A stretch of DNA of 41,834 bases from IMG/VR virus record IMGVR_UViG_3300047564_002222, positions 1 to 41,834 of that record. The stretch is one strand, 5' to 3'. A model generated the notes under the pieces. It was not told the DNA's origin and did not search any database. It was given only the letters and a program-made list of their open reading frames with translations. The position numbers and the translations under genes were made by a program. Shown piece by piece: positions 1-41,834 of the stretch. Source of the DNA: a virus. Every line of letters begins with the position of its first letter. Within the stretch, counting starts at the first letter, position 1.

Positions 1-127
1 TGTGAGAGGGAGAACCACAGGAGCGGTAGAACTCTACCATACGGTCAGCTTCCTCCTTGGTGGTAAACCACTGAGAGCGCCACTCACAGGAGTTGTAGGG
101 GGTTTGGTAACGGACTTCGAAGCGCAT
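1..127 (-). CDS. Hypothetical protein, N-terminal part
   Basis: The reading frame starts at an ATG and runs off the left edge of the window, so the C-terminus is missing. The visible 42 residues begin MRFEVRYQTPYNSCEWRSQW and continue with a polar, charged stretch (TTKEEADRMVEFYRSCG). No family is recognised. There is no strong Shine-Dalgarno; the leader resembles that of the gene at 469-699. Confidence 0.6.
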   Translation of the reverse strand, partial: MRFEVRYQTPYNSCEWRSQWFTTKEEADRMVEFYRSCGSPSH

Positions 128-204
128 CGGGTGGGTTGCTGATGAGGTTAGTCTACAGGGTCAGGCGGGTCACAGGGCACGGTCTTGTGCCACGTGGCGG
201 ATTG

Positions 205-417
205 TCACCAGTCGCCCCAGTCATCCTGAGCTGGAGCCGGTGGGCAAGCATCTGCCATCTGCTGTGCCACATCCCATAGGTTAGACTCGGTTGCCATTGC
301 GGCGAAACGATCAACCTCAGCAGGTGCCAGAGCATTCAGATCACGCCCCTGCTCGGTGGCAAACTCATGAGCAAGGGTCACAAGGCGAAACGTCAGCATT
401 GAAGTGGTTTTGATCAT
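205..417 (-). CDS. Small hypothetical protein (70 aa)
   Basis: This acidic protein of unknown function ends in a Trp/Asp-rich tail (QDDWGDW). The frame chosen is the longer of two overlapping minus-strand frames and follows the promoter-gene-terminator pattern of its neighbours. Shortly after the stop lies GTGGCACAAG, a degenerate copy of the gene-end element seen throughout the window. Confidence 0.65.
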   Translation of the reverse strand: MIKTTSMLTFRLVTLAHEFATEQGRDLNALAPAEVDRFAAMATESNLWDVAQQMADACPPAPAQDDWGDW

Positions 418-439
418 GTGACTACAATACAGGGTCGGA

Positions 440-478
440 GGGGGGTTGTGCCCCCCTGGTGTGCCAGTTCAGAGATCG
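440..478 (-). terminator. Gene-end element plus G6/C6 hairpin
   Basis: Read on the minus strand, the stop of the 469-699 gene sits just before AACTGGCACA (complement at 460-469), followed by a perfect 6-bp G/C stem with a 5-nt loop (440-456). There is no U-tract, so intrinsic termination is likely but not certain. A weak -10 (TATTGT) follows. Confidence 0.65.
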
Positions 479-699
479 GACATCATAGCGTTGATCTCCA
501 GTCCGTCGATGGCAGGGTCATCCCAGCGGCAACCGTCTGGAGTCTCTTTACTGCCGCACTCCCAGAGAAGTTGCACCAACTGCTGATAAGAGGTCACGTC
601 ACTCTTAGCAGCATGATAGATTGACTCATCATTCTGAATCCACAGGGCAACATTCCAGGTCTCCCAGTTTGCCCATCCGTTGAAGGTTGCGGTGCTCAT
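469..699 (-). CDS. NWETWNVALWI-motif small protein
   Basis: This 76-aa protein begins MSTATFNGWANWETWNVALW. The N-G-W-x-N-W-E-T-W-N core is a motif I recognise from small phage and plasmid proteins of unknown function; no biochemical activity is assigned. The C-terminal half is acidic. Its end merges with a gene-end element (DGLEINAMMSDL, stop, then AACTGGCACA). Confidence 0.8.
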   Translation of the reverse strand: MSTATFNGWANWETWNVALWIQNDESIYHAAKSDVTSYQQLVQLLWECGSKETPDGCRWDDPAIDGLEINAMMSDL

Positions 700-715
700 C
701 GGTGTCGTTTGCTGA

Positions 716-772
716 TGGAATCAGTATAAAGGCAGGAGGGGGGTCACCAGCGCCCTTGTGTGTCACTTGCCC
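716..772 (-). promoter_or_regulatory. Junction: variant gene-end element, hairpin, -10
   Basis: The minus strand carries GGACGGTTGGGCAAGTGACACA, a variant of the gene-end element, at the end of the 744-926 gene. It is followed by a GGTGACCCCCC segment and TATACT (complement 724-729) as a -10 for the 469-699 gene. The usual TGA inside the element is TGG here, so translation continues through it. Confidence 0.55.
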
Positions 773-926
773 AACCGTCCCTCAGGGCACGGCGGCGATC
801 ATAGTCGTCCGCAGCGATCAGGTCATCATGCTCCAGGTCCTCCAGGATGCGACCTGCCAGGCGGTTGGCGTAGTCGGGGATTCCCCAGCGGTGCTGATCA
901 GGATAGGCGAATTCAGGGAGGGTCAT
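744..926 (-). CDS. Small hypothetical protein (60 aa)
   Basis: This is a charged protein of unknown function (MTLPEFAYPDQHRWGIPDYA at the start). Its last 14 residues (ALRDGWASDTQGRW) are encoded by a copy of the gene-end element in which the expected stop is TGG, so the C-terminus looks like a readthrough extension. A TACAAT -10 lies upstream near 950. Confidence 0.65.
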   Translation of the reverse strand: MTLPEFAYPDQHRWGIPDYANRLAGRILEDLEHDDLIAADDYDRRRALRDGWASDTQGRW

Positions 927-1025
927 CAGGTCCGTTGCGGTTGAGAGTATTGTATCAGGTCAGGGGGGGTGCCAAATGGAGTGAGTGTGTAGGTTGTAGA
1001 ATTGGCACAGCGGCAGCTTCCCTGG

Positions 1026-1067
1026 GTATAAAGAAAGGGGGTAGGATTGCCCCCCAGTTCTTTATAC
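1026..1067 (-). terminator. Long symmetrical terminator hairpin
   Basis: The inverted repeat GTATAAAGAA...TTCTTTATAC encloses a G5/C5 stem and is followed on the minus strand by TTTCTTTAT. The TAA stop of the 1062-1955 gene lies inside the outer stem. A near copy is at 2301-2340. The symmetry would let it act in both directions. The 135 bases from here to the next gene hold no convincing ORF. Confidence 0.75.
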
Positions 1068-1955
1068 TGTTTGGAATCGACCTTGATTGAAGTTGTAGTA
1101 TGAGAACACCTCACGATTCACCAGTTTGAACATACCAAACTCATTGGTCATCACATAACCCTCAGCATCAATACGGTTTCCATTGATGTAAGCGGCAGGT
1201 CCGTCATTGCGACACAGATAGAGGCAATCGTCTTTGATCGACTTCACCAGCGCCCACAAACGGATCAGGTTAGGGTCACAATCGAAGTCCTCTACAGCAA
1301 CCTGATCACCAGAACGAATGCAGGCATTGAGTTGTTGCTTAATCTTTGCTGCTTCCTTATCAGAAACAAACTCACATGCCGTTGACATCTGGCGGGCAAA
1401 GTCACAGACTTCCTTTACATCAGCGAAAGAAGTCTGACCGTACAGAATGTAGGCATCAGGTTTCACGAACTTCACATAGGAAGTGTCGGTGATGACATAC
1501 TCCATCGGAGACGCTACAGCATCACGAAGGTCGCTCTCTGCAACGTATACCGTGTGAGGAGCGATGATAATCTCCTCAGTAACTACATCAGAAAACTTAT
1601 AAGTGATAGTATTGGGTTTGTATTCGATATCACCACCGAACCCGATAAAATCACCCTGAATGATACCATTCGTGCGGGGCAGGTAGTCAAAGCAAGCGTG
1701 AAGAATACGTGCTACTTCACCTTCATAATGCACGTCAATCTCATCGTGAGAGTGTGCAATACGAATCTTTTTCTTGTTAAATACTGCCTTGGTTCCTACA
1801 AAGAACTCACCGCAGGCAGGGTCAATACCCCACACAATAGCAGGGGCACCGTCGACCTTGACGCTCAACTTACCAGGATTCACGAACCAATCCAGGGCGT
1901 CAAGATTGCCCGTGAGGATGGTATCTTCGGGGTGTTCGAGGTGGGTGTTTTTCAT
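1062..1955 (-). CDS. KxDG nucleotidyltransferase-like phage protein (DUF6267-type)
   Basis: This 297-aa protein carries KVDGAPAIVWGIDP near residue 33, resembling motif I (KxDG, the adenylated lysine) of the ATP-dependent DNA/RNA ligase and capping-enzyme superfamily. It continues with FFVGTKAVFNKKK, a segment I recall from a T4-like phage family (KWDGAPA...FFVGTKSVFNK, DUF6267). QGDFIGFG near residue 102 and KFVKPDAYILYG follow. Whether it is a working ligase or a structural relative is not known. It is shorter than the family members I recall, which carry an extra N-terminal region. It has its own TACAAT promoter and hairpin terminator, so it is a single-gene unit. Confidence 0.65.
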   Translation of the reverse strand: MKNTHLEHPEDTILTGNLDALDWFVNPGKLSVKVDGAPAIVWGIDPACGEFFVGTKAVFNKKKIRIAHSHDEIDVHYEGEVARILHACFDYLPRTNGIIQGDFIGFGGDIEYKPNTITYKFSDVVTEEIIIAPHTVYVAESDLRDAVASPMEYVITDTSYVKFVKPDAYILYGQTSFADVKEVCDFARQMSTACEFVSDKEAAKIKQQLNACIRSGDQVAVEDFDCDPNLIRLWALVKSIKDDCLYLCRNDGPAAYINGNRIDAEGYVMTNEFGMFKLVNREVFSYYNFNQGRFQTV

Positions 1956-1961
1956 ACTGCT

Positions 1962-2013
1962 ATTGTAAGGGGTCCTGTAGGGGTTTGGGGTGGTCAGTGT
2001 GCCACTTCCTCAG
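1962..2013 (-). promoter_or_regulatory. Junction cassette: GGAAGTGGCACA element and -10
   Basis: The gene at 2010-2201 ends GGATGGACGCC-TGA, then AAGTGGCACA (complement 1998-2007). A C-rich stretch and TACAAT (complement 1962-1967) follow, ahead of the KxDG gene. This is one of the GC-rich versions of the repeated boundary cassette. Confidence 0.65.
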
Positions 2014-2201
2014 GCGTCCATCCCCATTGCTGCCTTCAGGGTATTGTAGGCTTTCAGATAATAGTCTGCGTCAGCAGACTTACCATCAACACGACAATCG
2101 CAAGCGAGGCAGAGCAAAGCGGTTCGGATGGTGCTCCATTGTGCCTCAGTCAGGGTAACGGTGCAGAGATCAAGGGGCAGAACGTTGGTGCGGACGGTCA
2201 T
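2010..2201 (-). CDS. Small hypothetical protein (63 aa)
   Basis: This protein of unknown function has a helical, Leu/Ala-rich centre with two cysteines (ALLCLACDCRVDGKSADADY) and a C-terminal helix (YYLKAYNTLKAAMGMDA). A CTGTAGACTAATC leader upstream is shared with the leader of the leftmost genes. Confidence 0.7.
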   Translation of the reverse strand: MTVRTNVLPLDLCTVTLTEAQWSTIRTALLCLACDCRVDGKSADADYYLKAYNTLKAAMGMDA

Positions 2202-2253
2202 GAGTTGTTTGTTGTTGATGTGATTAGTCTACAGGCAGCAGGGGGGCATCTGG

Positions 2254-2290
2254 AGGTGGCACGTGCCACCTTACCAACCGTCCACCCGCA
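2254..2290 (-). repeat. 18-bp palindrome next to an orphan gene-end element
   Basis: AGGTGGCACGTGCCACCT (2254-2271) is a perfect palindrome. Directly before it on the minus strand is GGTGGACGGTTGGTAAGG, a gene-end element. Only about 30 bases separate this from the preceding TATACT -10, so no gene lies between promoter and gene end. Confidence 0.7.
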
Positions 2291-2300
2291 GATGCGCTGA

Positions 2301-2340
2301 GTATAAAGAAAGGGGGGTCAATCGCCCCCCAGTTCTTTAT
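2301..2340 (-). terminator. Long symmetrical terminator hairpin (copy 2)
   Basis: The minus strand reads TATAAAGAACTGGGGGG, a short loop, then CCCCCC and TTTCTTTATAC. This is nearly the same as 1026-1067, again with the TAA stop of the upstream gene (2337-2684) in the outer stem. Confidence 0.75.
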
Positions 2341-2684
2341 GCAAACATCATACCATTCACGAACTCGCTCTCATTGAACACAGGAGAAGTTCCTGCCTGT
2401 CCGATGAACTTGTGAACGAACCAATTCCAGTTCCGCTGGAATACACATTCACCCTTGATTCCGTGCTCCTGAAGAATAGCATTCAGGCGGGACTTGGTGG
2501 TCTTAGATTGACATCCACCGTCAAAGATTTGCACGAAGTCTTCACCAATGGTGGCGATGTGGTTGCCGTGCAGGAACACTTTAGACTCCTGAGTTTCAGG
2601 ATCAAAGGTCACAGAAGTGTTGTCACACTGCCAGTTGCGGGAGTCACGAATGGCGGCGTTCATCTGCTGTTCGATCTTACGCAT
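2337..2684 (-). CDS. Conserved-looking phage protein (115 aa)
   Basis: The protein begins MRKIEQQMNAAIRDSRNWQC and contains VFLHGNHIATIGEDFVQIFDGG, an alternating hydrophobic pattern typical of a small beta sheet. The style matches a common cyanophage hypothetical family, but no function is known. The leader GTGCCATACTACGTTTGTTG is shared with the gene starting at 3575. Confidence 0.75.
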   Translation of the reverse strand: MRKIEQQMNAAIRDSRNWQCDNTSVTFDPETQESKVFLHGNHIATIGEDFVQIFDGGCQSKTTKSRLNAILQEHGIKGECVFQRNWNWFVHKFIGQAGTSPVFNESEFVNGMMFA

Positions 2685-2705
2685 TTGGGGGTGTCCCTCT
2701 CAACA

Positions 2706-2767
2706 AACGTAGTATGGCACGGGGGCACGGTGACCGCAACCCCCAGTGTGCCACTTGCTCAACCGTC
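2706..2767 (-). promoter_or_regulatory. Junction cassette before the 2337-2684 gene
   Basis: The minus strand reads GGACGGT-TGA-GCAAGTGGCACA (element complement 2747-2756), then GGGGGTTGCGGTCACC..GTGCCCCCG and the -10-like CATACT in the leader. The stop of the 2759-2950 gene is inside the element. Confidence 0.6.
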
Positions 2768-2950
2768 CGACACGGCAGGATCGCCTAGCAGTTCGGGATA
2801 GTATTCGTTACACTCGGTGAACAATTCTTCATCGGAATACTTTGCATAACCCTCATCCAGGTAGTCATAACAAAGTTGGGTCATTGTCTTGAGATCCATG
2901 TCATCCAGCATCTGCTGGATGAGGGCATCTTGAAGTTCGGAGCGATTCAT
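2759..2950 (-). CDS. Small acidic hypothetical protein (63 aa)
   Basis: The protein is mostly helical and acidic, with the segment YAKYSDEELFTECNEYYPEL, a pattern I associate with small cyanophage proteins; function unknown. It starts two bases after the stop of the 2953-3132 gene and ends in a gene-end element. Confidence 0.75.
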   Translation of the reverse strand: MNRSELQDALIQQMLDDMDLKTMTQLCYDYLDEGYAKYSDEELFTECNEYYPELLGDPAVSDG

Positions 2951-2952
2951 AA

Positions 2953-3132
2953 TCAGAAACGAATGATAGGATGGTCAAGATCGAGGACATCACATTCCTC
3001 AGTTGAAAACACTAACTCTACACTTTCTTGATAATACTCATCGGGTTCATCTTCAGAGCAAATAGCAACATCTTGATTCAGTTGATCTTCACTAAGTTGT
3101 TGCAGTTGTTCGAGCAGTTCTTTATACTTCAT
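2953..3132 (-). CDS. Small hypothetical protein (59 aa)
   Basis: The protein begins MKYKELLEQLQQLSEDQLNQ, a helical repeat rich in Leu and Gln, followed by an acidic section and a short beta-like end (LDLDHPIIRF). Its ATG overlaps the TGA of the preceding gene (TGATG), so it is probably translationally coupled. Confidence 0.75.
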   Translation of the reverse strand: MKYKELLEQLQQLSEDQLNQDVAICSEDEPDEYYQESVELVFSTEECDVLDLDHPIIRF

Positions 3133-3299
3133 CAGTCGTTATCAGGGTGGTTGACAATTTGATCTTCAATTTGATTTGCAAGTTCTTCCATGAACTCACG
3201 ATCTTCACCATCTTCAAACTGTGCATTGTTTCGCACAATTCGCATCAGGAAATCAATCTGCTCGTCGGTGAAATGATACTGGCGGAGAGTTTCAGTCAC
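3132..3299 (-). CDS. Small hypothetical protein (55 aa), GTG start
   Basis: The start is a GTG overlapping the upstream stop (GTGA), and its own stop overlaps the next ATG by one base. The product begins (M)TETLRQYHFTDEQIDFLMR and is acidic and helical. The four genes 3575 to 2759 form one coupled run. Confidence 0.7.
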   Translation of the reverse strand: MTETLRQYHFTDEQIDFLMRIVRNNAQFEDGEDREFMEELANQIEDQIVNHPDND

Positions 3300-3445
3300 A
3301 GTTCATCCCTCATTTCAGTGAGTTTGTCATACAGTGCAGAAACATCTACATCAAGTTTCTCACTCACGAAACTCCAATCATCGTGAAACTCAATCAGTGC
3401 CAGAATGGCATCCAGTTCTTCAAATGACAACGAAGTCAGAGTCAT
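3296..3445 (-). CDS. Small hypothetical protein (49 aa)
   Basis: The start at 3445 was chosen over an upstream in-frame ATG because the frame before it is occupied by the 42-aa gene at 3447-3575. The product begins MTLTSLSFEELDAILALIEF and ends ALYDKLTEMRDEL. It resembles in length and pattern the gene at 9158-9361 (NVHEIGVILSALQEL...ALYNKLYSLWERM), so the two may be paralogues. Confidence 0.75.
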   Translation of the reverse strand: MTLTSLSFEELDAILALIEFHDDWSFVSEKLDVDVSALYDKLTEMRDEL

Positions 3446-3446
3446 T

Positions 3447-3575
3447 TCAGTAATCGTAGTTAGCGTTGAGATACTCATTGACATCGAACTTTTCTTCATC
3501 ACGAAGTTCGGGAATGTCAAGGTCAAAGATTTCACCAGGAGCGTCTTGAATCTCCTGCCACATCTCATCAAACAT
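3447..3575 (-). CDS. Acidic mini-protein (42 aa)
   Basis: The product MFDEMWQEIQDAPGEIFDLD... ends NANYDY and is strongly acidic. It is supported by coupling: the stop is one base from the next ATG. The leader GTGCCATACTACGTTTGTTG upstream is the same as that of the 2337-2684 gene. Confidence 0.7.
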   Translation of the reverse strand: MFDEMWQEIQDAPGEIFDLDIPELRDEEKFDVNEYLNANYDY

Positions 3576-3613
3576 TTGGGAATCCCTCAACAACAAACGT
3601 AGTATGGCACGAA

Positions 3614-3874
3614 TCAGGATCGCTTGGTGCGCTTCTGTGCCACTATGGCAGGTGTCACAGCAGGGTCGGCAAAGTATACCTTACCGTGCTCTACGATAGT
3701 GTCAACGAATGCCAGAAGAGTTTGCATCATCTTGCGAACCTTTTCGTTGCCATTGTTCTCATTGTAGGCACGAATGAGAAACTGACACACAGCGACTACA
3801 ATTGCGGCAATGGTTGCTAGATTGTGAATCAGGGTGTCGATGAAAGTCCAGTAGAAAGTGTTGGCGGTTTTCAT
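3614..3874 (-). CDS. Membrane protein with one TM segment (86 aa)
   Basis: A hydrophobic segment (LIHNLATIAAIVVAVCQFLI) lies near residues 15-34, followed by a cytoplasmic-type polar region. The C-terminus PAIVAQKRTKRS is encoded by a gene-end element variant (GTGGCACAG) read in frame. Its role is unknown; an inner-membrane location is inferred. Confidence 0.7.
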   Translation of the reverse strand: MKTANTFYWTFIDTLIHNLATIAAIVVAVCQFLIRAYNENNGNEKVRKMMQTLLAFVDTIVEHGKVYFADPAVTPAIVAQKRTKRS

Positions 3875-3992
3875 AACATTAGGGTGTGGGAGGTGAGTGT
3901 AGAGAATTCCTCAACCACGAATCAAACATAACACCACCACGTGGATCAAGTCAAGGGGTTTGGTCCAGTTCTCAAACTGTCACAATGGGGGC

Positions 3993-4021
3993 TTGACATA
4001 GTCTCAAATATTGATTAGAAT
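3993..4021 (+). promoter_or_regulatory. Host-type sigma70 promoter, plus strand
   Basis: TTGACA (3993-3998), a 17-base spacer and TAGAAT (4016-4021) give a near-consensus promoter pointing right. No gene of useful length follows on the plus strand. The 464-bp gap 3875-4338 is otherwise AT-rich, with repeat boxes and the hairpins at 4077-4104. Confidence 0.6.
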
Positions 4022-4076
4022 GTGTTTGTTAACGATGAAGATGAGAAGCTAGATTATATTAATATACTTTAAAGGG

Positions 4077-4104
4077 ATGCCGAAGGCATACCCCGAAGGG
4101 GTAT
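4077..4104. other. Two adjacent stable hairpins
   Basis: ATGCC-GAA-GGCAT (4077-4089) and ATACCCC-GAA-GGGGTAT (4088-4104) are perfect stems of 5 and 7 bp with three-base loops, sharing two bases. They lie about 55 bases downstream of the plus-strand promoter at 3993-4021. Without a U-run they are not classical terminators. Confidence 0.7.
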
Positions 4105-4238
4105 AATATAAGACTCTTAAAGCACATATTCTTGCACATAAGCGAGCTCAACGTGCGCCGTATATGACAACTAGATGTATGTGTGATGTGTAATGTAAAC
4201 TAGATGTGTATGTATATTAAATCTAGTATGATGTATGA

Positions 4239-4333
4239 TCTAGTCTAGTTAATATGATATGATGTGTAATCTCGACGAGATATGAAAAATGTGTGTGCAA
4301 TCTAGTCGAGATCACACACACATCTAGTCGAGT
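4239..4333. repeat. TCTMG-N-CKAGA boxes, left cluster
   Basis: Four 11-bp near-palindromes occur: 4239-4249 (TCTAGTCTAGT), 4270-4280 (TCTCGACGAGA), 4301-4311 (TCTAGTCGAGA) and 4323-4333 (TCTAGTCGAGT). They follow the ArdA-like gene on the minus strand. The same box is repeated nine more times at 5598-5883. Confidence 0.8.
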
Positions 4334-4338
4334 TTTGA

Positions 4339-4773
4339 TTAGTAATCACTAAAGATGTGACACGAACGGTAAGATTTGCCGTCATCACAAGAGGTGAAAT
4401 CATAACGAAGGGAAGAATCCCAAGTCGCTTGCCAGTCTACAACTAAAGCAGAGGGAATACTGTAGAGATCTTCATAATATTCCTCAGCAAAATCTGCCTC
4501 AGAATCATAGCAACCACGATACTTCTCATCACATCCTTCAATGTCACTTATGCAACCCATTTCACCAATCAAAGCGTCGACGGCATCATATCCAATTGCT
4601 TCACCACAACGAACATATTCCTCATAATAGGAAACGAAGTCGTTCTCATTGTACTGGTCAATGAACTCCAGCATATCATCCAAAGCATAATTCTCATCCA
4701 GAAGTTCATCAATCTTCTCAACAGTGTCAACGTTGAGAACTTCCTTGTAGTTGGCGGTGAGAGTGATGGACAT
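4339..4773 (-). CDS. ArdA-like antirestriction protein
   Basis: This 144-aa very acidic protein resembles the ArdA family, DNA mimics that inhibit type I restriction enzymes. Family-like features are in the C-terminal half: YDSEADFAEEYYEDLYSIP followed by VVDWQATWDSSLRYDF (ArdA: ADFAEEL...IP...YIDYEAxARDL) and a helical acidic centre (YNENDFVSYYEEY). It is slightly shorter than typical ArdA (about 165-180 aa) and lacks part of the N-terminal domain. It stands alone with its own leader (GTTCTACATTACATTTG, GAGGGA) and lies in a region of acidic mini-genes and operator-like repeats, consistent with early, anti-host expression. The family call rests on recalled motif similarity. Confidence 0.65.
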   Translation of the reverse strand: MSITLTANYKEVLNVDTVEKIDELLDENYALDDMLEFIDQYNENDFVSYYEEYVRCGEAIGYDAVDALIGEMGCISDIEGCDEKYRGCYDSEADFAEEYYEDLYSIPSALVVDWQATWDSSLRYDFTSCDDGKSYRSCHIFSDY

Positions 4774-4796
4774 TGGGGTGAATCCCTCAGAACAAA

Positions 4797-4857
4797 TGTA
4801 ATGTAGAACGGATTGGGGGGCATTGCAACCCCCCTTGTGCCAGTTTCACACCTGGCA
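4797..4857 (-). terminator. Junction cassette: 8-bp gene-end hairpin and G6/C6 terminator
   Basis: The minus strand reads TGTGCCAG-GTGTGAAA-CTGGCACA, a perfect 8-bp stem whose loop holds the TGA stop of the 4846-5049 gene. A G6/C6 hairpin (4815-4834) and TACATTACA before the ArdA-like gene follow. Confidence 0.7.
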
Positions 4858-5049
4858 CATCTCCACCAGGCGGTTACGGATATCAAACAGTTCCATTTCA
4901 CTCATATCTGCAGAATCAAGATCTACAGGAGCGAACTCTTCCAGATTAATTGTACCATCAGAATAAATGGGAGCATAATACAACTCATCCCCATCTTCTT
5001 GTGAAAGAGTGAATACACAACCGTAGTGAGGCAGAGTGAGAAAAATCAT
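4846..5049 (-). CDS. Small acidic hypothetical protein (67 aa)
   Basis: The protein begins MIFLTLPHYGCVFTLSQEDG, a beta-rich start, then an acidic region and a C-terminal helix (ELFDIRNRLVEMCQV). The function is unknown. It is a single-gene unit between two boundary cassettes. Confidence 0.75.
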   Translation of the reverse strand: MIFLTLPHYGCVFTLSQEDGDELYYAPIYSDGTINLEEFAPVDLDSADMSEMELFDIRNRLVEMCQV

Positions 5050-5070
5050 CAGTGTTTGTGCTCAACGAAT

Positions 5071-5124
5071 GTAATATACCCCCTCACAGAATTCACCGCA
5101 AGGGGGTGTGTGCCAGTTTCAGGA
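5071..5124 (-). promoter_or_regulatory. Junction cassette before the 4846-5049 gene
   Basis: The gene at 5119-5262 ends CCTGAAACTGGCACA (element complement 5109-5118). A stem ACCCCCT/AGGGGGT (5078-5107) and TATATTAC (complement 5071-5078) as -10 follow. Confidence 0.65.
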
Positions 5125-5262
5125 TTGGACCACAAACTCTTCAATATAATAATCCAAAGGTAATTCTAAGCGGGATGCTTCACTTTCCCACTCATCCCAT
5201 TCTTCACGTGAAGCATTATTTAAATAATCTTCAAAAGTATAATCGAAGGCAGGTCCACACAT
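5119..5262 (-). CDS. Acidic mini-protein (47 aa), paralogue of 8567-8749
   Basis: The ATG at 5262 was chosen because TTATATTAC upstream looks like the -10 used by neighbouring genes and AGAG precedes it; an in-frame ATG at 5310 exists. The product begins MCGPAFDYTFEDYLNNASRE and ends LELPLDYYIEEFV. This end matches LNIPVSYYLAEFV of the 8567-8749 gene. Confidence 0.65.
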   Translation of the reverse strand: MCGPAFDYTFEDYLNNASREEWDEWESEASRLELPLDYYIEEFVVQS

Positions 5263-5355
5263 AACTCTTGAAGTCCGAATTGCGATTACCCAAGTAATAT
5301 AAAGCACCATTCACTGCCACGCAAGGTGTCACGTGACAGTATATGATCTGTCACA

Positions 5356-5508
5356 TTATGTGTATGGATCGAGTTCTTTGATGCTAGTGTAGACATCTTC
5401 GTCACCTTCGAGTTCTAATAACTCACGCCAATTAATACCTTCTACATCTAGGTCATCATAACACATAATGTCTAGATTTACACGTACAAGGCGTTTTTGT
5501 GCTAGCAT
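5356..5508 (-). CDS. Acidic mini-protein (50 aa)
   Basis: The protein begins MLAQKRLVRVNLDIMCYDDL and continues with WRELLELEGDEDVYTSIKEL. The pattern is familiar from cyanophage small proteins but has no known function. A TATAAT -10 (GATATAATCTAG) lies about 25 bases upstream. Confidence 0.75.
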   Translation of the reverse strand: MLAQKRLVRVNLDIMCYDDLDVEGINWRELLELEGDEDVYTSIKELDPYT

Positions 5509-5541
5509 GGGTATCTAGATGTGTATGTGTACTAGATTATA

Positions 5542-5694
5542 TCATGCATAATGACGATATGCAAGTGATTCATAATCTTGTGCATCTCGTGCATAATCCT
5601 CGTCGAGGTCTGATGCATAATGCTCATAAAATGAGTCCTCGTCGAGATTATAATCATTACTGTATGAATAGTCGAGATCGTAGTCGTCGTACAT
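5542..5694 (-). CDS. Asp/Tyr-rich mini-protein (50 aa)
   Basis: The product MYDDYDLDYSYSNDYNLDED... is more than half Asp, Glu and Tyr, so it is extremely acidic. Parts of the coding sequence are themselves copies of the 11-bp box (CTCGACGAGGAC encodes LDED), and another box (5696-5706) lies immediately before the start. A longer upstream in-frame start at 5754 would cross further boxes. It could be a DNA-mimic type protein, or the frame could be a by-product of the repeats. Confidence 0.5.
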   Translation of the reverse strand: MYDDYDLDYSYSNDYNLDEDSFYEHYASDLDEDYARDAQDYESLAYRHYA

Positions 5695-5883
5695 AGCTCG
5701 TCGAGATTTGATTGATGACAGTGTGATTATAACATAATCTCGTCGAGAACGCAATTGATGATGTACTATCTCGTCGAGATTATAATGATATATATGTATT
5801 CTCGTCTAGATTTGTTAAGATATGATGATATCTCGTCTAGATTTTATCATAGAATTATAAGATTGTCAAGGTTCTAGTCTAGA
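5598..5883. repeat. TCTMG-N-CKAGA boxes, right cluster
   Basis: Copies occur at 5598-5608 (CCTCGTCGAGG), 5637-5647, 5696-5706, 5738-5748, 5769-5779, 5800-5810, 5831-5841 and 5873-5883, with further half-sites. Each is an inverted repeat of 5 bp around one central base. The box at 5831-5841 abuts the -10 of the minus-strand promoter at 5841-5869, where a repressor would sit. Confidence 0.85.
5841..5869 (-). promoter_or_regulatory. Host-type promoter, minus strand
   Basis: On the minus strand, TTGACA (5869-5864), a 17-base spacer and TAAAAT (5846-5841) form a strong sigma70-like promoter for the acidic mini-gene run. It is flanked on both sides by TCTMG-N-CKAGA boxes. Confidence 0.65.
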
Positions 5884-5922
5884 TTTTGTGTGCGTCTCAG
5901 AGTTTTTCTGAGGTGGTGGTAC

Positions 5923-5951
5923 TTGACATCTCTTCGTTCTTATGCTAACGT
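5923..5951 (+). promoter_or_regulatory. Possible plus-strand promoter, weak -10
   Basis: TTGACA (5923-5928) is followed after 17 bases by TAACGT, a poor -10. It points toward the GIY-YIG gene at 6240. A CTCAGA/TCTGAG hairpin (5896-5912) lies upstream, and TCTGAGGT (5907-5914) can alternatively pair with ACCTCAGA (5966-5973). Confidence 0.35.
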
Positions 5952-5972
5952 GCTTAGTCCACAAGACCTCAG

Positions 5973-6038
5973 AGGTTTATAAAGGTTTATAAGAAAGTTT
6001 ATAAAGGTTTATAAAGGTTTATAAGAAAGTTTATATAA
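5973..6038. repeat. Two tandem 32-nt repeats
   Basis: The unit is AGGTTTATAA twice, then GAAAGTTTATAA. It occurs at 5973-6004 and again at 6005-6036 with a slightly altered end. The AT-rich iteron-like array lies in the 545-bp divergent gap (5695-6239) that holds no gene. Confidence 0.85.
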
Positions 6039-6050
6039 GTATTCAAAAAG

Positions 6051-6080
6051 TATTCTCAATAAAACGTTTTATTGAGAATA
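6051..6080. repeat. Perfect 30-bp palindrome
   Basis: TATTCTCAATAAAAC and its exact inverted copy meet at 6065/6066 without a spacer. As RNA it has no loop, so a DNA-level role such as protein binding or an origin or recombination site is more likely than termination. Confidence 0.9.
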
Positions 6081-6113
6081 ATACAATAAACATACATATA
6101 TTTTCGTTAAAAA

Positions 6114-6145
6114 TAGGTTAAATGTACTGCCGGATACATAACCTA
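6114..6145. other. Hairpin upstream of the plus-strand gene
   Basis: TAGGTT-(AA)-ATGTA pairs with TACAT-AACCTA around an 8-base loop (CTGCCGGA), an 11-bp stem with one two-base bulge. It lies about 95 bases before the GIY-YIG start. AT-rich -10-like sequences (TATAAT, TATACTATAAAT) lie between them. Confidence 0.55.
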
Positions 6146-6239
6146 CAAATTTGATTATTATATAATATAAATTTCTCATAGTATACTATAAATCACATCT
6201 CGCTATATACTATACACTTCATAATCCACACTATAAAAA

Positions 6240-6995
6240 ATGGAAAGAGGTATCATTTATCTTATTCTCAACAAACAAACTGGTGAAAAATACATCGGAA
6301 ACACCACACTTGCAATGAATAAAGAATGGGTACACCACATAGAACGTTCTAAGAAAATGTCCTCAGAACCATTACATAAGGCATTTCGCTCTTATGGTGT
6401 ACATAACTTTATGATAAAAGAACTGGACGAATATGACAATACTTCTTTAAGTCATAAACTTGATGAATTGATAGCAAAATATAAACCTGAATATAACCCT
6501 TCCAAAATTAGTAATATAGAAAAAGAAGAGAAAACAATACAAGAAATACAGAAACCTGTACCTAAAAAAGAGAAAAGAAAATATAATACAGAAAACTTAA
6601 AACCATTAAATGAAAATACCCGTGGCAATGGTAAACACCTTGGATTAAAAATACGTGGTAAGAACTTACAAACTGGTTTATGTAAAGACTACAATAGTGC
6701 AAGAGAAGCAGCAACAGATGTAGTAGGTGATCCAAATGCAAATGGAAACATACTAAATGCTGCCCGTAAATACAGAATTGCCTATGGATATCGGTGGCAG
6801 ATATTAGAAGATAAGAACAAGAAGAAAGCAGTATTTGGTGTCAATAAAAAAACCGAACTCATTGAAGTTCGGTATGAAAGTATTGCTGCTGCTGTAAGAG
6901 ATCTTGGCGGTTCAAAATATAATACCGATATTGTAAGAAGTTTACGTAATCCCGGAAAGTATGCTTGGAGAGGTTATTGGTGGTTTTTTGGTTAA
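6240..6995 (+). CDS. GIY-YIG homing endonuclease with C-terminal DNA-binding repeats
   Basis: This 251-aa protein has a degenerate GIY-YIG signature (GIIYLILNK...KYIG, residues 4-20). The usual basic helix (HHIERSKK) and a late glutamate before PEYN (ELIAKYKPEYN, about residue 77) follow. A Lys-rich linker leads to two helix-turn-helix type repeats of the IENR kind (YNSAREAATDV...NAARKYRIAYGYRWQ and YESIAAAVRDLGGSK...WRGYWWF). It is the only plus-strand gene here, inserted next to a repeat-rich divergent region, and its 3' end overlaps the convergent gene 6942-7205 by 54 bases. Such proteins cut DNA to spread their own gene. Confidence 0.85.
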   Translation: MERGIIYLILNKQTGEKYIGNTTLAMNKEWVHHIERSKKMSSEPLHKAFRSYGVHNFMIKELDEYDNTSLSHKLDELIAKYKPEYNPSKISNIEKEEKTIQEIQKPVPKKEKRKYNTENLKPLNENTRGNGKHLGLKIRGKNLQTGLCKDYNSAREAATDVVGDPNANGNILNAARKYRIAYGYRWQILEDKNKKKAVFGVNKKTELIEVRYESIAAAVRDLGGSKYNTDIVRSLRNPGKYAWRGYWWFFG

Positions 6996-7205
6996 TTGTG
7001 ATTCTTCTTCAATTTCTATTATACAACCTGGTTCTTTATTCCAATGACGAATTACACCTGCAATAATGAATAAATTTGTAATCAAATAAGTTATAAAGAT
7101 AACAGTGCGAATCATTGCTATCTTATCAGATTCTTTATCACACTTAGATGCTTTTTCACCTAATGCCTTTGCCCACCATCTCCATAATGTTTTTTTTCTT
7201 TTCAT
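6942..7205 (-). CDS. Single-TM membrane protein (87 aa)
   Basis: A basic, Trp-rich N-terminus (MKRKKTLWRWWAKALGEKAS) is followed by one hydrophobic segment (TVIFITYLITNLFIIAGVI, about residues 34-52) and an acidic tail. The style is common among cyanophage genes; its role is unknown. The last 54 bases overlap the end of the plus-strand endonuclease. It is coupled to the preceding gene by a 4-base overlap. Confidence 0.75.
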   Translation of the reverse strand: MKRKKTLWRWWAKALGEKASKCDKESDKIAMIRTVIFITYLITNLFIIAGVIRHWNKEPGCIIEIEEESQLTKKPPITSPSILSGIT

Positions 7206-7468
7206 GCTTTTTGTTGTTTTAAAAGGCGAAATAACTTTATACCAGGACTATCAAGATTAATCGGAACTCCAGGTGCAATAGGTGGTTTTTGTGGTGCCAT
7301 TTGGGCTTGTTGAGAAGGACCAAAACCAGTTTTTGGATTAATTAAAAATCTTTGTGGTGCTGGATTTGGTGTTCCATCAGTCTTCTTGAGTGGTGGCATT
7401 GCACGATAAGGTTCAAGAGAACGAATATTATTTTCTGCTTCTTTTATGAATTGCGTGAATGTTTTCAC
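7202..7468 (-). CDS. Protein with T4-like capsid-targeting N-terminus (88 aa)
   Basis: The N-terminus MKTFTQFIKEAEN is close to the capsid-targeting sequence of T4 internal proteins (MKTYQEFIAEA), which the gp21 prohead protease cleaves after the glutamate of [LI]-x-E. Here IKE|A would be the cleavage site near residue 10. The remainder is Pro-rich and low in order (APQRFLINPKTGFGPSQQAQ) and ends in a short basic helix (LFRLLKQQKA). By analogy it may be packaged in the head and injected with DNA. This is inferred from the motif only. Confidence 0.65.
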   Translation of the reverse strand: MKTFTQFIKEAENNIRSLEPYRAMPPLKKTDGTPNPAPQRFLINPKTGFGPSQQAQMAPQKPPIAPGVPINLDSPGIKLFRLLKQQKA

Positions 7469-7719
7469 TTTTTTATAGGCAACAATTTCTTTGAATATTT
7501 ATCTGTTCGATATCCAAAATGCTCTAATTCTTTCCATTGATTTGAATAACACAACACAAGTAAACGGTGATTTCTATGAAGATGACAATTATCAAGATCT
7601 AATGGATTTTTTGGAATTACTTGAGTTTCAATTGTAATATACTCTTCCGAAACAAAATAAACCCAACCTTCAACACCTTTTGTCCATCTTACATAATCGT
7701 TTAATCTTGGTTTATACAT
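7465..7719 (-). CDS. Small conserved-looking protein (84 aa)
   Basis: The start at 7719 is used because it overlaps the upstream stop by 8 bases (ATGTATAA); an earlier in-frame start would lie inside the preceding gene. The product begins MYKPRLNDYVRWTKGVEGWV and looks like a small beta barrel with a basic C-terminus. It is familiar from cyanophages; function unknown. Confidence 0.75.
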   Translation of the reverse strand: MYKPRLNDYVRWTKGVEGWVYFVSEEYITIETQVIPKNPLDLDNCHLHRNHRLLVLCYSNQWKELEHFGYRTDKYSKKLLPIKK

Positions 7720-7990
7720 ATGCCATTTCAAGTGGAGAAAGTTTAAGTTGCATTGCAGAATATGGAGTTGTATTTGCAATGCTAACTTCTTTACCTACTG
7801 TTTTGGAGTTGATTGGTGCATGGTAACATTTGGTTTTAGTGTTGTAGAATCCCCAGATACTACGAGCAGTCCCACCATTATTGTAACTAAAGATGCTATG
7901 ATTGTGAATCCAGATTGCAACAACATTGCGTTTAAATGAAACTTGTTCATAAGAATATCCTTTTGGTGCTGAATGAGGAAACTTAATCAT
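7712..7990 (-). CDS. Conserved-looking phage protein (92 aa)
   Basis: The protein has WIHNHSIFSYNNGGTARSIW and GFYNTKTKCYHAPINSKTVG, a pattern I recall from many T4-like cyanophages without a known function. The ATG at 7990 overlaps the end of the previous gene by 8 bases. Confidence 0.8.
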   Translation of the reverse strand: MIKFPHSAPKGYSYEQVSFKRNVVAIWIHNHSIFSYNNGGTARSIWGFYNTKTKCYHAPINSKTVGKEVSIANTTPYSAMQLKLSPLEMAYV

Positions 7991-8147
7991 TATCTGGAAC
8001 TGCACGTAAATACTTTGGATTCTTACCAAGTGAAAGGTAATTATTCAACATTAAATCGCATTGCTCACGAGTCAGTTTTTGTGCTTCTGAATCAACTAAA
8101 CTCCATCCATCTGTACAGAGTTCTTCAATTCGGTATAACTTTGTCAT
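7983..8147 (-). CDS. Small hypothetical protein (54 aa)
   Basis: The product begins MTKLYRIEELCTDGWSLVDS and ends LGKNPKYLRAVPDND, a short alpha/beta pattern. It is coupled by an ATGA overlap upstream and an 8-base overlap downstream. No function is known. Confidence 0.8.
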   Translation of the reverse strand: MTKLYRIEELCTDGWSLVDSEAQKLTREQCDLMLNNYLSLGKNPKYLRAVPDND

Positions 8148-8374
8148 GTAGTAAATGCCTCCAAAATACCAGATTCGTAATCACCTTGTAGAATAAATTT
8201 TTGTGCGTTTACAACTCGTTCCATAATTCGATCAGTATATTGATCATCAAATTGATCTTCTTCTTTTAGAATTTCAAATGCCTCAGCATCAGATTCGGCA
8301 ATCAGATTAATTAGACCACCATATTCGGAAGAAGGAAACGGAACCCAGTAGTCAACAATGTAAAGTGATTTCAT
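8144..8374 (-). CDS. Small hypothetical protein (76 aa)
   Basis: The protein begins MKSLYIVDYWVPFPSSEYGG and continues with an ESDAEAFEIL segment reminiscent of small beta-alpha phage proteins. It is first in a coupled run of four genes reading toward 7465. Confidence 0.75.
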   Translation of the reverse strand: MKSLYIVDYWVPFPSSEYGGLINLIAESDAEAFEILKEEDQFDDQYTDRIMERVVNAQKFILQGDYESGILEAFTT

Positions 8375-8387
8375 CTCTTTATGTAAA

Positions 8388-8567
8388 TTACCCTTTTATT
8401 TTAGAAGAATTGGTTTCATTTGTCAAGCAAGTAAGTTGCCTTTCAATTTCAAACTTAATAGGCAATAGATGAGAAGCAAAGAAAGCAACATATTCTCCAT
8501 CCTTCAGAAGTTCATAAATGTTTTCGATTTGCTGAAGTGCAAAAATCAGTTTTGTCTTTTTATTCAT
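8388..8567 (-). CDS. Small helical hypothetical protein (59 aa)
   Basis: The product begins MNKKTKLIFALQQIENIYEL and is helical throughout. Its ATG overlaps the upstream TAA (TAATG). Function is unknown. Confidence 0.75.
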   Translation of the reverse strand: MNKKTKLIFALQQIENIYELLKDGEYVAFFASHLLPIKFEIERQLTCLTNETNSSKIKG

Positions 8568-8749
8568 TAAACAAATTCAGCAAGATAGTATGATACAGGT
8601 ATATTAAGTTCTTTTGCCTTTTCTTCATAAAATGAGTTGGTATATGAACGTGCCTCTTGCCATTTTATATAAGAATCAATTTCTGTTTCAGAATGTTTCA
8701 TAAAATCATCAAATGCCATGATAAATTGATGAATGTCTTCTTCATTCAT
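8567..8749 (-). CDS. Small acidic protein (60 aa), paralogue of 5119-5262
   Basis: The start at 8749 gives an ATGA overlap with the gene before it. The product begins MNEEDIHQFIMAFDDFMKHS and ends LNIPVSYYLAEFV, matching the end of the acidic mini-protein at 5119-5262. Confidence 0.7.
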   Translation of the reverse strand: MNEEDIHQFIMAFDDFMKHSETEIDSYIKWQEARSYTNSFYEEKAKELNIPVSYYLAEFV

Positions 8750-8895
8750 TTTGCATAACGGCAATTGGGGTGAGGTGAGGGAAGTTCGGCACAGATTTCA
8801 TCATATGCCTTAAACATTTCTTTGTCACGTTTTGCAAGTATACCATTATACATGAGAATGGCAATGACAAGAAAAAACCAGTAATAAGTTTTCAT
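8746..8895 (-). CDS. Membrane-anchored mini-protein (49 aa)
   Basis: An N-terminal hydrophobic helix (YYWFFLVIAILMYNGIL) is followed by a short polar domain with two cysteines (ICAELPSPHPNCRYAK). It could be a signal anchor. The ATG overlaps the upstream stop by one base. Confidence 0.75.
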   Translation of the reverse strand: MKTYYWFFLVIAILMYNGILAKRDKEMFKAYDEICAELPSPHPNCRYAK

Positions 8896-9122
8896 CAGCA
8901 GCACACTATTGTCTTAACACGGGGAGAAGTGTGAAACTTGATTACAGTGTAACCATAACCATGAATCCGTGCATTTGCTTCATCTATCATATCCCGTTTG
9001 GAAATCAGACGCTCACTCATCTCTTTATCCTGAAAAGAAGTAACTTGCACAAACTTATTTGAAACACCAGCAGCAGGATAGAAATCAACCTTCATATTGC
9101 CGTCTTGAGAAATCAGTTGCAT
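8895..9122 (-). CDS. Small hypothetical protein (75 aa)
   Basis: The protein begins MQLISQDGNMKVDFYPAAGV and ends VIKFHTSPRVKTIVCC. A beta-alpha-beta arrangement is likely. No function is recognised. Confidence 0.7.
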   Translation of the reverse strand: MQLISQDGNMKVDFYPAAGVSNKFVQVTSFQDKEMSERLISKRDMIDEANARIHGYGYTVIKFHTSPRVKTIVCC

Positions 9123-9157
9123 AAGAGTTCTTCCCTCGATTACCTTTGTATGATAGA

Positions 9158-9361
9158 TCAGAACGACGGCACTACGTCGTTGCGTAGTCCAGTTTGCGAT
9201 CTGTCCATTCGTTCCCAGAGGGAATAGAGTTTATTATACAGTGCTGGCACACTTCCAAATTCCCGTGCAATTCTAATTTCTTCACGTAGGTTGAGTTCCT
9301 GTAGTGCAGATAGAATCACACCAATTTCGTGTACATTTAGATTTACATTTGTTTCAGTCAT
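9158..9361 (-). CDS. Small hypothetical protein (67 aa)
   Basis: The start at 9361 is preferred; the longer frame would begin with TTG inside the preceding gene. The product begins MTETNVNLNVHEIGVILSAL and is helical. It may be related to the 3296-3445 gene (both have a LxALxxLxx...ALYxKL pattern). Confidence 0.7.
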   Translation of the reverse strand: MTETNVNLNVHEIGVILSALQELNLREEIRIAREFGSVPALYNKLYSLWERMDRSQTGLRNDVVPSF

Positions 9362-9366
9362 AAGTA

Positions 9367-9747
9367 TCAGTCCCAAGAAATGTTTTGAATTAAAAAACCT
9401 GGCATTACATAGGTCCAGGCACCAAGACCATCAGTGCTACCCGTACCGCCAACTTTATATTCCCATTTATATTCAAATTTATTGTGAGAATCCCAAGTCA
9501 TATAACCTTTCTCCTTATCAAAGCGACCCTTGATAGTCAGGGAATGTTTGTTAGAGAAAATATTACGGGTGCGAAGTGCTCCACCTTTTTCACGAGTTTC
9601 AATCACCACACAGGTGTCAGGGTAGGTTTGAATACCTTGCTCCAGAACACAAGGAGTTTCATAACGAAACGGGCGATAGATTTGTTCAGGAGTTGCAAAT
9701 GCAGGAGCACCGAAAAACAAAGATGCAATTAGAAAAAGTTTTTTCAT
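9367..9747 (-). CDS. Secreted/periplasmic protein with signal peptide (126 aa)
   Basis: The start at 9747 gives a clean signal peptide (KKLFLIASLFFGAPAFA, then TPEQ) and a 4-base ATGA overlap with the deaminase gene. The mature part is about 108 residues, beta-rich with two cysteines (CVLEQ...DTCVVIE). Export to the periplasm is inferred. Function unknown; the neighbouring RlpA-like protein is also predicted to be exported. Confidence 0.75.
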   Translation of the reverse strand: MKKLFLIASLFFGAPAFATPEQIYRPFRYETPCVLEQGIQTYPDTCVVIETREKGGALRTRNIFSNKHSLTIKGRFDKEKGYMTWDSHNKFEYKWEYKVGGTGSTDGLGAWTYVMPGFLIQNISWD

Positions 9748-10121
9748 TTGTATTCGTAAAGAAATCCTTGATTTGTAGTGTAATGAACAGAGGTAATACC
9801 AGATTCTGCAAGTGCTAAAGAACAAATTGGACATGGTTTTGCCATTCGTAATTTGTTTTGATTGTTCACTCTTGCAACAACTATCGTATCAACATCATCC
9901 TTACATTTAATTAATGCTGCAATTTCAGCATGAAGATAGATTTTTTCTGGAAGTCCAGCACGAATTGCAAAAGATGCTTGTAATGGATGAGATTTGTTTT
10001 CAAGATTTGTTGCTGTTACAATCACTTTACTTTTATTCAGCAAGACTGCACCAACTTTCTTTTTTGATGAAGAAGATTTTGCAGTTTCAATTGCCAAATC
10101 ATAAATTGATTGAGAAAGCAT
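9744..10121 (-). CDS. Cytidine/deoxycytidylate deaminase-like protein (125 aa)
   Basis: The zinc-dependent deaminase signature is present: HAE near residue 64 (LHAEIAALIKC) and PCPIC near residue 96, supplying one His and two Cys zinc ligands and the catalytic Glu. The substrate cannot be told from the motifs; a free pyrimidine nucleotide or nucleoside would fit phage nucleotide metabolism. The start at 10121 overlaps the RlpA-like stop (TAATG). It is shorter than T4 dCMP deaminase (about 190 aa) and lacks an obvious regulatory insert. Confidence 0.8.
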   Translation of the reverse strand: MLSQSIYDLAIETAKSSSSKKKVGAVLLNKSKVIVTATNLENKSHPLQASFAIRAGLPEKIYLHAEIAALIKCKDDVDTIVVARVNNQNKLRMAKPCPICSLALAESGITSVHYTTNQGFLYEYK

Positions 10122-10432
10122 TAACCTACGACTCTCCAACAAACAATAGCATTGCCCTTACTCGTAGAAGAAATATGAGCAAAGGCAGCATAAGAAAGAT
10201 CCAAATCAGCGTGACTATATGGACCACGATCATTCACTCTTACAATGACTTGTTTAAGATTATCTTGATTTGTTATTCTTATGCGTGTACCCATAGGTAG
10301 ATAAGGATGAGCTGCAGTCCAACGATAAGCATCAAACCTTTCCCCATTTGCGGTGATTTTTCCATGAAAACCATCTCCTACTCCGTAGTATGTAGCAATA
10401 CCACAGGTCAAACCAGCAATCAATCCAATCAT
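10121..10432 (-). CDS. RlpA-like double-psi beta-barrel protein (103 aa)
   Basis: The sequence GIATYYGVGDGFHGKITANG, then AAHPYLPMGTRIRIT and VIVRVNDRGPYSHADLDLS, fits the RlpA barrel found in septal-ring lytic transglycosylases. The TANGE and NDRGP segments include the family's catalytic-type Asp. A short hydrophobic start (MIGLIAGLTCG) may act as a signal. It could act on the host cell wall during lysis or entry. The SPOR domain of bacterial RlpA is absent. Confidence 0.8.
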   Translation of the reverse strand: MIGLIAGLTCGIATYYGVGDGFHGKITANGERFDAYRWTAAHPYLPMGTRIRITNQDNLKQVIVRVNDRGPYSHADLDLSYAAFAHISSTSKGNAIVCWRVVG

Positions 10433-10659
10433 CGAATTCCTCCCGAATAAGTTTCAGAATCACTTACTTGATTATTTTTAACCTCCCAAATATAACGACT
10501 TAGTTGTTGAATAGAAGATGCAATATTACTGTCCAATTGTGAGACTTGATATTGCATTCTAACGACTTGAAGATATAAATTCAGGCACATTCCTAAGTTG
10601 ATAACAGTGCCCGCAACAAGAGCATACTTGATGAGTTTGTTTCGTTGCTCATTCATCAT
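10429..10659 (-). CDS. Single-TM coiled-coil protein (76 aa)
   Basis: A TM segment (YALVAGTVINLGMCLNLYL, about residues 12-30) is followed by a coiled-coil-like Gln/Ser-rich region. The topology (short cytoplasmic N-terminus, helical exterior) resembles an inner-membrane spanin or anti-holin but no family is recognised. It overlaps both neighbours by 4 bases. Confidence 0.7.
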   Translation of the reverse strand: MMNEQRNKLIKYALVAGTVINLGMCLNLYLQVVRMQYQVSQLDSNIASSIQQLSRYIWEVKNNQVSDSETYSGGIR

Positions 10660-10859
10660 TTCAGTTCGATTCGATCAAAGATTAGCATACCCAGTTCAAA
10701 AAGTAAATCCTCATCCATATCCCCCATTACACTGCGAATACCCTCCACCACGGCAGTTTGCATATATTCGACAAATCCTTCATCTTCATAAATGTAATCA
10801 ATGACTGCTGGTTTGAGAGCATCAGAGATCTTTGTAACAGAAGTAGTAGAAAGTTTCAT
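10656..10859 (-). CDS. Small acidic hypothetical protein (67 aa)
   Basis: The product begins MKLSTTSVTKISDALKPAVI and contains an acidic helical C-terminus (DMDEDLLFELGMLIF). Function is unknown. Confidence 0.7.
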   Translation of the reverse strand: MKLSTTSVTKISDALKPAVIDYIYEDEGFVEYMQTAVVEGIRSVMGDMDEDLLFELGMLIFDRIELK

Positions 10860-10862
10860 GAA

Positions 10863-11021
10863 TCAGTTGTCAGAGTAGAGTTTCCAGCCATCAGGATGAA
10901 TTCCCAGTTCTTCACAACGAACCTCATAAGCAATCCGTTGCAGAAGGCGAAGATCCATACCGCTCACCTCTTTGAAAATGGATCTGCGGATCTGAGCGTC
11001 GTGTGTGGTGTCTGTGACCAT
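10863..11021 (-). CDS. Small hypothetical protein (52 aa)
   Basis: The start at 11021 has a good Shine-Dalgarno (AAGGGAA) and follows the TATAAT box at 11046-11051. The product begins MVTDTTHDAQIRRSIFKEVS. Function is unknown. Confidence 0.75.
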   Translation of the reverse strand: MVTDTTHDAQIRRSIFKEVSGMDLRLLQRIAYEVRCEELGIHPDGWKLYSDN

Positions 11022-11045
11022 TGCGGTTCCCTTGATTACCTTCTT

Positions 11046-11108
11046 ATTATAAAGGCAACACCGCCTCACTGCGAGTGCGCTGTGCCAGTTTGGAAGATGG
11101 CACATTCA
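11046..11108 (-). promoter_or_regulatory. Junction cassette inside the methyltransferase 3' end
   Basis: TGTGCCA-TCTTCCAAAC-TGGCACA (7-bp stem, complement within 11091-11108) lies inside the coding sequence. It is followed by a GCACTCGC..GTGAGGCGG segment and TATAAT (complement 11046-11051). The methyltransferase stop codon TAA is part of the TATAAT box. Confidence 0.75.
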
Positions 11109-11616
11109 GTTGTTCCATTATGATTTGTTTTGGTAGAAAGTTCCAGCAATAGTAGCTACTACTGAACGTAATCTTGTCGTTTGGGCGTCCATCAGGACTA
11201 TGAAACTTCATCCTCTTATCAAACATCAAGAGTTGCAGATCTTTATCCTTAAACAACTGCTTTGGAGCACTGTCATTCAACCAAGTGTTCGTCATAATGA
11301 GAGCAAATGGTTTATTGAATGATAGTGCTCGCTCAAAGAACTTACGTTTATTTGTAAATGGTGGATTAGATACAATTACATCCCAATCAGATGGTTCATA
11401 GGTAAGAAAGTCCTGCCCATACTTGATATGAGTGAATACAACTTCATTCTGCTTTGAAATCTGCTTGACAAATTCACTATCGATGGTATCAAATGGACAC
11501 CAGACTTTTGCATCTTTGGGGATATATTTAAGAATGGGTGCTACACCGTAGGCAGGAGTATACGCTTCATCACCACCACCAGATGTAAACATCAGTTTTC
11601 CACTATCAATCGTCAT
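11047..11616 (-). CDS. DNA adenine methyltransferase-like protein (189 aa)
   Basis: The NPPF catalytic motif of N6-adenine/N4-cytosine methyltransferases is present (DVIVSNPPFTNKRKFFERAL, about residues 80-99). Before it come VWCPFDTIDSEFV, a motif-I-like SAM-binding region, and a GQDF acidic loop. The C-terminal extension KLAQRTRSEAVLPL is encoded by a gene-end element whose stop is lost. It overlaps the nuclease-like gene upstream by 4 bases, so the two are probably made together. It could instead be an orphan phage methylase protecting against host restriction. Confidence 0.75.
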   Translation of the reverse strand: MTIDSGKLMFTSGGGDEAYTPAYGVAPILKYIPKDAKVWCPFDTIDSEFVKQISKQNEVVFTHIKYGQDFLTYEPSDWDVIVSNPPFTNKRKFFERALSFNKPFALIMTNTWLNDSAPKQLFKDKDLQLLMFDKRMKFHSPDGRPNDKITFSSSYYCWNFLPKQIIMEQLNVPSSKLAQRTRSEAVLPL

Positions 11617-12110
11617 ACAATACGAGTCCCAAATTGTTGGATTTCTTTCTTAGTTAGATTACCAGAGAGACGGGGATCTTTGTGCTTACCGTTAATCTTA
11701 CGCTCCCAATCTTTCTTAAGTTTAGGAAGAAGAATCATCAGCACATCATTACCAGTCAGTTTCCAAACTTCTACGACTTTTCCACCATTATATCGGGCAA
11801 TATAGTGATTAGAATACTTACCAAGTTTTTCCTCAATGAGATAACGTTCCTGCTCTTCCCAGGTATCTTGAACACTGATACCATTATACGTCCCATTGAT
11901 AGAATTTGCAATGGTGGATTTATACTCACATTCGCCATCATCATCAATAGCATCAGCACCAGAATAAGTTTCTGCTACTTTATGTCCAAGAATACCAGCA
12001 AGATGTATCTCACGGGAGCGAGCATAACTGAAAGGATCTCCCCAACCTTGCCCCTCACAAAGTTGATACATTTCCTCAAACAGTTGTTGAAACTTTTGTT
12101 CTGGTGTCAT
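11613..12110 (-). CDS. PD-(D/E)XK restriction-endonuclease-like protein (165 aa)
   Basis: The segment SGADAIDDDGECEYKST (about residues 50-66) fits the D...ExK metal-binding core of PD-(D/E)XK nucleases. YNGISVQDTWEEQERYLIEE and a basic C-terminus (KLKKDWERKINGKHKDPRLS) follow, as in several type II restriction enzymes. The start at 12110 (MTPEQKFQQLFEEMY) is preferred because it follows the TATAAT box at 12133 and avoids overlap with the SprT-like gene; a GTG at 12191 is the alternative. Activity and specificity cannot be read from sequence. Its pairing with the methyltransferase suggests restriction-modification. Confidence 0.65.
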   Translation of the reverse strand: MTPEQKFQQLFEEMYQLCEGQGWGDPFSYARSREIHLAGILGHKVAETYSGADAIDDDGECEYKSTIANSINGTYNGISVQDTWEEQERYLIEEKLGKYSNHYIARYNGGKVVEVWKLTGNDVLMILLPKLKKDWERKINGKHKDPRLSGNLTKKEIQQFGTRIV

Positions 12111-12132
12111 TGGATCAATTGCTTGGATTTGT

Positions 12133-12180
12133 ATTATACTGCCCACATCAGGCGGTTTGGGAAGAACTGTACCACTTGTT
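12133..12180 (-). promoter_or_regulatory. Junction cassette inside the SprT-like gene 3' end
   Basis: GGACGGATCAACAAGTGGTACA, a variant gene-end element, is translated as part of the SprT-like protein. It is followed by a TATAAT box (complement 12133-12138) that contains its TAA stop. This promoter serves the nuclease-like and methyltransferase genes. Confidence 0.7.
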
Positions 12181-12610
12181 GATCCGTCCACCCATTCTTC
12201 TCAAACAAATACTCTAAGTATAGAGTTTCTTCTTGCTCTCGTGCCTCTATTTCATGTGGTTGATGCCAATAGTCGTACTTTTCAACAGGTTCTTTAGAGT
12301 AACACAATTTTCCGTATCGGAACCGCAGAGAACCGACTACCCACTGTCGCAGGTGGGTCAATTCATGCAAAAGAGTTTTTATATACAACTCCTTCTCCAT
12401 ATAAGTTTGAAGTTCAATCAGAAACTCACGAGGACGATAAGATTCGCCCACATAGTCACAATAACCATAAACCTGCTCACGTTTCAGACCACGATGAAGT
12501 ATTTCTACTTCAATCTTATGGCGTGGAAGGAATCGATTCAAAAACCAAGTGGTAACATCCTCACAGAGTAGTTTAGAATAACCATATCCAGAAGTTTGAA
12601 TGTAAGACAT
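12134..12610 (-). CDS. SprT-like zinc metallopeptidase (158 aa)
   Basis: HELTHLRQW near residue 83 provides the HExxH zinc motif, and HEIEAREQE about 35 residues later supplies the third ligand, as in SprT/Spartan-like and WSS1-like peptidases. No zinc-ribbon tail is visible. The last 20 residues are encoded by a gene-end element in which the stop is missing (DQQVVQFFPNRLMWAV). It precedes the nuclease/methyltransferase pair. A link to DNA-protein crosslink processing is a family-level suggestion only. Confidence 0.75.
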   Translation of the reverse strand: MSYIQTSGYGYSKLLCEDVTTWFLNRFLPRHKIEVEILHRGLKREQVYGYCDYVGESYRPREFLIELQTYMEKELYIKTLLHELTHLRQWVVGSLRFRYGKLCYSKEPVEKYDYWHQPHEIEAREQEETLYLEYLFEKNGWTDQQVVQFFPNRLMWAV

Positions 12611-12658
12611 TGCCCCCAGTGCATAAACAAAATGAATGAAGAGATGAAGATTAGTTTG

Positions 12659-12760
12659 TTAGTTGTCGTCATCCTTTTTGGTAAATTGCATTAATGCATA
12701 GTTAATGAAACTAGCGCCAATGGCAGCAATGAACCACCAGAAGAAAATAGAAGAAATCAT
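12659..12760 (-). CDS. Single-TM mini-protein (33 aa)
   Basis: The product MISSIFFWWFIAAIGASFIN... is one hydrophobic helix followed by a charged tail (KKDDDN). It is supported by an ATGA overlap with the gene before it. Small membrane proteins of this size can modulate host membranes; no homologue is recognised. Confidence 0.65.
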   Translation of the reverse strand: MISSIFFWWFIAAIGASFINYALMQFTKKDDDN

Positions 12761-13116
12761 CTTGCGTAAAGATAATTTCCTGCCCAATCGGCGTTCTCAA
12801 ACAACCATTCACGCTGCTCAATGATGCGGAGATCATAGCGAACACCTTTGGCGGGTGCTTTCCAAGATGCAGACTTGTAAACCTCACCAGTTTTCTTATC
12901 AATGAAGCAGTGAACAGAGCGACCACCAGCAGAATCAATCATAATGACCTTGTGATACTTGTTGCCAGACTCGAAGATGTAGTCATAACCATCAGGAGCA
13001 GCATCACGCAGAGCATCACAGAACATCCAAGTCCACTTAACAACATTCAGTTGAATAGTGTTCTGGGCATCACGTTGGGCACAGAAGGCGCTGAACTCTT
13101 TGTTGAGGGTAGGCAT
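12757..13116 (-). CDS. Conserved-looking phage protein (119 aa)
   Basis: The start at 13116 follows the TATAAT box at 13138. The product begins MPTLNKEFSAFCAQRDAQNT and contains YDYIFESGNKYHKVIMIDSA and FIDKKTGEVYKSASWKAPAK, segments I recall as well conserved in cyanophages. A beta-sheet fold is likely; function unknown. Confidence 0.8.
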   Translation of the reverse strand: MPTLNKEFSAFCAQRDAQNTIQLNVVKWTWMFCDALRDAAPDGYDYIFESGNKYHKVIMIDSAGGRSVHCFIDKKTGEVYKSASWKAPAKGVRYDLRIIEQREWLFENADWAGNYLYAR

Positions 13117-13137
13117 CGGTTGGTTGCGTATGTGCTT

Positions 13138-13193
13138 ATTATAGGGGCACCTAGGCACCCCTGAAAGGGTCAGTATGCCAGTTCGTGATCTGG
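13138..13193 (-). promoter_or_regulatory. Junction cassette before the 12757-13116 gene
   Basis: TGCCAG-ATCACGAA-CTGGCA forms a 6-bp stem within the end of the 13170-13295 gene. It is followed by a GGGGTGCCTAGGTGCCCC inverted repeat (13144-13162) and TATAAT (complement 13138-13143). Confidence 0.75.
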
Positions 13194-13295
13194 CACCCAG
13201 AAGTCATCATCATACAGGTATCCCATCCAATCTGCTGGTTCAGAACCATAGATTTCAATTTCCCGCAGTTCTTCAATCAGTTCGGACAGATCCAT
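13170..13295 (-). CDS. Acidic mini-protein (41 aa)
   Basis: The product MDLSELIEELREIEIYGSEP... ends DDDFWVPDHELAY. The last residues are encoded by a gene-end element read in frame. The leader TATAATGAAGAGGTAATTGAGGG supplies promoter and ribosome site. Confidence 0.7.
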   Translation of the reverse strand: MDLSELIEELREIEIYGSEPADWMGYLYDDDFWVPDHELAY

Positions 13296-13318
13296 AAGAA
13301 ACCCTCAATTACCTCTTC

Positions 13319-13375
13319 ATTATAGCAAAAAACCCGCTTTTTGAGGCGGGTCTTGTGCCAGTTTTCTAACTGTCC
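13319..13375 (-). terminator. Junction cassette with classic intrinsic terminator
   Basis: The minus strand shows CAGTT-AGAA-AACTG within the gene-end element (complement 13354-13363). A CCCGC/GCGGG stem with a T6 run (13327-13350) and TATAAT (complement 13319-13324) follow directly. This is the clearest example of element, terminator and promoter in one 57-base unit. Confidence 0.85.
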
Positions 13376-13588
13376 TTAATCATCATAAACTCTACACTCA
13401 AGTGCATCAGGATTAGCATCGCAATATAATTCAAGTGGTGTAGGATCGTGAGTATCTTCTGGATGATTTGCTTTATATGTCTTTAGTGCTTCTAATTCTT
13501 CTTCTGTATGTCTCCTAGATTGTGGAGAAATGGTAGGGTCACTCAGAAGATCCTCATCCTTCCGTATGTGTTGATTAATGTTGTCCAT
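13376..13588 (-). CDS. Small hypothetical protein (70 aa)
   Basis: The protein contains LLSDPTISPQSRRHTEEELE and ends LELYCDANPDALECRVYDD, recalled as common in cyanophages. Function is unknown. AATAAATA at 13610-13617 may be a late promoter for it. Confidence 0.75.
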   Translation of the reverse strand: MDNINQHIRKDEDLLSDPTISPQSRRHTEEELEALKTYKANHPEDTHDPTPLELYCDANPDALECRVYDD

Positions 13589-13609
13589 CGTTTTGTATCG
13601 TGTTGATAA

Positions 13610-13617
13610 TATTTATT
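13610..13617 (-). promoter_or_regulatory. Possible T4-type late promoter (AATAAATA)
   Basis: AATAAATA on the minus strand lies about 22 bases before the start of the 13376-13588 gene, matching the position of late promoters elsewhere in this window. Confidence 0.4.
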
Positions 13618-13794
13618 TTATCGTGGTGTGCAATCGCCTTTACCTTCCAAAGTTCTTACCATCAATTCGGCAAACTTTTCCATTTTTTCTGGAGAAACTG
13701 ATTGTGGACGATAAGTAATTGCATCTTTCAATGCCACCAACTCATTCCATTCATCTGTTGAAAGCACTTTGGTGCCAGTTTTTGCGAGAGTCAT
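13618..13794 (-). CDS. Small hypothetical protein (58 aa)
   Basis: The product begins MTLAKTGTKVLSTDEWNELV and ends VRTLEGKGDCTPR. It was found by reading the gap between two longer genes. The segment NELVALKDAITY is familiar from small phage proteins. The 84 bases from here to the next gene hold nothing clear. Confidence 0.7.
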   Translation of the reverse strand: MTLAKTGTKVLSTDEWNELVALKDAITYRPQSVSPEKMEKFAELMVRTLEGKGDCTPR

Positions 13795-13878
13795 AAGTTT
13801 CTTGCGATGTGTCCTAATGTTAGCATTTCATCATATTAATATCTAGAAACTTAATGATTTCTTCGGGATTGCTTTACA

Positions 13879-14241
13879 CTACTTAATGAATTTATCAAGA
13901 GCATCAAGGTCATCTTTCAACTCTTGCTCTCTTTTTTGATCGTGATAATAAGACCAGAGGGCATTGTGAACTTCCATAAGGTTGTCAATCCAGAAACCCG
14001 AAGGATAGATTCCTAGAGCATCCATAAGACCCCGATGAGAGGTGCCTTCTGATTCTGCCTTACACATAATATGACAGATTGCCTGAACCATATCAAGTTT
14101 GTCCTCTTCGGAAAGCATAAAATACTTTCCTACTGCTCGTTGCTTTGCTTCTTCAGTTTCTTTTTGAAGTTGTTTGCAAGCATCAGAATCCCACCACTCT
14201 TGGAGAGATTTTCCAAATTCATTAGGTTGCTTTTCAGTCAT
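13879..14241 (-). CDS. Conserved-looking phage protein (120 aa)
   Basis: The protein contains LSEEDKLDMVQAICHIMCKA and ESEGTSHRGLMDALGIYPSG, recalled from many cyanophages, and is helical. Start choice: the ATG at 14241 overlaps the previous TGA (TGATG); a GTG three bases earlier is also possible. Function unknown. Confidence 0.8.
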   Translation of the reverse strand: MTEKQPNEFGKSLQEWWDSDACKQLQKETEEAKQRAVGKYFMLSEEDKLDMVQAICHIMCKAESEGTSHRGLMDALGIYPSGFWIDNLMEVHNALWSYYHDQKREQELKDDLDALDKFIK

Positions 14242-14465
14242 CACTCTCCAAACATAGTACCAAAGAATCCAGAATCTCCTGGTTTACGATTTTCCAATTT
14301 ATCCAAAAGACTATCAGTGCTCTGTAGCGTTTCAATACGTGAAATCATATCAGCAATTACACTACAAACCATTGGACGTTCTTGACGTGCAGCATAAGCG
14401 AGAGCATTCCGCAAACTTGCTTCCGCTTCTTTCAGACTAGTTTCAACAGATTCACTTAATGCCAT
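14241..14465 (-). CDS. Conserved-looking phage protein (74 aa)
   Basis: The product begins MALSESVETSLKEAEASLRN and ends KLENRKPGDSGFFGTMFGE, a helical protein with a Gly-rich tail. It is probably translated together with its downstream neighbour. Confidence 0.8.
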   Translation of the reverse strand: MALSESVETSLKEAEASLRNALAYAARQERPMVCSVIADMISRIETLQSTDSLLDKLENRKPGDSGFFGTMFGE

Positions 14466-14625
14466 TTAATCGATCCTCACATTTAGTATAAAAAATCCCG
14501 TTTACATAACAGGACTTTCCAGGTTCATAATACTTTATCACAGGTGGTTTGGGTGTGTCAACAACACAAACCACACCTGTACCATATATTAGTCCATTCA
14601 GACAAGCATTGATGATATTAACCAT
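14452..14625 (-). CDS. Small hypothetical protein (57 aa)
   Basis: The product begins MVNIINACLNGLIYGTGVVC and has four cysteines in total. Its start overlaps the preceding stop (TAATG) and its end overlaps the next start by 14 bases. Some export or membrane association is possible from the hydrophobic start. Confidence 0.65.
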   Translation of the reverse strand: MVNIINACLNGLIYGTGVVCVVDTPKPPVIKYYEPGKSCYVNGIFYTKCEDRLNGIK

Positions 14626-15446
14626 TAACACTCATCAATTCCAATAGTTTCCCTAATCCAAAATCCATCATCAGTCATAGTCCATCCATCTGCAATCATT
14701 TCATCATAGGTTTTTGTTTTTGCTAATTTATTACCTTCAACCCAAGATGGCGAATTATTAACTTTTTTAAGGAAATAAGAACCATTTCCTTGATCTACCC
14801 ACTCAATAGTATCACCTTCTTTTAGATTTGCTGCTTCCATCAAATCATCGGGAAAAAATACAAAATATTCACCACTTGCACCATCCGCTTCAACAGGAAG
14901 TTGCCACTTTACAACTTTATCCCTTTTAGCATCAAGTTGTGCCCGCTTATCATAATACTCTGCTTCACGCAGATTATATTCACGACACTTTTGTTTTTCT
15001 TGATCTGATGCTGCTTTGTCGCACATCGCATTCAGTTCTTCTTCAGAATACCGAAGTGCTTCCATATCACTATGTCCCCAAGGAGGCATAACATCCTCTA
15101 CTTTTTTAGTGTGTTTGGAATGTTCTTCAGGATAATAATTTTCTTCCCAGAAATCATTCCACGCTTTTTGACACTTGGAAGACTTATCATCTTTATCGCA
15201 TACAAAATTTTCTTTTTTCTCAACATACTCATCGTATGCTGGAATATGTCCTTTTCCATTGCCATTCAGCAGTGCAAGAAGTTCATAACAGCGAGAAGTC
15301 TGATTTTTATAACAATAATAGTTGTCTTCAACTACTTTACGAATACAATCATAAATTTCTTGTGGAGATGCTTCTGCGGAGTTTAGAGCATCTTCAACCC
15401 ATTTTTCAAGATTTTCAAGAGAATACTTCTTGTAATTAAAGTCCAT
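14625..15446 (-). CDS. Protein with AbrB-like C-terminal region (273 aa)
   Basis: The N-terminal half is helical and acidic (NLEKWVEDALNSAEASPQEI, CYELLALLNGNGKGHIPAYD). Residues about 185-232 (VVKWQLPVEADGASGEYFVF ... GDTIEWVDQGNGSYFLKKV) resemble the swapped-hairpin AbrB/MazE DNA-binding fold. The arrangement recalls a common cyanophage hypothetical. A role as a DNA-binding regulator is only suggested. The start lies 11 bases inside the end of the preceding gene. Confidence 0.7.
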   Translation of the reverse strand: MDFNYKKYSLENLEKWVEDALNSAEASPQEIYDCIRKVVEDNYYCYKNQTSRCYELLALLNGNGKGHIPAYDEYVEKKENFVCDKDDKSSKCQKAWNDFWEENYYPEEHSKHTKKVEDVMPPWGHSDMEALRYSEEELNAMCDKAASDQEKQKCREYNLREAEYYDKRAQLDAKRDKVVKWQLPVEADGASGEYFVFFPDDLMEAANLKEGDTIEWVDQGNGSYFLKKVNNSPSWVEGNKLAKTKTYDEMIADGWTMTDDGFWIRETIGIDEC

Positions 15447-15618
15447 TGAGATGATCCTCGATTGCTTGGTCCATAATAACCTGAACTTCCTTTGATGTCA
15501 ACCCATTCAACCATTTCCAATTTGGGTCTTGTGGGTCCCAATCCATTGTAAAAGACCCATCTTCATTTTGTGTTATCTTCAGAGAATCATTCTCTGGGTT
15601 TAGGTTTGGAGCATTCAT
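15436..15618 (-). CDS. Small hypothetical protein (60 aa)
   Basis: The protein contains DSLKITQNEDGSFTMDWDPQ and WKWLNGLTSKEVQVIM, a small beta-hairpin plus helix. The same kind of NGDGSFxxxW segment occurs in the AbrB-like region of the next gene (QGNGSYFLKKV), suggesting related folds. Confidence 0.75.
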   Translation of the reverse strand: MNAPNLNPENDSLKITQNEDGSFTMDWDPQDPNWKWLNGLTSKEVQVIMDQAIEDHLNGL

Positions 15619-15790
15619 TACAGTAATAACTAAATCCGTCTCTAAAATACTTTACTTTTTGAAAATTATCTTCACTAAGTGGTTTTATTGTACCACACTT
15701 ATCACAAATCCTTGTCTTTTTTGATGGACTTTCGGATTCGTTTGAGTTCTTTAAGTTCAGTCTTAATATTTTTGTAAGCAGTGTCAGCAT
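15587..15790 (-). CDS. Zinc-ribbon fragment, start uncertain
   Basis: The C-terminal part carries CDKCGTIKPLSEDNF...YYCNECSK, two CxxC pairs typical of the zinc ribbon that precedes HNH nuclease domains in phage endonucleases. The frame overlaps the 15702-15881 gene by most of its N-terminal half, and no good start lies in the non-overlapping part. It may begin at an unusual codon or be a remnant of a homing endonuclease. Confidence 0.45.
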   Translation of the reverse strand: MLTLLTKILRLNLKNSNESESPSKKTRICDKCGTIKPLSEDNFQKVKYFRDGFSYYCNECSKPKPRE

Positions 15791-15881
15791 CTAATTTTCC
15801 TCCCATTTCAAGGGCAATGATAATATCTACTCTAGTACCAAAATGTGCAAGTGCTTTTTCAAAATTATCTAGGTCATACAT
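15702..15881 (-). CDS. Small basic-tailed hypothetical protein (59 aa)
   Basis: The start at 15881 overlaps the preceding stop by 8 bases. The product begins MYDLDNFEKALAHFGTRVDI and ends in a Lys/Arg-rich helix (ELKRIRKSIKKDKDL). Confidence 0.75.
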   Translation of the reverse strand: MYDLDNFEKALAHFGTRVDIIIALEMGGKLDADTAYKNIKTELKELKRIRKSIKKDKDL

Positions 15882-16089
15882 CGTAATCAATCCTACAACG
15901 TTCTGCAAGAATATCTATGCGAGCATCTAAAGAGTTCTCCATCTCATACAAAGCATTAGACAAACCTACATTTTCTTCTTCCAATACTTTGATACGATCT
16001 TCAAGTTCTTGCAACTTTTGGTGAATTATATCATTGGGAAGAGGTTCAGGAAATCCCCACTTCTTTTGAAACCAGTTTGGGTCGCTCAT
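15874..16089 (-). CDS. Coiled-coil protein (71 aa)
   Basis: A Trp/Pro-rich start (MSDPNWFQKKWGFPEPLPND) is followed by a heptad-like coiled coil (KLQELEDRIKVLEEENVGLS). It may oligomerise. Function unknown. Confidence 0.75.
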   Translation of the reverse strand: MSDPNWFQKKWGFPEPLPNDIIHQKLQELEDRIKVLEEENVGLSNALYEMENSLDARIDILAERCRIDYDV

Positions 16090-16220
16090 AATCCAACAGA
16101 CCTCAGATAATTTTGATATGCCATAAATCGTTGAAGAGATGGAGTGACTCCAAGACTTTCACAACACCTTATGTAAGATATAAATTCGTACCAGGGCGCT
16201 GTTGAGTCTGTGTCACTCAC
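16086..16220 (-). CDS. Small hypothetical protein (44 aa), GTG start
   Basis: The GTG overlaps the upstream TGA (GTGA) and the stop overlaps the next ATG (ATGA). The product begins (M)SDTDSTAPWYEFISYIRCC. A GGGGGG stretch lies just upstream. Confidence 0.7.
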   Translation of the reverse strand: MSDTDSTAPWYEFISYIRCCESLGVTPSLQRFMAYQNYLRSVGL

Positions 16221-16426
16221 AATTTACCCCCCACTGTGCCTTCATAATTTTTGGATTCAGGGAAACCCTCTTGTTTCCATTTAAGATAAGCACGGGTTGC
16301 TGATATACACTGCTCTTCAGTGAGAGATGTGACCAACCCATTTCCTTCAAGATCCTTTGAGTCCCAGAGTCCATATCGTTTTTGCTCCACATAAAAGCAG
16401 TCGTCAATTAGTTTCTTTTCGCTCAT
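16217..16426 (-). CDS. Small hypothetical protein (69 aa)
   Basis: The product begins MSEKKLIDDCFYVEQKRYGL and ends FPESKNYEGTVGGKL. This frame was chosen over an overlapping one because it is coupled to genes on both sides. Confidence 0.7.
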   Translation of the reverse strand: MSEKKLIDDCFYVEQKRYGLWDSKDLEGNGLVTSLTEEQCISATRAYLKWKQEGFPESKNYEGTVGGKL

Positions 16427-16535
16427 TTACTTGCTTTACAGTTTCGTGAAGTTGTTTCAGTGCCTCAATGGTTTCAGGAGTTTCTTCAAAACTCCAGGAG
16501 TTGTTGTTTTTATCTACAAATGTGCGCTCAGTCAT
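16404..16535 (-). CDS. Mini-protein (43 aa)
   Basis: The product begins MTERTFVDKNNNSWSFEETP and ends in a charged helix. It overlaps the next gene by 23 bases and the previous one by 8. Confidence 0.65.
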   Translation of the reverse strand: MTERTFVDKNNNSWSFEETPETIEALKQLHETVKQVNERKETN

Positions 16536-16734
16536 ACTTATAACTCAGTTGAATGTCTTTCTTTTTAAGATTGTATCGGTCAATGTGCTTTTTACGATGT
16601 TCTTCACTCTGAAAATAGCACTTACGGGTTTCTTTTCCGTCTGTATGAATCAATTTATAAGGGAATTGGTCAAATGGAAATTCTTCTTCCCTATTTTGAG
16701 AAACCGTTGGTTCACTTTTCTTTGGTCGTCCCAT
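16528..16734 (-). CDS. Small basic hypothetical protein (68 aa)
   Basis: The protein starts MGRPKKSEPTVSQNREEEFP, an AT-hook-like GRPKK motif, and contains CYFQSEEHRKKHIDRYNLKK. DNA or RNA binding is possible but not shown. Confidence 0.75.
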   Translation of the reverse strand: MGRPKKSEPTVSQNREEEFPFDQFPYKLIHTDGKETRKCYFQSEEHRKKHIDRYNLKKKDIQLSYKYD

Positions 16735-16736
16735 AA

Positions 16737-16898
16737 TCAGGTTGGTTGCTCTACTCGTTGAGTATACACGGTATCAAACAGTTCGTCAAGTATCTCATTA
16801 CATTCTTGATACTCTAGACTATTCAGCACGGTTTTTTCAATCTGATGCCGTCGCACAGCAGTATAGATGAGTTTGTATTGTTCTTGTGTAAAATTCAT
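16737..16898 (-). CDS. Small hypothetical protein (53 aa)
   Basis: The product begins MNFTQEQYKLIYTAVRRHQI and is helical. Its ATG overlaps the upstream TAA (TAATG). Confidence 0.75.
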   Translation of the reverse strand: MNFTQEQYKLIYTAVRRHQIEKTVLNSLEYQECNEILDELFDTVYTQRVEQPT

Positions 16899-17068
16899 TA
16901 ATCGTAAAGATTTTGTTCGTGTTGTAGTTTATCTAGGTAATAATAAATGGTCCGTTCGGAATATTCAAACTCATTGAATCTTTGTGGATTTTTACTTTCC
17001 ATTTTGGTAAGCATATTAATCCAATCATAATGATGATTAATCACCATTCCATAATGTTCATCATTCAT
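16898..17068 (-). CDS. Small hypothetical protein (56 aa)
   Basis: The product begins MNDEHYGMVINHHYDWINML and ends YYYLDKLQHEQNLYD. It lies one base after the upstream stop and is coupled to the next gene. Confidence 0.75.
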   Translation of the reverse strand: MNDEHYGMVINHHYDWINMLTKMESKNPQRFNEFEYSERTIYYYLDKLQHEQNLYD

Positions 17069-17069
17069 T

Positions 17070-17246
17070 TTACTTTAAATGCTTTGGTTTTTCAGTATCA
17101 AACTGATAAAATTTAACGTCTTTCATATCAAGACACATACGAATTGTAGTATGTTCTCTTTGTTCTCTTGGTGTTCCACGATACAAATGTCTGCGTTGGT
17201 ATGCACAACACCAAATGTTATAAAAGATTTTAGATTTTTCATTCAT
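17070..17246 (-). CDS. Small basic hypothetical protein (58 aa)
   Basis: The start at 17246 gives an ATGA overlap. The product begins MNEKSKIFYNIWCCAYQRRH and is rich in Arg and His. Function unknown. Confidence 0.7.
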   Translation of the reverse strand: MNEKSKIFYNIWCCAYQRRHLYRGTPREQREHTTIRMCLDMKDVKFYQFDTEKPKHLK

Positions 17247-17455
17247 TCTTCCCAAGGACATTTTTTGTTCATAATCTCTTTGAATCTTTCTACTGCTTTT
17301 GGGTCTGGGGGTCTGTTGATTACTTCAACTAAAGCATCATATGCCTCTTTAGAAACATACACTTTTTGGGGTTTCATCCCAAGATGTTTGAGGCATTTTC
17401 TTTCGTATTGCCAGTCCTTGTACTTATACCATAAAGACAATAAAAGATTTCTCAT
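17243..17455 (-). CDS. Small protein resembling a TacA/DUF1778-type C-terminus (70 aa)
   Basis: The segment VYVSKEAYDALVEVINRPPD followed by PKAVERFKEIMNKKCPWEE resembles the C-terminal tail of DUF1778-type antitoxins. No acetyltransferase toxin lies nearby. The N-terminal part has a helical basic region. An ATG at 17467 is the alternative start; 17455 gives the usual ATGA overlap. Confidence 0.6.
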   Translation of the reverse strand: MRNLLLSLWYKYKDWQYERKCLKHLGMKPQKVYVSKEAYDALVEVINRPPDPKAVERFKEIMNKKCPWEE

Positions 17456-17751
17456 TTCTTCGTCCAAGAATACTCATACATCTGCATATAACCATCGTTT
17501 AATTCTGACCACATTGCATAAGGAAGTTTATAAGAATACTTCTTATCTCTCATCCAATAAGTCCACGCTTCCCAAGCATTTGCTATACCTTGAAATCCCC
17601 AGATAAAGTGTCTCCACTTCTCATTATCATACACCCAATCGTTGTTAGTATCAAATGGGTTCCACCTGAATTGAGGTTCAAAATCACCATCATAGCAGTA
17701 ACGATTATACTGCTTACGAGTCCAGTTCTTGTATCGTTGAAGAAGATTCAT
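17452..17751 (-). CDS. Trp/Tyr-rich hypothetical protein (99 aa)
   Basis: The protein begins MNLLQRYKNWTRKQYNRYCY and holds many aromatic residues (WRHFIWGFQGIANAWEAWTY). Function is unknown. It is the first gene of a run starting from the TATAAT box at 17775. Confidence 0.75.
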   Translation of the reverse strand: MNLLQRYKNWTRKQYNRYCYDGDFEPQFRWNPFDTNNDWVYDNEKWRHFIWGFQGIANAWEAWTYWMRDKKYSYKLPYAMWSELNDGYMQMYEYSWTKK

Positions 17752-17774
17752 AAGATGGTTGAATTCATAAGAGT

Positions 17775-17829
17775 ATTATAGCAGGTTTTTGAGGGTTCTG
17801 GTGGGGTCTTGTGCCAGTTTGAAAAGTGG
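17775..17829 (-). promoter_or_regulatory. Junction cassette after the adhesin module
   Basis: After the TAA of the LamG gene comes CACTTTTCAAACTGGCACA (element complement 17810-17819), a GACCCCACCAG..CTCAAAAACC stretch without a strong stem, then TATAAT (complement 17775-17780). Confidence 0.7.
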
Positions 17830-18531
17830 TTAGATTCCGAACCTACTGCGATTTGCGTTGAAGTTTTGTTGGATTTCTGCTGCTGTGAGTGCTCTGTCAT
17901 AAACAACTACAGAAGAAGCATTTGCATTTAAATAATTTGTTAAATGCCTCAGTCCTCCAAAATTATTTGTAGAACTTTTTACTGAATAAGAACCAGTAAA
18001 TCCATCAGTGCATTCTAATACACCATTTACATATAATTTAACTTGATTAGCAGGAGCATCTCTAACACCAATTATATAATACCAATTATTTAATGATAAT
18101 GATTTAGAAGTTCCAAGTAATTGTTGCCCATCACCACCACTTCCTCTAATATAAATGAAAGTATTTGTTCCAGAATTATTAAAAGCAATAGCAAAAAATG
18201 GGGTTGTGATATTTTCAGTATAATTTCCAAATAAAAAGAAATTTGAAGTTGTTGAGGCATTTACTTTTACAAACCCACCCCAAGTGAAAGAAGTATTTGC
18301 ATCACCAATAGAACTTAAAGAAGTAGAAAACCAATCATTAGACCCATCAAAAGCAATACTCCCACCATTCGTACTACTATAAGTCGGTCCATTTGTAAGA
18401 GTTCCAGTATTACTATTACCACTCAAATCAGTCCAAGTGGTTCCAGAACCAGGATAAGAAAGACTATCTGCAGCATCTAGACATAATACTAATCCATCTG
18501 TAATTACTCCAGGACCGTGCGAAAGTGCCAT
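17830..18531 (-). CDS. LamG/concanavalin-like tail-fibre protein (233 aa)
   Basis: The N-terminal tag MALSHGPGVITDGLVLCLDA is followed by the LamG-type lectin fold in one piece (WTDLSGNSNTGTLTNG, SIAFDGSNDWFS, VKLYVNGV). The C-terminus VVYDRALTAAEIQQNFNANR is shared with the next two fibre genes. It probably forms part of a fibre or adhesin that binds host surface sugars. It represents the uninterrupted version of a fold that carries inserts in the paralogues at 18531-19760 and 20747-22276. Confidence 0.85.
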   Translation of the reverse strand: MALSHGPGVITDGLVLCLDAADSLSYPGSGTTWTDLSGNSNTGTLTNGPTYSSTNGGSIAFDGSNDWFSTSLSSIGDANTSFTWGGFVKVNASTTSNFFLFGNYTENITTPFFAIAFNNSGTNTFIYIRGSGGDGQQLLGTSKSLSLNNWYYIIGVRDAPANQVKLYVNGVLECTDGFTGSYSVKSSTNNFGGLRHLTNYLNANASSVVVYDRALTAAEIQQNFNANRSRFGI

Positions 18532-19760
18532 TAGATTCCAAACCTCCCTCTTGATGCATTAAAGTTTTGTTGGACTTCTGCTGCGGTGAGTGCTCTGTTG
18601 TAGATTTTTCCAGAAGCAATCCTGCCAGTATATTCATAACCGCTGCCATTATAACTACCCAAAGTTACTGGATAAGTTTGTTGAACTGTTATAGAACCAG
18701 TAATTGATGTTATTGTTCTATCTAAAGACCCGTTAATATAAAAGACTATAGAACTTGAATCAGAATCCCTGACAACAGCATAATGAGTCCAAGTATTTAA
18801 TGGAACAGTCGAATTGCTGGTATGATATCCAGGAGAGTTTAATCCATAATAATATGCTCTAATTTTTCCACTATAATCTAATTCAGAATAGTATGAAGCA
18901 ACTTTTGTTATAAGCATTCCACCATAACCACCCGTAGTTTTGTATGCTGTAGGATATATAAATCCCTCTATTGTTATGGAAGCAGAAATATCTAATGTGG
19001 AACTAAACCCAAGTTCTACTCTATCATTAGTCCCATCAAAAACCAAAGCACCTAAATTATCAGCACTTTCTATTACACCATTTACAAGTTCTCCATTATT
19101 TCCTCTTCCACTTAAATCTGCCCAACCACCACCTGTTGCTACTGTGGTTCCTCTGGTAGTCGGGGTAAACCTAACAGAATTTGATGTATTATGTACCATC
19201 ATTTCGGTTACTAAAAATTTAATATCAGCAGAAAGTATTCCTATTCCAACACACTGACCAAAAGGATAAGATCCAGAAACATCAGTATCAAGTAAATACC
19301 ACTCATCCCTAATATTTACGTCTTTTGGGACAAGATACTCATTAAATGTAGTATATGTACCTCCACCTGTTCCACCACCATTATGAACTCCTAGATTTGC
19401 AATCGTTCCTTTTATCATTCTTACTTTTGCCGTTAATCTTCTAGTATTCCCATAGGTTGCATTCCAAGATGAAGAAATGCAGTCTCTAAAACTCTCATAC
19501 CCACCCGGTATTGTTCCGGCAGAAACTGTAACTTCAAAAATGGTATTTCCATTCCAAGTACCATAACTATGAGAAGTTGTGTAAGTTCCTGTGGCAGTAC
19601 CTCCCATAGGCATATGCCAAATAGAGGAGTTAGCACTACCTCCATTGGAAATATAATACATATTGTCTATAGACTGACCTCTAAAACTTTTTGAATTGGC
19701 ACCGTCAAGTGCTAATACAAGACCTGATTCGCTTACATCCGGACCACCATAAACACCCAC
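18531..19760 (-). CDS. LamG adhesin with inserted domain (409 aa)
   Basis: The chosen GTG start (GTGGGTGTTTATGG) gives MGVYGGPDVSESGLVLALDG, matching the paralogous N-termini. An ATG-less upstream extension into the previous gene is rejected. About residues 26-205 are an inserted domain (from RGQSIDNMYYISNGGS to FTPTTRGTTVATGG). The LamG fold then resumes (GWADLSGRGNNGELVNG, ALVFDGTNDRVELG) and ends in the shared C-terminus (NRALTAAEVQQNFNASRGRF). The insert looks like a jelly-roll carbohydrate-binding module. It shares one base with the downstream gene. Confidence 0.8.
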   Translation of the reverse strand: MGVYGGPDVSESGLVLALDGANSKSFRGQSIDNMYYISNGGSANSSIWHMPMGGTATGTYTTSHSYGTWNGNTIFEVTVSAGTIPGGYESFRDCISSSWNATYGNTRRLTAKVRMIKGTIANLGVHNGGGTGGGTYTTFNEYLVPKDVNIRDEWYLLDTDVSGSYPFGQCVGIGILSADIKFLVTEMMVHNTSNSVRFTPTTRGTTVATGGGWADLSGRGNNGELVNGVIESADNLGALVFDGTNDRVELGFSSTLDISASITIEGFIYPTAYKTTGGYGGMLITKVASYYSELDYSGKIRAYYYGLNSPGYHTSNSTVPLNTWTHYAVVRDSDSSSIVFYINGSLDRTITSITGSITVQQTYPVTLGSYNGSGYEYTGRIASGKIYNRALTAAEVQQNFNASRGRFGI

Positions 19761-19761
19761 T

Positions 19762-20088
19762 TTACTCTTCTCCCATTGGCATTGGTGCTGACCACTCTGG
19801 ACCATTCAGGATTTCTAAAATCTCTTCATAAGAATAAATCCCTTCAAGTGTTGTAAGTTCTTCAATGAAACTTGGTTGAGGACTTGGTGTTATAGTTTCA
19901 ATCTCATTGGTTTCTGTATTTGTGATTTCATAAGGTTCTAAACTTTCTGGAGAATCCCATTTCACAAAAGTCTTCGTGCCATCTACACTTCTGCGAAGAG
20001 TTTCTGCTGAGGTTTCACATACTGATGAGAAATCAATTTTATCAATTTCAGTTGTTGAGAAGATTGCGAAGTTTCTTGATTCGTACAT
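19762..20088 (-). CDS. Tail-fibre-associated small protein (108 aa)
   Basis: The protein begins MYESRNFAIFSTTEIDKIDF and includes ETLRRSVDGTKTFVKWDSPE and GIYSYEEILEILNGPEW, segments I recall in cyanophages between fibre genes. It may be a chaperone or structural accessory; this is not shown. A late promoter (CATAAATA, 20100-20107) lies upstream. Confidence 0.75.
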   Translation of the reverse strand: MYESRNFAIFSTTEIDKIDFSSVCETSAETLRRSVDGTKTFVKWDSPESLEPYEITNTETNEIETITPSPQPSFIEELTTLEGIYSYEEILEILNGPEWSAPMPMGEE

Positions 20089-20099
20089 AGTTTTTGAAG

Positions 20100-20107
20100 T
20101 ATTTATG
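20100..20107 (-). promoter_or_regulatory. T4-type late promoter (CATAAATA)
   Basis: CATAAATA on the minus strand lies about 12 bases before the start of the 19762-20088 gene and overlaps the end of the PA14-like gene. Confidence 0.6.
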
Positions 20108-20717
20108 GGTTACTTGGTCTAAAAAAGTAGTTTCCTGCTAATGCTCCACTGGGAGATATTGGTGTGCGAAAATGTGTTGATAAATCTGTTGTTTCTGCTA
20201 TTCCTGGACCTGCCCAACTAAAAGTAAGAGCATCTCCACCATCACCTTCTTCCATCACGATTCTAATTGGATACATCACTTTACCAGTCAAAGATACGGT
20301 ATTAGACCTTTTTGTATCTGGTTGCCCACCACCTAATAAATTATTCAAAGTTGCATTTTCTGCTGTTCTTGTTGCTTCGGGTAGTGCTAAATCTCCTATC
20401 CAAACTCCACTTCCGTCATCAGAAGATGTATAAATTGTATAAGTTCCTGTGGTTGGAGGTAAGAAATATCCAATAGCAATAAATCCATAATTTACTCCTA
20501 TTCCATTACCAAAGGATATTGAAGTCCACAAATTTACACCATATCTGTGGTCTGCTGATGGTAATCCAGTAGTTCCGGTAACATTACTACTGTCGTTTGT
20601 TGTGGTTAGTGGTAAAGTTCCTATATTACCATTCGCAATAGTTGCTCTCCAACTTCCATTAAAAAACTTCCCAGCAAGTCCAAATGTTGTGCGAGGTGTA
20701 TTGTATGTTACTCCCAT
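20103..20717 (-). CDS. PA14-like adhesin (204 aa)
   Basis: The protein starts MGVTYNTPRTTFGLAGKFFN and shows a PA14/GLEYA-type beta sandwich: GYFLPPTTGTYTIYTSSDDG, SGVWIGDLA, YPIRIVMEEGDGGDALTFSW. The ligand is probably a carbohydrate. It lies between two LamG genes and has a late promoter upstream, in line with a role in host recognition. Confidence 0.8.
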   Translation of the reverse strand: MGVTYNTPRTTFGLAGKFFNGSWRATIANGNIGTLPLTTTNDSSNVTGTTGLPSADHRYGVNLWTSISFGNGIGVNYGFIAIGYFLPPTTGTYTIYTSSDDGSGVWIGDLALPEATRTAENATLNNLLGGGQPDTKRSNTVSLTGKVMYPIRIVMEEGDGGDALTFSWAGPGIAETTDLSTHFRTPISPSGALAGNYFFRPSNP

Positions 20718-20743
20718 TCTCTCTCAATATCTCTTCGTTTTTG

Positions 20744-20751
20744 TATTTAGG
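20744..20751 (-). promoter_or_regulatory. T4-type late promoter (CCTAAATA)
   Basis: CCTAAATA on the minus strand lies about 27 bases before the start of the PA14-like gene and overlaps the stop of the preceding fibre gene. Confidence 0.5.
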
Positions 20752-22276
20752 TTAGACCGAAGCGAGATTTGAGAGCATTGTAGTTTTGTTGGATTTCTGA
20801 TTCTGTGAGTGCTCTGTTGTAATATGAAACATTAGCAATATTTCCACCCATAACTTCGCTAATACCAGAATGATTTGCCCCTATATATGGTGTGGTTGAA
20901 GTAAAATTATAATCATATGTATAAGTACTGCCTGCTTGAACTCCATTTTTGAACAATTTTAAAGTTCTTGAACCATTACTTCCACCATTTCCAATAAATG
21001 AAACATATATCCAATTACCGAAAAATGATAAATCAGCATCCTGTATTCTAAATCCATTCGCATAATATGCTAAACCATTCCCAACTCTTTTGTCTAAACC
21101 AATTACTCCATAATCAGTATTAGAACCAGTACCAGAAAAAAGTATAGAATAATCTTGTTGGGTTCTGGTGCTTTTTGCCCAAAAGTTCCAAGTAAATGCT
21201 CCTGTCCCTGGAGCAATTTGAGAACTAGATAGTGTTACATATTCATCTGTTCCATCAAAACTTACAGAACCACCATTCGCACTACTATAAGTTGGTGAGT
21301 TCACAGTAGTCCCAAAGTTATTATTCCCAGAGAAATCAGAAAGTCCAAGAATCGCAGAATCATTAGTTGCTGCTAATGGAGTAAATGTTGTACTTCCTAC
21401 TGTTGTAAATGTATGAATCGTATGACCACCAACAGAAGTTACTGTACCACCTATTGCTCTTTGGGGTCCTGGGTATCTTACGATTACTATTCCAGAACCG
21501 CCCGCAGCACCATTTTGATATAAATCTGCACTACCTCCTCCTCCACCACCTGTATTATCTACTCCACTTGTTTTACCACTCCCACTTTCATGAGGTCCAT
21601 TACCACCATTACCACCACCACCTAATCCGCCAGTTCCATATGAAGTATCATTTGTATATCCAGGATAAACACCAGCTGCACCGCCACCAGCAAACCAACC
21701 AGCAGGACTCCCCCCTACAGAAGCAAATTGTGGAAATTGAAGTCCATCGCCACCGGAGTTATTAGAGAGACCTTTAGCAGTTCCACCAGCACCTCCACCT
21801 CCACCGCCATAATTTGTTTGCCCATTATTTGAAGCACCAGAAAATCCTTGTCCAGATGTTCCAGAACCTCCAGTTGCACTTACACTCCAGTTATTTGCAC
21901 CGCCACCAGAACCACCACTACTTCCATTATTTGAATAAGAACCTCCTCCACCACCACCAATAGCAGTTAGAGAACCAAATACAGAATTTCCCCCATTTCC
22001 TCCACCATTTGGAGAAGTTCCTGCAACACTATTTCCACCACCAGCACCTCCACCACCAACAGTTACGGTTAAAGCAGAACCAGGAGTTACAGCAAAGTTG
22101 GAATTATAAATTAAACCACCAGCACCTCCACCGCCGCCATGATGAGAACCACCGCCACCACCACCAGCAACGACAAGAACTTCAACTGCTGTGAGGTTAT
22201 AGTTCTTTGGATTCGCAGCATCAAGTGCCAGAACTAATCCATCAGTGACTATGCGGGGTGAGTGCCCTAAACCCAT
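20747..22276 (-). CDS. Glycine-rich/LamG tail-fibre adhesin (509 aa)
   Basis: The tag MGLGHSPRIVTDGLVLALDA is followed by a glycine-rich module (about residues 28-310, beginning VEVLVVAGGGGGGSH and closing GSGIVIVRYPG ... IHTFTTVGSTTF). The LamG part then follows (LGLSDFSGNNNFGTTVNSPT, FDGTDEYVTLSSS) with the shared C-terminus (NRALTESEIQQNYNALKSRF). Glycine-rich modules of this type occur in phage adhesins, where polyglycine-II helices form variable loops. The module sits at the same point in the LamG fold as the insert in the 18531-19760 gene. Confidence 0.85.
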   Translation of the reverse strand: MGLGHSPRIVTDGLVLALDAANPKNYNLTAVEVLVVAGGGGGGSHHGGGGGAGGLIYNSNFAVTPGSALTVTVGGGGAGGGNSVAGTSPNGGGNGGNSVFGSLTAIGGGGGGSYSNNGSSGGSGGGANNWSVSATGGSGTSGQGFSGASNNGQTNYGGGGGGAGGTAKGLSNNSGGDGLQFPQFASVGGSPAGWFAGGGAAGVYPGYTNDTSYGTGGLGGGGNGGNGPHESGSGKTSGVDNTGGGGGGSADLYQNGAAGGSGIVIVRYPGPQRAIGGTVTSVGGHTIHTFTTVGSTTFTPLAATNDSAILGLSDFSGNNNFGTTVNSPTYSSANGGSVSFDGTDEYVTLSSSQIAPGTGAFTWNFWAKSTRTQQDYSILFSGTGSNTDYGVIGLDKRVGNGLAYYANGFRIQDADLSFFGNWIYVSFIGNGGSNGSRTLKLFKNGVQAGSTYTYDYNFTSTTPYIGANHSGISEVMGGNIANVSYYNRALTESEIQQNYNALKSRFGLT

Positions 22277-22303
22277 CTTATAACAACTACTTAAATATAA
22301 GAT

Positions 22304-22311
22304 TATTTATT
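22304..22311 (-). promoter_or_regulatory. T4-type late promoter (AATAAATA)
   Basis: AATAAATA on the minus strand lies about 28 bases before the Gly-rich adhesin start and overlaps the end of the 22310-22492 gene. Confidence 0.5.
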
Positions 22312-22492
22312 ATCCACAATCAGGCATCCAAATAGTAGAGAGTTTATTTTTCTTCGCAGTGATGTTGAAGTGATCAACCTGACCATTCTTATGATAGATT
22401 CCGCACCATAAGAACCCATCGTCCATCATTTCAAAGTGTATCATATCAATATCCTTGACTACAATCTCATCAGGATTCTTTTCGTCTTTCAT
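22310..22492 (-). CDS. Small hypothetical protein (60 aa)
   Basis: The protein begins MKDEKNPDEIVVKDIDMIHF and ends LSTIWMPDCG; a small beta sheet is likely. It is the last gene of the coupled run starting at 24931 or earlier, before the adhesin module. Confidence 0.7.
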   Translation of the reverse strand: MKDEKNPDEIVVKDIDMIHFEMMDDGFLWCGIYHKNGQVDHFNITAKKNKLSTIWMPDCG

Positions 22493-22710
22493 TTTGCCTC
22501 CCAGAACTTACCTTCAGGACCACAAGCATAATCAAGTTCTTTCCATCGAATTGATCTCAACATATCACAAAATCGTTGCTGATGACCAGTTACAAGGTCA
22601 TCAGTCGTATTTGGAGAGGCACACATATCATATCTGCTAGTTCTAAAAAAGATATGTTCTATCCAAGATTTCCTGTACCACTTGCAATTACAGCAGAGTT
22701 TTTTAGTCAT
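22489..22710 (-). CDS. Cysteine-rich small protein (73 aa)
   Basis: The start at 22710 overlaps the upstream stop by 8 bases. The protein begins MTKKLCCNCKWYRKSWIEHI and has further cysteines (MCASPN, RFCDML, YACGPEG), arranged like a zinc or Fe-S binding mini-domain (CxxC...C...C...C). No family is recognised. Confidence 0.7.
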   Translation of the reverse strand: MTKKLCCNCKWYRKSWIEHIFFRTSRYDMCASPNTTDDLVTGHQQRFCDMLRSIRWKELDYACGPEGKFWEAK

Positions 22711-22879
22711 TTTTCCGTCGTTCATCTGCTCTTTTCCTCATCATAGCATTTTCCTGAATAATCTCACCAAGTTCCATTAGTTCCTGTTTCATTTCAGGTG
22801 TAGAAGTCTTTGCGACCTCATCATAAAAATAAGTTGTTGCAGTAGTTAATAAAATTAATTGTCTATATGTGAGGTTCAT
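22703..22879 (-). CDS. Small helical hypothetical protein (58 aa)
   Basis: The product begins MNLTYRQLILLTTATTYFYD and ends in a basic helix (MMRKRADERRKND). It is coupled to both neighbours. Confidence 0.7.
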   Translation of the reverse strand: MNLTYRQLILLTTATTYFYDEVAKTSTPEMKQELMELGEIIQENAMMRKRADERRKND

Positions 22880-23142
22880 TGATAAGGATTTTTCAAAGAA
22901 TTTAATACTGCTGAAAAGAAATTAACCCTGTCCTTTGTATATTCAATATCTACATTATGAGAATCGCAAAAGTCTTTAATTGCCTTCTCGGTTTCTGTGA
23001 GATGTCTAATACCATCAAATCTTCCATAAGTGATGTGCTCAACAAACTCTTTTCGCATAATCTCAAATAACTGAAATAATTCTTGTTGTGAAAGTTCTAC
23101 TTCTCGGTCGGTTTTTGAGTGTCCTTGGAATTGGATTTTCAT
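22876..23142 (-). CDS. Small hypothetical protein (88 aa)
   Basis: The protein begins MKIQFQGHSKTDREVELSQQ and is helical, ending FFSAVLNSLKNPYQ. Function unknown. The start shares one base with the upstream stop region. Confidence 0.7.
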   Translation of the reverse strand: MKIQFQGHSKTDREVELSQQELFQLFEIMRKEFVEHITYGRFDGIRHLTETEKAIKDFCDSHNVDIEYTKDRVNFFSAVLNSLKNPYQ

Positions 23143-23702
23143 TATACTACTCCATCAGCACTATCTTTGAATTCTTGTACTCGTTTCAGAAACTCATTAC
23201 TCTGCCGATACAAACCTTCAATCAAATCCTTAATATCATCAATCGCAATCGCATTATACTCTACATTCATATTTTCGCAGATAAGTGCGTCCACCATACA
23301 TTCTAATGTAATACATTGGAGATGTTCCATACTTAACACCATTCCGTGGGGCATACCAGAAACTTCTTCATTGTAGAATGCATTATATCGTGCGAGAACA
23401 GTATCACTGCGTTGTTTGCGTTCTTCATCCGCAAACTTATCAGCATCAAATACTTGTGATTTAGCAAACTCTTCTTGAAACTTTTCTGTATCCATTAGTT
23501 GTCCTACCGTCAGTTCTTTTAACCTTTGTTTGCCGTATTCAGTGAGTTCTTTTTTAGCATTTCTCAAGTCTTCCACTTCCTTATCAGAAAGAAAGAAACC
23601 ATCAGAAATGTGTCCAATAGTTTCTGGAAGAGAATAGTCTTCATCAACATTAGAATGCTTTTCTTTTATTTTTTTAAGTTGTTCTGGTGTTGGTTCAGTC
23701 AT
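23142..23702 (-). CDS. Hypothetical helical protein (186 aa)
   Basis: The protein begins MTEPTPEQLKKIKEKHSNVD and is largely helical, rich in Glu and Lys (NAKKELTEYGKQRLKELTVG). The C-terminal half is predicted helical with NVEYNAIAIDDIKDLIEGLY. No family is recognised. Confidence 0.7.
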   Translation of the reverse strand: MTEPTPEQLKKIKEKHSNVDEDYSLPETIGHISDGFFLSDKEVEDLRNAKKELTEYGKQRLKELTVGQLMDTEKFQEEFAKSQVFDADKFADEERKQRSDTVLARYNAFYNEEVSGMPHGMVLSMEHLQCITLECMVDALICENMNVEYNAIAIDDIKDLIEGLYRQSNEFLKRVQEFKDSADGVV

Positions 23703-23877
23703 AAGTCGTAAAAAGAAATACTTTAAGTGTTTGTCCGTCGTCCTGAAGACTTACCTGAACATTAGAGCATTCATAACGAACAAACTCTCGTCCATCTCTA
23801 GTAATCACTTCAACACGAGTCACATCTGGATAGTTCTTTAGAAAATCTCCATTGGGCATTTGAATGTCTTCAGTCAT
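23695..23877 (-). CDS. Small hypothetical protein (60 aa)
   Basis: The start at 23877 gives an ATGA overlap. The product begins MTEDIQMPNGDFLKNYPDVT and is beta-rich (VEVITRDGREFVRYECSNVQ). Confidence 0.7.
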   Translation of the reverse strand: MTEDIQMPNGDFLKNYPDVTRVEVITRDGREFVRYECSNVQVSLQDDGQTLKVFLFTTYD

Positions 23878-24059
23878 CGTTCCCAAGCATAAGATTTTAG
23901 AAATTCATTATCTCTTTCAAGTGTTTCAATTTTATCATACAAATCATCAATGATTTCAATCAAGGCATCATAATCAATCGTTTCAATTGTTCTACCATCC
24001 TCCATATCCTCATAGTAGGAATACTGAAGTTGTTGTTTTAGGTTTCGTTCAGTAGTCAT
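23874..24059 (-). CDS. Small coiled-coil protein (61 aa)
   Basis: The product begins MTTERNLKQQLQYSYYEDME and ends in a heptad-like coil (LYDKIETLERDNEFLKSYAW). It is coupled to the 24056-24931 gene by ATGA. Confidence 0.7.
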   Translation of the reverse strand: MTTERNLKQQLQYSYYEDMEDGRTIETIDYDALIEIIDDLYDKIETLERDNEFLKSYAWER

Positions 24060-24931
24060 CGTAGCATCTCCTTCATTTTCCGTATTGCATCATTAAATCC
24101 ATCTACCAATAATTCAGTATCTACATTCTGGGAACCGGCAGCAGATTGATATTCTGGAATCCAGTCCTCCACCAAATCTACAATATCATTACAAGCATCA
24201 AAATCATAACCAAGTTCATCTACCAACCTATTAAAAAGTTTTTGTGCTTGGTATTTTTTCACCAACCTATTCACAACCTCATCCATAGGTTTTGATTGTT
24301 CTTCTACTGAAACTTCTTTTTTATTCCTCAAAATCCAGAATTCAATTTGGTCAGCAAGGTCATCAATACATTCATTAACAGACCACATATTTTTAGATGT
24401 AAATGTATCTATCCACCATCGGTCTATCACCTGACGGATTGTTTTATTTTCTACATTTTCACTAATATCGTGTTCAATTTCATCATAATCCTCTGGTTCA
24501 TCAACTGGAACTGCTTTTGGTTGTGTTACTTGATAACCTGCTAAAAAAGCACCCCATTTTGCATCTTCACTTGGAGAACCTGATGGATACTCACCACACC
24601 AGTCCTTATATGCTTCTTCTACTGGTGATTTTTGTTTAGGATAAGCATCTTTGAGTTTTTCAAAAAACTCTTTTGTTTCTTCACAATATTCAACATACTT
24701 ATCAAGCATATGAAGTTCGTCAAGTGTGAGTTCAAGTGTGAATTCTTGTTCTTTTACTCTCTTATACTTCACACCCATAATGGTTGCGTAGTCTCCTTCT
24801 ATAAGAACTTTTGAGATGTCGGTTTCAGTCATTTTGATTTCAAGTTTAGTTTCAGGACATTTGGTTCCAGGAGTTGGAGGAGAAATACGAAATGTTTCCT
24901 CACCATTTTTGTAGTAGATTATATCACTCAT
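24056..24931 (-). CDS. Multi-domain protein with GVKY/IPEY repeat module (291 aa)
   Basis: Three parts are visible: an N-terminal region with IMGVKYKRVKEQ (about residue 52), a middle with EEAYKDWCGEYPSGSPSEDA and DRWWIDTFTSKNMWSVNECI, and a helical C-terminus (CNDIVDLVEDWIPEYQSAAG ... GFNDAIRKMKEML). The first and last parts recur in 30375-30683 and 31138-31692. Function unknown. It may have formed by fusion of several small genes. Confidence 0.7.
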   Translation of the reverse strand: MSDIIYYKNGEETFRISPPTPGTKCPETKLEIKMTETDISKVLIEGDYATIMGVKYKRVKEQEFTLELTLDELHMLDKYVEYCEETKEFFEKLKDAYPKQKSPVEEAYKDWCGEYPSGSPSEDAKWGAFLAGYQVTQPKAVPVDEPEDYDEIEHDISENVENKTIRQVIDRWWIDTFTSKNMWSVNECIDDLADQIEFWILRNKKEVSVEEQSKPMDEVVNRLVKKYQAQKLFNRLVDELGYDFDACNDIVDLVEDWIPEYQSAAGSQNVDTELLVDGFNDAIRKMKEMLR

Positions 24932-25175
24932 TATCAGTAAGTTCTACTTCCTCTTCCAGTCTAGCATAGTTTGCCGCTTCCCAACCAGCAACGAAAGATG
25001 CGTGTATCCAACCATACATAATGTCCTCACGGGTCTTTTCGTCTTCTACCTTACAGTCCCCGTAAAACCATTCAGAACGAAAGGTATAAGGACTATAAAA
25101 GTCATTAAACCACTTTACAAAAGCATCCTCTGCTTCATCGTGAAAGTTCCAGTTGTTGGTAGGATGTTTAGTCAT
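24924..25175 (-). CDS. Small hypothetical protein (83 aa)
   Basis: The protein begins MTKHPTNNWNFHDEAEDAFV and is rich in Trp and Asp/Glu (WFNDFYSPYTFRSEWFYGDC). The WIHASFVAGWEAANYARLEE segment resembles a helical pair seen in small phage proteins. It overlaps the next gene by 8 bases. Confidence 0.7.
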   Translation of the reverse strand: MTKHPTNNWNFHDEAEDAFVKWFNDFYSPYTFRSEWFYGDCKVEDEKTREDIMYGWIHASFVAGWEAANYARLEEEVELTDNE

Positions 25176-25540
25176 TCCTTATCATCCTCCCAATCAAGAC
25201 TCACATTATCCCAATCACTATAATCAGGTTCTACATCACCCAGAAGTTCTTGTGCATACCGTAGAGTTCCTCTATCAAAATAACCATCACGGAAATCATC
25301 AGTTTGCCCACGTTGTTTATACCAAGTCAGGATACCAAATCCAATATCACAACAACTTACAACTTTCACATAATTGTTATCACACCAAGTTTCTTTTCCA
25401 TCCATCTCACGGAGAGCATTGAGAGTTGCACAGTTCCAGTTGTGTTCAAGGAAGTTTCCATTCTTATCAAATCCACATTTAGGGTCATCACCAGACCAGT
25501 CTTTAACTCTGGTAGAACAACGAGGGCACTTGTAAGTCAT
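25172..25540 (-). CDS. Cysteine-rich, zinc-ribbon-like protein (122 aa)
   Basis: The start at 25540 (MTYKCPRCSTRVKDW) gives an ATGA overlap; a longer frame exists upstream. The CPRC pair and later cysteines (PKCGFD, WNCATL, VSCCDIG) suggest metal binding. The tail is acidic (PDYSDWDNVSLDWEDDKE). Confidence 0.7.
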   Translation of the reverse strand: MTYKCPRCSTRVKDWSGDDPKCGFDKNGNFLEHNWNCATLNALREMDGKETWCDNNYVKVVSCCDIGFGILTWYKQRGQTDDFRDGYFDRGTLRYAQELLGDVEPDYSDWDNVSLDWEDDKE

Positions 25541-25722
25541 AGATCGTAAGGTTGTTGAGGGTCTTTTTTCCATACATCAGTATAGCACAACCACCGTTCT
25601 TCGTGTGGTGACATTTCGGCAGTCCAGTGGTATCCATTCTCATCAACAGCATCAAGATAATGAATGCGTGTCTTTGGGTCAATCACTCGTGTGATACTTT
25701 TGAATTTCACTCGTTCAGTCAT
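25537..25722 (-). CDS. Small hypothetical protein (61 aa)
   Basis: The product begins MTERVKFKSITRVIDPKTRI and is beta-rich (YLDAVDENGYHWTAEMSPHE). Function unknown. Confidence 0.7.
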   Translation of the reverse strand: MTERVKFKSITRVIDPKTRIHYLDAVDENGYHWTAEMSPHEERWLCYTDVWKKDPQQPYDL

Positions 25723-26060
25723 TTTACTCCAAGTTGTTTGAGTTCGTCTTCAGTTAGATTAGCAAGGTCTTTCTTGAGTTGTTGAAATTTTCGTTCCTTT
25801 GCTTTTGCTTTTTCTGCTTTTTCTTTCTCCAGTTGTTTTACTCGTTTCTCATACTCTTTGTCAGTTTCTTCACGATGCTTGTAAAGATAAGGAACTTCTT
25901 GGTCGTGACAATCACCATAATCTCGTTCATATTCAATCACAATACCTTCCCAACCAGCATCCAATTCCCTCTGGAGTGAAGCAATAATACTTTCAAGTGT
26001 TCCGTCAAAGTCCCCATAATACCTTTTAGTTTCTTTGACTTGAATGCGTTCGATAGTCAT
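25719..26060 (-). CDS. Small protein with coiled-coil LGVK tail (113 aa)
   Basis: A globular start (MTIERIQVKETKRYYGDFDG, EGIVIEYERDYGDCHDQEVP) is followed by a charged coiled coil (EKRVKQLEKEKAEKAKAKER) and the tail LANLTEDELKQLGVK. This tail resembles the end of the next-upstream gene (LARLTDFEKDLLGVK). Function unknown. Confidence 0.7.
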   Translation of the reverse strand: MTIERIQVKETKRYYGDFDGTLESIIASLQRELDAGWEGIVIEYERDYGDCHDQEVPYLYKHREETDKEYEKRVKQLEKEKAEKAKAKERKFQQLKKDLANLTEDELKQLGVK

Positions 26061-26383
26061 TTTACTCCAAGCAAGTCCTTTTCAAAATCAGTCAAACGAG
26101 CAAGAAGTTCTTGTCGTTTTTGTTCTTTGATTTTCTCTTGTCGTTTTTCTTCCAACATTTCATCAAGAACATCCATCATATAATCAAAACTATAACATCT
26201 CTTATCCCAGTTAGTTTCACCTTGTTGATTGATGAATACTGTTTCATCAAAGTTTTCTGGACGGAACATTTCAAAGATACGAATTACATAATCACCATCT
26301 TTGTCCTCACGAACCTCAACACTTAAATCAAGTTGTTTTGCTTTAGTAAAGAGTTTGAGAAGTTCAGTTGCTTTGATAGTCAT
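26057..26383 (-). CDS. Small protein with coiled-coil LGVK tail (108 aa)
   Basis: The start at 26383 (MTIKATELLKLFTKAKQLDL) lies just after the preceding stop. The body is beta-rich (SVEVREDKDGDYVIRIFEMF) and the tail is a charged coil ending LLGVK. The tail and the stop/start junction CTTGGAGTAAAATGACT are shared with the 25719-26060 gene. Confidence 0.7.
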   Translation of the reverse strand: MTIKATELLKLFTKAKQLDLSVEVREDKDGDYVIRIFEMFRPENFDETVFINQQGETNWDKRCYSFDYMMDVLDEMLEEKRQEKIKEQKRQELLARLTDFEKDLLGVK

Positions 26384-26384
26384 T

Positions 26385-26576
26385 TCAGTTCTCCTCCTGA
26401 TGATGGAATACTTTAGCAAACTCTTCTGCTGCTTCAAAAGACATTTCAGCACCAAACTTGAATAGTTCTCGTCTTTCTTCTTCAGTTGAATTTTGAGCAT
26501 TATTCAAGGATTTCAACCACTCAACATAGAGTGTTTGTCCTAAATCAATAAATCGTTCTTGAGAGAAGTTAGTCAT
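26385..26576 (-). CDS. Small acidic helical protein (63 aa)
   Basis: The product begins MTNFSQERFIDLGQTLYVEW and is helical and acidic. It is the middle gene of a coupled run. Confidence 0.7.
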   Translation of the reverse strand: MTNFSQERFIDLGQTLYVEWLKSLNNAQNSTEEERRELFKFGAEMSFEAAEEFAKVFHHQEEN

Positions 26577-26794
26577 TTCAAATGAGGTTCAATTTGTGTT
26601 TGAAGTTTAAGTTGTTGGAGCAAATCACGAGCAAATGTGATTTCACCATACTCACATCCTACATCAAAAGCATCATCATAATTTCCAGCATCTGAAGGAG
26701 AATAATCATCACCACATTCATCATAACAATGCTTACTGTCTGCAGTTTCTTGAAGTTTGGTGAGAAGGAATTGAAGTTTTTGTGTGTCAGTCAT
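26573..26794 (-). CDS. Small hypothetical protein (73 aa)
   Basis: The start at 26794 is preferred over upstream in-frame codons that lie inside the previous gene. The product begins MTDTQKLQFLLTKLQETADS, has three cysteines, and ends in an amphipathic helix (FARDLLQQLKLQTQIEPHLK). Confidence 0.65.
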   Translation of the reverse strand: MTDTQKLQFLLTKLQETADSKHCYDECGDDYSPSDAGNYDDAFDVGCEYGEITFARDLLQQLKLQTQIEPHLK

Positions 26795-26795
26795 T

Positions 26796-26969
26796 TCAGT
26801 TCTGGTGTTGTTTGAGGTGAAGTTGGATACATTCCATAACATCATCAAGTGTAGAAGCACTACCATCATAGTAGTAATCCATATTCATTACATCTGTGAC
26901 TTTGAGTTTGTAATAAAAATCTCCATCAAATGAATACTGATGAATGATAATGTCAGTTTCGTAGTGCAT
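26796..26969 (-). CDS. Small acidic hypothetical protein (57 aa)
   Basis: The product begins MHYETDIIIHQYSFDGDFYY and is rich in Tyr and Asp. The start shares one base with the upstream stop (TGATG-type). Function unknown. Confidence 0.7.
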   Translation of the reverse strand: MHYETDIIIHQYSFDGDFYYKLKVTDVMNMDYYYDGSASTLDDVMECIQLHLKQHQN

Positions 26970-27172
26970 CAGTTCTTAAAGAGTTTGTAGATTGCGTCTG
27001 CGAGTGCGAGTGCTTCTTCTTTTTCCATAGTAATGTGAGTATGTCGTTTTCCATCTTGCCAATAGGAAATAGTACAACCATCATCACTGGTGACAATATT
27101 TGAATCTTCAACTGTATAATACCATTCCTCATCAGGAAGGATGTTGATACAGGTGCTGGTGTCAATTGCCAT
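26969..27172 (-). CDS. Small hypothetical protein (67 aa)
   Basis: The protein begins MAIDTSTCINILPDEEWYYT and ends KEEALALADAIYKLFKN, a beta-rich part plus helix. It is the first gene after the TATAAT box at 27198, with a CACAAAGGA ribosome site. Confidence 0.8.
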   Translation of the reverse strand: MAIDTSTCINILPDEEWYYTVEDSNIVTSDDGCTISYWQDGKRHTHITMEKEEALALADAIYKLFKN

Positions 27173-27197
27173 TTGGAGTTCCTTTGTGTATGAGAGT

Positions 27198-27252
27198 ATT
27201 ATAGACCAAAAGGAGCACCCGTGTGATGCTCCTGTGCCAGTTCTTCAAGTGT
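27198..27252 (-). terminator. Junction cassette with GGAGCA/TGCTCC terminator
   Basis: The minus strand reads GACACT-TGA-AGAACTGGCACA (element complement 27233-27242), then a GGAGCA/TGCTCC stem with TTTT (27208-27232), then TATAAT (complement 27198-27203) and the leader TCTCATACACAAAGGA. Confidence 0.85.
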
Positions 27253-27469
27253 CTATCCACTGCTTGACGGCATTAGGTTGCTCAAACCAATCTTTTGGAT
27301 TACAATCAGTTCCCATCGCAAAATCAACTTCAAGAGTTTGATTACTCTTATTCACACGAGGAACACCATACTGATACTCAACACCATTTACAGGTGCGTA
27401 GTTTTGGTAAATCCAAGTGAAGAACTCTGCCAAATCAATTTCAATAGTTCCTTCGGCAGTAAAAGACAT
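27245..27469 (-). CDS. Small hypothetical protein (74 aa)
   Basis: The start at 27469 has a strong ribosome site (AAAGGAGGTTCTCC). The product begins MSFTAEGTIEIDLAEFFTWI and ends FEQPNAVKQWIDT. Its own one-gene cassette lies between two boundary elements. Confidence 0.8.
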   Translation of the reverse strand: MSFTAEGTIEIDLAEFFTWIYQNYAPVNGVEYQYGVPRVNKSNQTLEVDFAMGTDCNPKDWFEQPNAVKQWIDT

Positions 27470-27497
27470 TTGGAGAACCTCCTTTGTGTATGAGAAT

Positions 27498-27553
27498 ATT
27501 ATACCACCCACAGAGGCACCCAGAGCATTCCCTGTGCCAGTTGTTCAAGTGTC
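27498..27553 (-). promoter_or_regulatory. Junction cassette before the 27245-27469 gene
   Basis: GACACT-TGA-ACAACTGGCACA (element complement 27533-27542) is followed by a GGGAATGCTCTGGGTGCC segment and TATAAT (complement 27498-27503). The leader is nearly identical to the cassette at 27198-27252. Confidence 0.8.
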
Positions 27554-27697
27554 CTCACCAAAGTTCCTATAAATCGCATCCATCCACATCTTATCAAAAT
27601 ATTTCCTGTCTTCATCAGTAATCATATTTGCTCTCATCCACTCTTCAAAGGTGATGTTATTATCATCCAAGTATTTTTGAATTTCTTCAATAGTCAT
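27545..27697 (-). CDS. Small helical hypothetical protein (50 aa)
   Basis: The product begins MTIEEIQKYLDDNNITFEEW and ends FDKMWMDAIYRNFGEDT. Its stop is the TGA of the gene-end element. It overlaps the previous gene by 11 bases. Confidence 0.75.
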   Translation of the reverse strand: MTIEEIQKYLDDNNITFEEWMRANMITDEDRKYFDKMWMDAIYRNFGEDT

Positions 27698-27983
27698 TCA
27701 CATAAACCTCAAAGGTTATTTTTGTTCCATACATTATATCCATTTCCACACTCATAGTGGATACTTGTGCCTCACCTTTTTTGACTTGTTCTACGACTTG
27801 ATGAAAAGAAACATTCACACTATTAATGTCATAAGATTTGATTTTACTAACAGGAATAGTAGAAGTATCCCGAAGTTCTTCCAGTTCTTCTGCGTATGAC
27901 TTTTCACCCTTATAATAATCTGGTTTTGGTTCTTCTTTTTTTCCGTAGAGTTCATTATATTTTTCTATGAGAGGATTAGTCAT
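27687..27983 (-). CDS. Small hypothetical protein (98 aa)
   Basis: The protein begins MTNPLIEKYNELYGKKEEPK, with an EEPKPDYYKG linker, and a beta-rich C-terminal half (ITFEVYVNDY). It belongs to a coupled run starting at 28706. Confidence 0.7.
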   Translation of the reverse strand: MTNPLIEKYNELYGKKEEPKPDYYKGEKSYAEELEELRDTSTIPVSKIKSYDINSVNVSFHQVVEQVKKGEAQVSTMSVEMDIMYGTKITFEVYVNDY

Positions 27984-28084
27984 TTCTTACACCGATGTAA
28001 AGGAATACGAAGAAACTGAAAGAACCTTCCAATCCATCCTATCTGTGCTCCGCATTTAGGGCAACAATATGAAGGGTAAGTCAT
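27980..28084 (-). CDS. Zinc-ribbon mini-protein (34 aa)
   Basis: The product is MTYPSYCCPKCGAQIGWIGR plus a short tail, with a CPKCG zinc knuckle and a later Cys (HRCKK). It is coupled on both sides by ATGA. It may be a half-zinc-ribbon that pairs with another protein. Confidence 0.65.
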   Translation of the reverse strand: MTYPSYCCPKCGAQIGWIGRFFQFLRIPLHRCKK

Positions 28085-28293
28085 CCACCCAAATCTCCAC
28101 TCACTACAATAGGTTCTACATCACCACAGACAACTTCTGCGTTCATATTACCCATAATATTGAGGATTTTATTTCTCACCCGTTCTCTGGTTTCGTGAGT
28201 AAATCCCTCATAATTCATAACTTTCAAACTATGATTGAGAGTATCACAGATTACAAAAAGTTCCCCTGCTGTAATAGTTTGTTTCATAATCAT
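28081..28293 (-). CDS. Small helical hypothetical protein (70 aa)
   Basis: The product begins MIMKQTITAGELFVICDTLN and ends EPIVVSGDLGG. Helical throughout; function unknown. Confidence 0.7.
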   Translation of the reverse strand: MIMKQTITAGELFVICDTLNHSLKVMNYEGFTHETRERVRNKILNIMGNMNAEVVCGDVEPIVVSGDLGG

Positions 28294-28541
28294 TTCAACT
28301 CCTTATATTTCATAGCAAAGTATTCATAAATTCCCAAAGCAATCTTTTCCATATAATCTGTATGATAAGTGTTAGGAATTTTTAGATAAGAACAAAAAGT
28401 TCTCGCATTTGTCCTCAACAAACACTCCCCAATACTACCATTTTTTTTGAATGTTTTGTAGTCATCAATCATTTCCCACAAACTTTGTTCGTTTTCAGGT
28501 AAAAAAGATTTTACAAACTCTTCAATAGTTGTACATCTCAT
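28290..28541 (-). CDS. Small hypothetical protein (83 aa)
   Basis: The start at 28541 (MRCTTIEEFVKSFLPENEQS) gives an ATGA overlap. The protein is helical with an IGECLLRTNARTFCSYL segment. Function unknown. Confidence 0.7.
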   Translation of the reverse strand: MRCTTIEEFVKSFLPENEQSLWEMIDDYKTFKKNGSIGECLLRTNARTFCSYLKIPNTYHTDYMEKIALGIYEYFAMKYKELK

Positions 28542-28708
28542 TTGCTGTTCTCCCAAGTGTGTAGTATTTCACCAGTTTCTATATTCACAAGATGTGCCCA
28601 GTCAGTTGGAAGTTCTTCGCATACACTAATAAACTTTTCTTTACTTGGAATATTACAAACAATAGGAAGATGGTTTGAGTGATGGTGGTAAATTGCTACA
28701 AGGGTCAT
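28538..28708 (-). CDS. Small hypothetical protein (56 aa)
   Basis: The start at 28708 follows a good ribosome site (CACAAAGGAACTCT). The product begins MTLVAIYHHHSNHLPIVCNI and ends LVNIETGEILHTWENSK, suggesting a small beta sheet. Confidence 0.75.
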   Translation of the reverse strand: MTLVAIYHHHSNHLPIVCNIPSKEKFISVCEELPTDWAHLVNIETGEILHTWENSK

Positions 28709-28733
28709 TAGAGTTCCTTTGTGGGATAAGGTC

Positions 28734-28790
28734 ATCATACAACAAAGGACACCTGATTACAAGTGTCCTTGTACCAATTCTTCAATTGGT
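28734..28790 (-). terminator. Junction cassette with covarying element hairpin
   Basis: The minus strand reads ACCAATT-GAAG-AATTGGT, a perfect 7-bp stem, where the usual element reads AACTGGCA. Both arms differ from the consensus in a matched way. A GGACAC/GTGTCC stem with TTT (28743-28767) and TATGAT (complement 28734-28739) follow. Confidence 0.8.
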
Positions 28791-29708
28791 CTTTTTCTTC
28801 ATCATCCCAGGAACCCAACCTTCACCAGGACATTCCATAGACCTTTTGTTATTTCCACAGCCATCATTCCACCATTTTCTACCACGATTGGAATTACTTT
28901 TACCTTTCTTCACTTCACTTTGTTTTCTTTTAGATTCTTCACACATTCCAAGAACCCAACCTTCACCAGGACATTTTATTGACTTTTTATTATTTCCACA
29001 ACCATCATTCCACCATTTACCCTGACCTGGAACCCAACCTTCACCAGGACATTCTACCGACATTATGATATTATTTTCTCCATCGTTCCACCATTTTTTA
29101 CCATAATTTGGATTTTTTTCACCTTTAACTATCTCTCTTTGGTTCATTATTATCTCTTCACTCTTCCCCAGAACCCAACCTTCACCAGGACACTCTTTAC
29201 ACAATTTATTATTTCCACAACCATCATTCCACCATTTTCTACCACTCATCACTTCACTTTGTTTTCTTCTTGTTTCTTGGGAATGTGATTTACCATATTT
29301 AGGACTATTTTCACCTTTGTTTATTTCACTTAATTTTTCTCTGGTTTCTTTAGAACGAGTTTTACCTCTGTTTCCTTCACTTATTTTTCTTCTAGTTTCT
29401 TTGGAATGTGATGTACCATATATTGAAAATTTAGTACAAGTTTGTTTTGCCTGATTAGCAAAATGAGGATTATTTGCTACATCATAATAATCGTGTAAAA
29501 TAATTTCATCTGCATATGCTTCATCTCTTGCAGAATAATTATCTTTTAGGATTATCTTTTGAGTTGGTTTGAATGTTTTGTCGTAGAAAGAACCGAAATA
29601 TCTTACATCTTCTTCTGGTAAGCATTTACAGGTTCTACTGCCGATGTATCCTCTACCATATTCCTCATAGGAATAATAGACATAGTGATACTCCTTTGGA
29701 GTCTCCAT
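28782..29708 (-). CDS. GIY-YIG-type endonuclease with NUMOD3 and four WWNDG repeats (308 aa)
   Basis: A GIY-YIG-like start (HYVYYSYEEYGRGYIGSRTC, residues 8-27) is followed by NUMOD3 helix-turn-helix units (HSKETRRKISEGNRGKTRSK and related, residues about 100-157). Four copies of a 23-residue repeat (KWWNDGCGNNK..., ending CPGEGWVxG) follow near 158, 205, 231 and 282. This repeat type occurs in phage Seg-like and other free-standing endonucleases and probably binds DNA; four copies is unusual. A late promoter TATAAATA (29739-29746) lies about 30 bases upstream. The start at 29708 is preferred over an upstream in-frame ATG at 29735. Confidence 0.8.
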   Translation of the reverse strand: METPKEYHYVYYSYEEYGRGYIGSRTCKCLPEEDVRYFGSFYDKTFKPTQKIILKDNYSARDEAYADEIILHDYYDVANNPHFANQAKQTCTKFSIYGTSHSKETRRKISEGNRGKTRSKETREKLSEINKGENSPKYGKSHSQETRRKQSEVMSGRKWWNDGCGNNKLCKECPGEGWVLGKSEEIIMNQREIVKGEKNPNYGKKWWNDGENNIIMSVECPGEGWVPGQGKWWNDGCGNNKKSIKCPGEGWVLGMCEESKRKQSEVKKGKSNSNRGRKWWNDGCGNNKRSMECPGEGWVPGMMKKKTN

Positions 29709-29738
29709 AGTTCTGCTTCTAAATTGTGTTCGCAATAC

Positions 29739-29746
29739 TATTTATA
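29739..29746 (-). promoter_or_regulatory. T4-type late promoter (TATAAATA)
   Basis: TATAAATA on the minus strand lies just after the terminator at 29751-29774 and about 30 bases before the endonuclease start. It is a full match to the T4 late consensus core. Confidence 0.75.
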
Positions 29747-29750
29747 CAAG

Positions 29751-29774
29751 AAAAGGTGCCCGAGGACACCTTTT
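29751..29774 (-). terminator. Bidirectional terminator (AAAAGGTG/CACCTTTT)
   Basis: AAAAGGTG and CACCTTTT form an 8-bp stem with an 8-base loop after the 29809-30378 gene. The A and T ends allow termination on either strand. Confidence 0.75.
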
Positions 29775-29808
29775 CCACTCTTATGGATGCGAACACATTA
29801 GAGCACTA

Positions 29809-30378
29809 CTATTTAGTAGAAATCCACTTGAACCCCAAGAGTTTATTCATACAAAAACGCACTATAAAATTCGGTTTCTTATTCATACAATATCTCAAAT
29901 ATCCCGAACCAAATGTATAATATCCAACTTCTTCACCACCTTCTTTGATTACAAAATTGGAAGAAATATAAGTATTCACAGAAAGAGAATCATTACTCAT
30001 AACCAATGTGAATTTTTCTCTGGGTCTTCCATTCTTGCGAGCATACTCAATATCCTCAATAATCCTGGTAATCTTTTTACTAAACTGATACTCTTGATAA
30101 TATTTGAGTTGTGCGAACTTGTATTCTACATCCTCAATCTGTTTATCAATCTTCTCATCAAACTCTTGTGAGATTTCTTCCAAAGATTTGCGTGGTAGTT
30201 TGAATCCAGTAAGTTCTTGTGATTCATTTGGAATAGTGAAGTATTCTTTGAGGAGTTCATACTTTTCGTGGTCTTCTTCAGCATAAGAATACAAATTCAT
30301 ACACTCAAAGACATTTTTCACATCTTCAAGAGTTTGAATTTTACTTACATCCAATTTATGGTTTAATGGTTCAGTCAT
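29809..30378 (-). CDS. Hypothetical helical protein (189 aa)
   Basis: The protein begins MTEPLNHKLDVSKIQTLEDV, has a long helical centre (ISQEFDEKIDKQIEDVEYKF) and a beta-rich, basic C-terminus (NFIVRFCMNKLLGFKWISTK). Function unknown. It is coupled to the 30375-30683 gene. Confidence 0.7.
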   Translation of the reverse strand: MTEPLNHKLDVSKIQTLEDVKNVFECMNLYSYAEEDHEKYELLKEYFTIPNESQELTGFKLPRKSLEEISQEFDEKIDKQIEDVEYKFAQLKYYQEYQFSKKITRIIEDIEYARKNGRPREKFTLVMSNDSLSVNTYISSNFVIKEGGEEVGYYTFGSGYLRYCMNKKPNFIVRFCMNKLLGFKWISTK

Positions 30379-30683
30379 TTTAACCTCAACTTCAACTTTT
30401 CAACACAATCATTCCAACCACAAGCATATCTATCATCACCATCATCTTCATCAGGCAACCATCTTTCAACAATCTCACAAATAACATCTCTGTTTATAAA
30501 TTGTCCGTGTTCCTTACAGAACATCTCATAAAGTGTTTGTGGTTTTGGTTCTTCTACTTTTTGATACTTCACACCATCAATCATTATGGTTTCTTCATCA
30601 AGTTTTTGATAAACTCTCATAGTATAATCCATAGCAGAACTTCCGTATTTTTTTCTTTCTACGATGATTTCTGGGTTAGTCAT
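30375..30683 (-). CDS. GVKYxKVEEPK family protein (102 aa)
   Basis: The protein has IDGVKYQKVEEPKPQTLYEM followed by a helical C-terminus (VICEIVERWLPDEDDGDDRY ... GWNDCVEKLKLRL). The same two parts occur in 24056-24931 and 31138-31692, so it is the shortest member of a paralogous family. Function unknown. Confidence 0.75.
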   Translation of the reverse strand: MTNPEIIVERKKYGSSAMDYTMRVYQKLDEETIMIDGVKYQKVEEPKPQTLYEMFCKEHGQFINRDVICEIVERWLPDEDDGDDRYACGWNDCVEKLKLRLK

Positions 30684-30684
30684 T

Positions 30685-30831
30685 TCAGTTCTTCCTCAAC
30701 TTTTCGTAAGCAATATTTAACTGTCTTCGCACACTATTCAATTCACTTAAAGTCGCAGATTGTGATTGAAGAACATCAAACTTTTTATGTAATTCATCAA
30801 TTTCAGATTGAATTTTTTGAGTGTTAGTCAT
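30685..30831 (-). CDS. Coiled-coil mini-protein (48 aa)
   Basis: The start at 30831 overlaps the preceding stop by 8 bases. The product begins MTNTQKIQSEIDELHKKFDV and is one continuous coil. Confidence 0.7.
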   Translation of the reverse strand: MTNTQKIQSEIDELHKKFDVLQSQSATLSELNSVRRQLNIAYEKLRKN

Positions 30832-31138
30832 AATTTCCCTTTCGCACCTCATTAAACCAAAGTCCTTCAAGAAGACGATGAGTTTCACCATCAGCAATCT
30901 GTTTTAGGAGAATTGCACCATTATCATCCTCTTTTCTCATATACCAAAAAATAGCAGTTGAATATTCCAGACGATAATAAATCTTATAATTATAAGAAAC
31001 AACCTCAAACTTCCCAGAGTTTTCAAGATACATTCTTGGTTGAGATTTATGTGTCTCAATCTCTTTGAGGAGTTCAAGTTTCTTTTGTAATACAGCAATT
31101 TCTTTTTCGGTTTTTTGAATATCAGAATTAAAAGTCAT
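30824..31138 (-). CDS. Small hypothetical protein (104 aa)
   Basis: An N-terminal coil (IQKTEKEIAVLQKKLELLKE) leads to a beta-rich C-terminal part (GKFEVVSYNYKIYYRLEYST). Its ATG shares one base with the upstream stop. Confidence 0.7.
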   Translation of the reverse strand: MTFNSDIQKTEKEIAVLQKKLELLKEIETHKSQPRMYLENSGKFEVVSYNYKIYYRLEYSTAIFWYMRKEDDNGAILLKQIADGETHRLLEGLWFNEVRKGNYD

Positions 31139-31692
31139 CAGAAGTTCTCCACAATATCTTTGATTGCTGTATTATAACCTTGAATAACATCAGAATGATA
31201 CTTATTCTCCAAAGGTTCTGGAATAGTATCTTTAATCAAATCCATAACTTCATCAGTCAGTTCATCACAATCAAGAGTATCATTCAGTTTAGTTTTTAGC
31301 AAGTCCCAAAGTTTATTTTCAAAACTTTTGGGTTGTTCTACTTTTTGATACTTTATTCCGTGATAGTAAATACAATCACCAGATTTAAGAATAAGTGAAG
31401 GGTCAATTTCAATTTTAGGTTCCATTTGTTTAAGATAAGGAGTAGCATCCATCACACCATCTTTCATTGCTTGTCTAAAAGCATTACGAAGTCCATCAGC
31501 AACTTCTTCGGGGTGTTGCTTCCTTGGTTGAAAGTCAGTCATTTTTTTCCTAGGGTCTAAAACATCACGGGCACGGTCAGCAATCTGTCGCAAACTAATG
31601 CGAGGGTCATTATAAGATGTGGGAGTCCAATTATCACACCAACTATCAAGTTCAATAATAACTCGTTCTAATGCTGATTGGGTTTTAGTCAT
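31138..31692 (-). CDS. GIKYxKVEQPK family protein (184 aa)
   Basis: An N-terminal helical part (MTKTQSALERVIIELDSWCD) is followed by MTDFQPRKQHPEEVADGLRN, which could once have been a separate gene start. The family module comes next: CIYYHGIKYQKVEQPKSFEN and TDEVMDLIKDTIPEPLENKY ... GYNTAIKDIVENF. Homologous parts are in 24056-24931 and 30375-30683. It starts three bases after the preceding stop. Confidence 0.7.
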   Translation of the reverse strand: MTKTQSALERVIIELDSWCDNWTPTSYNDPRISLRQIADRARDVLDPRKKMTDFQPRKQHPEEVADGLRNAFRQAMKDGVMDATPYLKQMEPKIEIDPSLILKSGDCIYYHGIKYQKVEQPKSFENKLWDLLKTKLNDTLDCDELTDEVMDLIKDTIPEPLENKYHSDVIQGYNTAIKDIVENF

Positions 31693-31694
31693 AA

Positions 31695-31985
31695 TTACCA
31701 ATCCAACTCCACATAAATGCTCCACCCCAAATTATTAGGCAGATTATCTTTCAAGTATTCTAACATATAATCCTGTAAATCATAAGAAGTTGGTGAGCAT
31801 TCTTCAATCAACACACCATACTCCAAATCCTCTTCGTGAATACTATACTTCACCCATACATCCACCACTCGTAGGTTAGCATAATTTACACCACCAAATC
31901 GTTCTGTGGAGTTCTTATGAAGTTCCAGGGCTTTGTTAGCAACCTCTTGAATGAGTGTGAGGTTCTTATTGAGTGTTTCGTTCAT
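31695..31985 (-). CDS. Small acidic hypothetical protein (96 aa)
   Basis: The start at 31985 (MNETLNKNLTLIQEVANKAL) overlaps the preceding stop (ATGA). A mixed alpha/beta protein (VVDVWVKYSIHEEDLEYGVL). Function unknown. Confidence 0.75.
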   Translation of the reverse strand: MNETLNKNLTLIQEVANKALELHKNSTERFGGVNYANLRVVDVWVKYSIHEEDLEYGVLIEECSPTSYDLQDYMLEYLKDNLPNNLGWSIYVELDW

Positions 31986-32161
31986 TCTTGTAAGTTCATT
32001 TCGTTTCCAGTCATACCATAATTCAAATAATACCAAAAAGACCTTCTCATCAGGTCTTCATCAGTAAATCCTTCAAGGTGCATCCACATATAATTCATCC
32101 ACGCATAGACACACCATTCAAACAGATAAATGGAAGTCCAGATAGTCCATTTATGTTTCAT
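31982..32161 (-). CDS. Aromatic-rich small protein (59 aa)
   Basis: The product begins MKHKWTIWTSIYLFEWCVYA and is unusually rich in Trp, Tyr and Met, with one hydrophobic segment that may insert in a membrane. It is coupled on both sides by ATGA. Confidence 0.7.
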   Translation of the reverse strand: MKHKWTIWTSIYLFEWCVYAWMNYMWMHLEGFTDEDLMRRSFWYYLNYGMTGNEMNLQE

Positions 32162-32430
32162 TCTGCCCTCACAGTATTATTGATTTGTGGAGTTCCAGGA
32201 ATAAGAGTAATATCAGGATTACAAGGAATTGTTTGTTGTGGAGTGAGAGAATGAAGAGAAGTATAATGTGAAGGAGTATAAACTAATGGAGATTTACTCA
32301 AATACTCTTCAAGGATATTACAATCCCAAGCATACTCATCATAATACTTCTTACCATAATCCATAGCATCTTCCCGATTTGGAAATGCTACTACAAATTT
32401 TTCTTTAAAGTATAGTGAATAAACTTTCAT
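32158..32430 (-). CDS. Small hypothetical protein (90 aa)
   Basis: The product begins MKVYSLYFKEKFVVAFPNRE with a small alpha/beta fold, then a Thr/Pro-rich tail (TPSHYTSLHSLTPQQTIPCN). Function unknown. Confidence 0.7.
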   Translation of the reverse strand: MKVYSLYFKEKFVVAFPNREDAMDYGKKYYDEYAWDCNILEEYLSKSPLVYTPSHYTSLHSLTPQQTIPCNPDITLIPGTPQINNTVRAE

Positions 32431-32645
32431 TTACAATCCTCATTAGGGTCAAAGTTCAGGTATTCTACCACAGGTTTTCTACAATACTCACAAAGTCGTT
32501 TCCGTGCTTCTTCTAGAGTATCATATCCACCATCAAAATAAACCTCATAGGCAAAGATATTATACCAAGAATACAAAAATTTCTCTTGTGGAAAATACTT
32601 TGTAGTATTACCATAAGTTTCTTTTTTGATACGATACTTTTTCAT
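32427..32645 (-). CDS. Small basic hypothetical protein (72 aa)
   Basis: The product begins MKKYRIKKETYGNTTKYFPQ and contains an ARKRLCEYCRKPVVEYL segment with two cysteines. Function unknown. Confidence 0.7.
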   Translation of the reverse strand: MKKYRIKKETYGNTTKYFPQEKFLYSWYNIFAYEVYFDGGYDTLEEARKRLCEYCRKPVVEYLNFDPNEDCK

Positions 32646-32797
32646 CGGATGCCACTATCAAAGAGCTTTTTGAGTTCGTGATAAACAAGTTTCAACTCAT
32701 TATCAACACCCAAATCTACATCTTTCAAAATCCAATAGAGTTCTTTTGCTTGTTGCTCTGTGAGTGTGAGTTTGTAGTTCTTTTGAATTTCAATCAT
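32642..32797 (-). CDS. Small helical hypothetical protein (51 aa)
   Basis: The product begins MIEIQKNYKLTLTEQQAKEL. Its ribosome site GAGGAG lies inside the end of the upstream gene (coding AEEIEND), so the two are coupled. Confidence 0.7.
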   Translation of the reverse strand: MIEIQKNYKLTLTEQQAKELYWILKDVDLGVDNELKLVYHELKKLFDSGIR

Positions 32798-32936
32798 TTT
32801 CAATCTCCTCTGCTTTTATAAATGTTTGTTCTGGAAGGTTAGAACCAACACAATTGAAAAAATATTCACTCATATGTGGATTATAGTTATTTTTCATAAT
32901 CCACAACCAAGTTCTAAAATCTTCAAGAATACTCAC
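32790..32936 (-). CDS. Small hypothetical protein (48 aa), GTG start
   Basis: The GTG overlaps the upstream TGA (GTGA). The product begins (M)SILEDFRTWLWIMKNNYNPH and ends IKAEEIEND. The end repeats the 17-base GCAGAGGAGATTGAAAA found at the end of the next-upstream gene. Confidence 0.65.
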   Translation of the reverse strand: MSILEDFRTWLWIMKNNYNPHMSEYFFNCVGSNLPEQTFIKAEEIEND

Positions 32937-33106
32937 TTTTCAATCTCCTCTGCGTTTACATAAGGAGCAGTTTTCCATTCACTCCACACATACTCATATG
33001 GAGGTGGGCATAATGCTCCATTTGCATCAACTCTAAGCATATGATGACGATACTGAATGTCTGGTTTCACTCCCAGTTCATTCTCAACGATACGAAGTTC
33101 AATCAT
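32933..33106 (-). CDS. Small hypothetical protein (57 aa)
   Basis: The product begins MIELRIVENELGVKPDIQYR and ends WSEWKTAPYVNAEEIEK. The end GCAGAGGAGATTGAAAA doubles as a ribosome site for the next gene. Confidence 0.7.
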   Translation of the reverse strand: MIELRIVENELGVKPDIQYRHHMLRVDANGALCPPPYEYVWSEWKTAPYVNAEEIEK

Positions 33107-33297
33107 TTCTGCTCCTCCAACTTCAAGTAATCATACTTGATTTTACAATCCTTTGCGTTTTCCATACACATAACAAGAGTTTCATTCACTCCCCTTTTGT
33201 ATCCTTCTTCGTCAGCAAATAAAAACATACCCATAAGAGACGCAACAAGAACAAATAGAACAATAACTGATGCCCAACCATCATTATGATTATACAT
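33103..33297 (-). CDS. Single-TM protein (64 aa)
   Basis: The start at 33297 follows GGAGG four codons upstream. A TM helix (ASVIVLFVLVASLMGMFLF) is followed by a cysteine-containing domain (NETLVMCMENAKDCKIKYDY). Membrane localisation is inferred. Confidence 0.75.
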   Translation of the reverse strand: MYNHNDGWASVIVLFVLVASLMGMFLFADEEGYKRGVNETLVMCMENAKDCKIKYDYLKLEEQK

Positions 33298-33298
33298 T

Positions 33299-33520
33299 TC
33301 AGTTTCCTCCTGTAAAATCTTTGATTTGTGGAACAGGACCACAAATATCATTCACTCTTGCCATCGTTTGTCCTTTGAGTTCTTGACGACACTCCAAGTT
33401 CTTATTGTATGTTTGTTGGAATGTTACTCGTTGTTGTTGGGCATCATAGGTGAGAACACCAGCAGCAACGATTACACAAACAGGGATAGTCAAAAACATC
33501 CAATCTGGGTCAAATTTCAT
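33299..33520 (-). CDS. Signal-anchor protein (73 aa)
   Basis: The product begins MKFDPDWMFLTIPVCVIVAA with a TM/signal helix, and then a polar region with two cysteines (NLECRQELKGQTM, VNDICGPVPQIKD). It may be exported. The gene next to it also has a TM helix, so the pair may act together. Confidence 0.7.
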   Translation of the reverse strand: MKFDPDWMFLTIPVCVIVAAGVLTYDAQQQRVTFQQTYNKNLECRQELKGQTMARVNDICGPVPQIKDFTGGN

Positions 33521-33723
33521 TTTAGAGACTCCAATTCATCAGCAAGTTCATAAAGCAATCGAGCATCAACTACCATATCTTCTACACCTTCATCTTCACA
33601 ACACTGATAGTATTGATGTTCATTCACAATAGCACGAATAGCAGCAACAACTCCATCTTTTGGAAAGTTGTAAGTATCCTCTGCTTCGTATGCTTCCCAT
33701 ACTTTTTTTGCTCTTTCCGTCAT
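33517..33723 (-). CDS. Small helical protein, paralogous family (68 aa)
   Basis: The product begins MTERAKKVWEAYEAEDTYNF and ends ARLLYELADELESLK. It has the same layout as 33881-34087 and 37498-37692: a helix starting MT/SERxxxxW, a middle AAIRAI/ILLAL helix, and a C-terminal helix ending near LA-E-E. Function unknown. Confidence 0.75.
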   Translation of the reverse strand: MTERAKKVWEAYEAEDTYNFPKDGVVAAIRAIVNEHQYYQCCEDEGVEDMVVDARLLYELADELESLK

Positions 33724-33884
33724 TCTTCCACCTCAATCTCAATCATTTCATAAGTAACATAAAATTTTTGTCTTTCTTCTTGAAGTTTCGTAAGCAATAC
33801 CTCATTTGCTTTGTCTTTGGAAGTGGAAGCATACTCAACGTGATAACCCAAATCAACATTATCAACCACACAATAGATTTTCAT
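33720..33884 (-). CDS. Small hypothetical protein (54 aa)
   Basis: The product begins MKIYCVVDNVDLGYHVEYAS and ends VTYEMIEIEVEE, a small beta-alpha-beta pattern. ATGA overlaps on both sides. Confidence 0.75.
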   Translation of the reverse strand: MKIYCVVDNVDLGYHVEYASTSKDKANEVLLTKLQEERQKFYVTYEMIEIEVEE

Positions 33885-34087
33885 AGTGCCTCCACATCAC
33901 CAGCAATTTCATTTAGTTCTTGAGCAGTATAAGTAATCCAAGGTTCATTTGCAAGCACTCCATCTCTATAAATTAGAGAAGAAATCACACGAATAGAAGA
34001 TGCTAATGCTTGTTTCATATCATCAGTGGGTTCTACAATCAATTCTGCTTTGAATGTCTCCCAAATTTGGTATGCTGTGTTAGTCAT
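33881..34087 (-). CDS. Small helical protein, paralogous family (68 aa)
   Basis: The product begins MTNTAYQIWETFKAELIVEP and ends AQELNEIAGDVEAL. It is a paralogue of 33517-33723, in the same order around a 54-aa gene. Confidence 0.75.
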   Translation of the reverse strand: MTNTAYQIWETFKAELIVEPTDDMKQALASSIRVISSLIYRDGVLANEPWITYTAQELNEIAGDVEAL

Positions 34088-34295
34088 AGTTATAATCAGT
34101 AGGATAAGAGGAGTTCAAGTATACACTTTCTTGGTGACTTTCCCAACCATTCTCATTACCCATTTCATAAATTGCTTGGGCAAACTCAATAAAATCTTTT
34201 GTATTTCCATAATACTCGGAACAACTACCATCGTCCCTAATTCCACCTTCTTGAAAGTGAAATCTTACAAGTTCAAGGATTTCGTCTTCAGTCAT
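34080..34295 (-). CDS. Small hypothetical protein (71 aa)
   Basis: The start at 34295 gives an ATGA overlap. The product begins MTEDEILELVRFHFQEGGIR and is mixed helical and polar. Function unknown. Confidence 0.7.
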   Translation of the reverse strand: MTEDEILELVRFHFQEGGIRDDGSCSEYYGNTKDFIEFAQAIYEMGNENGWESHQESVYLNSSYPTDYNYD

Positions 34296-34549
34296 TCTTG
34301 CCACCCATCAAAGTATGTTGTAAAAAAGTTGAAACTCAAACCATATTTTCCAACTTGAAAATCTACTCCAAATAAAGAATTAGTAAAAAATGAGAATAGG
34401 ATGTGTAATCCACCATCACTAAAAACTAAACGACTGGGATTTTCATAATGAACCCAGAATAATGTTTTATTGTTGATGATACCAAACTGCCAAGTGTAGT
34501 CAGTATCACCATCATCCCAAACTTTTAGGTTGTACTGATAGGGTTTCAT
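34292..34549 (-). CDS. Aromatic beta-rich protein (85 aa)
   Basis: The product begins MKPYQYNLKVWDDGDTDYTW and contains LFSFFTNSLFGVDFQVGKYG. It recalls small cyanophage proteins of the W-x-D-D type and is possibly distantly related to 37226-37501. Function unknown. Confidence 0.65.
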   Translation of the reverse strand: MKPYQYNLKVWDDGDTDYTWQFGIINNKTLFWVHYENPSRLVFSDGGLHILFSFFTNSLFGVDFQVGKYGLSFNFFTTYFDGWQE

Positions 34550-34896
34550 TCTTCATTCTCCCAAAAACACTGCCATTCTTCCTTGTCCTCATCAGTCATT
34601 TCTGTAATCTCAAAACCACTTACATCTTCGGCAGGAGTTTTGAGAGCAAAGTATTCAATAATCTGGTTTGCAGTATCATTTGCCAACCAATCACCAAATT
34701 CCTCCGTACTGCACAGTTCATCGTGTTCGTGAGCATAAGGATTAAACTTCACGCAAAAAGTCACCTTATATCCAATCGCACAGTCTTTTGTTTGACTCAA
34801 AAATTCCTTGCGTTCTTGAATCAACTTTTTCTGTTCTTCAATTTGCCTTTCAAGTTCCTGTATTTGCTTGTAAGTAAAGTTGGAGATGTCAGTCAT
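34546..34896 (-). CDS. Small acidic protein with coiled-coil start (116 aa)
   Basis: The start at 34896 (MTDISNFTYKQIQELERQIE) follows the TATAAT box at 34918. A coil of about 30 residues is followed by a beta-rich section (YKVTFCVKFNPYAHEHDELC) and an acidic tail. Function unknown. Confidence 0.75.
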   Translation of the reverse strand: MTDISNFTYKQIQELERQIEEQKKLIQERKEFLSQTKDCAIGYKVTFCVKFNPYAHEHDELCSTEEFGDWLANDTANQIIEYFALKTPAEDVSGFEITEMTDEDKEEWQCFWENEE

Positions 34897-34917
34897 CGGT
34901 TTGTTGTGTATGAAGTC

Positions 34918-34975
34918 ATTATAAGGCAAAAAGGGCACCTGTGGAGATGCCCTGTGCCAGTTATTTAAGTGTCCT
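34918..34975 (-). terminator. Junction cassette with GGGCA/TGCCC terminator
   Basis: GACACT-TAA-ATAACTGGCACA (element complement 34953-34962) is followed by GGGCATCTCCACAGGTGCCC and TTTTT (34928-34952), then TATAAT (complement 34918-34923). Confidence 0.85.
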
Positions 34976-35261
34976 TGTATTTCTCTTCTACTTCTTGGAT
35001 ACGTTTAAAAAAGTTATCATCACCAATATCACCAGAATATAAGTAATCCACAATTCTCATAATCTCTGCCATCTTACGCATTTTAGGTAGTTGCTCTTTG
35101 AGATACTGAATTACTTCTAGTTCGTGATTAGGATACCATTCATAATCGTCTTCTTTAGATCCTTCTCTACCGTTGTTATCAATTTCTACTTCAAGTTCAT
35201 CAGCAAACTGTGCTACCTTGTAGTAATCGTAACCACAATCTCCAAAGTGTCCGCCGCTCAT
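34965..35261 (-). CDS. MSGGHF-type small phage protein (98 aa)
   Basis: The N-terminus MSGGHFGDCGYDYYKVAQFA marks a small phage family of unknown function (MSGGHF...Y...IADEIE). The middle is helical and the C-terminus acidic (FKRIQEVEEKYKDT). Its stop is in a gene-end element. Confidence 0.8.
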   Translation of the reverse strand: MSGGHFGDCGYDYYKVAQFADELEVEIDNNGREGSKEDDYEWYPNHELEVIQYLKEQLPKMRKMAEIMRIVDYLYSGDIGDDNFFKRIQEVEEKYKDT

Positions 35262-35524
35262 TCAAATTCTCCAGGTTTAGGTTCTGGAACTGGGGGAAGT
35301 GGAGGAGGAACTGTAGGTTGTTGTATCACTACGGGTTTTGGTTGTTCTTTCACTTGTTTTAGTTCTTCTTCAAGTTGATTAATTTTTTCTTCAAAAGCAG
35401 AAACATCTTTTGTTTGTTCTACGGGTTGAGATTGATTTTCATTTGCTAGTTTCCAACCAGCAGCACCAGCAGCAAAGATACTTGCGAGAGCGGCACAAAC
35501 AGAAACAGTCTTAGAAAAACTCAT
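35258..35524 (-). CDS. Signal/TM protein with coiled coil and Pro-rich tail (88 aa)
   Basis: A signal or anchor (KTVSVCAALASIFAAGAAGW) is followed by a coil (AFEEKINQLEEELKQVKEQP) and a Pro-rich end (QQPTVPPPLPPVPEPKPGEF). The layout resembles TonB-like or spanin-type periplasm-spanning proteins, but this is only an analogy. Confidence 0.7.
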   Translation of the reverse strand: MSFSKTVSVCAALASIFAAGAAGWKLANENQSQPVEQTKDVSAFEEKINQLEEELKQVKEQPKPVVIQQPTVPPPLPPVPEPKPGEFE

Positions 35525-35757
35525 TCAATTACATCCTCAATTTCAGTAATGATTTCCCAGTCTTTGTCAGATTTGTCACCAAAACGATTTGTACCTGTAC
35601 GAGTGCTGACCCAGAAGAAGTATTTGCGATTCTCTGATGCCAGAAACAATTCACCGCCAGTGTCCTGCTCTACAATACAAACAGGATTGTTTTCCATCAT
35701 ATTAGCAAGACGGTTCTTCGCTTTGCTGGACTTTGGTTTTACTTTGACTTTTCTCAT
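35521..35757 (-). CDS. Small basic conserved-looking protein (78 aa)
   Basis: The product begins MRKVKVKPKSSKAKNRLANM and contains ENNPVCIVEQDTGGELFLAS and YFFWVSTRTG. The NRLANMMxxNPVCIVEQD pattern is familiar from cyanophages. Function unknown. Confidence 0.8.
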   Translation of the reverse strand: MRKVKVKPKSSKAKNRLANMMENNPVCIVEQDTGGELFLASENRKYFFWVSTRTGTNRFGDKSDKDWEIITEIEDVIE

Positions 35758-35930
35758 TCTTCTTCATCCAGAGGAGCAAAAAATTGGTCGTATTCTTCGT
35801 CAGTGAGAGTAAGATACTGGACTTCGGCATCCTGATGTTCTTCAGCATACATCAGTTGGTAGTGAGCAAAGTCACTCAAACTAGTGCTACCATATTCTAT
35901 GGTGCCGTCCAGAAGACAGAGGTAGTGCAT
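35754..35930 (-). CDS. Small hypothetical protein (58 aa)
   Basis: The start at 35930 follows the TATAAT box at 35952. The product begins MHYLCLLDGTIEYGSTSLSD and ends EEYDQFFAPLDEEE. Function unknown. Confidence 0.75.
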   Translation of the reverse strand: MHYLCLLDGTIEYGSTSLSDFAHYQLMYAEEHQDAEVQYLTLTDEEYDQFFAPLDEEE

Positions 35931-35951
35931 TGGTCTGTTACTTATGGGAGT

Positions 35952-36009
35952 ATTATACAACAGAAAAGAGTACTTGTGAAGTGCGCCTGTGCCAGTTTAC
36001 AGATTGTCT
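35952..36009 (-). promoter_or_regulatory. Junction cassette after the metallophosphoesterase
   Basis: GACAATCTG-TAA-ACTGGCACA (element complement 35988-35997) is followed by an imperfect stem (GCGCACTTCACAAGTACTC) with TTTT and TATAAT (complement 35952-35957). The stop codon overlaps the element. Confidence 0.8.
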
Positions 36010-36794
36010 GTATCAATTTCAAAGTTAGGATTAAAGTCTGGGTTCATTTCTAGTGGATAATATCCTCTGGGATTACATACAACTCTACAATCACCAATCT
36101 TATAGTCAAATGAAGTATGGGTATGACCGTGAGACCATACTCTAATCTCAGGGTGTTCTAGGATGAGATCGTCAAGATCGCTGACGTAGGCACCGTTTGC
36201 GATTCCACTACTTTTGAATTTTTCGTGAATGGACTGGTACGAGGGTGCATGGTGCGTCAGAACCCAGATTTTCTGATTTTTGAAAAGTTCTAACTGATCC
36301 AGCAAGAATTGTTTGGATTTTTTATGAAAACCCAAAGTATCATCAGGGTTCATCTTACGATACTTTGAAGTGATACGAATGGTTTTATAATCATTCATAC
36401 ACTGAGATGCTTCCATCATTTCTAGAGCATTTTCATTACGGAAGTCAGTCCAGAATGTAGAACCAATAAAAACCCAATCCCGAATCTTGACAACACTATT
36501 TTCCATAATGTGAAAGTGATTTCCAAGATGCTCTTTCAGAACATTCCAACTACCTTCATAGTTGTATCCATATGCTTCGTGATTTCCTGCAATGTAAAGA
36601 ATATGATCGAAGTTATCATAACAACGCTTTACAAATCTTTCATAGTTCTTGTGAAAGTTCCCATCTTTCTTGAAGTGGCGAGCACATAGAATGTCACCAC
36701 CAAGAATCAGAACTTCACCTTCACCAAGATTTGGAAGTTCGTGCTCATATTCACAACACTCAAGGTGAAGATCGGATACAACTTTAACTTTCAT
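35997..36794 (-). CDS. Calcineurin-type metallophosphoesterase (265 aa)
   Basis: All core motifs are present: DLHLE (D8, H10), GGDIL near 33, GNHEAYG near 71, THHAP near 180 and GHTHTSFD near 224, supplying the two-metal centre. The substrate is unknown. Phage members include serine/threonine phosphatase-like, nuclease-like and nucleotide-phosphodiesterase types. It is slightly short for a DNA-repair type and has no extra domain. It has its own promoter region upstream. Confidence 0.9.
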   Translation of the reverse strand: MKVKVVSDLHLECCEYEHELPNLGEGEVLILGGDILCARHFKKDGNFHKNYERFVKRCYDNFDHILYIAGNHEAYGYNYEGSWNVLKEHLGNHFHIMENSVVKIRDWVFIGSTFWTDFRNENALEMMEASQCMNDYKTIRITSKYRKMNPDDTLGFHKKSKQFLLDQLELFKNQKIWVLTHHAPSYQSIHEKFKSSGIANGAYVSDLDDLILEHPEIRVWSHGHTHTSFDYKIGDCRVVCNPRGYYPLEMNPDFNPNFEIDTDNL

Positions 36795-36817
36795 AATATT
36801 ATGATGTCTATAAAACT

Positions 36818-36862
36818 ATTATAAGATATCAAGACTCATCTGCTTCGTCTAATGTGCCAGTT
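36818..36862 (-). promoter_or_regulatory. Element in coding end, then TATAAT
   Basis: AACTGGCACA (complement 36853-36862) lies inside the end of the 36829-37233 gene (read as ETGTLDEADES). TATAAT (complement 36818-36823) precedes the metallophosphoesterase start. No terminator stem is visible. Confidence 0.65.
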
Positions 36863-37233
36863 TCGTAATCGTCACCCAACTCTACATCTTTTACAAGGTC
36901 TTTCATTCTATCAAAGAAGTCCTCATCAAGTGGATATACTTTTTCTTTACCAGTTTCAATGTCATCCATCATTTGAAGCAAACTTTCCAAAAAGTATTTC
37001 GGATATATTTCGTCTTCTAAACTATCCCAGAAGTATAAGATACACTGCTCTAATGGATCATCAGATACAAGAAGAGCATATTCTTGATAGTTATCCCCCA
37101 TCAAGTCAGACCAGTTCTTGAAAGCATACCAACAATTATACCATCCTTGAATGATACAAGAGTGCCAGATATATTCTATCCAAGATAGTTTTGTTTTCTT
37201 TGTATTTGTTCCTAAAAGTGGTTTGCTAAACAT
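36829..37233 (-). CDS. Acidic hypothetical protein (134 aa)
   Basis: The start at 37233 lies 8 bases inside the end of the previous gene. The N-terminal half is Trp-rich (WIEYIWHSCIIQGWYNCWYA) and the C-terminal half is acidic. Function unknown. Confidence 0.7.
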   Translation of the reverse strand: MFSKPLLGTNTKKTKLSWIEYIWHSCIIQGWYNCWYAFKNWSDLMGDNYQEYALLVSDDPLEQCILYFWDSLEDEIYPKYFLESLLQMMDDIETGKEKVYPLDEDFFDRMKDLVKDVELGDDYETGTLDEADES

Positions 37234-37501
37234 CCTCTTCCTCCTTATCAAAATCAATATCTTTTAGATAATCCCAACTCCAGGTTCGTCCCAGAAGGTC
37301 TACACAAATTCCAAACTTATAAATCCAGAAAATAATATCAAGAACATCTCCAGTCCCTGATTTAATTTGAAGATAAGGCCAGGATTTAAAATCATTCCAA
37401 CTAATGGAGATTTGAAGTAATGAGAACCTTTTGATATTGATGATTTGAACATACCAATCGTGTCCAAAATCTTCACGGTGATTGAATTTAATGAAACTCA
37501 T
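37226..37501 (-). CDS. Beta-rich hypothetical protein (91 aa)
   Basis: The product begins MSFIKFNHREDFGHDWYVQI and contains WNDFKSWPYLQIKSGTGDVL and FGICVDLLGRTWSW, a pattern I recall in cyanophage proteins. Function unknown. Confidence 0.7.
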   Translation of the reverse strand: MSFIKFNHREDFGHDWYVQIINIKRFSLLQISISWNDFKSWPYLQIKSGTGDVLDIIFWIYKFGICVDLLGRTWSWDYLKDIDFDKEEEDV

Positions 37502-37692
37502 TGAACAATCTCCTCAGCAAGTCGAAGAATATCATTTTTATCTAGAACAATTCTACCATCTTGTGCGGTAAAATATTGAACATTTTCCGAAAGAGCAAGA
37601 AGAATTGCTGATACTAATTTTTCTTCAGTATCAGCACCAGAATTTCTTGCTTCCCAGATAGAGTTCATAAACTCTTGTGATCTTTCACTCAT
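37498..37692 (-). CDS. Small helical protein, paralogous family (64 aa)
   Basis: The product begins MSERSQEFMNSIWEARNSGA and ends DKNDILRLAEEIVQ. It shares its layout with 33517-33723 and 33881-34087. Confidence 0.7.
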   Translation of the reverse strand: MSERSQEFMNSIWEARNSGADTEEKLVSAILLALSENVQYFTAQDGRIVLDKNDILRLAEEIVQ

Positions 37693-37693
37693 A

Positions 37694-37897
37694 TCAATAC
37701 GGCAACGACTTCAGACCATTTAGAACTTCCTCAAACCTTTCAGCACGTCTCTTGTGATGTGCTACATTATCCTCAAGAATACTCATAATATCATCCAACA
37801 CAACATCCAGTGATGCGTCAGTGTCAAAATATTTTTGGATTGCTTCAGAAAGATATCTCTTCCTGCTCCATTCCATACTATAAGGTTTGTAGTCCAT
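37694..37897 (-). CDS. Small hypothetical protein (67 aa)
   Basis: The product begins MDYKPYSMEWSRKRYLSEAI, is helical and ends FEEVLNGLKSLPY. It is the first gene after the consensus promoter at 37920-37948. Confidence 0.75.
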   Translation of the reverse strand: MDYKPYSMEWSRKRYLSEAIQKYFDTDASLDVVLDDIMSILEDNVAHHKRRAERFEEVLNGLKSLPY

Positions 37898-37919
37898 AAT
37901 AATGGGTATATATGGGTGT

Positions 37920-37948
37920 ATTATAAAGTATTTTAAATATTATGTCAA
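37920..37948 (-). promoter_or_regulatory. Perfect sigma70 consensus promoter
   Basis: On the minus strand, TTGACA (37948-37943), a 17-base spacer and TATAAT (37925-37920) match the bacterial housekeeping consensus exactly. The TGA stop of the HiPIP-like gene is inside the -35 box. It should be read by unmodified host polymerase, in contrast to the T4-type late promoters. Confidence 0.85.
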
Positions 37949-38148
37949 TCTTTATTTTTTCTATTATATTGATGCCACTTACACCATCCTTCAGGTGAAA
38001 TCTTACCTTTCACGGCAGTACAAGCATTAGGTGGTCTCCACATATTACAATTGGAACATTTTTCATTTCCTTTTGGTTCATTTTGGTATCCAGCAGTTGC
38101 TTTTGAGGACTTTTCTTCTTCAAAAAGAAACTCTTGCAGTGTTTTCAT
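37945..38148 (-). CDS. HiPIP-like protein with capsid-targeting-like N-terminus (67 aa)
   Basis: The start at 38148 gives a one-base overlap with the upstream stop. The N-terminus MKTLQEFLFEEEK matches the T4 capsid-targeting sequence (MKTYQEFIAEA) with an LFE|E cleavage-type site. The C-terminal half has four cysteines: CSNC, then ACTAVKGKISPEGWCKWH. It is close to the high-potential iron-sulfur protein signature (C-x6-[LIVM]-x3-G-W-C-x2-aromatic), although the last position is His and spacings are shorter. A zinc knuckle is the alternative. It may be a head-packaged metalloprotein. Confidence 0.65.
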   Translation of the reverse strand: MKTLQEFLFEEEKSSKATAGYQNEPKGNEKCSNCNMWRPPNACTAVKGKISPEGWCKWHQYNRKNKD

Positions 38149-38471
38149 CAGTCTCTTTGTCTCCAATCAGTTTCGTCATCATCTCTCTTAAACCAATCGT
38201 GCAGATCTTCAGGAGAATCAAATCCACGAATACCATATCTTTCGTGACCTAGACCACCAAGATCCATCTGATTCATAAAGTCATCTAAACTACCTTCAAC
38301 CATATCAGGATTCTCTGCCTTTCTTCTTGCTTGACGAAGTATTGTGGCAGCACTTCTGTTTGCTTTGGCAAGTTTTTCGCACCAAACCATCTCCTCCAAA
38401 CTTACCTCTTCGTGTCTTGCAATACGATTACAAATTTCTTCAAGTTTAAGTCGGTATTGTGTAGAAAGCAT
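38148..38471 (-). CDS. Conserved-looking phage protein (107 aa)
   Basis: The product begins MLSTQYRLKLEEICNRIARH and contains GLGHERYGIRGFDSPEDLHD. It is helical at the start with an acidic tail (FKRDDDETDWRQRD). A probable late promoter lies upstream at 38491-38498. Confidence 0.8.
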   Translation of the reverse strand: MLSTQYRLKLEEICNRIARHEEVSLEEMVWCEKLAKANRSAATILRQARRKAENPDMVEGSLDDFMNQMDLGGLGHERYGIRGFDSPEDLHDWFKRDDDETDWRQRD

Positions 38472-38490
38472 AGGTTTTTCCAGATGTGAT

Positions 38491-38498
38491 TTATTTAT
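38491..38498 (-). promoter_or_regulatory. Possible late promoter (ATAAATAA)
   Basis: AATAAATAAATC on the minus strand lies about 20 bases before the 38148-38471 start and overlaps the end of the upstream gene. If real, it would put the HiPIP-like gene under late control. Confidence 0.4.
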
Positions 38499-38730
38499 TT
38501 TTAGATTCTATCTCTTTCTGTATCTCTTCCGCAAGTTTATATGCCCTTCTCCACATAATGTACTTTACAATCGGATTACGAGGATTGTGAAGTATCCACC
38601 ACTTTGTTTTTTCGTATTGAACTCTTACAATTTGAGTCAGCAAATAAAATCCTCTTGCTACAGACTGGTCTGTGATAATCAAGTAAGCAATACAAAAGAA
38701 TATGACAAAGTAGATATATGTATTATTCAT
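38491..38730 (-). CDS. Single-TM basic protein (79 aa)
   Basis: An N-terminal TM (YIYFVIFFCIAYLIIT) is followed by a basic amphipathic region (VQYEKTKWWILHNPRNPIVK) and a Lys/Glu tail. The WWILHNPxNPIVKYxxWRR pattern is familiar from cyanophages. Membrane association is inferred. Confidence 0.8.
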   Translation of the reverse strand: MNNTYIYFVIFFCIAYLIITDQSVARGFYLLTQIVRVQYEKTKWWILHNPRNPIVKYIMWRRAYKLAEEIQKEIESKNK

Positions 38731-38888
38731 CGTCTGATTGTTTTCAGATATTCTAACACATTTTCTCTAACTGCCATCAACTCATTGTAACATTTCTGAT
38801 TATGGGCACACTGCCTCAACTCGTGATCTGGTTTATGAACTGACTCGATGAACAAGTCAAGACCACGATTCCATTGTTCATTTGTCAT
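38727..38888 (-). CDS. Small helical hypothetical protein (53 aa)
   Basis: The product begins MTNEQWNRGLDLFIESVHKP and is helical. It is coupled to both neighbours by overlap. Confidence 0.75.
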   Translation of the reverse strand: MTNEQWNRGLDLFIESVHKPDHELRQCAHNQKCYNELMAVRENVLEYLKTIRR

Positions 38889-39048
38889 CTTTTTTGATTG
38901 TTAAAGGACAAAACGGAATGGTCTTACGCACTTCCTGTATAATTTCCGATTTCTGAATCGGAGTTAACCCAGTTACTTTTGTAAGACGATGAATGATACT
39001 CAAGGCATCAGCACAAGATATGGTTATTGTAAGTAACAGAGTAACCAT
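38878..39048 (-). CDS. Small protein with signal-like start (56 aa)
   Basis: The product begins MVTLLLTITISCADALSIIH, which could be a short signal peptide or lipoprotein signal, and ends FCPLTIKKDDK. It overlaps the next gene by 11 bases. AATAAATA (39070-39077) upstream may be its late promoter. Confidence 0.65.
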   Translation of the reverse strand: MVTLLLTITISCADALSIIHRLTKVTGLTPIQKSEIIQEVRKTIPFCPLTIKKDDK

Positions 39049-39069
39049 TACTCTTTTTCATATTTTGAA

Positions 39070-39077
39070 TATTTATT
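39070..39077 (-). promoter_or_regulatory. Possible late promoter (AATAAATA)
   Basis: AATAAATA on the minus strand lies about 22 bases upstream of the 38878-39048 start, in the gap after the 39095-39280 gene. Confidence 0.4.
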
Positions 39078-39094
39078 AGATGAAACCTTTACTC

Positions 39095-39280
39095 TTAACC
39101 TTTTTTTTTATCTTTAATGATTATAACATCCAAAAAATCTGGAATCTGCCAATTTTGATACCAATACACCTGCGTGTCCTCCCAATTGTCGAAAAATACC
39201 TTTTTGTTATTTTTCAGCACAACTTCATAGTTATGCTTATCATAAGGAGCATCAGAAGTGCAAGTAAATGTTATACTCAT
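39095..39280 (-). CDS. Conserved-looking small protein (61 aa)
   Basis: The product begins MSITFTCTSDAPYDKHNYEV and contains FDNWEDTQVYWYQNWQIPDF, a pattern I recall from many cyanophages. A beta-rich fold is likely; function unknown. Confidence 0.8.
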   Translation of the reverse strand: MSITFTCTSDAPYDKHNYEVVLKNNKKVFFDNWEDTQVYWYQNWQIPDFLDVIIIKDKKKG

Positions 39281-39498
39281 ATAAATTTGTCCAAAGGTCC
39301 ATTTTTAGTTGCCTTAATCTGCTTTTTGATATGGGAGATGGCAGTTTTATAGTTGTTGGCAGTATGAACCTGTTTTCCATTATAAAGAATTACAAATTTT
39401 TTCCCCCAAGGAACTGCTGCCCATTCTCCGTTTTTGGTTACATAACCATTAGGGTCTCCTGGAGTAGGATTCAGAATCCCTTCATTTTGAATATTCAT
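39277..39498 (-). CDS. Small hypothetical protein (73 aa)
   Basis: The product begins MNIQNEGILNPTPGDPNGYV and contains WGKKFVILYNGKQVHTANNY, a compact beta pattern with a basic tail (IKKQIKATKNGPLDKFI). Function unknown. Confidence 0.75.
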   Translation of the reverse strand: MNIQNEGILNPTPGDPNGYVTKNGEWAAVPWGKKFVILYNGKQVHTANNYKTAISHIKKQIKATKNGPLDKFI

Positions 39499-39638
39499 CC
39501 AAATACTGCAGTAACACCGATCACTTTAGCAGTTGGATTTCTCGCTAATGCTGTTTTACGGGCGTCATCATAATTTTTTGCTTCTACGATTTCATCAAAA
39601 ACTTTTCCAGAAATAAAAAGTTGGACTTTGCAACGCAT
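39495..39638 (-). CDS. Small conserved-looking protein (47 aa)
   Basis: The product begins MRCKVQLFISGKVFDEIVEA and ends NPTAKVIGVTAVFG. The DARKTALARNPTAKVIGV segment is familiar from cyanophages, where it resembles a small beta-alpha-beta unit. ATGA overlap downstream. Confidence 0.8.
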   Translation of the reverse strand: MRCKVQLFISGKVFDEIVEAKNYDDARKTALARNPTAKVIGVTAVFG

Positions 39639-39680
39639 TGTAAGGGTTCCTCTTTGTGTGTAAGTAGTTTAGCAGAAAAA

Positions 39681-40907
39681 TCAACGTTTGACAACGCTGA
39701 TTGCAGGTTGCCCCTGATTGAACACAGTGTCCACCACCGCTTGTACCTTCTTAGCGGTGCTAATGCCAACAGAAGAGTACACGGGGATGCAGACCAATCC
39801 AAAGGACTTAGTGTAGTCCCCAAGAACACCAGGGGAGATCCTGCCGCTCCTGAGACCCTCTGCGTCGTCCTTGTGCAGGCGGATAACCCGCCCGATGGTT
39901 TGGGAGATGCCAATGTAATCCATGGAGCGCATAAACAGGACTGCCTCCAGACCAGAAACGTTGATACCTTCGCTCAGAATGCTGTGATGCAGAACCACAA
40001 ATTTCTTAGAGTCATCCTTACCCCAAGCACTCAGAGTGTCGAAGAACACCTCACGGTTGACCTTCTGCCCATCAATCACGGCACCGGTCTTGGACGTGAT
40101 ATACATCCAAGAGAAACCACGATCCTCCAGTTGAGTACAGAAGTCAGTCTGAGAAACCAGATTAGTGATCTGTTTGGTTGCCTTAGAGCAGATTAGAACC
40201 TTAGAAACCTCCTGAGCATCGATGGTCTGAATCAGGTTCTCACAGTCAACATCAGCAACAATCTGACCCTTAGAAAGCATTTCAAACTGCTGAACCACAA
40301 CCTTAGGAGGAACAATAAAACCACCTTCCACCAGTTCGGGAGCAGGCACGTTGCAAATCACTTGACCGTACACAGCACCATCATTCATACCAGGTTTGGC
40401 AATAGTGGCACTATGTTTTGGGGTTGCCGTAAAAAAGAAACACCTCTTTGCTTCTTGAGAAAAATATTCAGTTGCGGGAAAGAAATGACGTTGAACACTA
40501 TTATGCGCTTCATCAAACAGAATCAGGTCAATAGAAATATCTGCCTGTCGTAGGCGTTGCAGAGAGTTGTACGTCGTAAAAATCAGTTTGTGACCCTGAG
40601 TTTGTTCGTACCAAGAACGAATTACATTAGGACGTGTCGTGCTGAAGTGATGGGTCTCACCCGAGTGCAAATGTGCAACGGAAGCGTTAGTAATAAACTC
40701 AAGAAACTCACTAGACAACTGCTCTGCCAGCAAAATACGAGGACAAACGACAACAACAGTTTGTGCCTGAAATTGAGAAAATTGCCTAATAGTGTCAAAA
40801 ATCATTACAAGGGTTTTACCAGCACCAGTAGGCATCACAAGAGTTCCTTTAGAATGCTTCTCCATAGCAAGCAAACCACGTTCCTGATGGGGACGAAGTT
40901 GAGTCAT
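39681..40907 (-). CDS. SF2 DEAH helicase (UvsW/type I restriction-like)
   Basis: A full superfamily 2 helicase of 408 aa: Walker A MPTGAGKT near residue 25, DEAH near 131, FTATP near 157, and QTIGRVIRL near 333 (motif VI, arginine finger). The N-terminal Q-motif-like LRPHQ is present. It resembles the UvsW branch-migration helicase and the helicase part of type I/III restriction enzymes. It is shorter than T4 UvsW (about 500 aa) and lacks its N-terminal DNA-binding extension. The ATG at 40907 was chosen over a TTG six bases upstream. The gene is more GC-rich than the small genes around it, like a core gene. Confidence 0.9.
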   Translation of the reverse strand: MTQLRPHQERGLLAMEKHSKGTLVMPTGAGKTLVMIFDTIRQFSQFQAQTVVVVCPRILLAEQLSSEFLEFITNASVAHLHSGETHHFSTTRPNVIRSWYEQTQGHKLIFTTYNSLQRLRQADISIDLILFDEAHNSVQRHFFPATEYFSQEAKRCFFFTATPKHSATIAKPGMNDGAVYGQVICNVPAPELVEGGFIVPPKVVVQQFEMLSKGQIVADVDCENLIQTIDAQEVSKVLICSKATKQITNLVSQTDFCTQLEDRGFSWMYITSKTGAVIDGQKVNREVFFDTLSAWGKDDSKKFVVLHHSILSEGINVSGLEAVLFMRSMDYIGISQTIGRVIRLHKDDAEGLRSGRISPGVLGDYTKSFGLVCIPVYSSVGISTAKKVQAVVDTVFNQGQPAISVVKR

Positions 40908-40929
40908 CTGCAATCAATTCAATAAACAT

Positions 40930-40987
40930 ATTATAGGGTAAGGTCAGAGCAAAATCAAATCTCCTGTGCCAGTTTATAAACCGTCCA
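40930..40987 (-). promoter_or_regulatory. Junction cassette between the endonuclease and helicase
   Basis: The endonuclease 3' end reads GGATGGACGGTTTATAAACTGGCACA (element complement 40965-40974). TATAAT (complement 40930-40935) lies 23 bases before the helicase start. The spacer is AT/GC mixed without a strong stem, so no terminator is claimed. Confidence 0.75.
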
Positions 40988-41533
40988 TCCCTTATGTTGC
41001 AATAAAATACCATTATAAACTTTTAGCATATGAGCATAGCAAAGATTATTTTCTAAACAAAATTTTTTTACGTTTTCAATTACAACAAGTTTTCCATCAG
41101 GATTTATAAACTCTCTACATTTTAGTTGCTTTTTACCAACAATTCCTCTTTTGTATTTTCCAGAATAAGAAAGATCATCAATATTTTTTATTATTTTCCC
41201 TTTGTTCCAAGCACTACATCCTTTTTTTGATTTACTTATATTTCTTATACTTTCTTCAGTATGGACGAACCCAGAAGAACCTTCACCACCATTTGTTTTA
41301 TTCAATAAAATACCAGTCTCTAAATCTTTTCTACCAAAAATATAAATCATATAAATTTCGTGCTTAAATGACTCTTCTTCAGTTAAGTTTTGTTTGAGAA
41401 AGATTATCCTTGATCTATTTTTTGGAGGTCTTATTCTTTTATCTTTTCTATAAATTCTATTTCCCTTTCCCTTACCAATATAATAAGGTGTTCCATCTTC
41501 ACGCAAATAAGCGTAAGTGTAATAGTTATTCAT
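40955..41533 (-). CDS. GIY-YIG endonuclease (192 aa)
   Basis: A clear GIY-YIG start (YYTYAYLREDGTPYYIGKGK, residues 4-23, with the catalytic-type Arg in GNRIYR) and a Glu-containing helix (HEIYMIYIFGRKD) form the nuclease domain. A NUMOD3 unit (HTEESIRNISKSKKG) and a C-terminal DNA-binding repeat (NPDGKLVVIENVKKFCLENN) follow. The end GWTVYKLAQEI is encoded by a gene-end element, so the gene continues past the usual stop. A late promoter and terminator precede it. Confidence 0.85.
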   Translation of the reverse strand: MNNYYTYAYLREDGTPYYIGKGKGNRIYRKDKRIRPPKNRSRIIFLKQNLTEEESFKHEIYMIYIFGRKDLETGILLNKTNGGEGSSGFVHTEESIRNISKSKKGCSAWNKGKIIKNIDDLSYSGKYKRGIVGKKQLKCREFINPDGKLVVIENVKKFCLENNLCYAHMLKVYNGILLQHKGWTVYKLAQEI

Positions 41534-41556
41534 ACTGCTTTATGTTCGGTCTTTAA

Positions 41557-41564
41557 TATTTATA
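41557..41564 (-). promoter_or_regulatory. T4-type late promoter (TATAAATA)
   Basis: TATAAATA on the minus strand (CGTATAAATATT) lies about 25 bases upstream of the endonuclease start and immediately after the terminator at 41567-41590. Confidence 0.75.
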
Positions 41565-41566
41565 CG

Positions 41567-41590
41567 AAAAGAGGAGTATTTTTACCCCTC
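41567..41590 (-). terminator. Terminator before the third endonuclease
   Basis: On the minus strand GAGGGGTA-AAAA-TACTCCTC-TTTT forms an 8-bp stem with one G-T pair and a T-run. It sits directly upstream of the late promoter, like the arrangement at 29739-29774. Confidence 0.75.
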
Positions 41591-41629
41591 CCATCGTGCT
41601 TCTGCGACCAAACATAAGCAATATTATTT

Positions 41630-41690
41630 AGTATAGCAGCACAAAAAGGGGGACCGAAGCCCCCCTGTGCCAGTTATGAAAGTGGATCAG
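41630..41690 (-). terminator. Junction cassette at the right edge
   Basis: After the TGA of the last gene comes CACTTTCATAACTGGCACA (element complement 41666-41675), a G5/C5 terminator stem with TTTTT (41643-41665), then TATACT (complement 41630-41635). No gene of useful length follows; this promoter is separated from the endonuclease by a second terminator. Confidence 0.85.
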
Positions 41691-41834
41691 GCAATTGGCA
41701 CCAGAGCATCAGCAGGATCAGTATCCACGATGTGAGGAGGACGGAAACCATAGATCAAGAAAGATCGGAGCACAGCACCAGTTCCGTTGATAGAGTCAAG
41801 GTTGTCAAGAATGTCTTCCAGTTGTGAAAGACGG
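41687..41834 (-). CDS. Hypothetical protein, C-terminal part
   Basis: The 48 visible residues include RLSQLEDILDNLDSINGTGA and FRPPHIVDTDPADALVPIA; the N-terminal part lies beyond the right edge. No family is recognised. The sequence is more GC-rich than the genes around 22-39 kb. Confidence 0.6.
   Translation of the reverse strand, partial: RLSQLEDILDNLDSINGTGAVLRSFLIYGFRPPHIVDTDPADALVPIA

Follow-up and report, generated by a model that had tools for sequence, protein, structure and literature searches.

To our knowledge, the gp38 adhesins of T-even phages do not have a LamG fold. Their variable segments and motifs are reportedly the subject of the 1998 reference by Tetart et al. In the accessible part of another account, gp38 is described as carrying hypervariable segments between conserved glycine-rich motifs (PMC12529663). 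For phage receptor-binding proteins, the available portion of Smug et al. 2023 describes domains recently shared by tail fibres and spikes that are otherwise unrelated; shared fragments are counted there, and that portion names no LamG scaffold, fixed port or DNA joints (PMC10684548). The accessible text of a jumbo-phage survey assigns Laminin_G_3 lectin domains to tail fibres and to further virion components, and gives their presence only, with no insertion site or exchange (PMC7824862). In the literature searched, the coverage of which was partial, we found no LamG insertion site in phages. The modularity of phage adhesins is known; a whole-domain exchange that does not break the protein is seldom visible in sequence.

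We analysed a window of 41,834 nucleotides of viral DNA (positions 1 to 41,834 of IMG/VR record IMGVR_UViG_3300047564_002222). Open reading frames, Pfam matches and sequence confirmed a sequence-only reading of this DNA, in which three paralogues share a LamG scaffold, one insert-free and two with inserts:

17830..18531, minus strand: P0001, LamG scaffold protein without insert (ORF; Laminin_G_3 E 7.3e-17)
18436..18453, minus strand: PGSGTT turn of P0001, residues 27-32, the empty insertion site (from sequence)
18531..19805 by the first ATG, probable start GTG at 19760, minus strand: P0002, LamG scaffold with a 186-aa insert (ORF; Laminin_G_3 E 2e-23)
19125..19682, minus strand: P0002 insert, residues ~42-227, 186 aa, beta-rich (from sequence and model)
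20747..22276, minus strand: P0003, LamG scaffold with a 285-aa glycine-rich insert (ORF; Laminin_G_3 E 2.1e-13)
21344..22198, minus strand: P0003 insert, residues ~27-311, 285 aa, glycine-rich (Gly_rich_2, PF21722, over 26-268)

All three proteins passed the curated Pfam cut-off for Laminin_G_3 of 27.6 bits (P0001 62.3, P0002 83.6, P0003 51.1). P0001 (233 aa) reads GLVLCLDAADSLSY-PGSGTT-WTDLSG across the loop, the P0002 insert is flanked by GLVLALDGANSKSF and WADLSG, and that of P0003 (509 aa) is bounded by GLVLALDAANPKNY and LSDFSG. The Gly_rich_2 match on the P0003 insert had an E of 2.3e-23 (83.8 bits against a cut-off of 24.3). The GTG start that had been proposed for P0002 fits the paralogues better than the first ATG, and the proposed C-terminal motif NRALTxxEIQQNxN was correct to within one letter in the three paralogues.

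We propose that these proteins belong to a cyanophage-like tailed phage and are probably virion proteins of adhesin type, built on a LamG beta-sandwich with two exchangeable slots in which inserts and cores are swapped. Three elements form the conserved frame: strand 1 (GLVLxLDAAN), the segment DLSG..FDGTND and a C-terminal helix, YNRALT..EIQQN. The turn that joins strand 1 to WxDLSG is a fixed port, holding either a 6-residue loop or a whole domain, and the lectin core, bounded by FDGTND and YNRALT, is a second slot, likewise exchanged. Port-bearing DNA blocks have been transferred from gene to gene and from phage to phage, and their ends cluster in conserved joints. As in gp38, variable binding segments are bounded by conserved motifs and exchanged there; unlike in gp38, whole unrelated domains rather than short segments fill one port, and the LamG proteins have a second exchanged slot, the lectin core. 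In a comparison based on names, no PHROG match of P0001-P0003 (E up to 0.01) was called gp38 or adhesin. The likeness to the mosaicism of Smug et al. is that domains are common to otherwise unrelated phage proteins. Proteins of S-PM2, S-SKS1 and Flavobacterium phage immuto belong to the same Laminin_G_3 family, in a virion or tail-fibre context.

We evaluated the insertion site in a census of 426 complete non-redundant scaffold ORFs, with a long insert defined as at least 40 residues and the loop as profile positions 17-31. Long-insert sites fell in these 15 of the 221 profile positions in 97 of 111 cases (binomial p ~4e-97), as expected from the claim of one fixed site. This claim had put the inserts just after the N-terminal tag; the point is indeed the same, but it lies a few residues later, where the insert replaces the PGSGTT turn. 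Long inserts were present in the loop in 90/426 ORFs, a rate inflated because two of the queries themselves carried inserts, and elsewhere in 14/426. Several of these 14, for example o360, o381, o411, o429, o452, o468 and o486, have an additional loop-1 piece, and in each the aligner has probably divided a single insert. For a second set of viral ORFs, gathered with a query that lacked an insert, the loop held 10 of the 13 long-insert sites (9/102 ORFs, versus 2/102 elsewhere). A control on the tag placed 85 of the 90 insert-bearing ORFs above the 99th percentile of shuffles, and in most insert-free homologues the spacing from GLVLxLDAA to WxDLSG was exactly 11 residues.

The predicted models agree on this site. 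Domain 4 of AbnA (5hon_A), a single lectin domain of 206 aa, aligned across the insert in both the P0002 model (Z 20.1, rmsd 2.9, 192 aligned, model residues 26..416) and the P0003 model (Z 21.8, rmsd 2.2, 189 aligned, model residues 10..500). Since the modelled folds place both inserts in the same connection between strands 1 and 2 of the lectin, we found no sign of the different structural positions that would have spoken against one site. The models did not bear out the tag as a separate element, as GLVLxLDAAN forms strand 1 of the lectin fold. A linear string, with an N-terminal attachment tag and an extra domain merely placed between it and LamG, is improbable in our view: the tag is near the N-terminus in all three paralogues and the first strand of P0003 was modelled at pLDDT <50, but the continuous lectin aligns from the tag through the C-terminal part, in P0002 the tag is confidently modelled as a strand (E29-34, block pLDDT 85-88), and nearly all insert-free proteins keep the 11-residue spacing. 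Clostridial neurotoxin receptor-binding domains, sialidases and pentraxins are among the Foldseek and VIA matches, as would follow from the concanavalin-like fold that they have in common; this has no bearing on toxicity. Lectin-type glycan binding is predicted for the Laminin_G_3/concanavalin A-like domain, and the insert would project from the edge of this lectin.

At least five mutually unrelated multi-member insert families, mostly of 130-310 residues, occupy the loop. The commonest matches the head spike fibre of RcGTA (E 4.8e-21), proteins of phage tail fibres and baseplates, and carbohydrate-binding modules of xylanases and laminarinases from the PDB (E as low as 2.1e-6); CBM_4_9 matched 8 of its 42 members (E up to 0.01), the best with 2.1e-10. 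In the RcGTA fibre Rcc01080 (6tb9), the homologous CBM_4_9-type domains are part of the fibre chain, whereas here the domain sits inside a loop that belongs to another lectin. The P0002 insert matched no Pfam family in the profile search and no sequence among solved structures, and its profile was linked weakly to that of the CBM-like inserts (hhalign probability 67%). The inserted domains are probably sugar-binding.

The proposed modular swapping was borne out by near-identical inserts on unrelated cores, near-identical cores that differ in insert state, and presence and absence of an insert between siblings. Two DNA segments of the window carry such exchanges:

19018..19730, minus strand: exchanged DNA block in P0002 (GLVL, insert and DLSG..FDGTND), 91.4% identical to L002
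20709..21296, minus strand: lectin core DNA of P0003, 86.9% identical to L118, where the gene is insert-free

The P0002 insert is 96% identical in amino acids to that of L002/L117, where the lectin core is a different one (27% identical), and outside the block most of the P0002 gene is unlike L002. The P0003 core is 92% identical to that of its insert-free relative L118. In 12 pairs the inserts were 60-98% identical and the cores 20-32%. Another 27 pairs had cores at least 55% identical but a different insert state; one of them (o14/o734) was a contig-end artefact, and 17 of the remaining 26 were inspected one by one. One core (71% identity) carries a glycine-rich insert in L234 and a CBM-like one in L081. 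In the sibling phages L193/L307 an insert is present in one and absent in the other exactly at the port, with collinear flanks 99% and 94% identical, and a neighbouring gene shows the opposite insert state. The LamG-core tree, which is unrooted and poorly resolved, gave a raw count of 74 insert/no-insert changes, and was set aside as evidence of swapping in favour of the near-identical pairs.

These pairs and the unrooted counts give no direction of change, and L193/L307 alone could be a gain or a loss, as would fit an ancestral insert and a short loop produced by repeated deletion. We regard this as very improbable, since unrelated domain families share the one site, the short form is the majority (333/426 ORFs), and 61 of 62 cellular-genome relatives in the second set have no loop-1 insert. 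A restriction of the port to phages was also considered, but the loop-insert rate in that set (viral 9/102, cellular 1/62) gave a Fisher p of 0.09 and does not establish it.

The sequence-only reading had the insert as the sole swapped part. This did not hold: L017 and L155 differ by a swap of the lectin core, with shared DNA on both sides, and there are therefore two variable slots. Joints were located at these islands:

18333..18497, minus strand: head island of P0001, GLVL to FDGSND, with DNA common to LamG genes of other phages, the core not being so
17833..17901, minus strand: C-terminal island of P0001 (DRALTAAEIQQNFN..), the third joint (sequence and DNA comparison)
18534..18602, minus strand: C-terminal island of P0002 (NRALTAAEVQQNFN..) (sequence and DNA comparison)
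20750..20821, minus strand: C-terminal island of P0003 (NRALTESEIQQNYN..) (sequence and DNA comparison)

The nucleotide identity of the P0001 head island was 74.6% to S-PM2, 76-81% to S-SKS1 and 85% to L118. Under strict criteria (identity at least 0.88, length at least 90 nt, outside identity <0.6), 172 of 177 3' ends of shared blocks lay in positions 29-66, although some of the apparent clustering of block ends at motifs is to be expected, because the protein too is conserved at the head and C-terminal joints. A first analysis, with 219 of 281 3' ends below position 205 in 57-66, was too loose and was replaced because head conservation alone could yield such blocks. Exchange of segments at conserved motifs is how gp38 works, and by this analogy the LamG swapping is motif-bounded adhesin shuffling of the kind already reported for T-even gp38.

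Such conservation of the head and C-terminus could also make the joints an illusion, the mosaic then being slow divergence of cores and not exchange. The average codon excess between loci is small (head 1.06-1.18, core 1.05-1.07), and among the three paralogues of the window codon identity is not clearly higher in the head than in the core. Yet inserts 96-98% identical in protein adjoin cores 25-32% identical, the DNA identity of 91-96% in exchanged blocks ends abruptly, codon identity is 0.83 inside shared blocks versus 0.52 in cores, and siblings differ in insert presence between nearly identical flanks. Slow divergence alone is thus hardly credible. Exchange would take place at the joints by homologous recombination, both among tandem paralogues and among phages infecting together; crossovers at the joints and selection for working junctions cannot be told apart.

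The neighbouring genes and relatives bear on where these proteins act. Two neighbouring genes are of note:

20103..20717, minus strand: PA14/GLEYA carbohydrate-binding-type protein, between P0002 and P0003 (GLEYA E 8.3e-16, PA14 E 9.4e-13)
19762..20088, minus strand: 108-aa companion gene, of a family found in many viral LamG loci

The companion family was present in 136/375 viral and 0/44 cellular LamG loci. The window is collinear with S-SRM01 up to 16.7 kb and once more from 26.6 kb on, and the interval in S-SRM01 includes a gene that is annotated as tail fiber protein and encodes a Peptidase_S74 chaperone domain; by this synteny the LamG genes sit in the tail-fibre gene region. The modules might be swapped for capsid or tail decoration, or for binding debris, mucus or other surfaces, rather than for host specificity. 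PHROG 8510, which matches P0001, P0002 and P0003, belongs to the head and packaging category, and the proteins may therefore be located on the capsid; a head spike fibre likewise contains the commonest insert family, and the immuto and S-PM2 relatives are annotated only as structural proteins. We consider such roles rather unlikely, as the genes adjoining the immuto relative are annotated tail fibre, the S-SRM01 interval points the same way, and the jumbo-phage survey, in its accessible part, has Laminin G3 in tail fibres as well as other virion components (PMC7824862). A possible role in host specificity is hinted at by the carbohydrate-binding and phage-fibre homology of the commonest insert family together with the tail-fibre position of the locus. 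The combination of insert and core would alter the cell-surface glycan bound, and hence host range or adsorption.

Two points are new here: exchange uses conserved joints that recur, and the lectin core is a second swapped part. Natural alleles exist as cores without insert or with a glycine-rich or CBM-like insert, as inserts on several cores, and as two siblings in which single genes differ at the port; the contribution of the insert is therefore directly testable with recombinant proteins. Swapping of inserts may let the virus change its adhesion without redesign of the whole protein. We tentatively suggest a two-slot combinatorial platform, in which conserved DNA joints could let phages of aquatic bacteria mix insert and core independently, the LamG frame being a reusable cassette vehicle for glycan-binding domains. 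Such independent mixing is pictured both within tandem arrays and between phages. The insert-port family is general among viruses of aquatic bacteria and is not confined to the three proteins of the window, and the port and joints give a handle for reading adhesin diversity in aquatic metagenomes.

The cluster of LamG genes in the window comprises three paralogues and two further genes:

17830-18531, minus strand: P0001, a Laminin_G_3 (LamG) gene without an insert (ORF and domain match)
18531-19805, minus strand: P0002, a Laminin_G_3 (LamG) gene with an insert (ORF and domain match)
19762-20088, minus strand: gene for a 108-residue protein with relatives in viral LamG loci
20103-20717, minus strand: gene for a PA14/GLEYA-type protein (domain match)
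20747-22276, minus strand: P0003, a Laminin_G_3 (LamG) gene with an insert (ORF and domain match)

The first ATG of P0002 lies at 19805, but the GTG at 19760, the start taken in the sequence-only reading, gave a better fit to the paralogues. P0001 reads GLVLCLDAADSLSY-PGSGTT-WTDLSG at the insertion site, and its PGSGTT is replaced by about 186 residues (42-227) in P0002 and by about 285 residues (27-311) in P0003. A Pfam search identified the P0003 insert as a Gly_rich_2 domain (E 2.3e-23) and matched no family to the P0002 insert. The three proteins are 67-83% identical in strand 1 and 60-76% identical in the C-terminus, much closer than in their cores (the lectin stretch between FDGTND and YNRALT), where identity over aligned profile columns is only 17-22%.

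It had been proposed that both inserts enter at one point behind an N-terminal tag, GLVLxLDAAN/S. AlphaFold models of P0002 and P0003 (mean pLDDT 77 and 72; input alignments included insert-free relatives) both matched AbnA domain 4 (5hon_A), a single continuous lectin domain of 206 residues. The values were Z 20.1, rmsd 2.9 and 192 aligned for P0002 (model residues 26 to 416), and Z 21.8, rmsd 2.2 and 189 aligned for P0003 (residues 10 to 500). Since both models match a continuous domain, the motif is most likely strand 1 of the lectin sandwich rather than a separate tag. The common insertion point was upheld, as both inserts most likely exit at the strand 1-2 connection (loop 1), the P0003 half of this evidence being weaker because its strand 1 has pLDDT <50. 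The insertion place in P0001 was taken from the sequence alignment.

We further surveyed other loci with a scaffold profile of 222 positions, made from 55 insert-free relatives, to which 506 matching ORFs from fetched loci were aligned, with long inserts charged a flat cost at any position. Clustering at 80% identity gave 469 representatives; 43 that lacked strand 1, the C-terminus or both were dropped, leaving 426. We observed that 97 of the 111 inserts of at least 40 residues fell in profile positions 17-31, between LDAAN and DLSG, a stretch of 15 out of 221 positions (binomial p about 4e-97), and the single insertion point thus extends to other loci. Counted by ORF, 90/426 had such an insert in loop 1, a rate inflated because two queries carried inserts, although position should not be biased by this; 14/426 had one elsewhere, several of them probably a single insert divided by the aligner. 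The strand 1 preceding the inserts is genuine, scoring above the 99th percentile of shuffled upstream sequence in 85 of 90. A second viral set, for which the queries were insert-free, added 102 new representatives, of which 9 had a loop-1 insert and 2 an insert elsewhere, against 1 and 6 of 62 relatives from cellular genomes; the difference in loop-1 frequency was not significant (Fisher p 0.09).

The 90 inserts formed 14 groups (phmmer, E 1e-4). By profile comparison, the largest group gained some singletons (probabilities 91.5 and 93.9) and was weakly linked to the P0002 insert group (67); one singleton joined the LamG insert group (92.0). There were five multi-member families, between which neither phmmer nor profile comparison detected similarity: CBM-like (52 members before joining), unnamed (8), glycine-rich (7), LamG itself (6) and a further unnamed family with a weak ILEI match (4). 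The port is fixed, and its occupants are unrelated domains. The CBM-like profile matched Rcc01080, the head spike fibre of RcGTA (E 4.8e-21). It also matched structural, baseplate and tail-fibre proteins of phages, as well as carbohydrate-binding modules found in xylanases and in one laminarinase; 8 of 42 members had a CBM_4_9 match. For the P0002-type inserts and one unnamed family, sequence search found no solved relative.

Swap pairs were drawn from 429 complete ORFs, 83 of them insert-bearing. In 12 pairs, inserts 60-98% identical sat on cores 20-32% identical, and in 27 pairs cores at least 55% identical had a differing or absent insert (one pair was a contig-end artefact). P0002 and its relative in locus L002 have inserts 96% identical and cores 27% identical; their common DNA, 713 nt at 91.4% identity, begins shortly ahead of GLVL and breaks off at FDGTND. 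An insert-free gene in locus L118 matches the P0003 core with 92% identity over 146 residues. The glycine-rich insert of P0003 shares 79% identity with the insert of locus L234 (cores 29%), and the L234 core shares 71% with the core of L081, whose insert is CBM-like.

Two sibling phages carry one and the same locus, represented by L193 and L307; flank identity is 99.3% over 1342 nt and 94.0% over 1297 nt. In L307 the second LamG gene is insert-free and reads FDAANKKSY-LGTGTVW-TDLTKNRVVGTL; in L193 it reads FDAANPKSY-(208-residue LamG insert)-VVTDLTKNRVVGTL. Homology is lost at position 23 and regained at 30. In the first LamG gene this is reversed, the insert being present in L307 and absent in L193. 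Together, the P0002/L002 and sibling comparisons bear out the modular swapping suggested from the window. The reciprocal regions (L193 9335-12670, L307 1247-4645) are suited to read-level checking.

We examined 180 collapsed pairs in which genes that are otherwise unlike share a DNA block at 88% identity or more. Of the 177 3' block ends, 172 lay in positions 29-66, 105 of these at FDGTNDY (57-66), and the other 5 fell within the core. Where residues are identical, codon identity was 0.83 within blocks, a figure raised by their selection for DNA identity, versus 0.52 in cores; protein conservation alone is therefore insufficient to explain the blocks. Among divergent same-locus paralogues, codon sharing exceeded that of the core in the head (strand 1 through FDGTND) at 117/167 loci and in the C-terminus at 140/167, some loci overlapping; the window's own three genes showed no clear head effect. 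In blastn, LamG genes matched fetched S-PM2 and S-SKS1 stretches only at the head and C-terminal islands. Exchange occurs at the DNA level and ends in these conserved joints. The lectin core is exchanged as well: loci L017 and L155 share head and insert (95.5%) and the C-terminus with following DNA (83%), with the core (positions 64-198) replaced between them, so that it forms a second slot open to exchange.

Synechococcus phage S-SRM01 is a relative, with which the window is loosely collinear as far as 16.7 kb and once more from 26.6 kb. The stretch between, LamG cluster included, is a collinearity break; its S-SRM01 counterpart has a 2OG-Fe(II) oxygenase gene and a gene that carries a Peptidase_S74 domain and is annotated as tail fiber protein. 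Relatives of the 108-residue protein occurred in 136/375 viral and 0/44 cellular LamG loci (loci overlap in part), and we would guess at an assembly or chaperone partner. The end of its gene overlaps the ATG-start form of P0002. The PA14/GLEYA-type protein gave no match in tblastn against the phages collection. Two NUMOD3-containing homing-endonuclease-like genes lie at 28782-29735 and 40955-41533. The IMG/VR contig L001 (1-5444) is 99.65% identical over 5444 bases to window 14534-19977 and is the same population assembled again; it terminates inside the 108-residue protein gene.

Motif-bounded exchange is already known from gp38 phage adhesins (PMC12529663), which the present system resembles in this respect, and domain mosaicism is documented for receptor-binding proteins (PMC10684548). 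A partial literature search found no report of a LamG lectin in which a fixed port takes up unrelated domains and the core is swapped as a further slot.

Relatives in Flavobacterium phage immuto are annotated as structural proteins, beside tail-fibre genes, and the S-PM2 relative as a virion structural protein. PHROG 8510 files relatives under head and packaging, a point against the adhesin reading that would fit a capsid location. As probable adhesins, the proteins would have the insert projecting outward and would bind glycans, and exchange of their parts, with homologous recombination as the likely agent, may affect host range.

Follow-up and report, generated by a model that had tools for sequence, protein, structure and literature searches.

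The most likely reading of a small gene on the minus strand of the analysed window (37945..38148, stop included; 67 residues) is that it encodes a high-potential iron-sulfur protein (HiPIP) which is probably directed into the phage head by a capsid-targeting sequence (CTS), matured by the prohead protease and packaged, as a variant of the T4-type internal head proteins. The window (the whole stretch of 41,834 nucleotides) comes from IMG/VR as a fragment of 41.8 kb, and over its right third it corresponds to Synechococcus phage S-SRM01, a freshwater member of the Kyanoviridae with a genome of 240,842 bp. HiPIPs are a known class of protein, as are CTS proteins; what is apparently unreported is their combination, and indeed any HiPIP in a phage, since no report of either was found in a full-text literature search that relied in part on titles and abstracts and left most subscription journals outside.

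The open reading frame translates as MKTLQEFLFEEEKSSKATAGYQNEPKGNEKCSNCNMWRPPNACTAVKGKISPEGWCKWHQYNRKNKD. It represents a real gene, since a syntenic ortholog with the same annotated start is present in isolate S-SRM01 (QPX48026.1, annotated as hypothetical; 89.6% identity) and relatives were found at 75 viral loci, close ones on 72 contigs and distant ones on three more. In all segments of the gene pN/pS lies between 0.05 and 0.21 (47 distinct DNA sequences), which indicates selection on both the tag and the domain. The HiPIP-like, targeting-like reading frame singled out by the initial annotation is confirmed as a gene. The conserved start is the ATG, because in several relatives the reading frame is closed by a stop one to three codons before it; for the same reason an upstream TTG (38166), which would place the tag inside the protein, was rejected. 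PHROGs contains no family for this protein, and a genome scan bearing on a possible host origin, made with narrow patterns, returned proteobacterial HiPIPs exclusively.

Sequence and predicted structure agree that residues 15-60 (37969..38106, minus strand) are a HiPIP domain of the PioC/Iro subgroup. The closest solved relative retrieved by phmmer is PioC (E=1.6e-11), and a profile built from 45 relatives matched many solved HiPIPs in the PDB, starting from 1.4e-16. Pfam HIPIP (PF01355) is the top match of the query, with E=2.8e-4 and 21.5 bits, just below the cut-off of 22, and it is matched by 38 of the 45 family members (E<=0.001); the NCBIfam iron oxidase Iro model is matched by all 45 (E<=0.01), the query scoring well below its equivalog cut-off. 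The AlphaFold model (pLDDT 82) superimposes on PioC with 1.3 Å over 49 alignment columns in Foldseek, where all rows are HiPIPs, and with a Z of 7.7 and 1.7 Å over 54 residues in VIA-align, where the HiPIPs are accompanied by one weak row (Z 2.9); a Z below 8 is not decisive by itself, and the weight of this result comes from the nearly pure HiPIP ranking and from its agreement with the sequence matches. The four predicted cluster ligands span 37981..38058 on the minus strand (C31, 38056-38058; C34, 38047-38049; C43, 38020-38022; C56, 37981-37983) and satisfy, with GWC, the order C-x2-C-x(8-16)-C-x(10-13)-G-[YWF]-C. Conservation of the cysteines had been set beforehand as a test of the HiPIP-like four-cysteine domain proposed by the initial annotation, and all four are invariant in 45 diverse phage and bacterial members, as are Y21, V46, G48, I50, G54 and W55, and likewise in 42 close proteins; together with the homology to PioC and the fold match, this bears out the proposal.

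The first ten codons (38119..38148, minus strand) specify MKTLQEFLFE, a putative capsid-targeting propeptide. In T4 IPIII the first ten residues suffice for entry into the head, residues 4 and 7 being important for targeting and residues 8 and 10 for processing (PMC9026906). According to the T4 record, the CTS of IPII and IPIII is MKTYQEFIAE, with which the window protein shares seven of ten residues; relatives starting with MKSYQEFIAE (L019, L060, L061, L063, L064) share nine. Such an N-terminus is not due to chance: among 1,169 control open reading frames of three cyanophages, identity to the T4 CTS never exceeded five of ten. All 42 distinct relatives have K at position 2, F or Y at position 7, L or I at position 8 and E at position 10, with F, Y or L at position 4 (Leu in the window protein, Phe in most relatives), while positions 3, 5, 6 and 9 are more variable. 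All 71 complete N-termini of relatives conform to the CTS pattern, so that no sequence was lost to the filter applied in collecting them.

Processing would occur after E10 (38119/38118, minus strand), a predicted site resembling that in the major capsid protein of S-SRM01, whose gp23 propeptide would end SFLSE/ASPTN at the expected junction; most HiPIP relatives read EFLSE/EEK, with the same FLSE residues, and similar LxE-like putative junctions occur in gp23 of other HiPIP phages. Both a Peptidase_S77 (gp21-type) and Gp23 are present in S-SRM01 and in five large relatives. In S-SRM01 the gene at 135233-135883 of MW015081.1 (L080), annotated as 'primosomal protein', matches Peptidase_S77, the prohead protease gp21, with 7.6e-38. 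The N-terminus described by the initial annotation as recurrent in the window does recur, in a second CTS-like protein of 88 residues with a GTG start (7202..7468, minus strand; MKTFTQFIKEAENN), which begins MKTFTQFIKEA and belongs to no family that could be found. Thus, the near identity to the T4 CTS, the preservation of the positions mapped in T4, the resemblance of the predicted junctions and the co-occurrence of S77 and gp23 in S-SRM01 and large relatives all favour the capsid-targeting reading made initially.

The value of the tag as a predictor of packaging was assessed on T4 and on virion mass spectrometry from the literature. A pattern, ^MK.[FYLIW]..[FYLI][LIMVTN].{1,2}E, was drawn from T4 and S-SRM01 and applied to the annotated genes of S-CREM2, S-SCSM1 and S-SZBM1; the contents of the S-CREM2 table were already known at the time of the scan, but were not used to adjust the pattern. 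When it is put into degenerate DNA form, T4 contains three matching sites only, ipII, ipIII and 61.1. Gene 61.1 (NC_000866, 18966-19130, minus strand; L249) encodes 54 residues starting MKTFKEFIKE and is, by this resemblance, a candidate extra internal protein. In the three cyanophages, five of the eight CTS-pattern genes have products in virions against 1.5 expected (P=0.008, with gene and detected-protein counts as stated in the papers and records), and this over-representation further strengthens the capsid-targeting interpretation. All four CTS-pattern proteins of S-CREM2 (OR473000.1; L220, L223) were detected, and none is obviously structural: a SAM hydrolase (3837-5081), ORF13 (10310-10546), an APH-like kinase (10579-12846) and a cytidylyltransferase (124608-125468). 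The corresponding figures are one of two for S-SCSM1 and none of two for S-SZBM1; of the three proteins missed, those of S-SCSM1 44215-44535 and S-SZBM1_191 look like members of one small family, MK.FK.F.SESVNISGDFNGNLY, whose S-SRM01 member is phrog_1742. A version of the pattern with K or R at position 2 was dropped because it fails to match the S-SZBM1 cytidylyltransferase (MRFRQFIIEA). The S-CREM2 authors allow for carry-over or contamination in the case of non-structural virion proteins. The Cas9-like virion protein of the same phage (ORF12) contains an internal LRFASFMAEAA. A search for virion proteomes gave none from a phage with this HiPIP gene, the main text of the S-SRM01 paper containing no mass spectrometry. 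One HiPIP-carrying relative (G005:C1 56962-57303; L244, L246) has two more CTS-pattern genes, for proteins starting MKTFSQFMSES (97 residues) and MKTFSEFIAEA (216 residues); the latter includes a 'AHYTSASNKENILKTGF' stretch that may be reminiscent of ADP-ribosyltransferases.

The HiPIP gene is preceded on the minus strand by a phrog_507 gene (38148..38471; 107 residues), whose stop overlaps the HiPIP start by one base (TGATG), an arrangement also seen in S-SRM01; from this overlap the two genes are regarded as one unit. The phrog_507 protein has no CTS, a point that counts against the packaging reading. A late-promoter-like motif, AATAAATA (38492..38499, minus strand), lies about 20 nt upstream of the two-gene unit. 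The upstream late-type promoter of the initial annotation therefore exists as a motif, but it is located before the preceding phrog_507 gene and not before the HiPIP gene, directly in front of which no promoter was found. The motif [AC]TAAATA precedes many late genes of S-SRM01, including its other CTS-pattern genes, and, of 18 relatives looked at, 17 have it in the 600 bases before the HiPIP gene, although these relatives are kin and not independent; the motif agrees with late expression of the unit. At the end of the HiPIP gene, a perfect sigma-70 promoter (TTGACA-17-TATAAT; window 37920-37948, minus strand) faces the phrog_1461 gene (37694-37897), and its sequence suggests that an early transcription unit starts there.

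HiPIP domains are also found in other phages. A motif scan of IMG/VR gave at least 120 stretches, most of them HiPIP-like; among the matches listed, CTS-like N-termini in other lineages include MKSFQQFTEG, MKSYTQFNEE, MKTFNQILSE and MKTLNDFLDEE, and in L148 and L151 the HiPIP gene overlaps another CTS-pattern gene, starting MKTFQEFISEA. Fusions to portal proteins (L201, L087, L074) and to head maturation proteases (L084, L150, L191) are present among the matches listed, and these fusions to head proteins lend additional support to the capsid-targeting reading; other fusions are not to head proteins, namely to a tail protein in L141 and to a phosphatase-like domain in L100. Stand-alone HiPIP genes adjoin portal (L185) or terminase (L200) genes. 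The L141 protein, which matches tail proteins (phrog_5939), belongs to a group whose members are related to one another and have their HiPIP-like domain close to the N-terminus; the others are in L093, L134, L092, L136, L086, L164, L115 and L103.

A different architecture is found in a long protein with a CTS-like start, MTLSHRTIFNEA/P, encoded in L123 (969-4415, plus strand), L091 (2-2296, minus strand) and L184 (8522-10858, plus strand), where the HiPIP and a 'FHYT' domain are set apart by xEA(A) motifs. The L123 protein also holds a cytidyltransferase, upstream of the HiPIP, and a ParB-like domain; the motif [LIVFM]xE[AS] occurs in it nine times against 3.0 in shuffled sequences, nine being reached in six of 2000 shuffles. 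The same arrangement, with an amidoligase domain, is present in L193. Since xEAA motifs flank the HiPIP and the cytidyltransferases of cyanophages are CTS-bearing virion proteins, the protein looks like a polyprotein with putative cutting sites for the head protease, the HiPIP being one of the products. It may be that tailed phages have repeatedly adopted the HiPIP domain as a part of the virion, packaged through a CTS in T4-like cyanophages, released by the head protease from a polyprotein in others and fused to portal or protease elsewhere. Many phages would then arrive in the cell with a high-potential electron carrier of their own, or would employ one while the head matures; we place this generalization just short of an even chance.

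In the proposed mechanism, the small HiPIP would be synthesized late, and one [4Fe-4S]3+/2+ cluster per protein is predicted, by analogy with known HiPIPs, to be inserted in the cytoplasm of the previous host. The protein would then enter the prohead core through its T4-type N-terminal CTS and be trimmed after Glu10 by the gp21-type (S77) protease; the basic mature form (57 residues, calculated pI 9.2) would be kept in the head with the DNA and, by analogy, presumably released with it into the cyanobacterium at infection. Cleavage and packaging are supported by sequence, while delivery to the host is inferred. HiPIPs ordinarily transfer electrons or buffer redox state, and the mature protein might do the same, carrying one electron at a time or serving as a buffer, whether inside the filled head or during the first minutes after infection; this redox role is proposed tentatively, with confidence below even. 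We know of no partner for a HiPIP in the cytoplasm of cyanobacteria, and its fusion to head proteins in other phages also suggests a function in the particle.

Such a role in the particle could be the main one, the HiPIP serving as a module for head assembly or stability during morphogenesis, with delivery to the host as an incidental consequence. Fusions to portal proteins, head maturation proteases and a tail protein, as well as the stand-alone genes next to portal or terminase, speak for it; however, in the cyanophage the HiPIP is a separate gene outside the head cluster, and its polyprotein partners are enzyme-like domains rather than shell proteins. We regard this explanation as unlikely, although worth keeping in view. 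Somewhat more improbable is that the protein is made and used only in the infected cell, as an auxiliary redox gene comparable to phage ferredoxin, its N-terminus being a family habit that plays no part in packaging. S-SRM01 does carry other redox genes (ferredoxin, glutaredoxin, peroxiredoxin), and three of the eight CTS-pattern proteins went undetected in virions; against this, conservation falls on the CTS positions mapped in T4, the T4 control and the virion over-representation connect the tag with packaging, HiPIP domains occur in fusions with head proteins and with a cytidyltransferase of a kind that is found in virions, and a late-type motif lies upstream.

The 'Ferrojan Horse' idea concerns phage tails; applied to the head, it would make the packaged cluster a delivery of iron to the virocell, or a bait. 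Four iron atoms would be present per molecule if the cluster is there, and iron in virions is an idea under discussion in the literature. However, for packaged T4 fusion proteins 20-200 copies are quoted, which would correspond to 80-800 iron atoms, probably little with respect to the need of a cell, and we consider this explanation distinctly improbable. Least probable, to the point of being hardly credible, is the zinc-knuckle protein that the initial annotation offered as its alternative. Taken here to include a zinc ribbon, it would bind zinc through the four cysteines and work inside the particle as a structural protein or a binder of nucleic acid. The small size and basic character of the protein and its four cysteines are compatible with this, but no zinc family is matched in Pfam at E<=10, where HIPIP ranks first (a missing match being no proof), the sequence and fold searches, weak rows excepted, lead to HiPIPs, and the Tyr and the V.G.I...GWC pattern are invariant; thus, this alternative found no support.

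If packaging through the CTS is true, the phage brings a finished redox cofactor protein into the cell together with its genome, which would open the early control of redox state in a photosynthetic host, or the carriage of iron in phage heads, to direct tests. In addition, the CTS pattern would provide a sequence rule for the 'regulatory' virion proteins of cyanophages that have been suspected of carry-over, such as the SAM hydrolase, the kinase and the NMNAT-like cytidylyltransferase.

Four known systems can be compared with the protein described here. PioC of Rhodopseudomonas palustris TIE-1 (PDB 6xyv) is about 40% identical in the domain, with the same four cysteines and Tyr and a fold within 1.3-1.7 Å; it is described in PMC10304953 as part of the bacterial pio iron-oxidation operon, whereas the phage protein carries an N-terminal putative capsid-targeting peptide. 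T4 IPII and IPIII share with the phage protein the conserved CTS positions and a basic mature protein, the closest isolate, S-SRM01, being a T4-type phage with the gp21-type protease and gp23; they differ in their cargo, here a HiPIP redox domain, and in that packaging and cleavage are here read from sequence. We know of no T4 internal protein that is a metalloprotein. The NMNAT-like cytidylyltransferase of cyanophages also has a CTS-like N-terminus and is found in virions of S-CREM2, S-SCSM1, S-SZBM1 and S-SM1, but it is an enzyme with mass spectrometric evidence, while the HiPIP is a predicted electron carrier known here from its genes. Finally, gpL is the tail-tip iron-sulfur protein of lambda, and proteins of its type are virion proteins with an Fe-S cluster, as is predicted for the HiPIP; unlike gpL, which is located in the tail and has another fold, the HiPIP would be a soluble protein packaged in the head.
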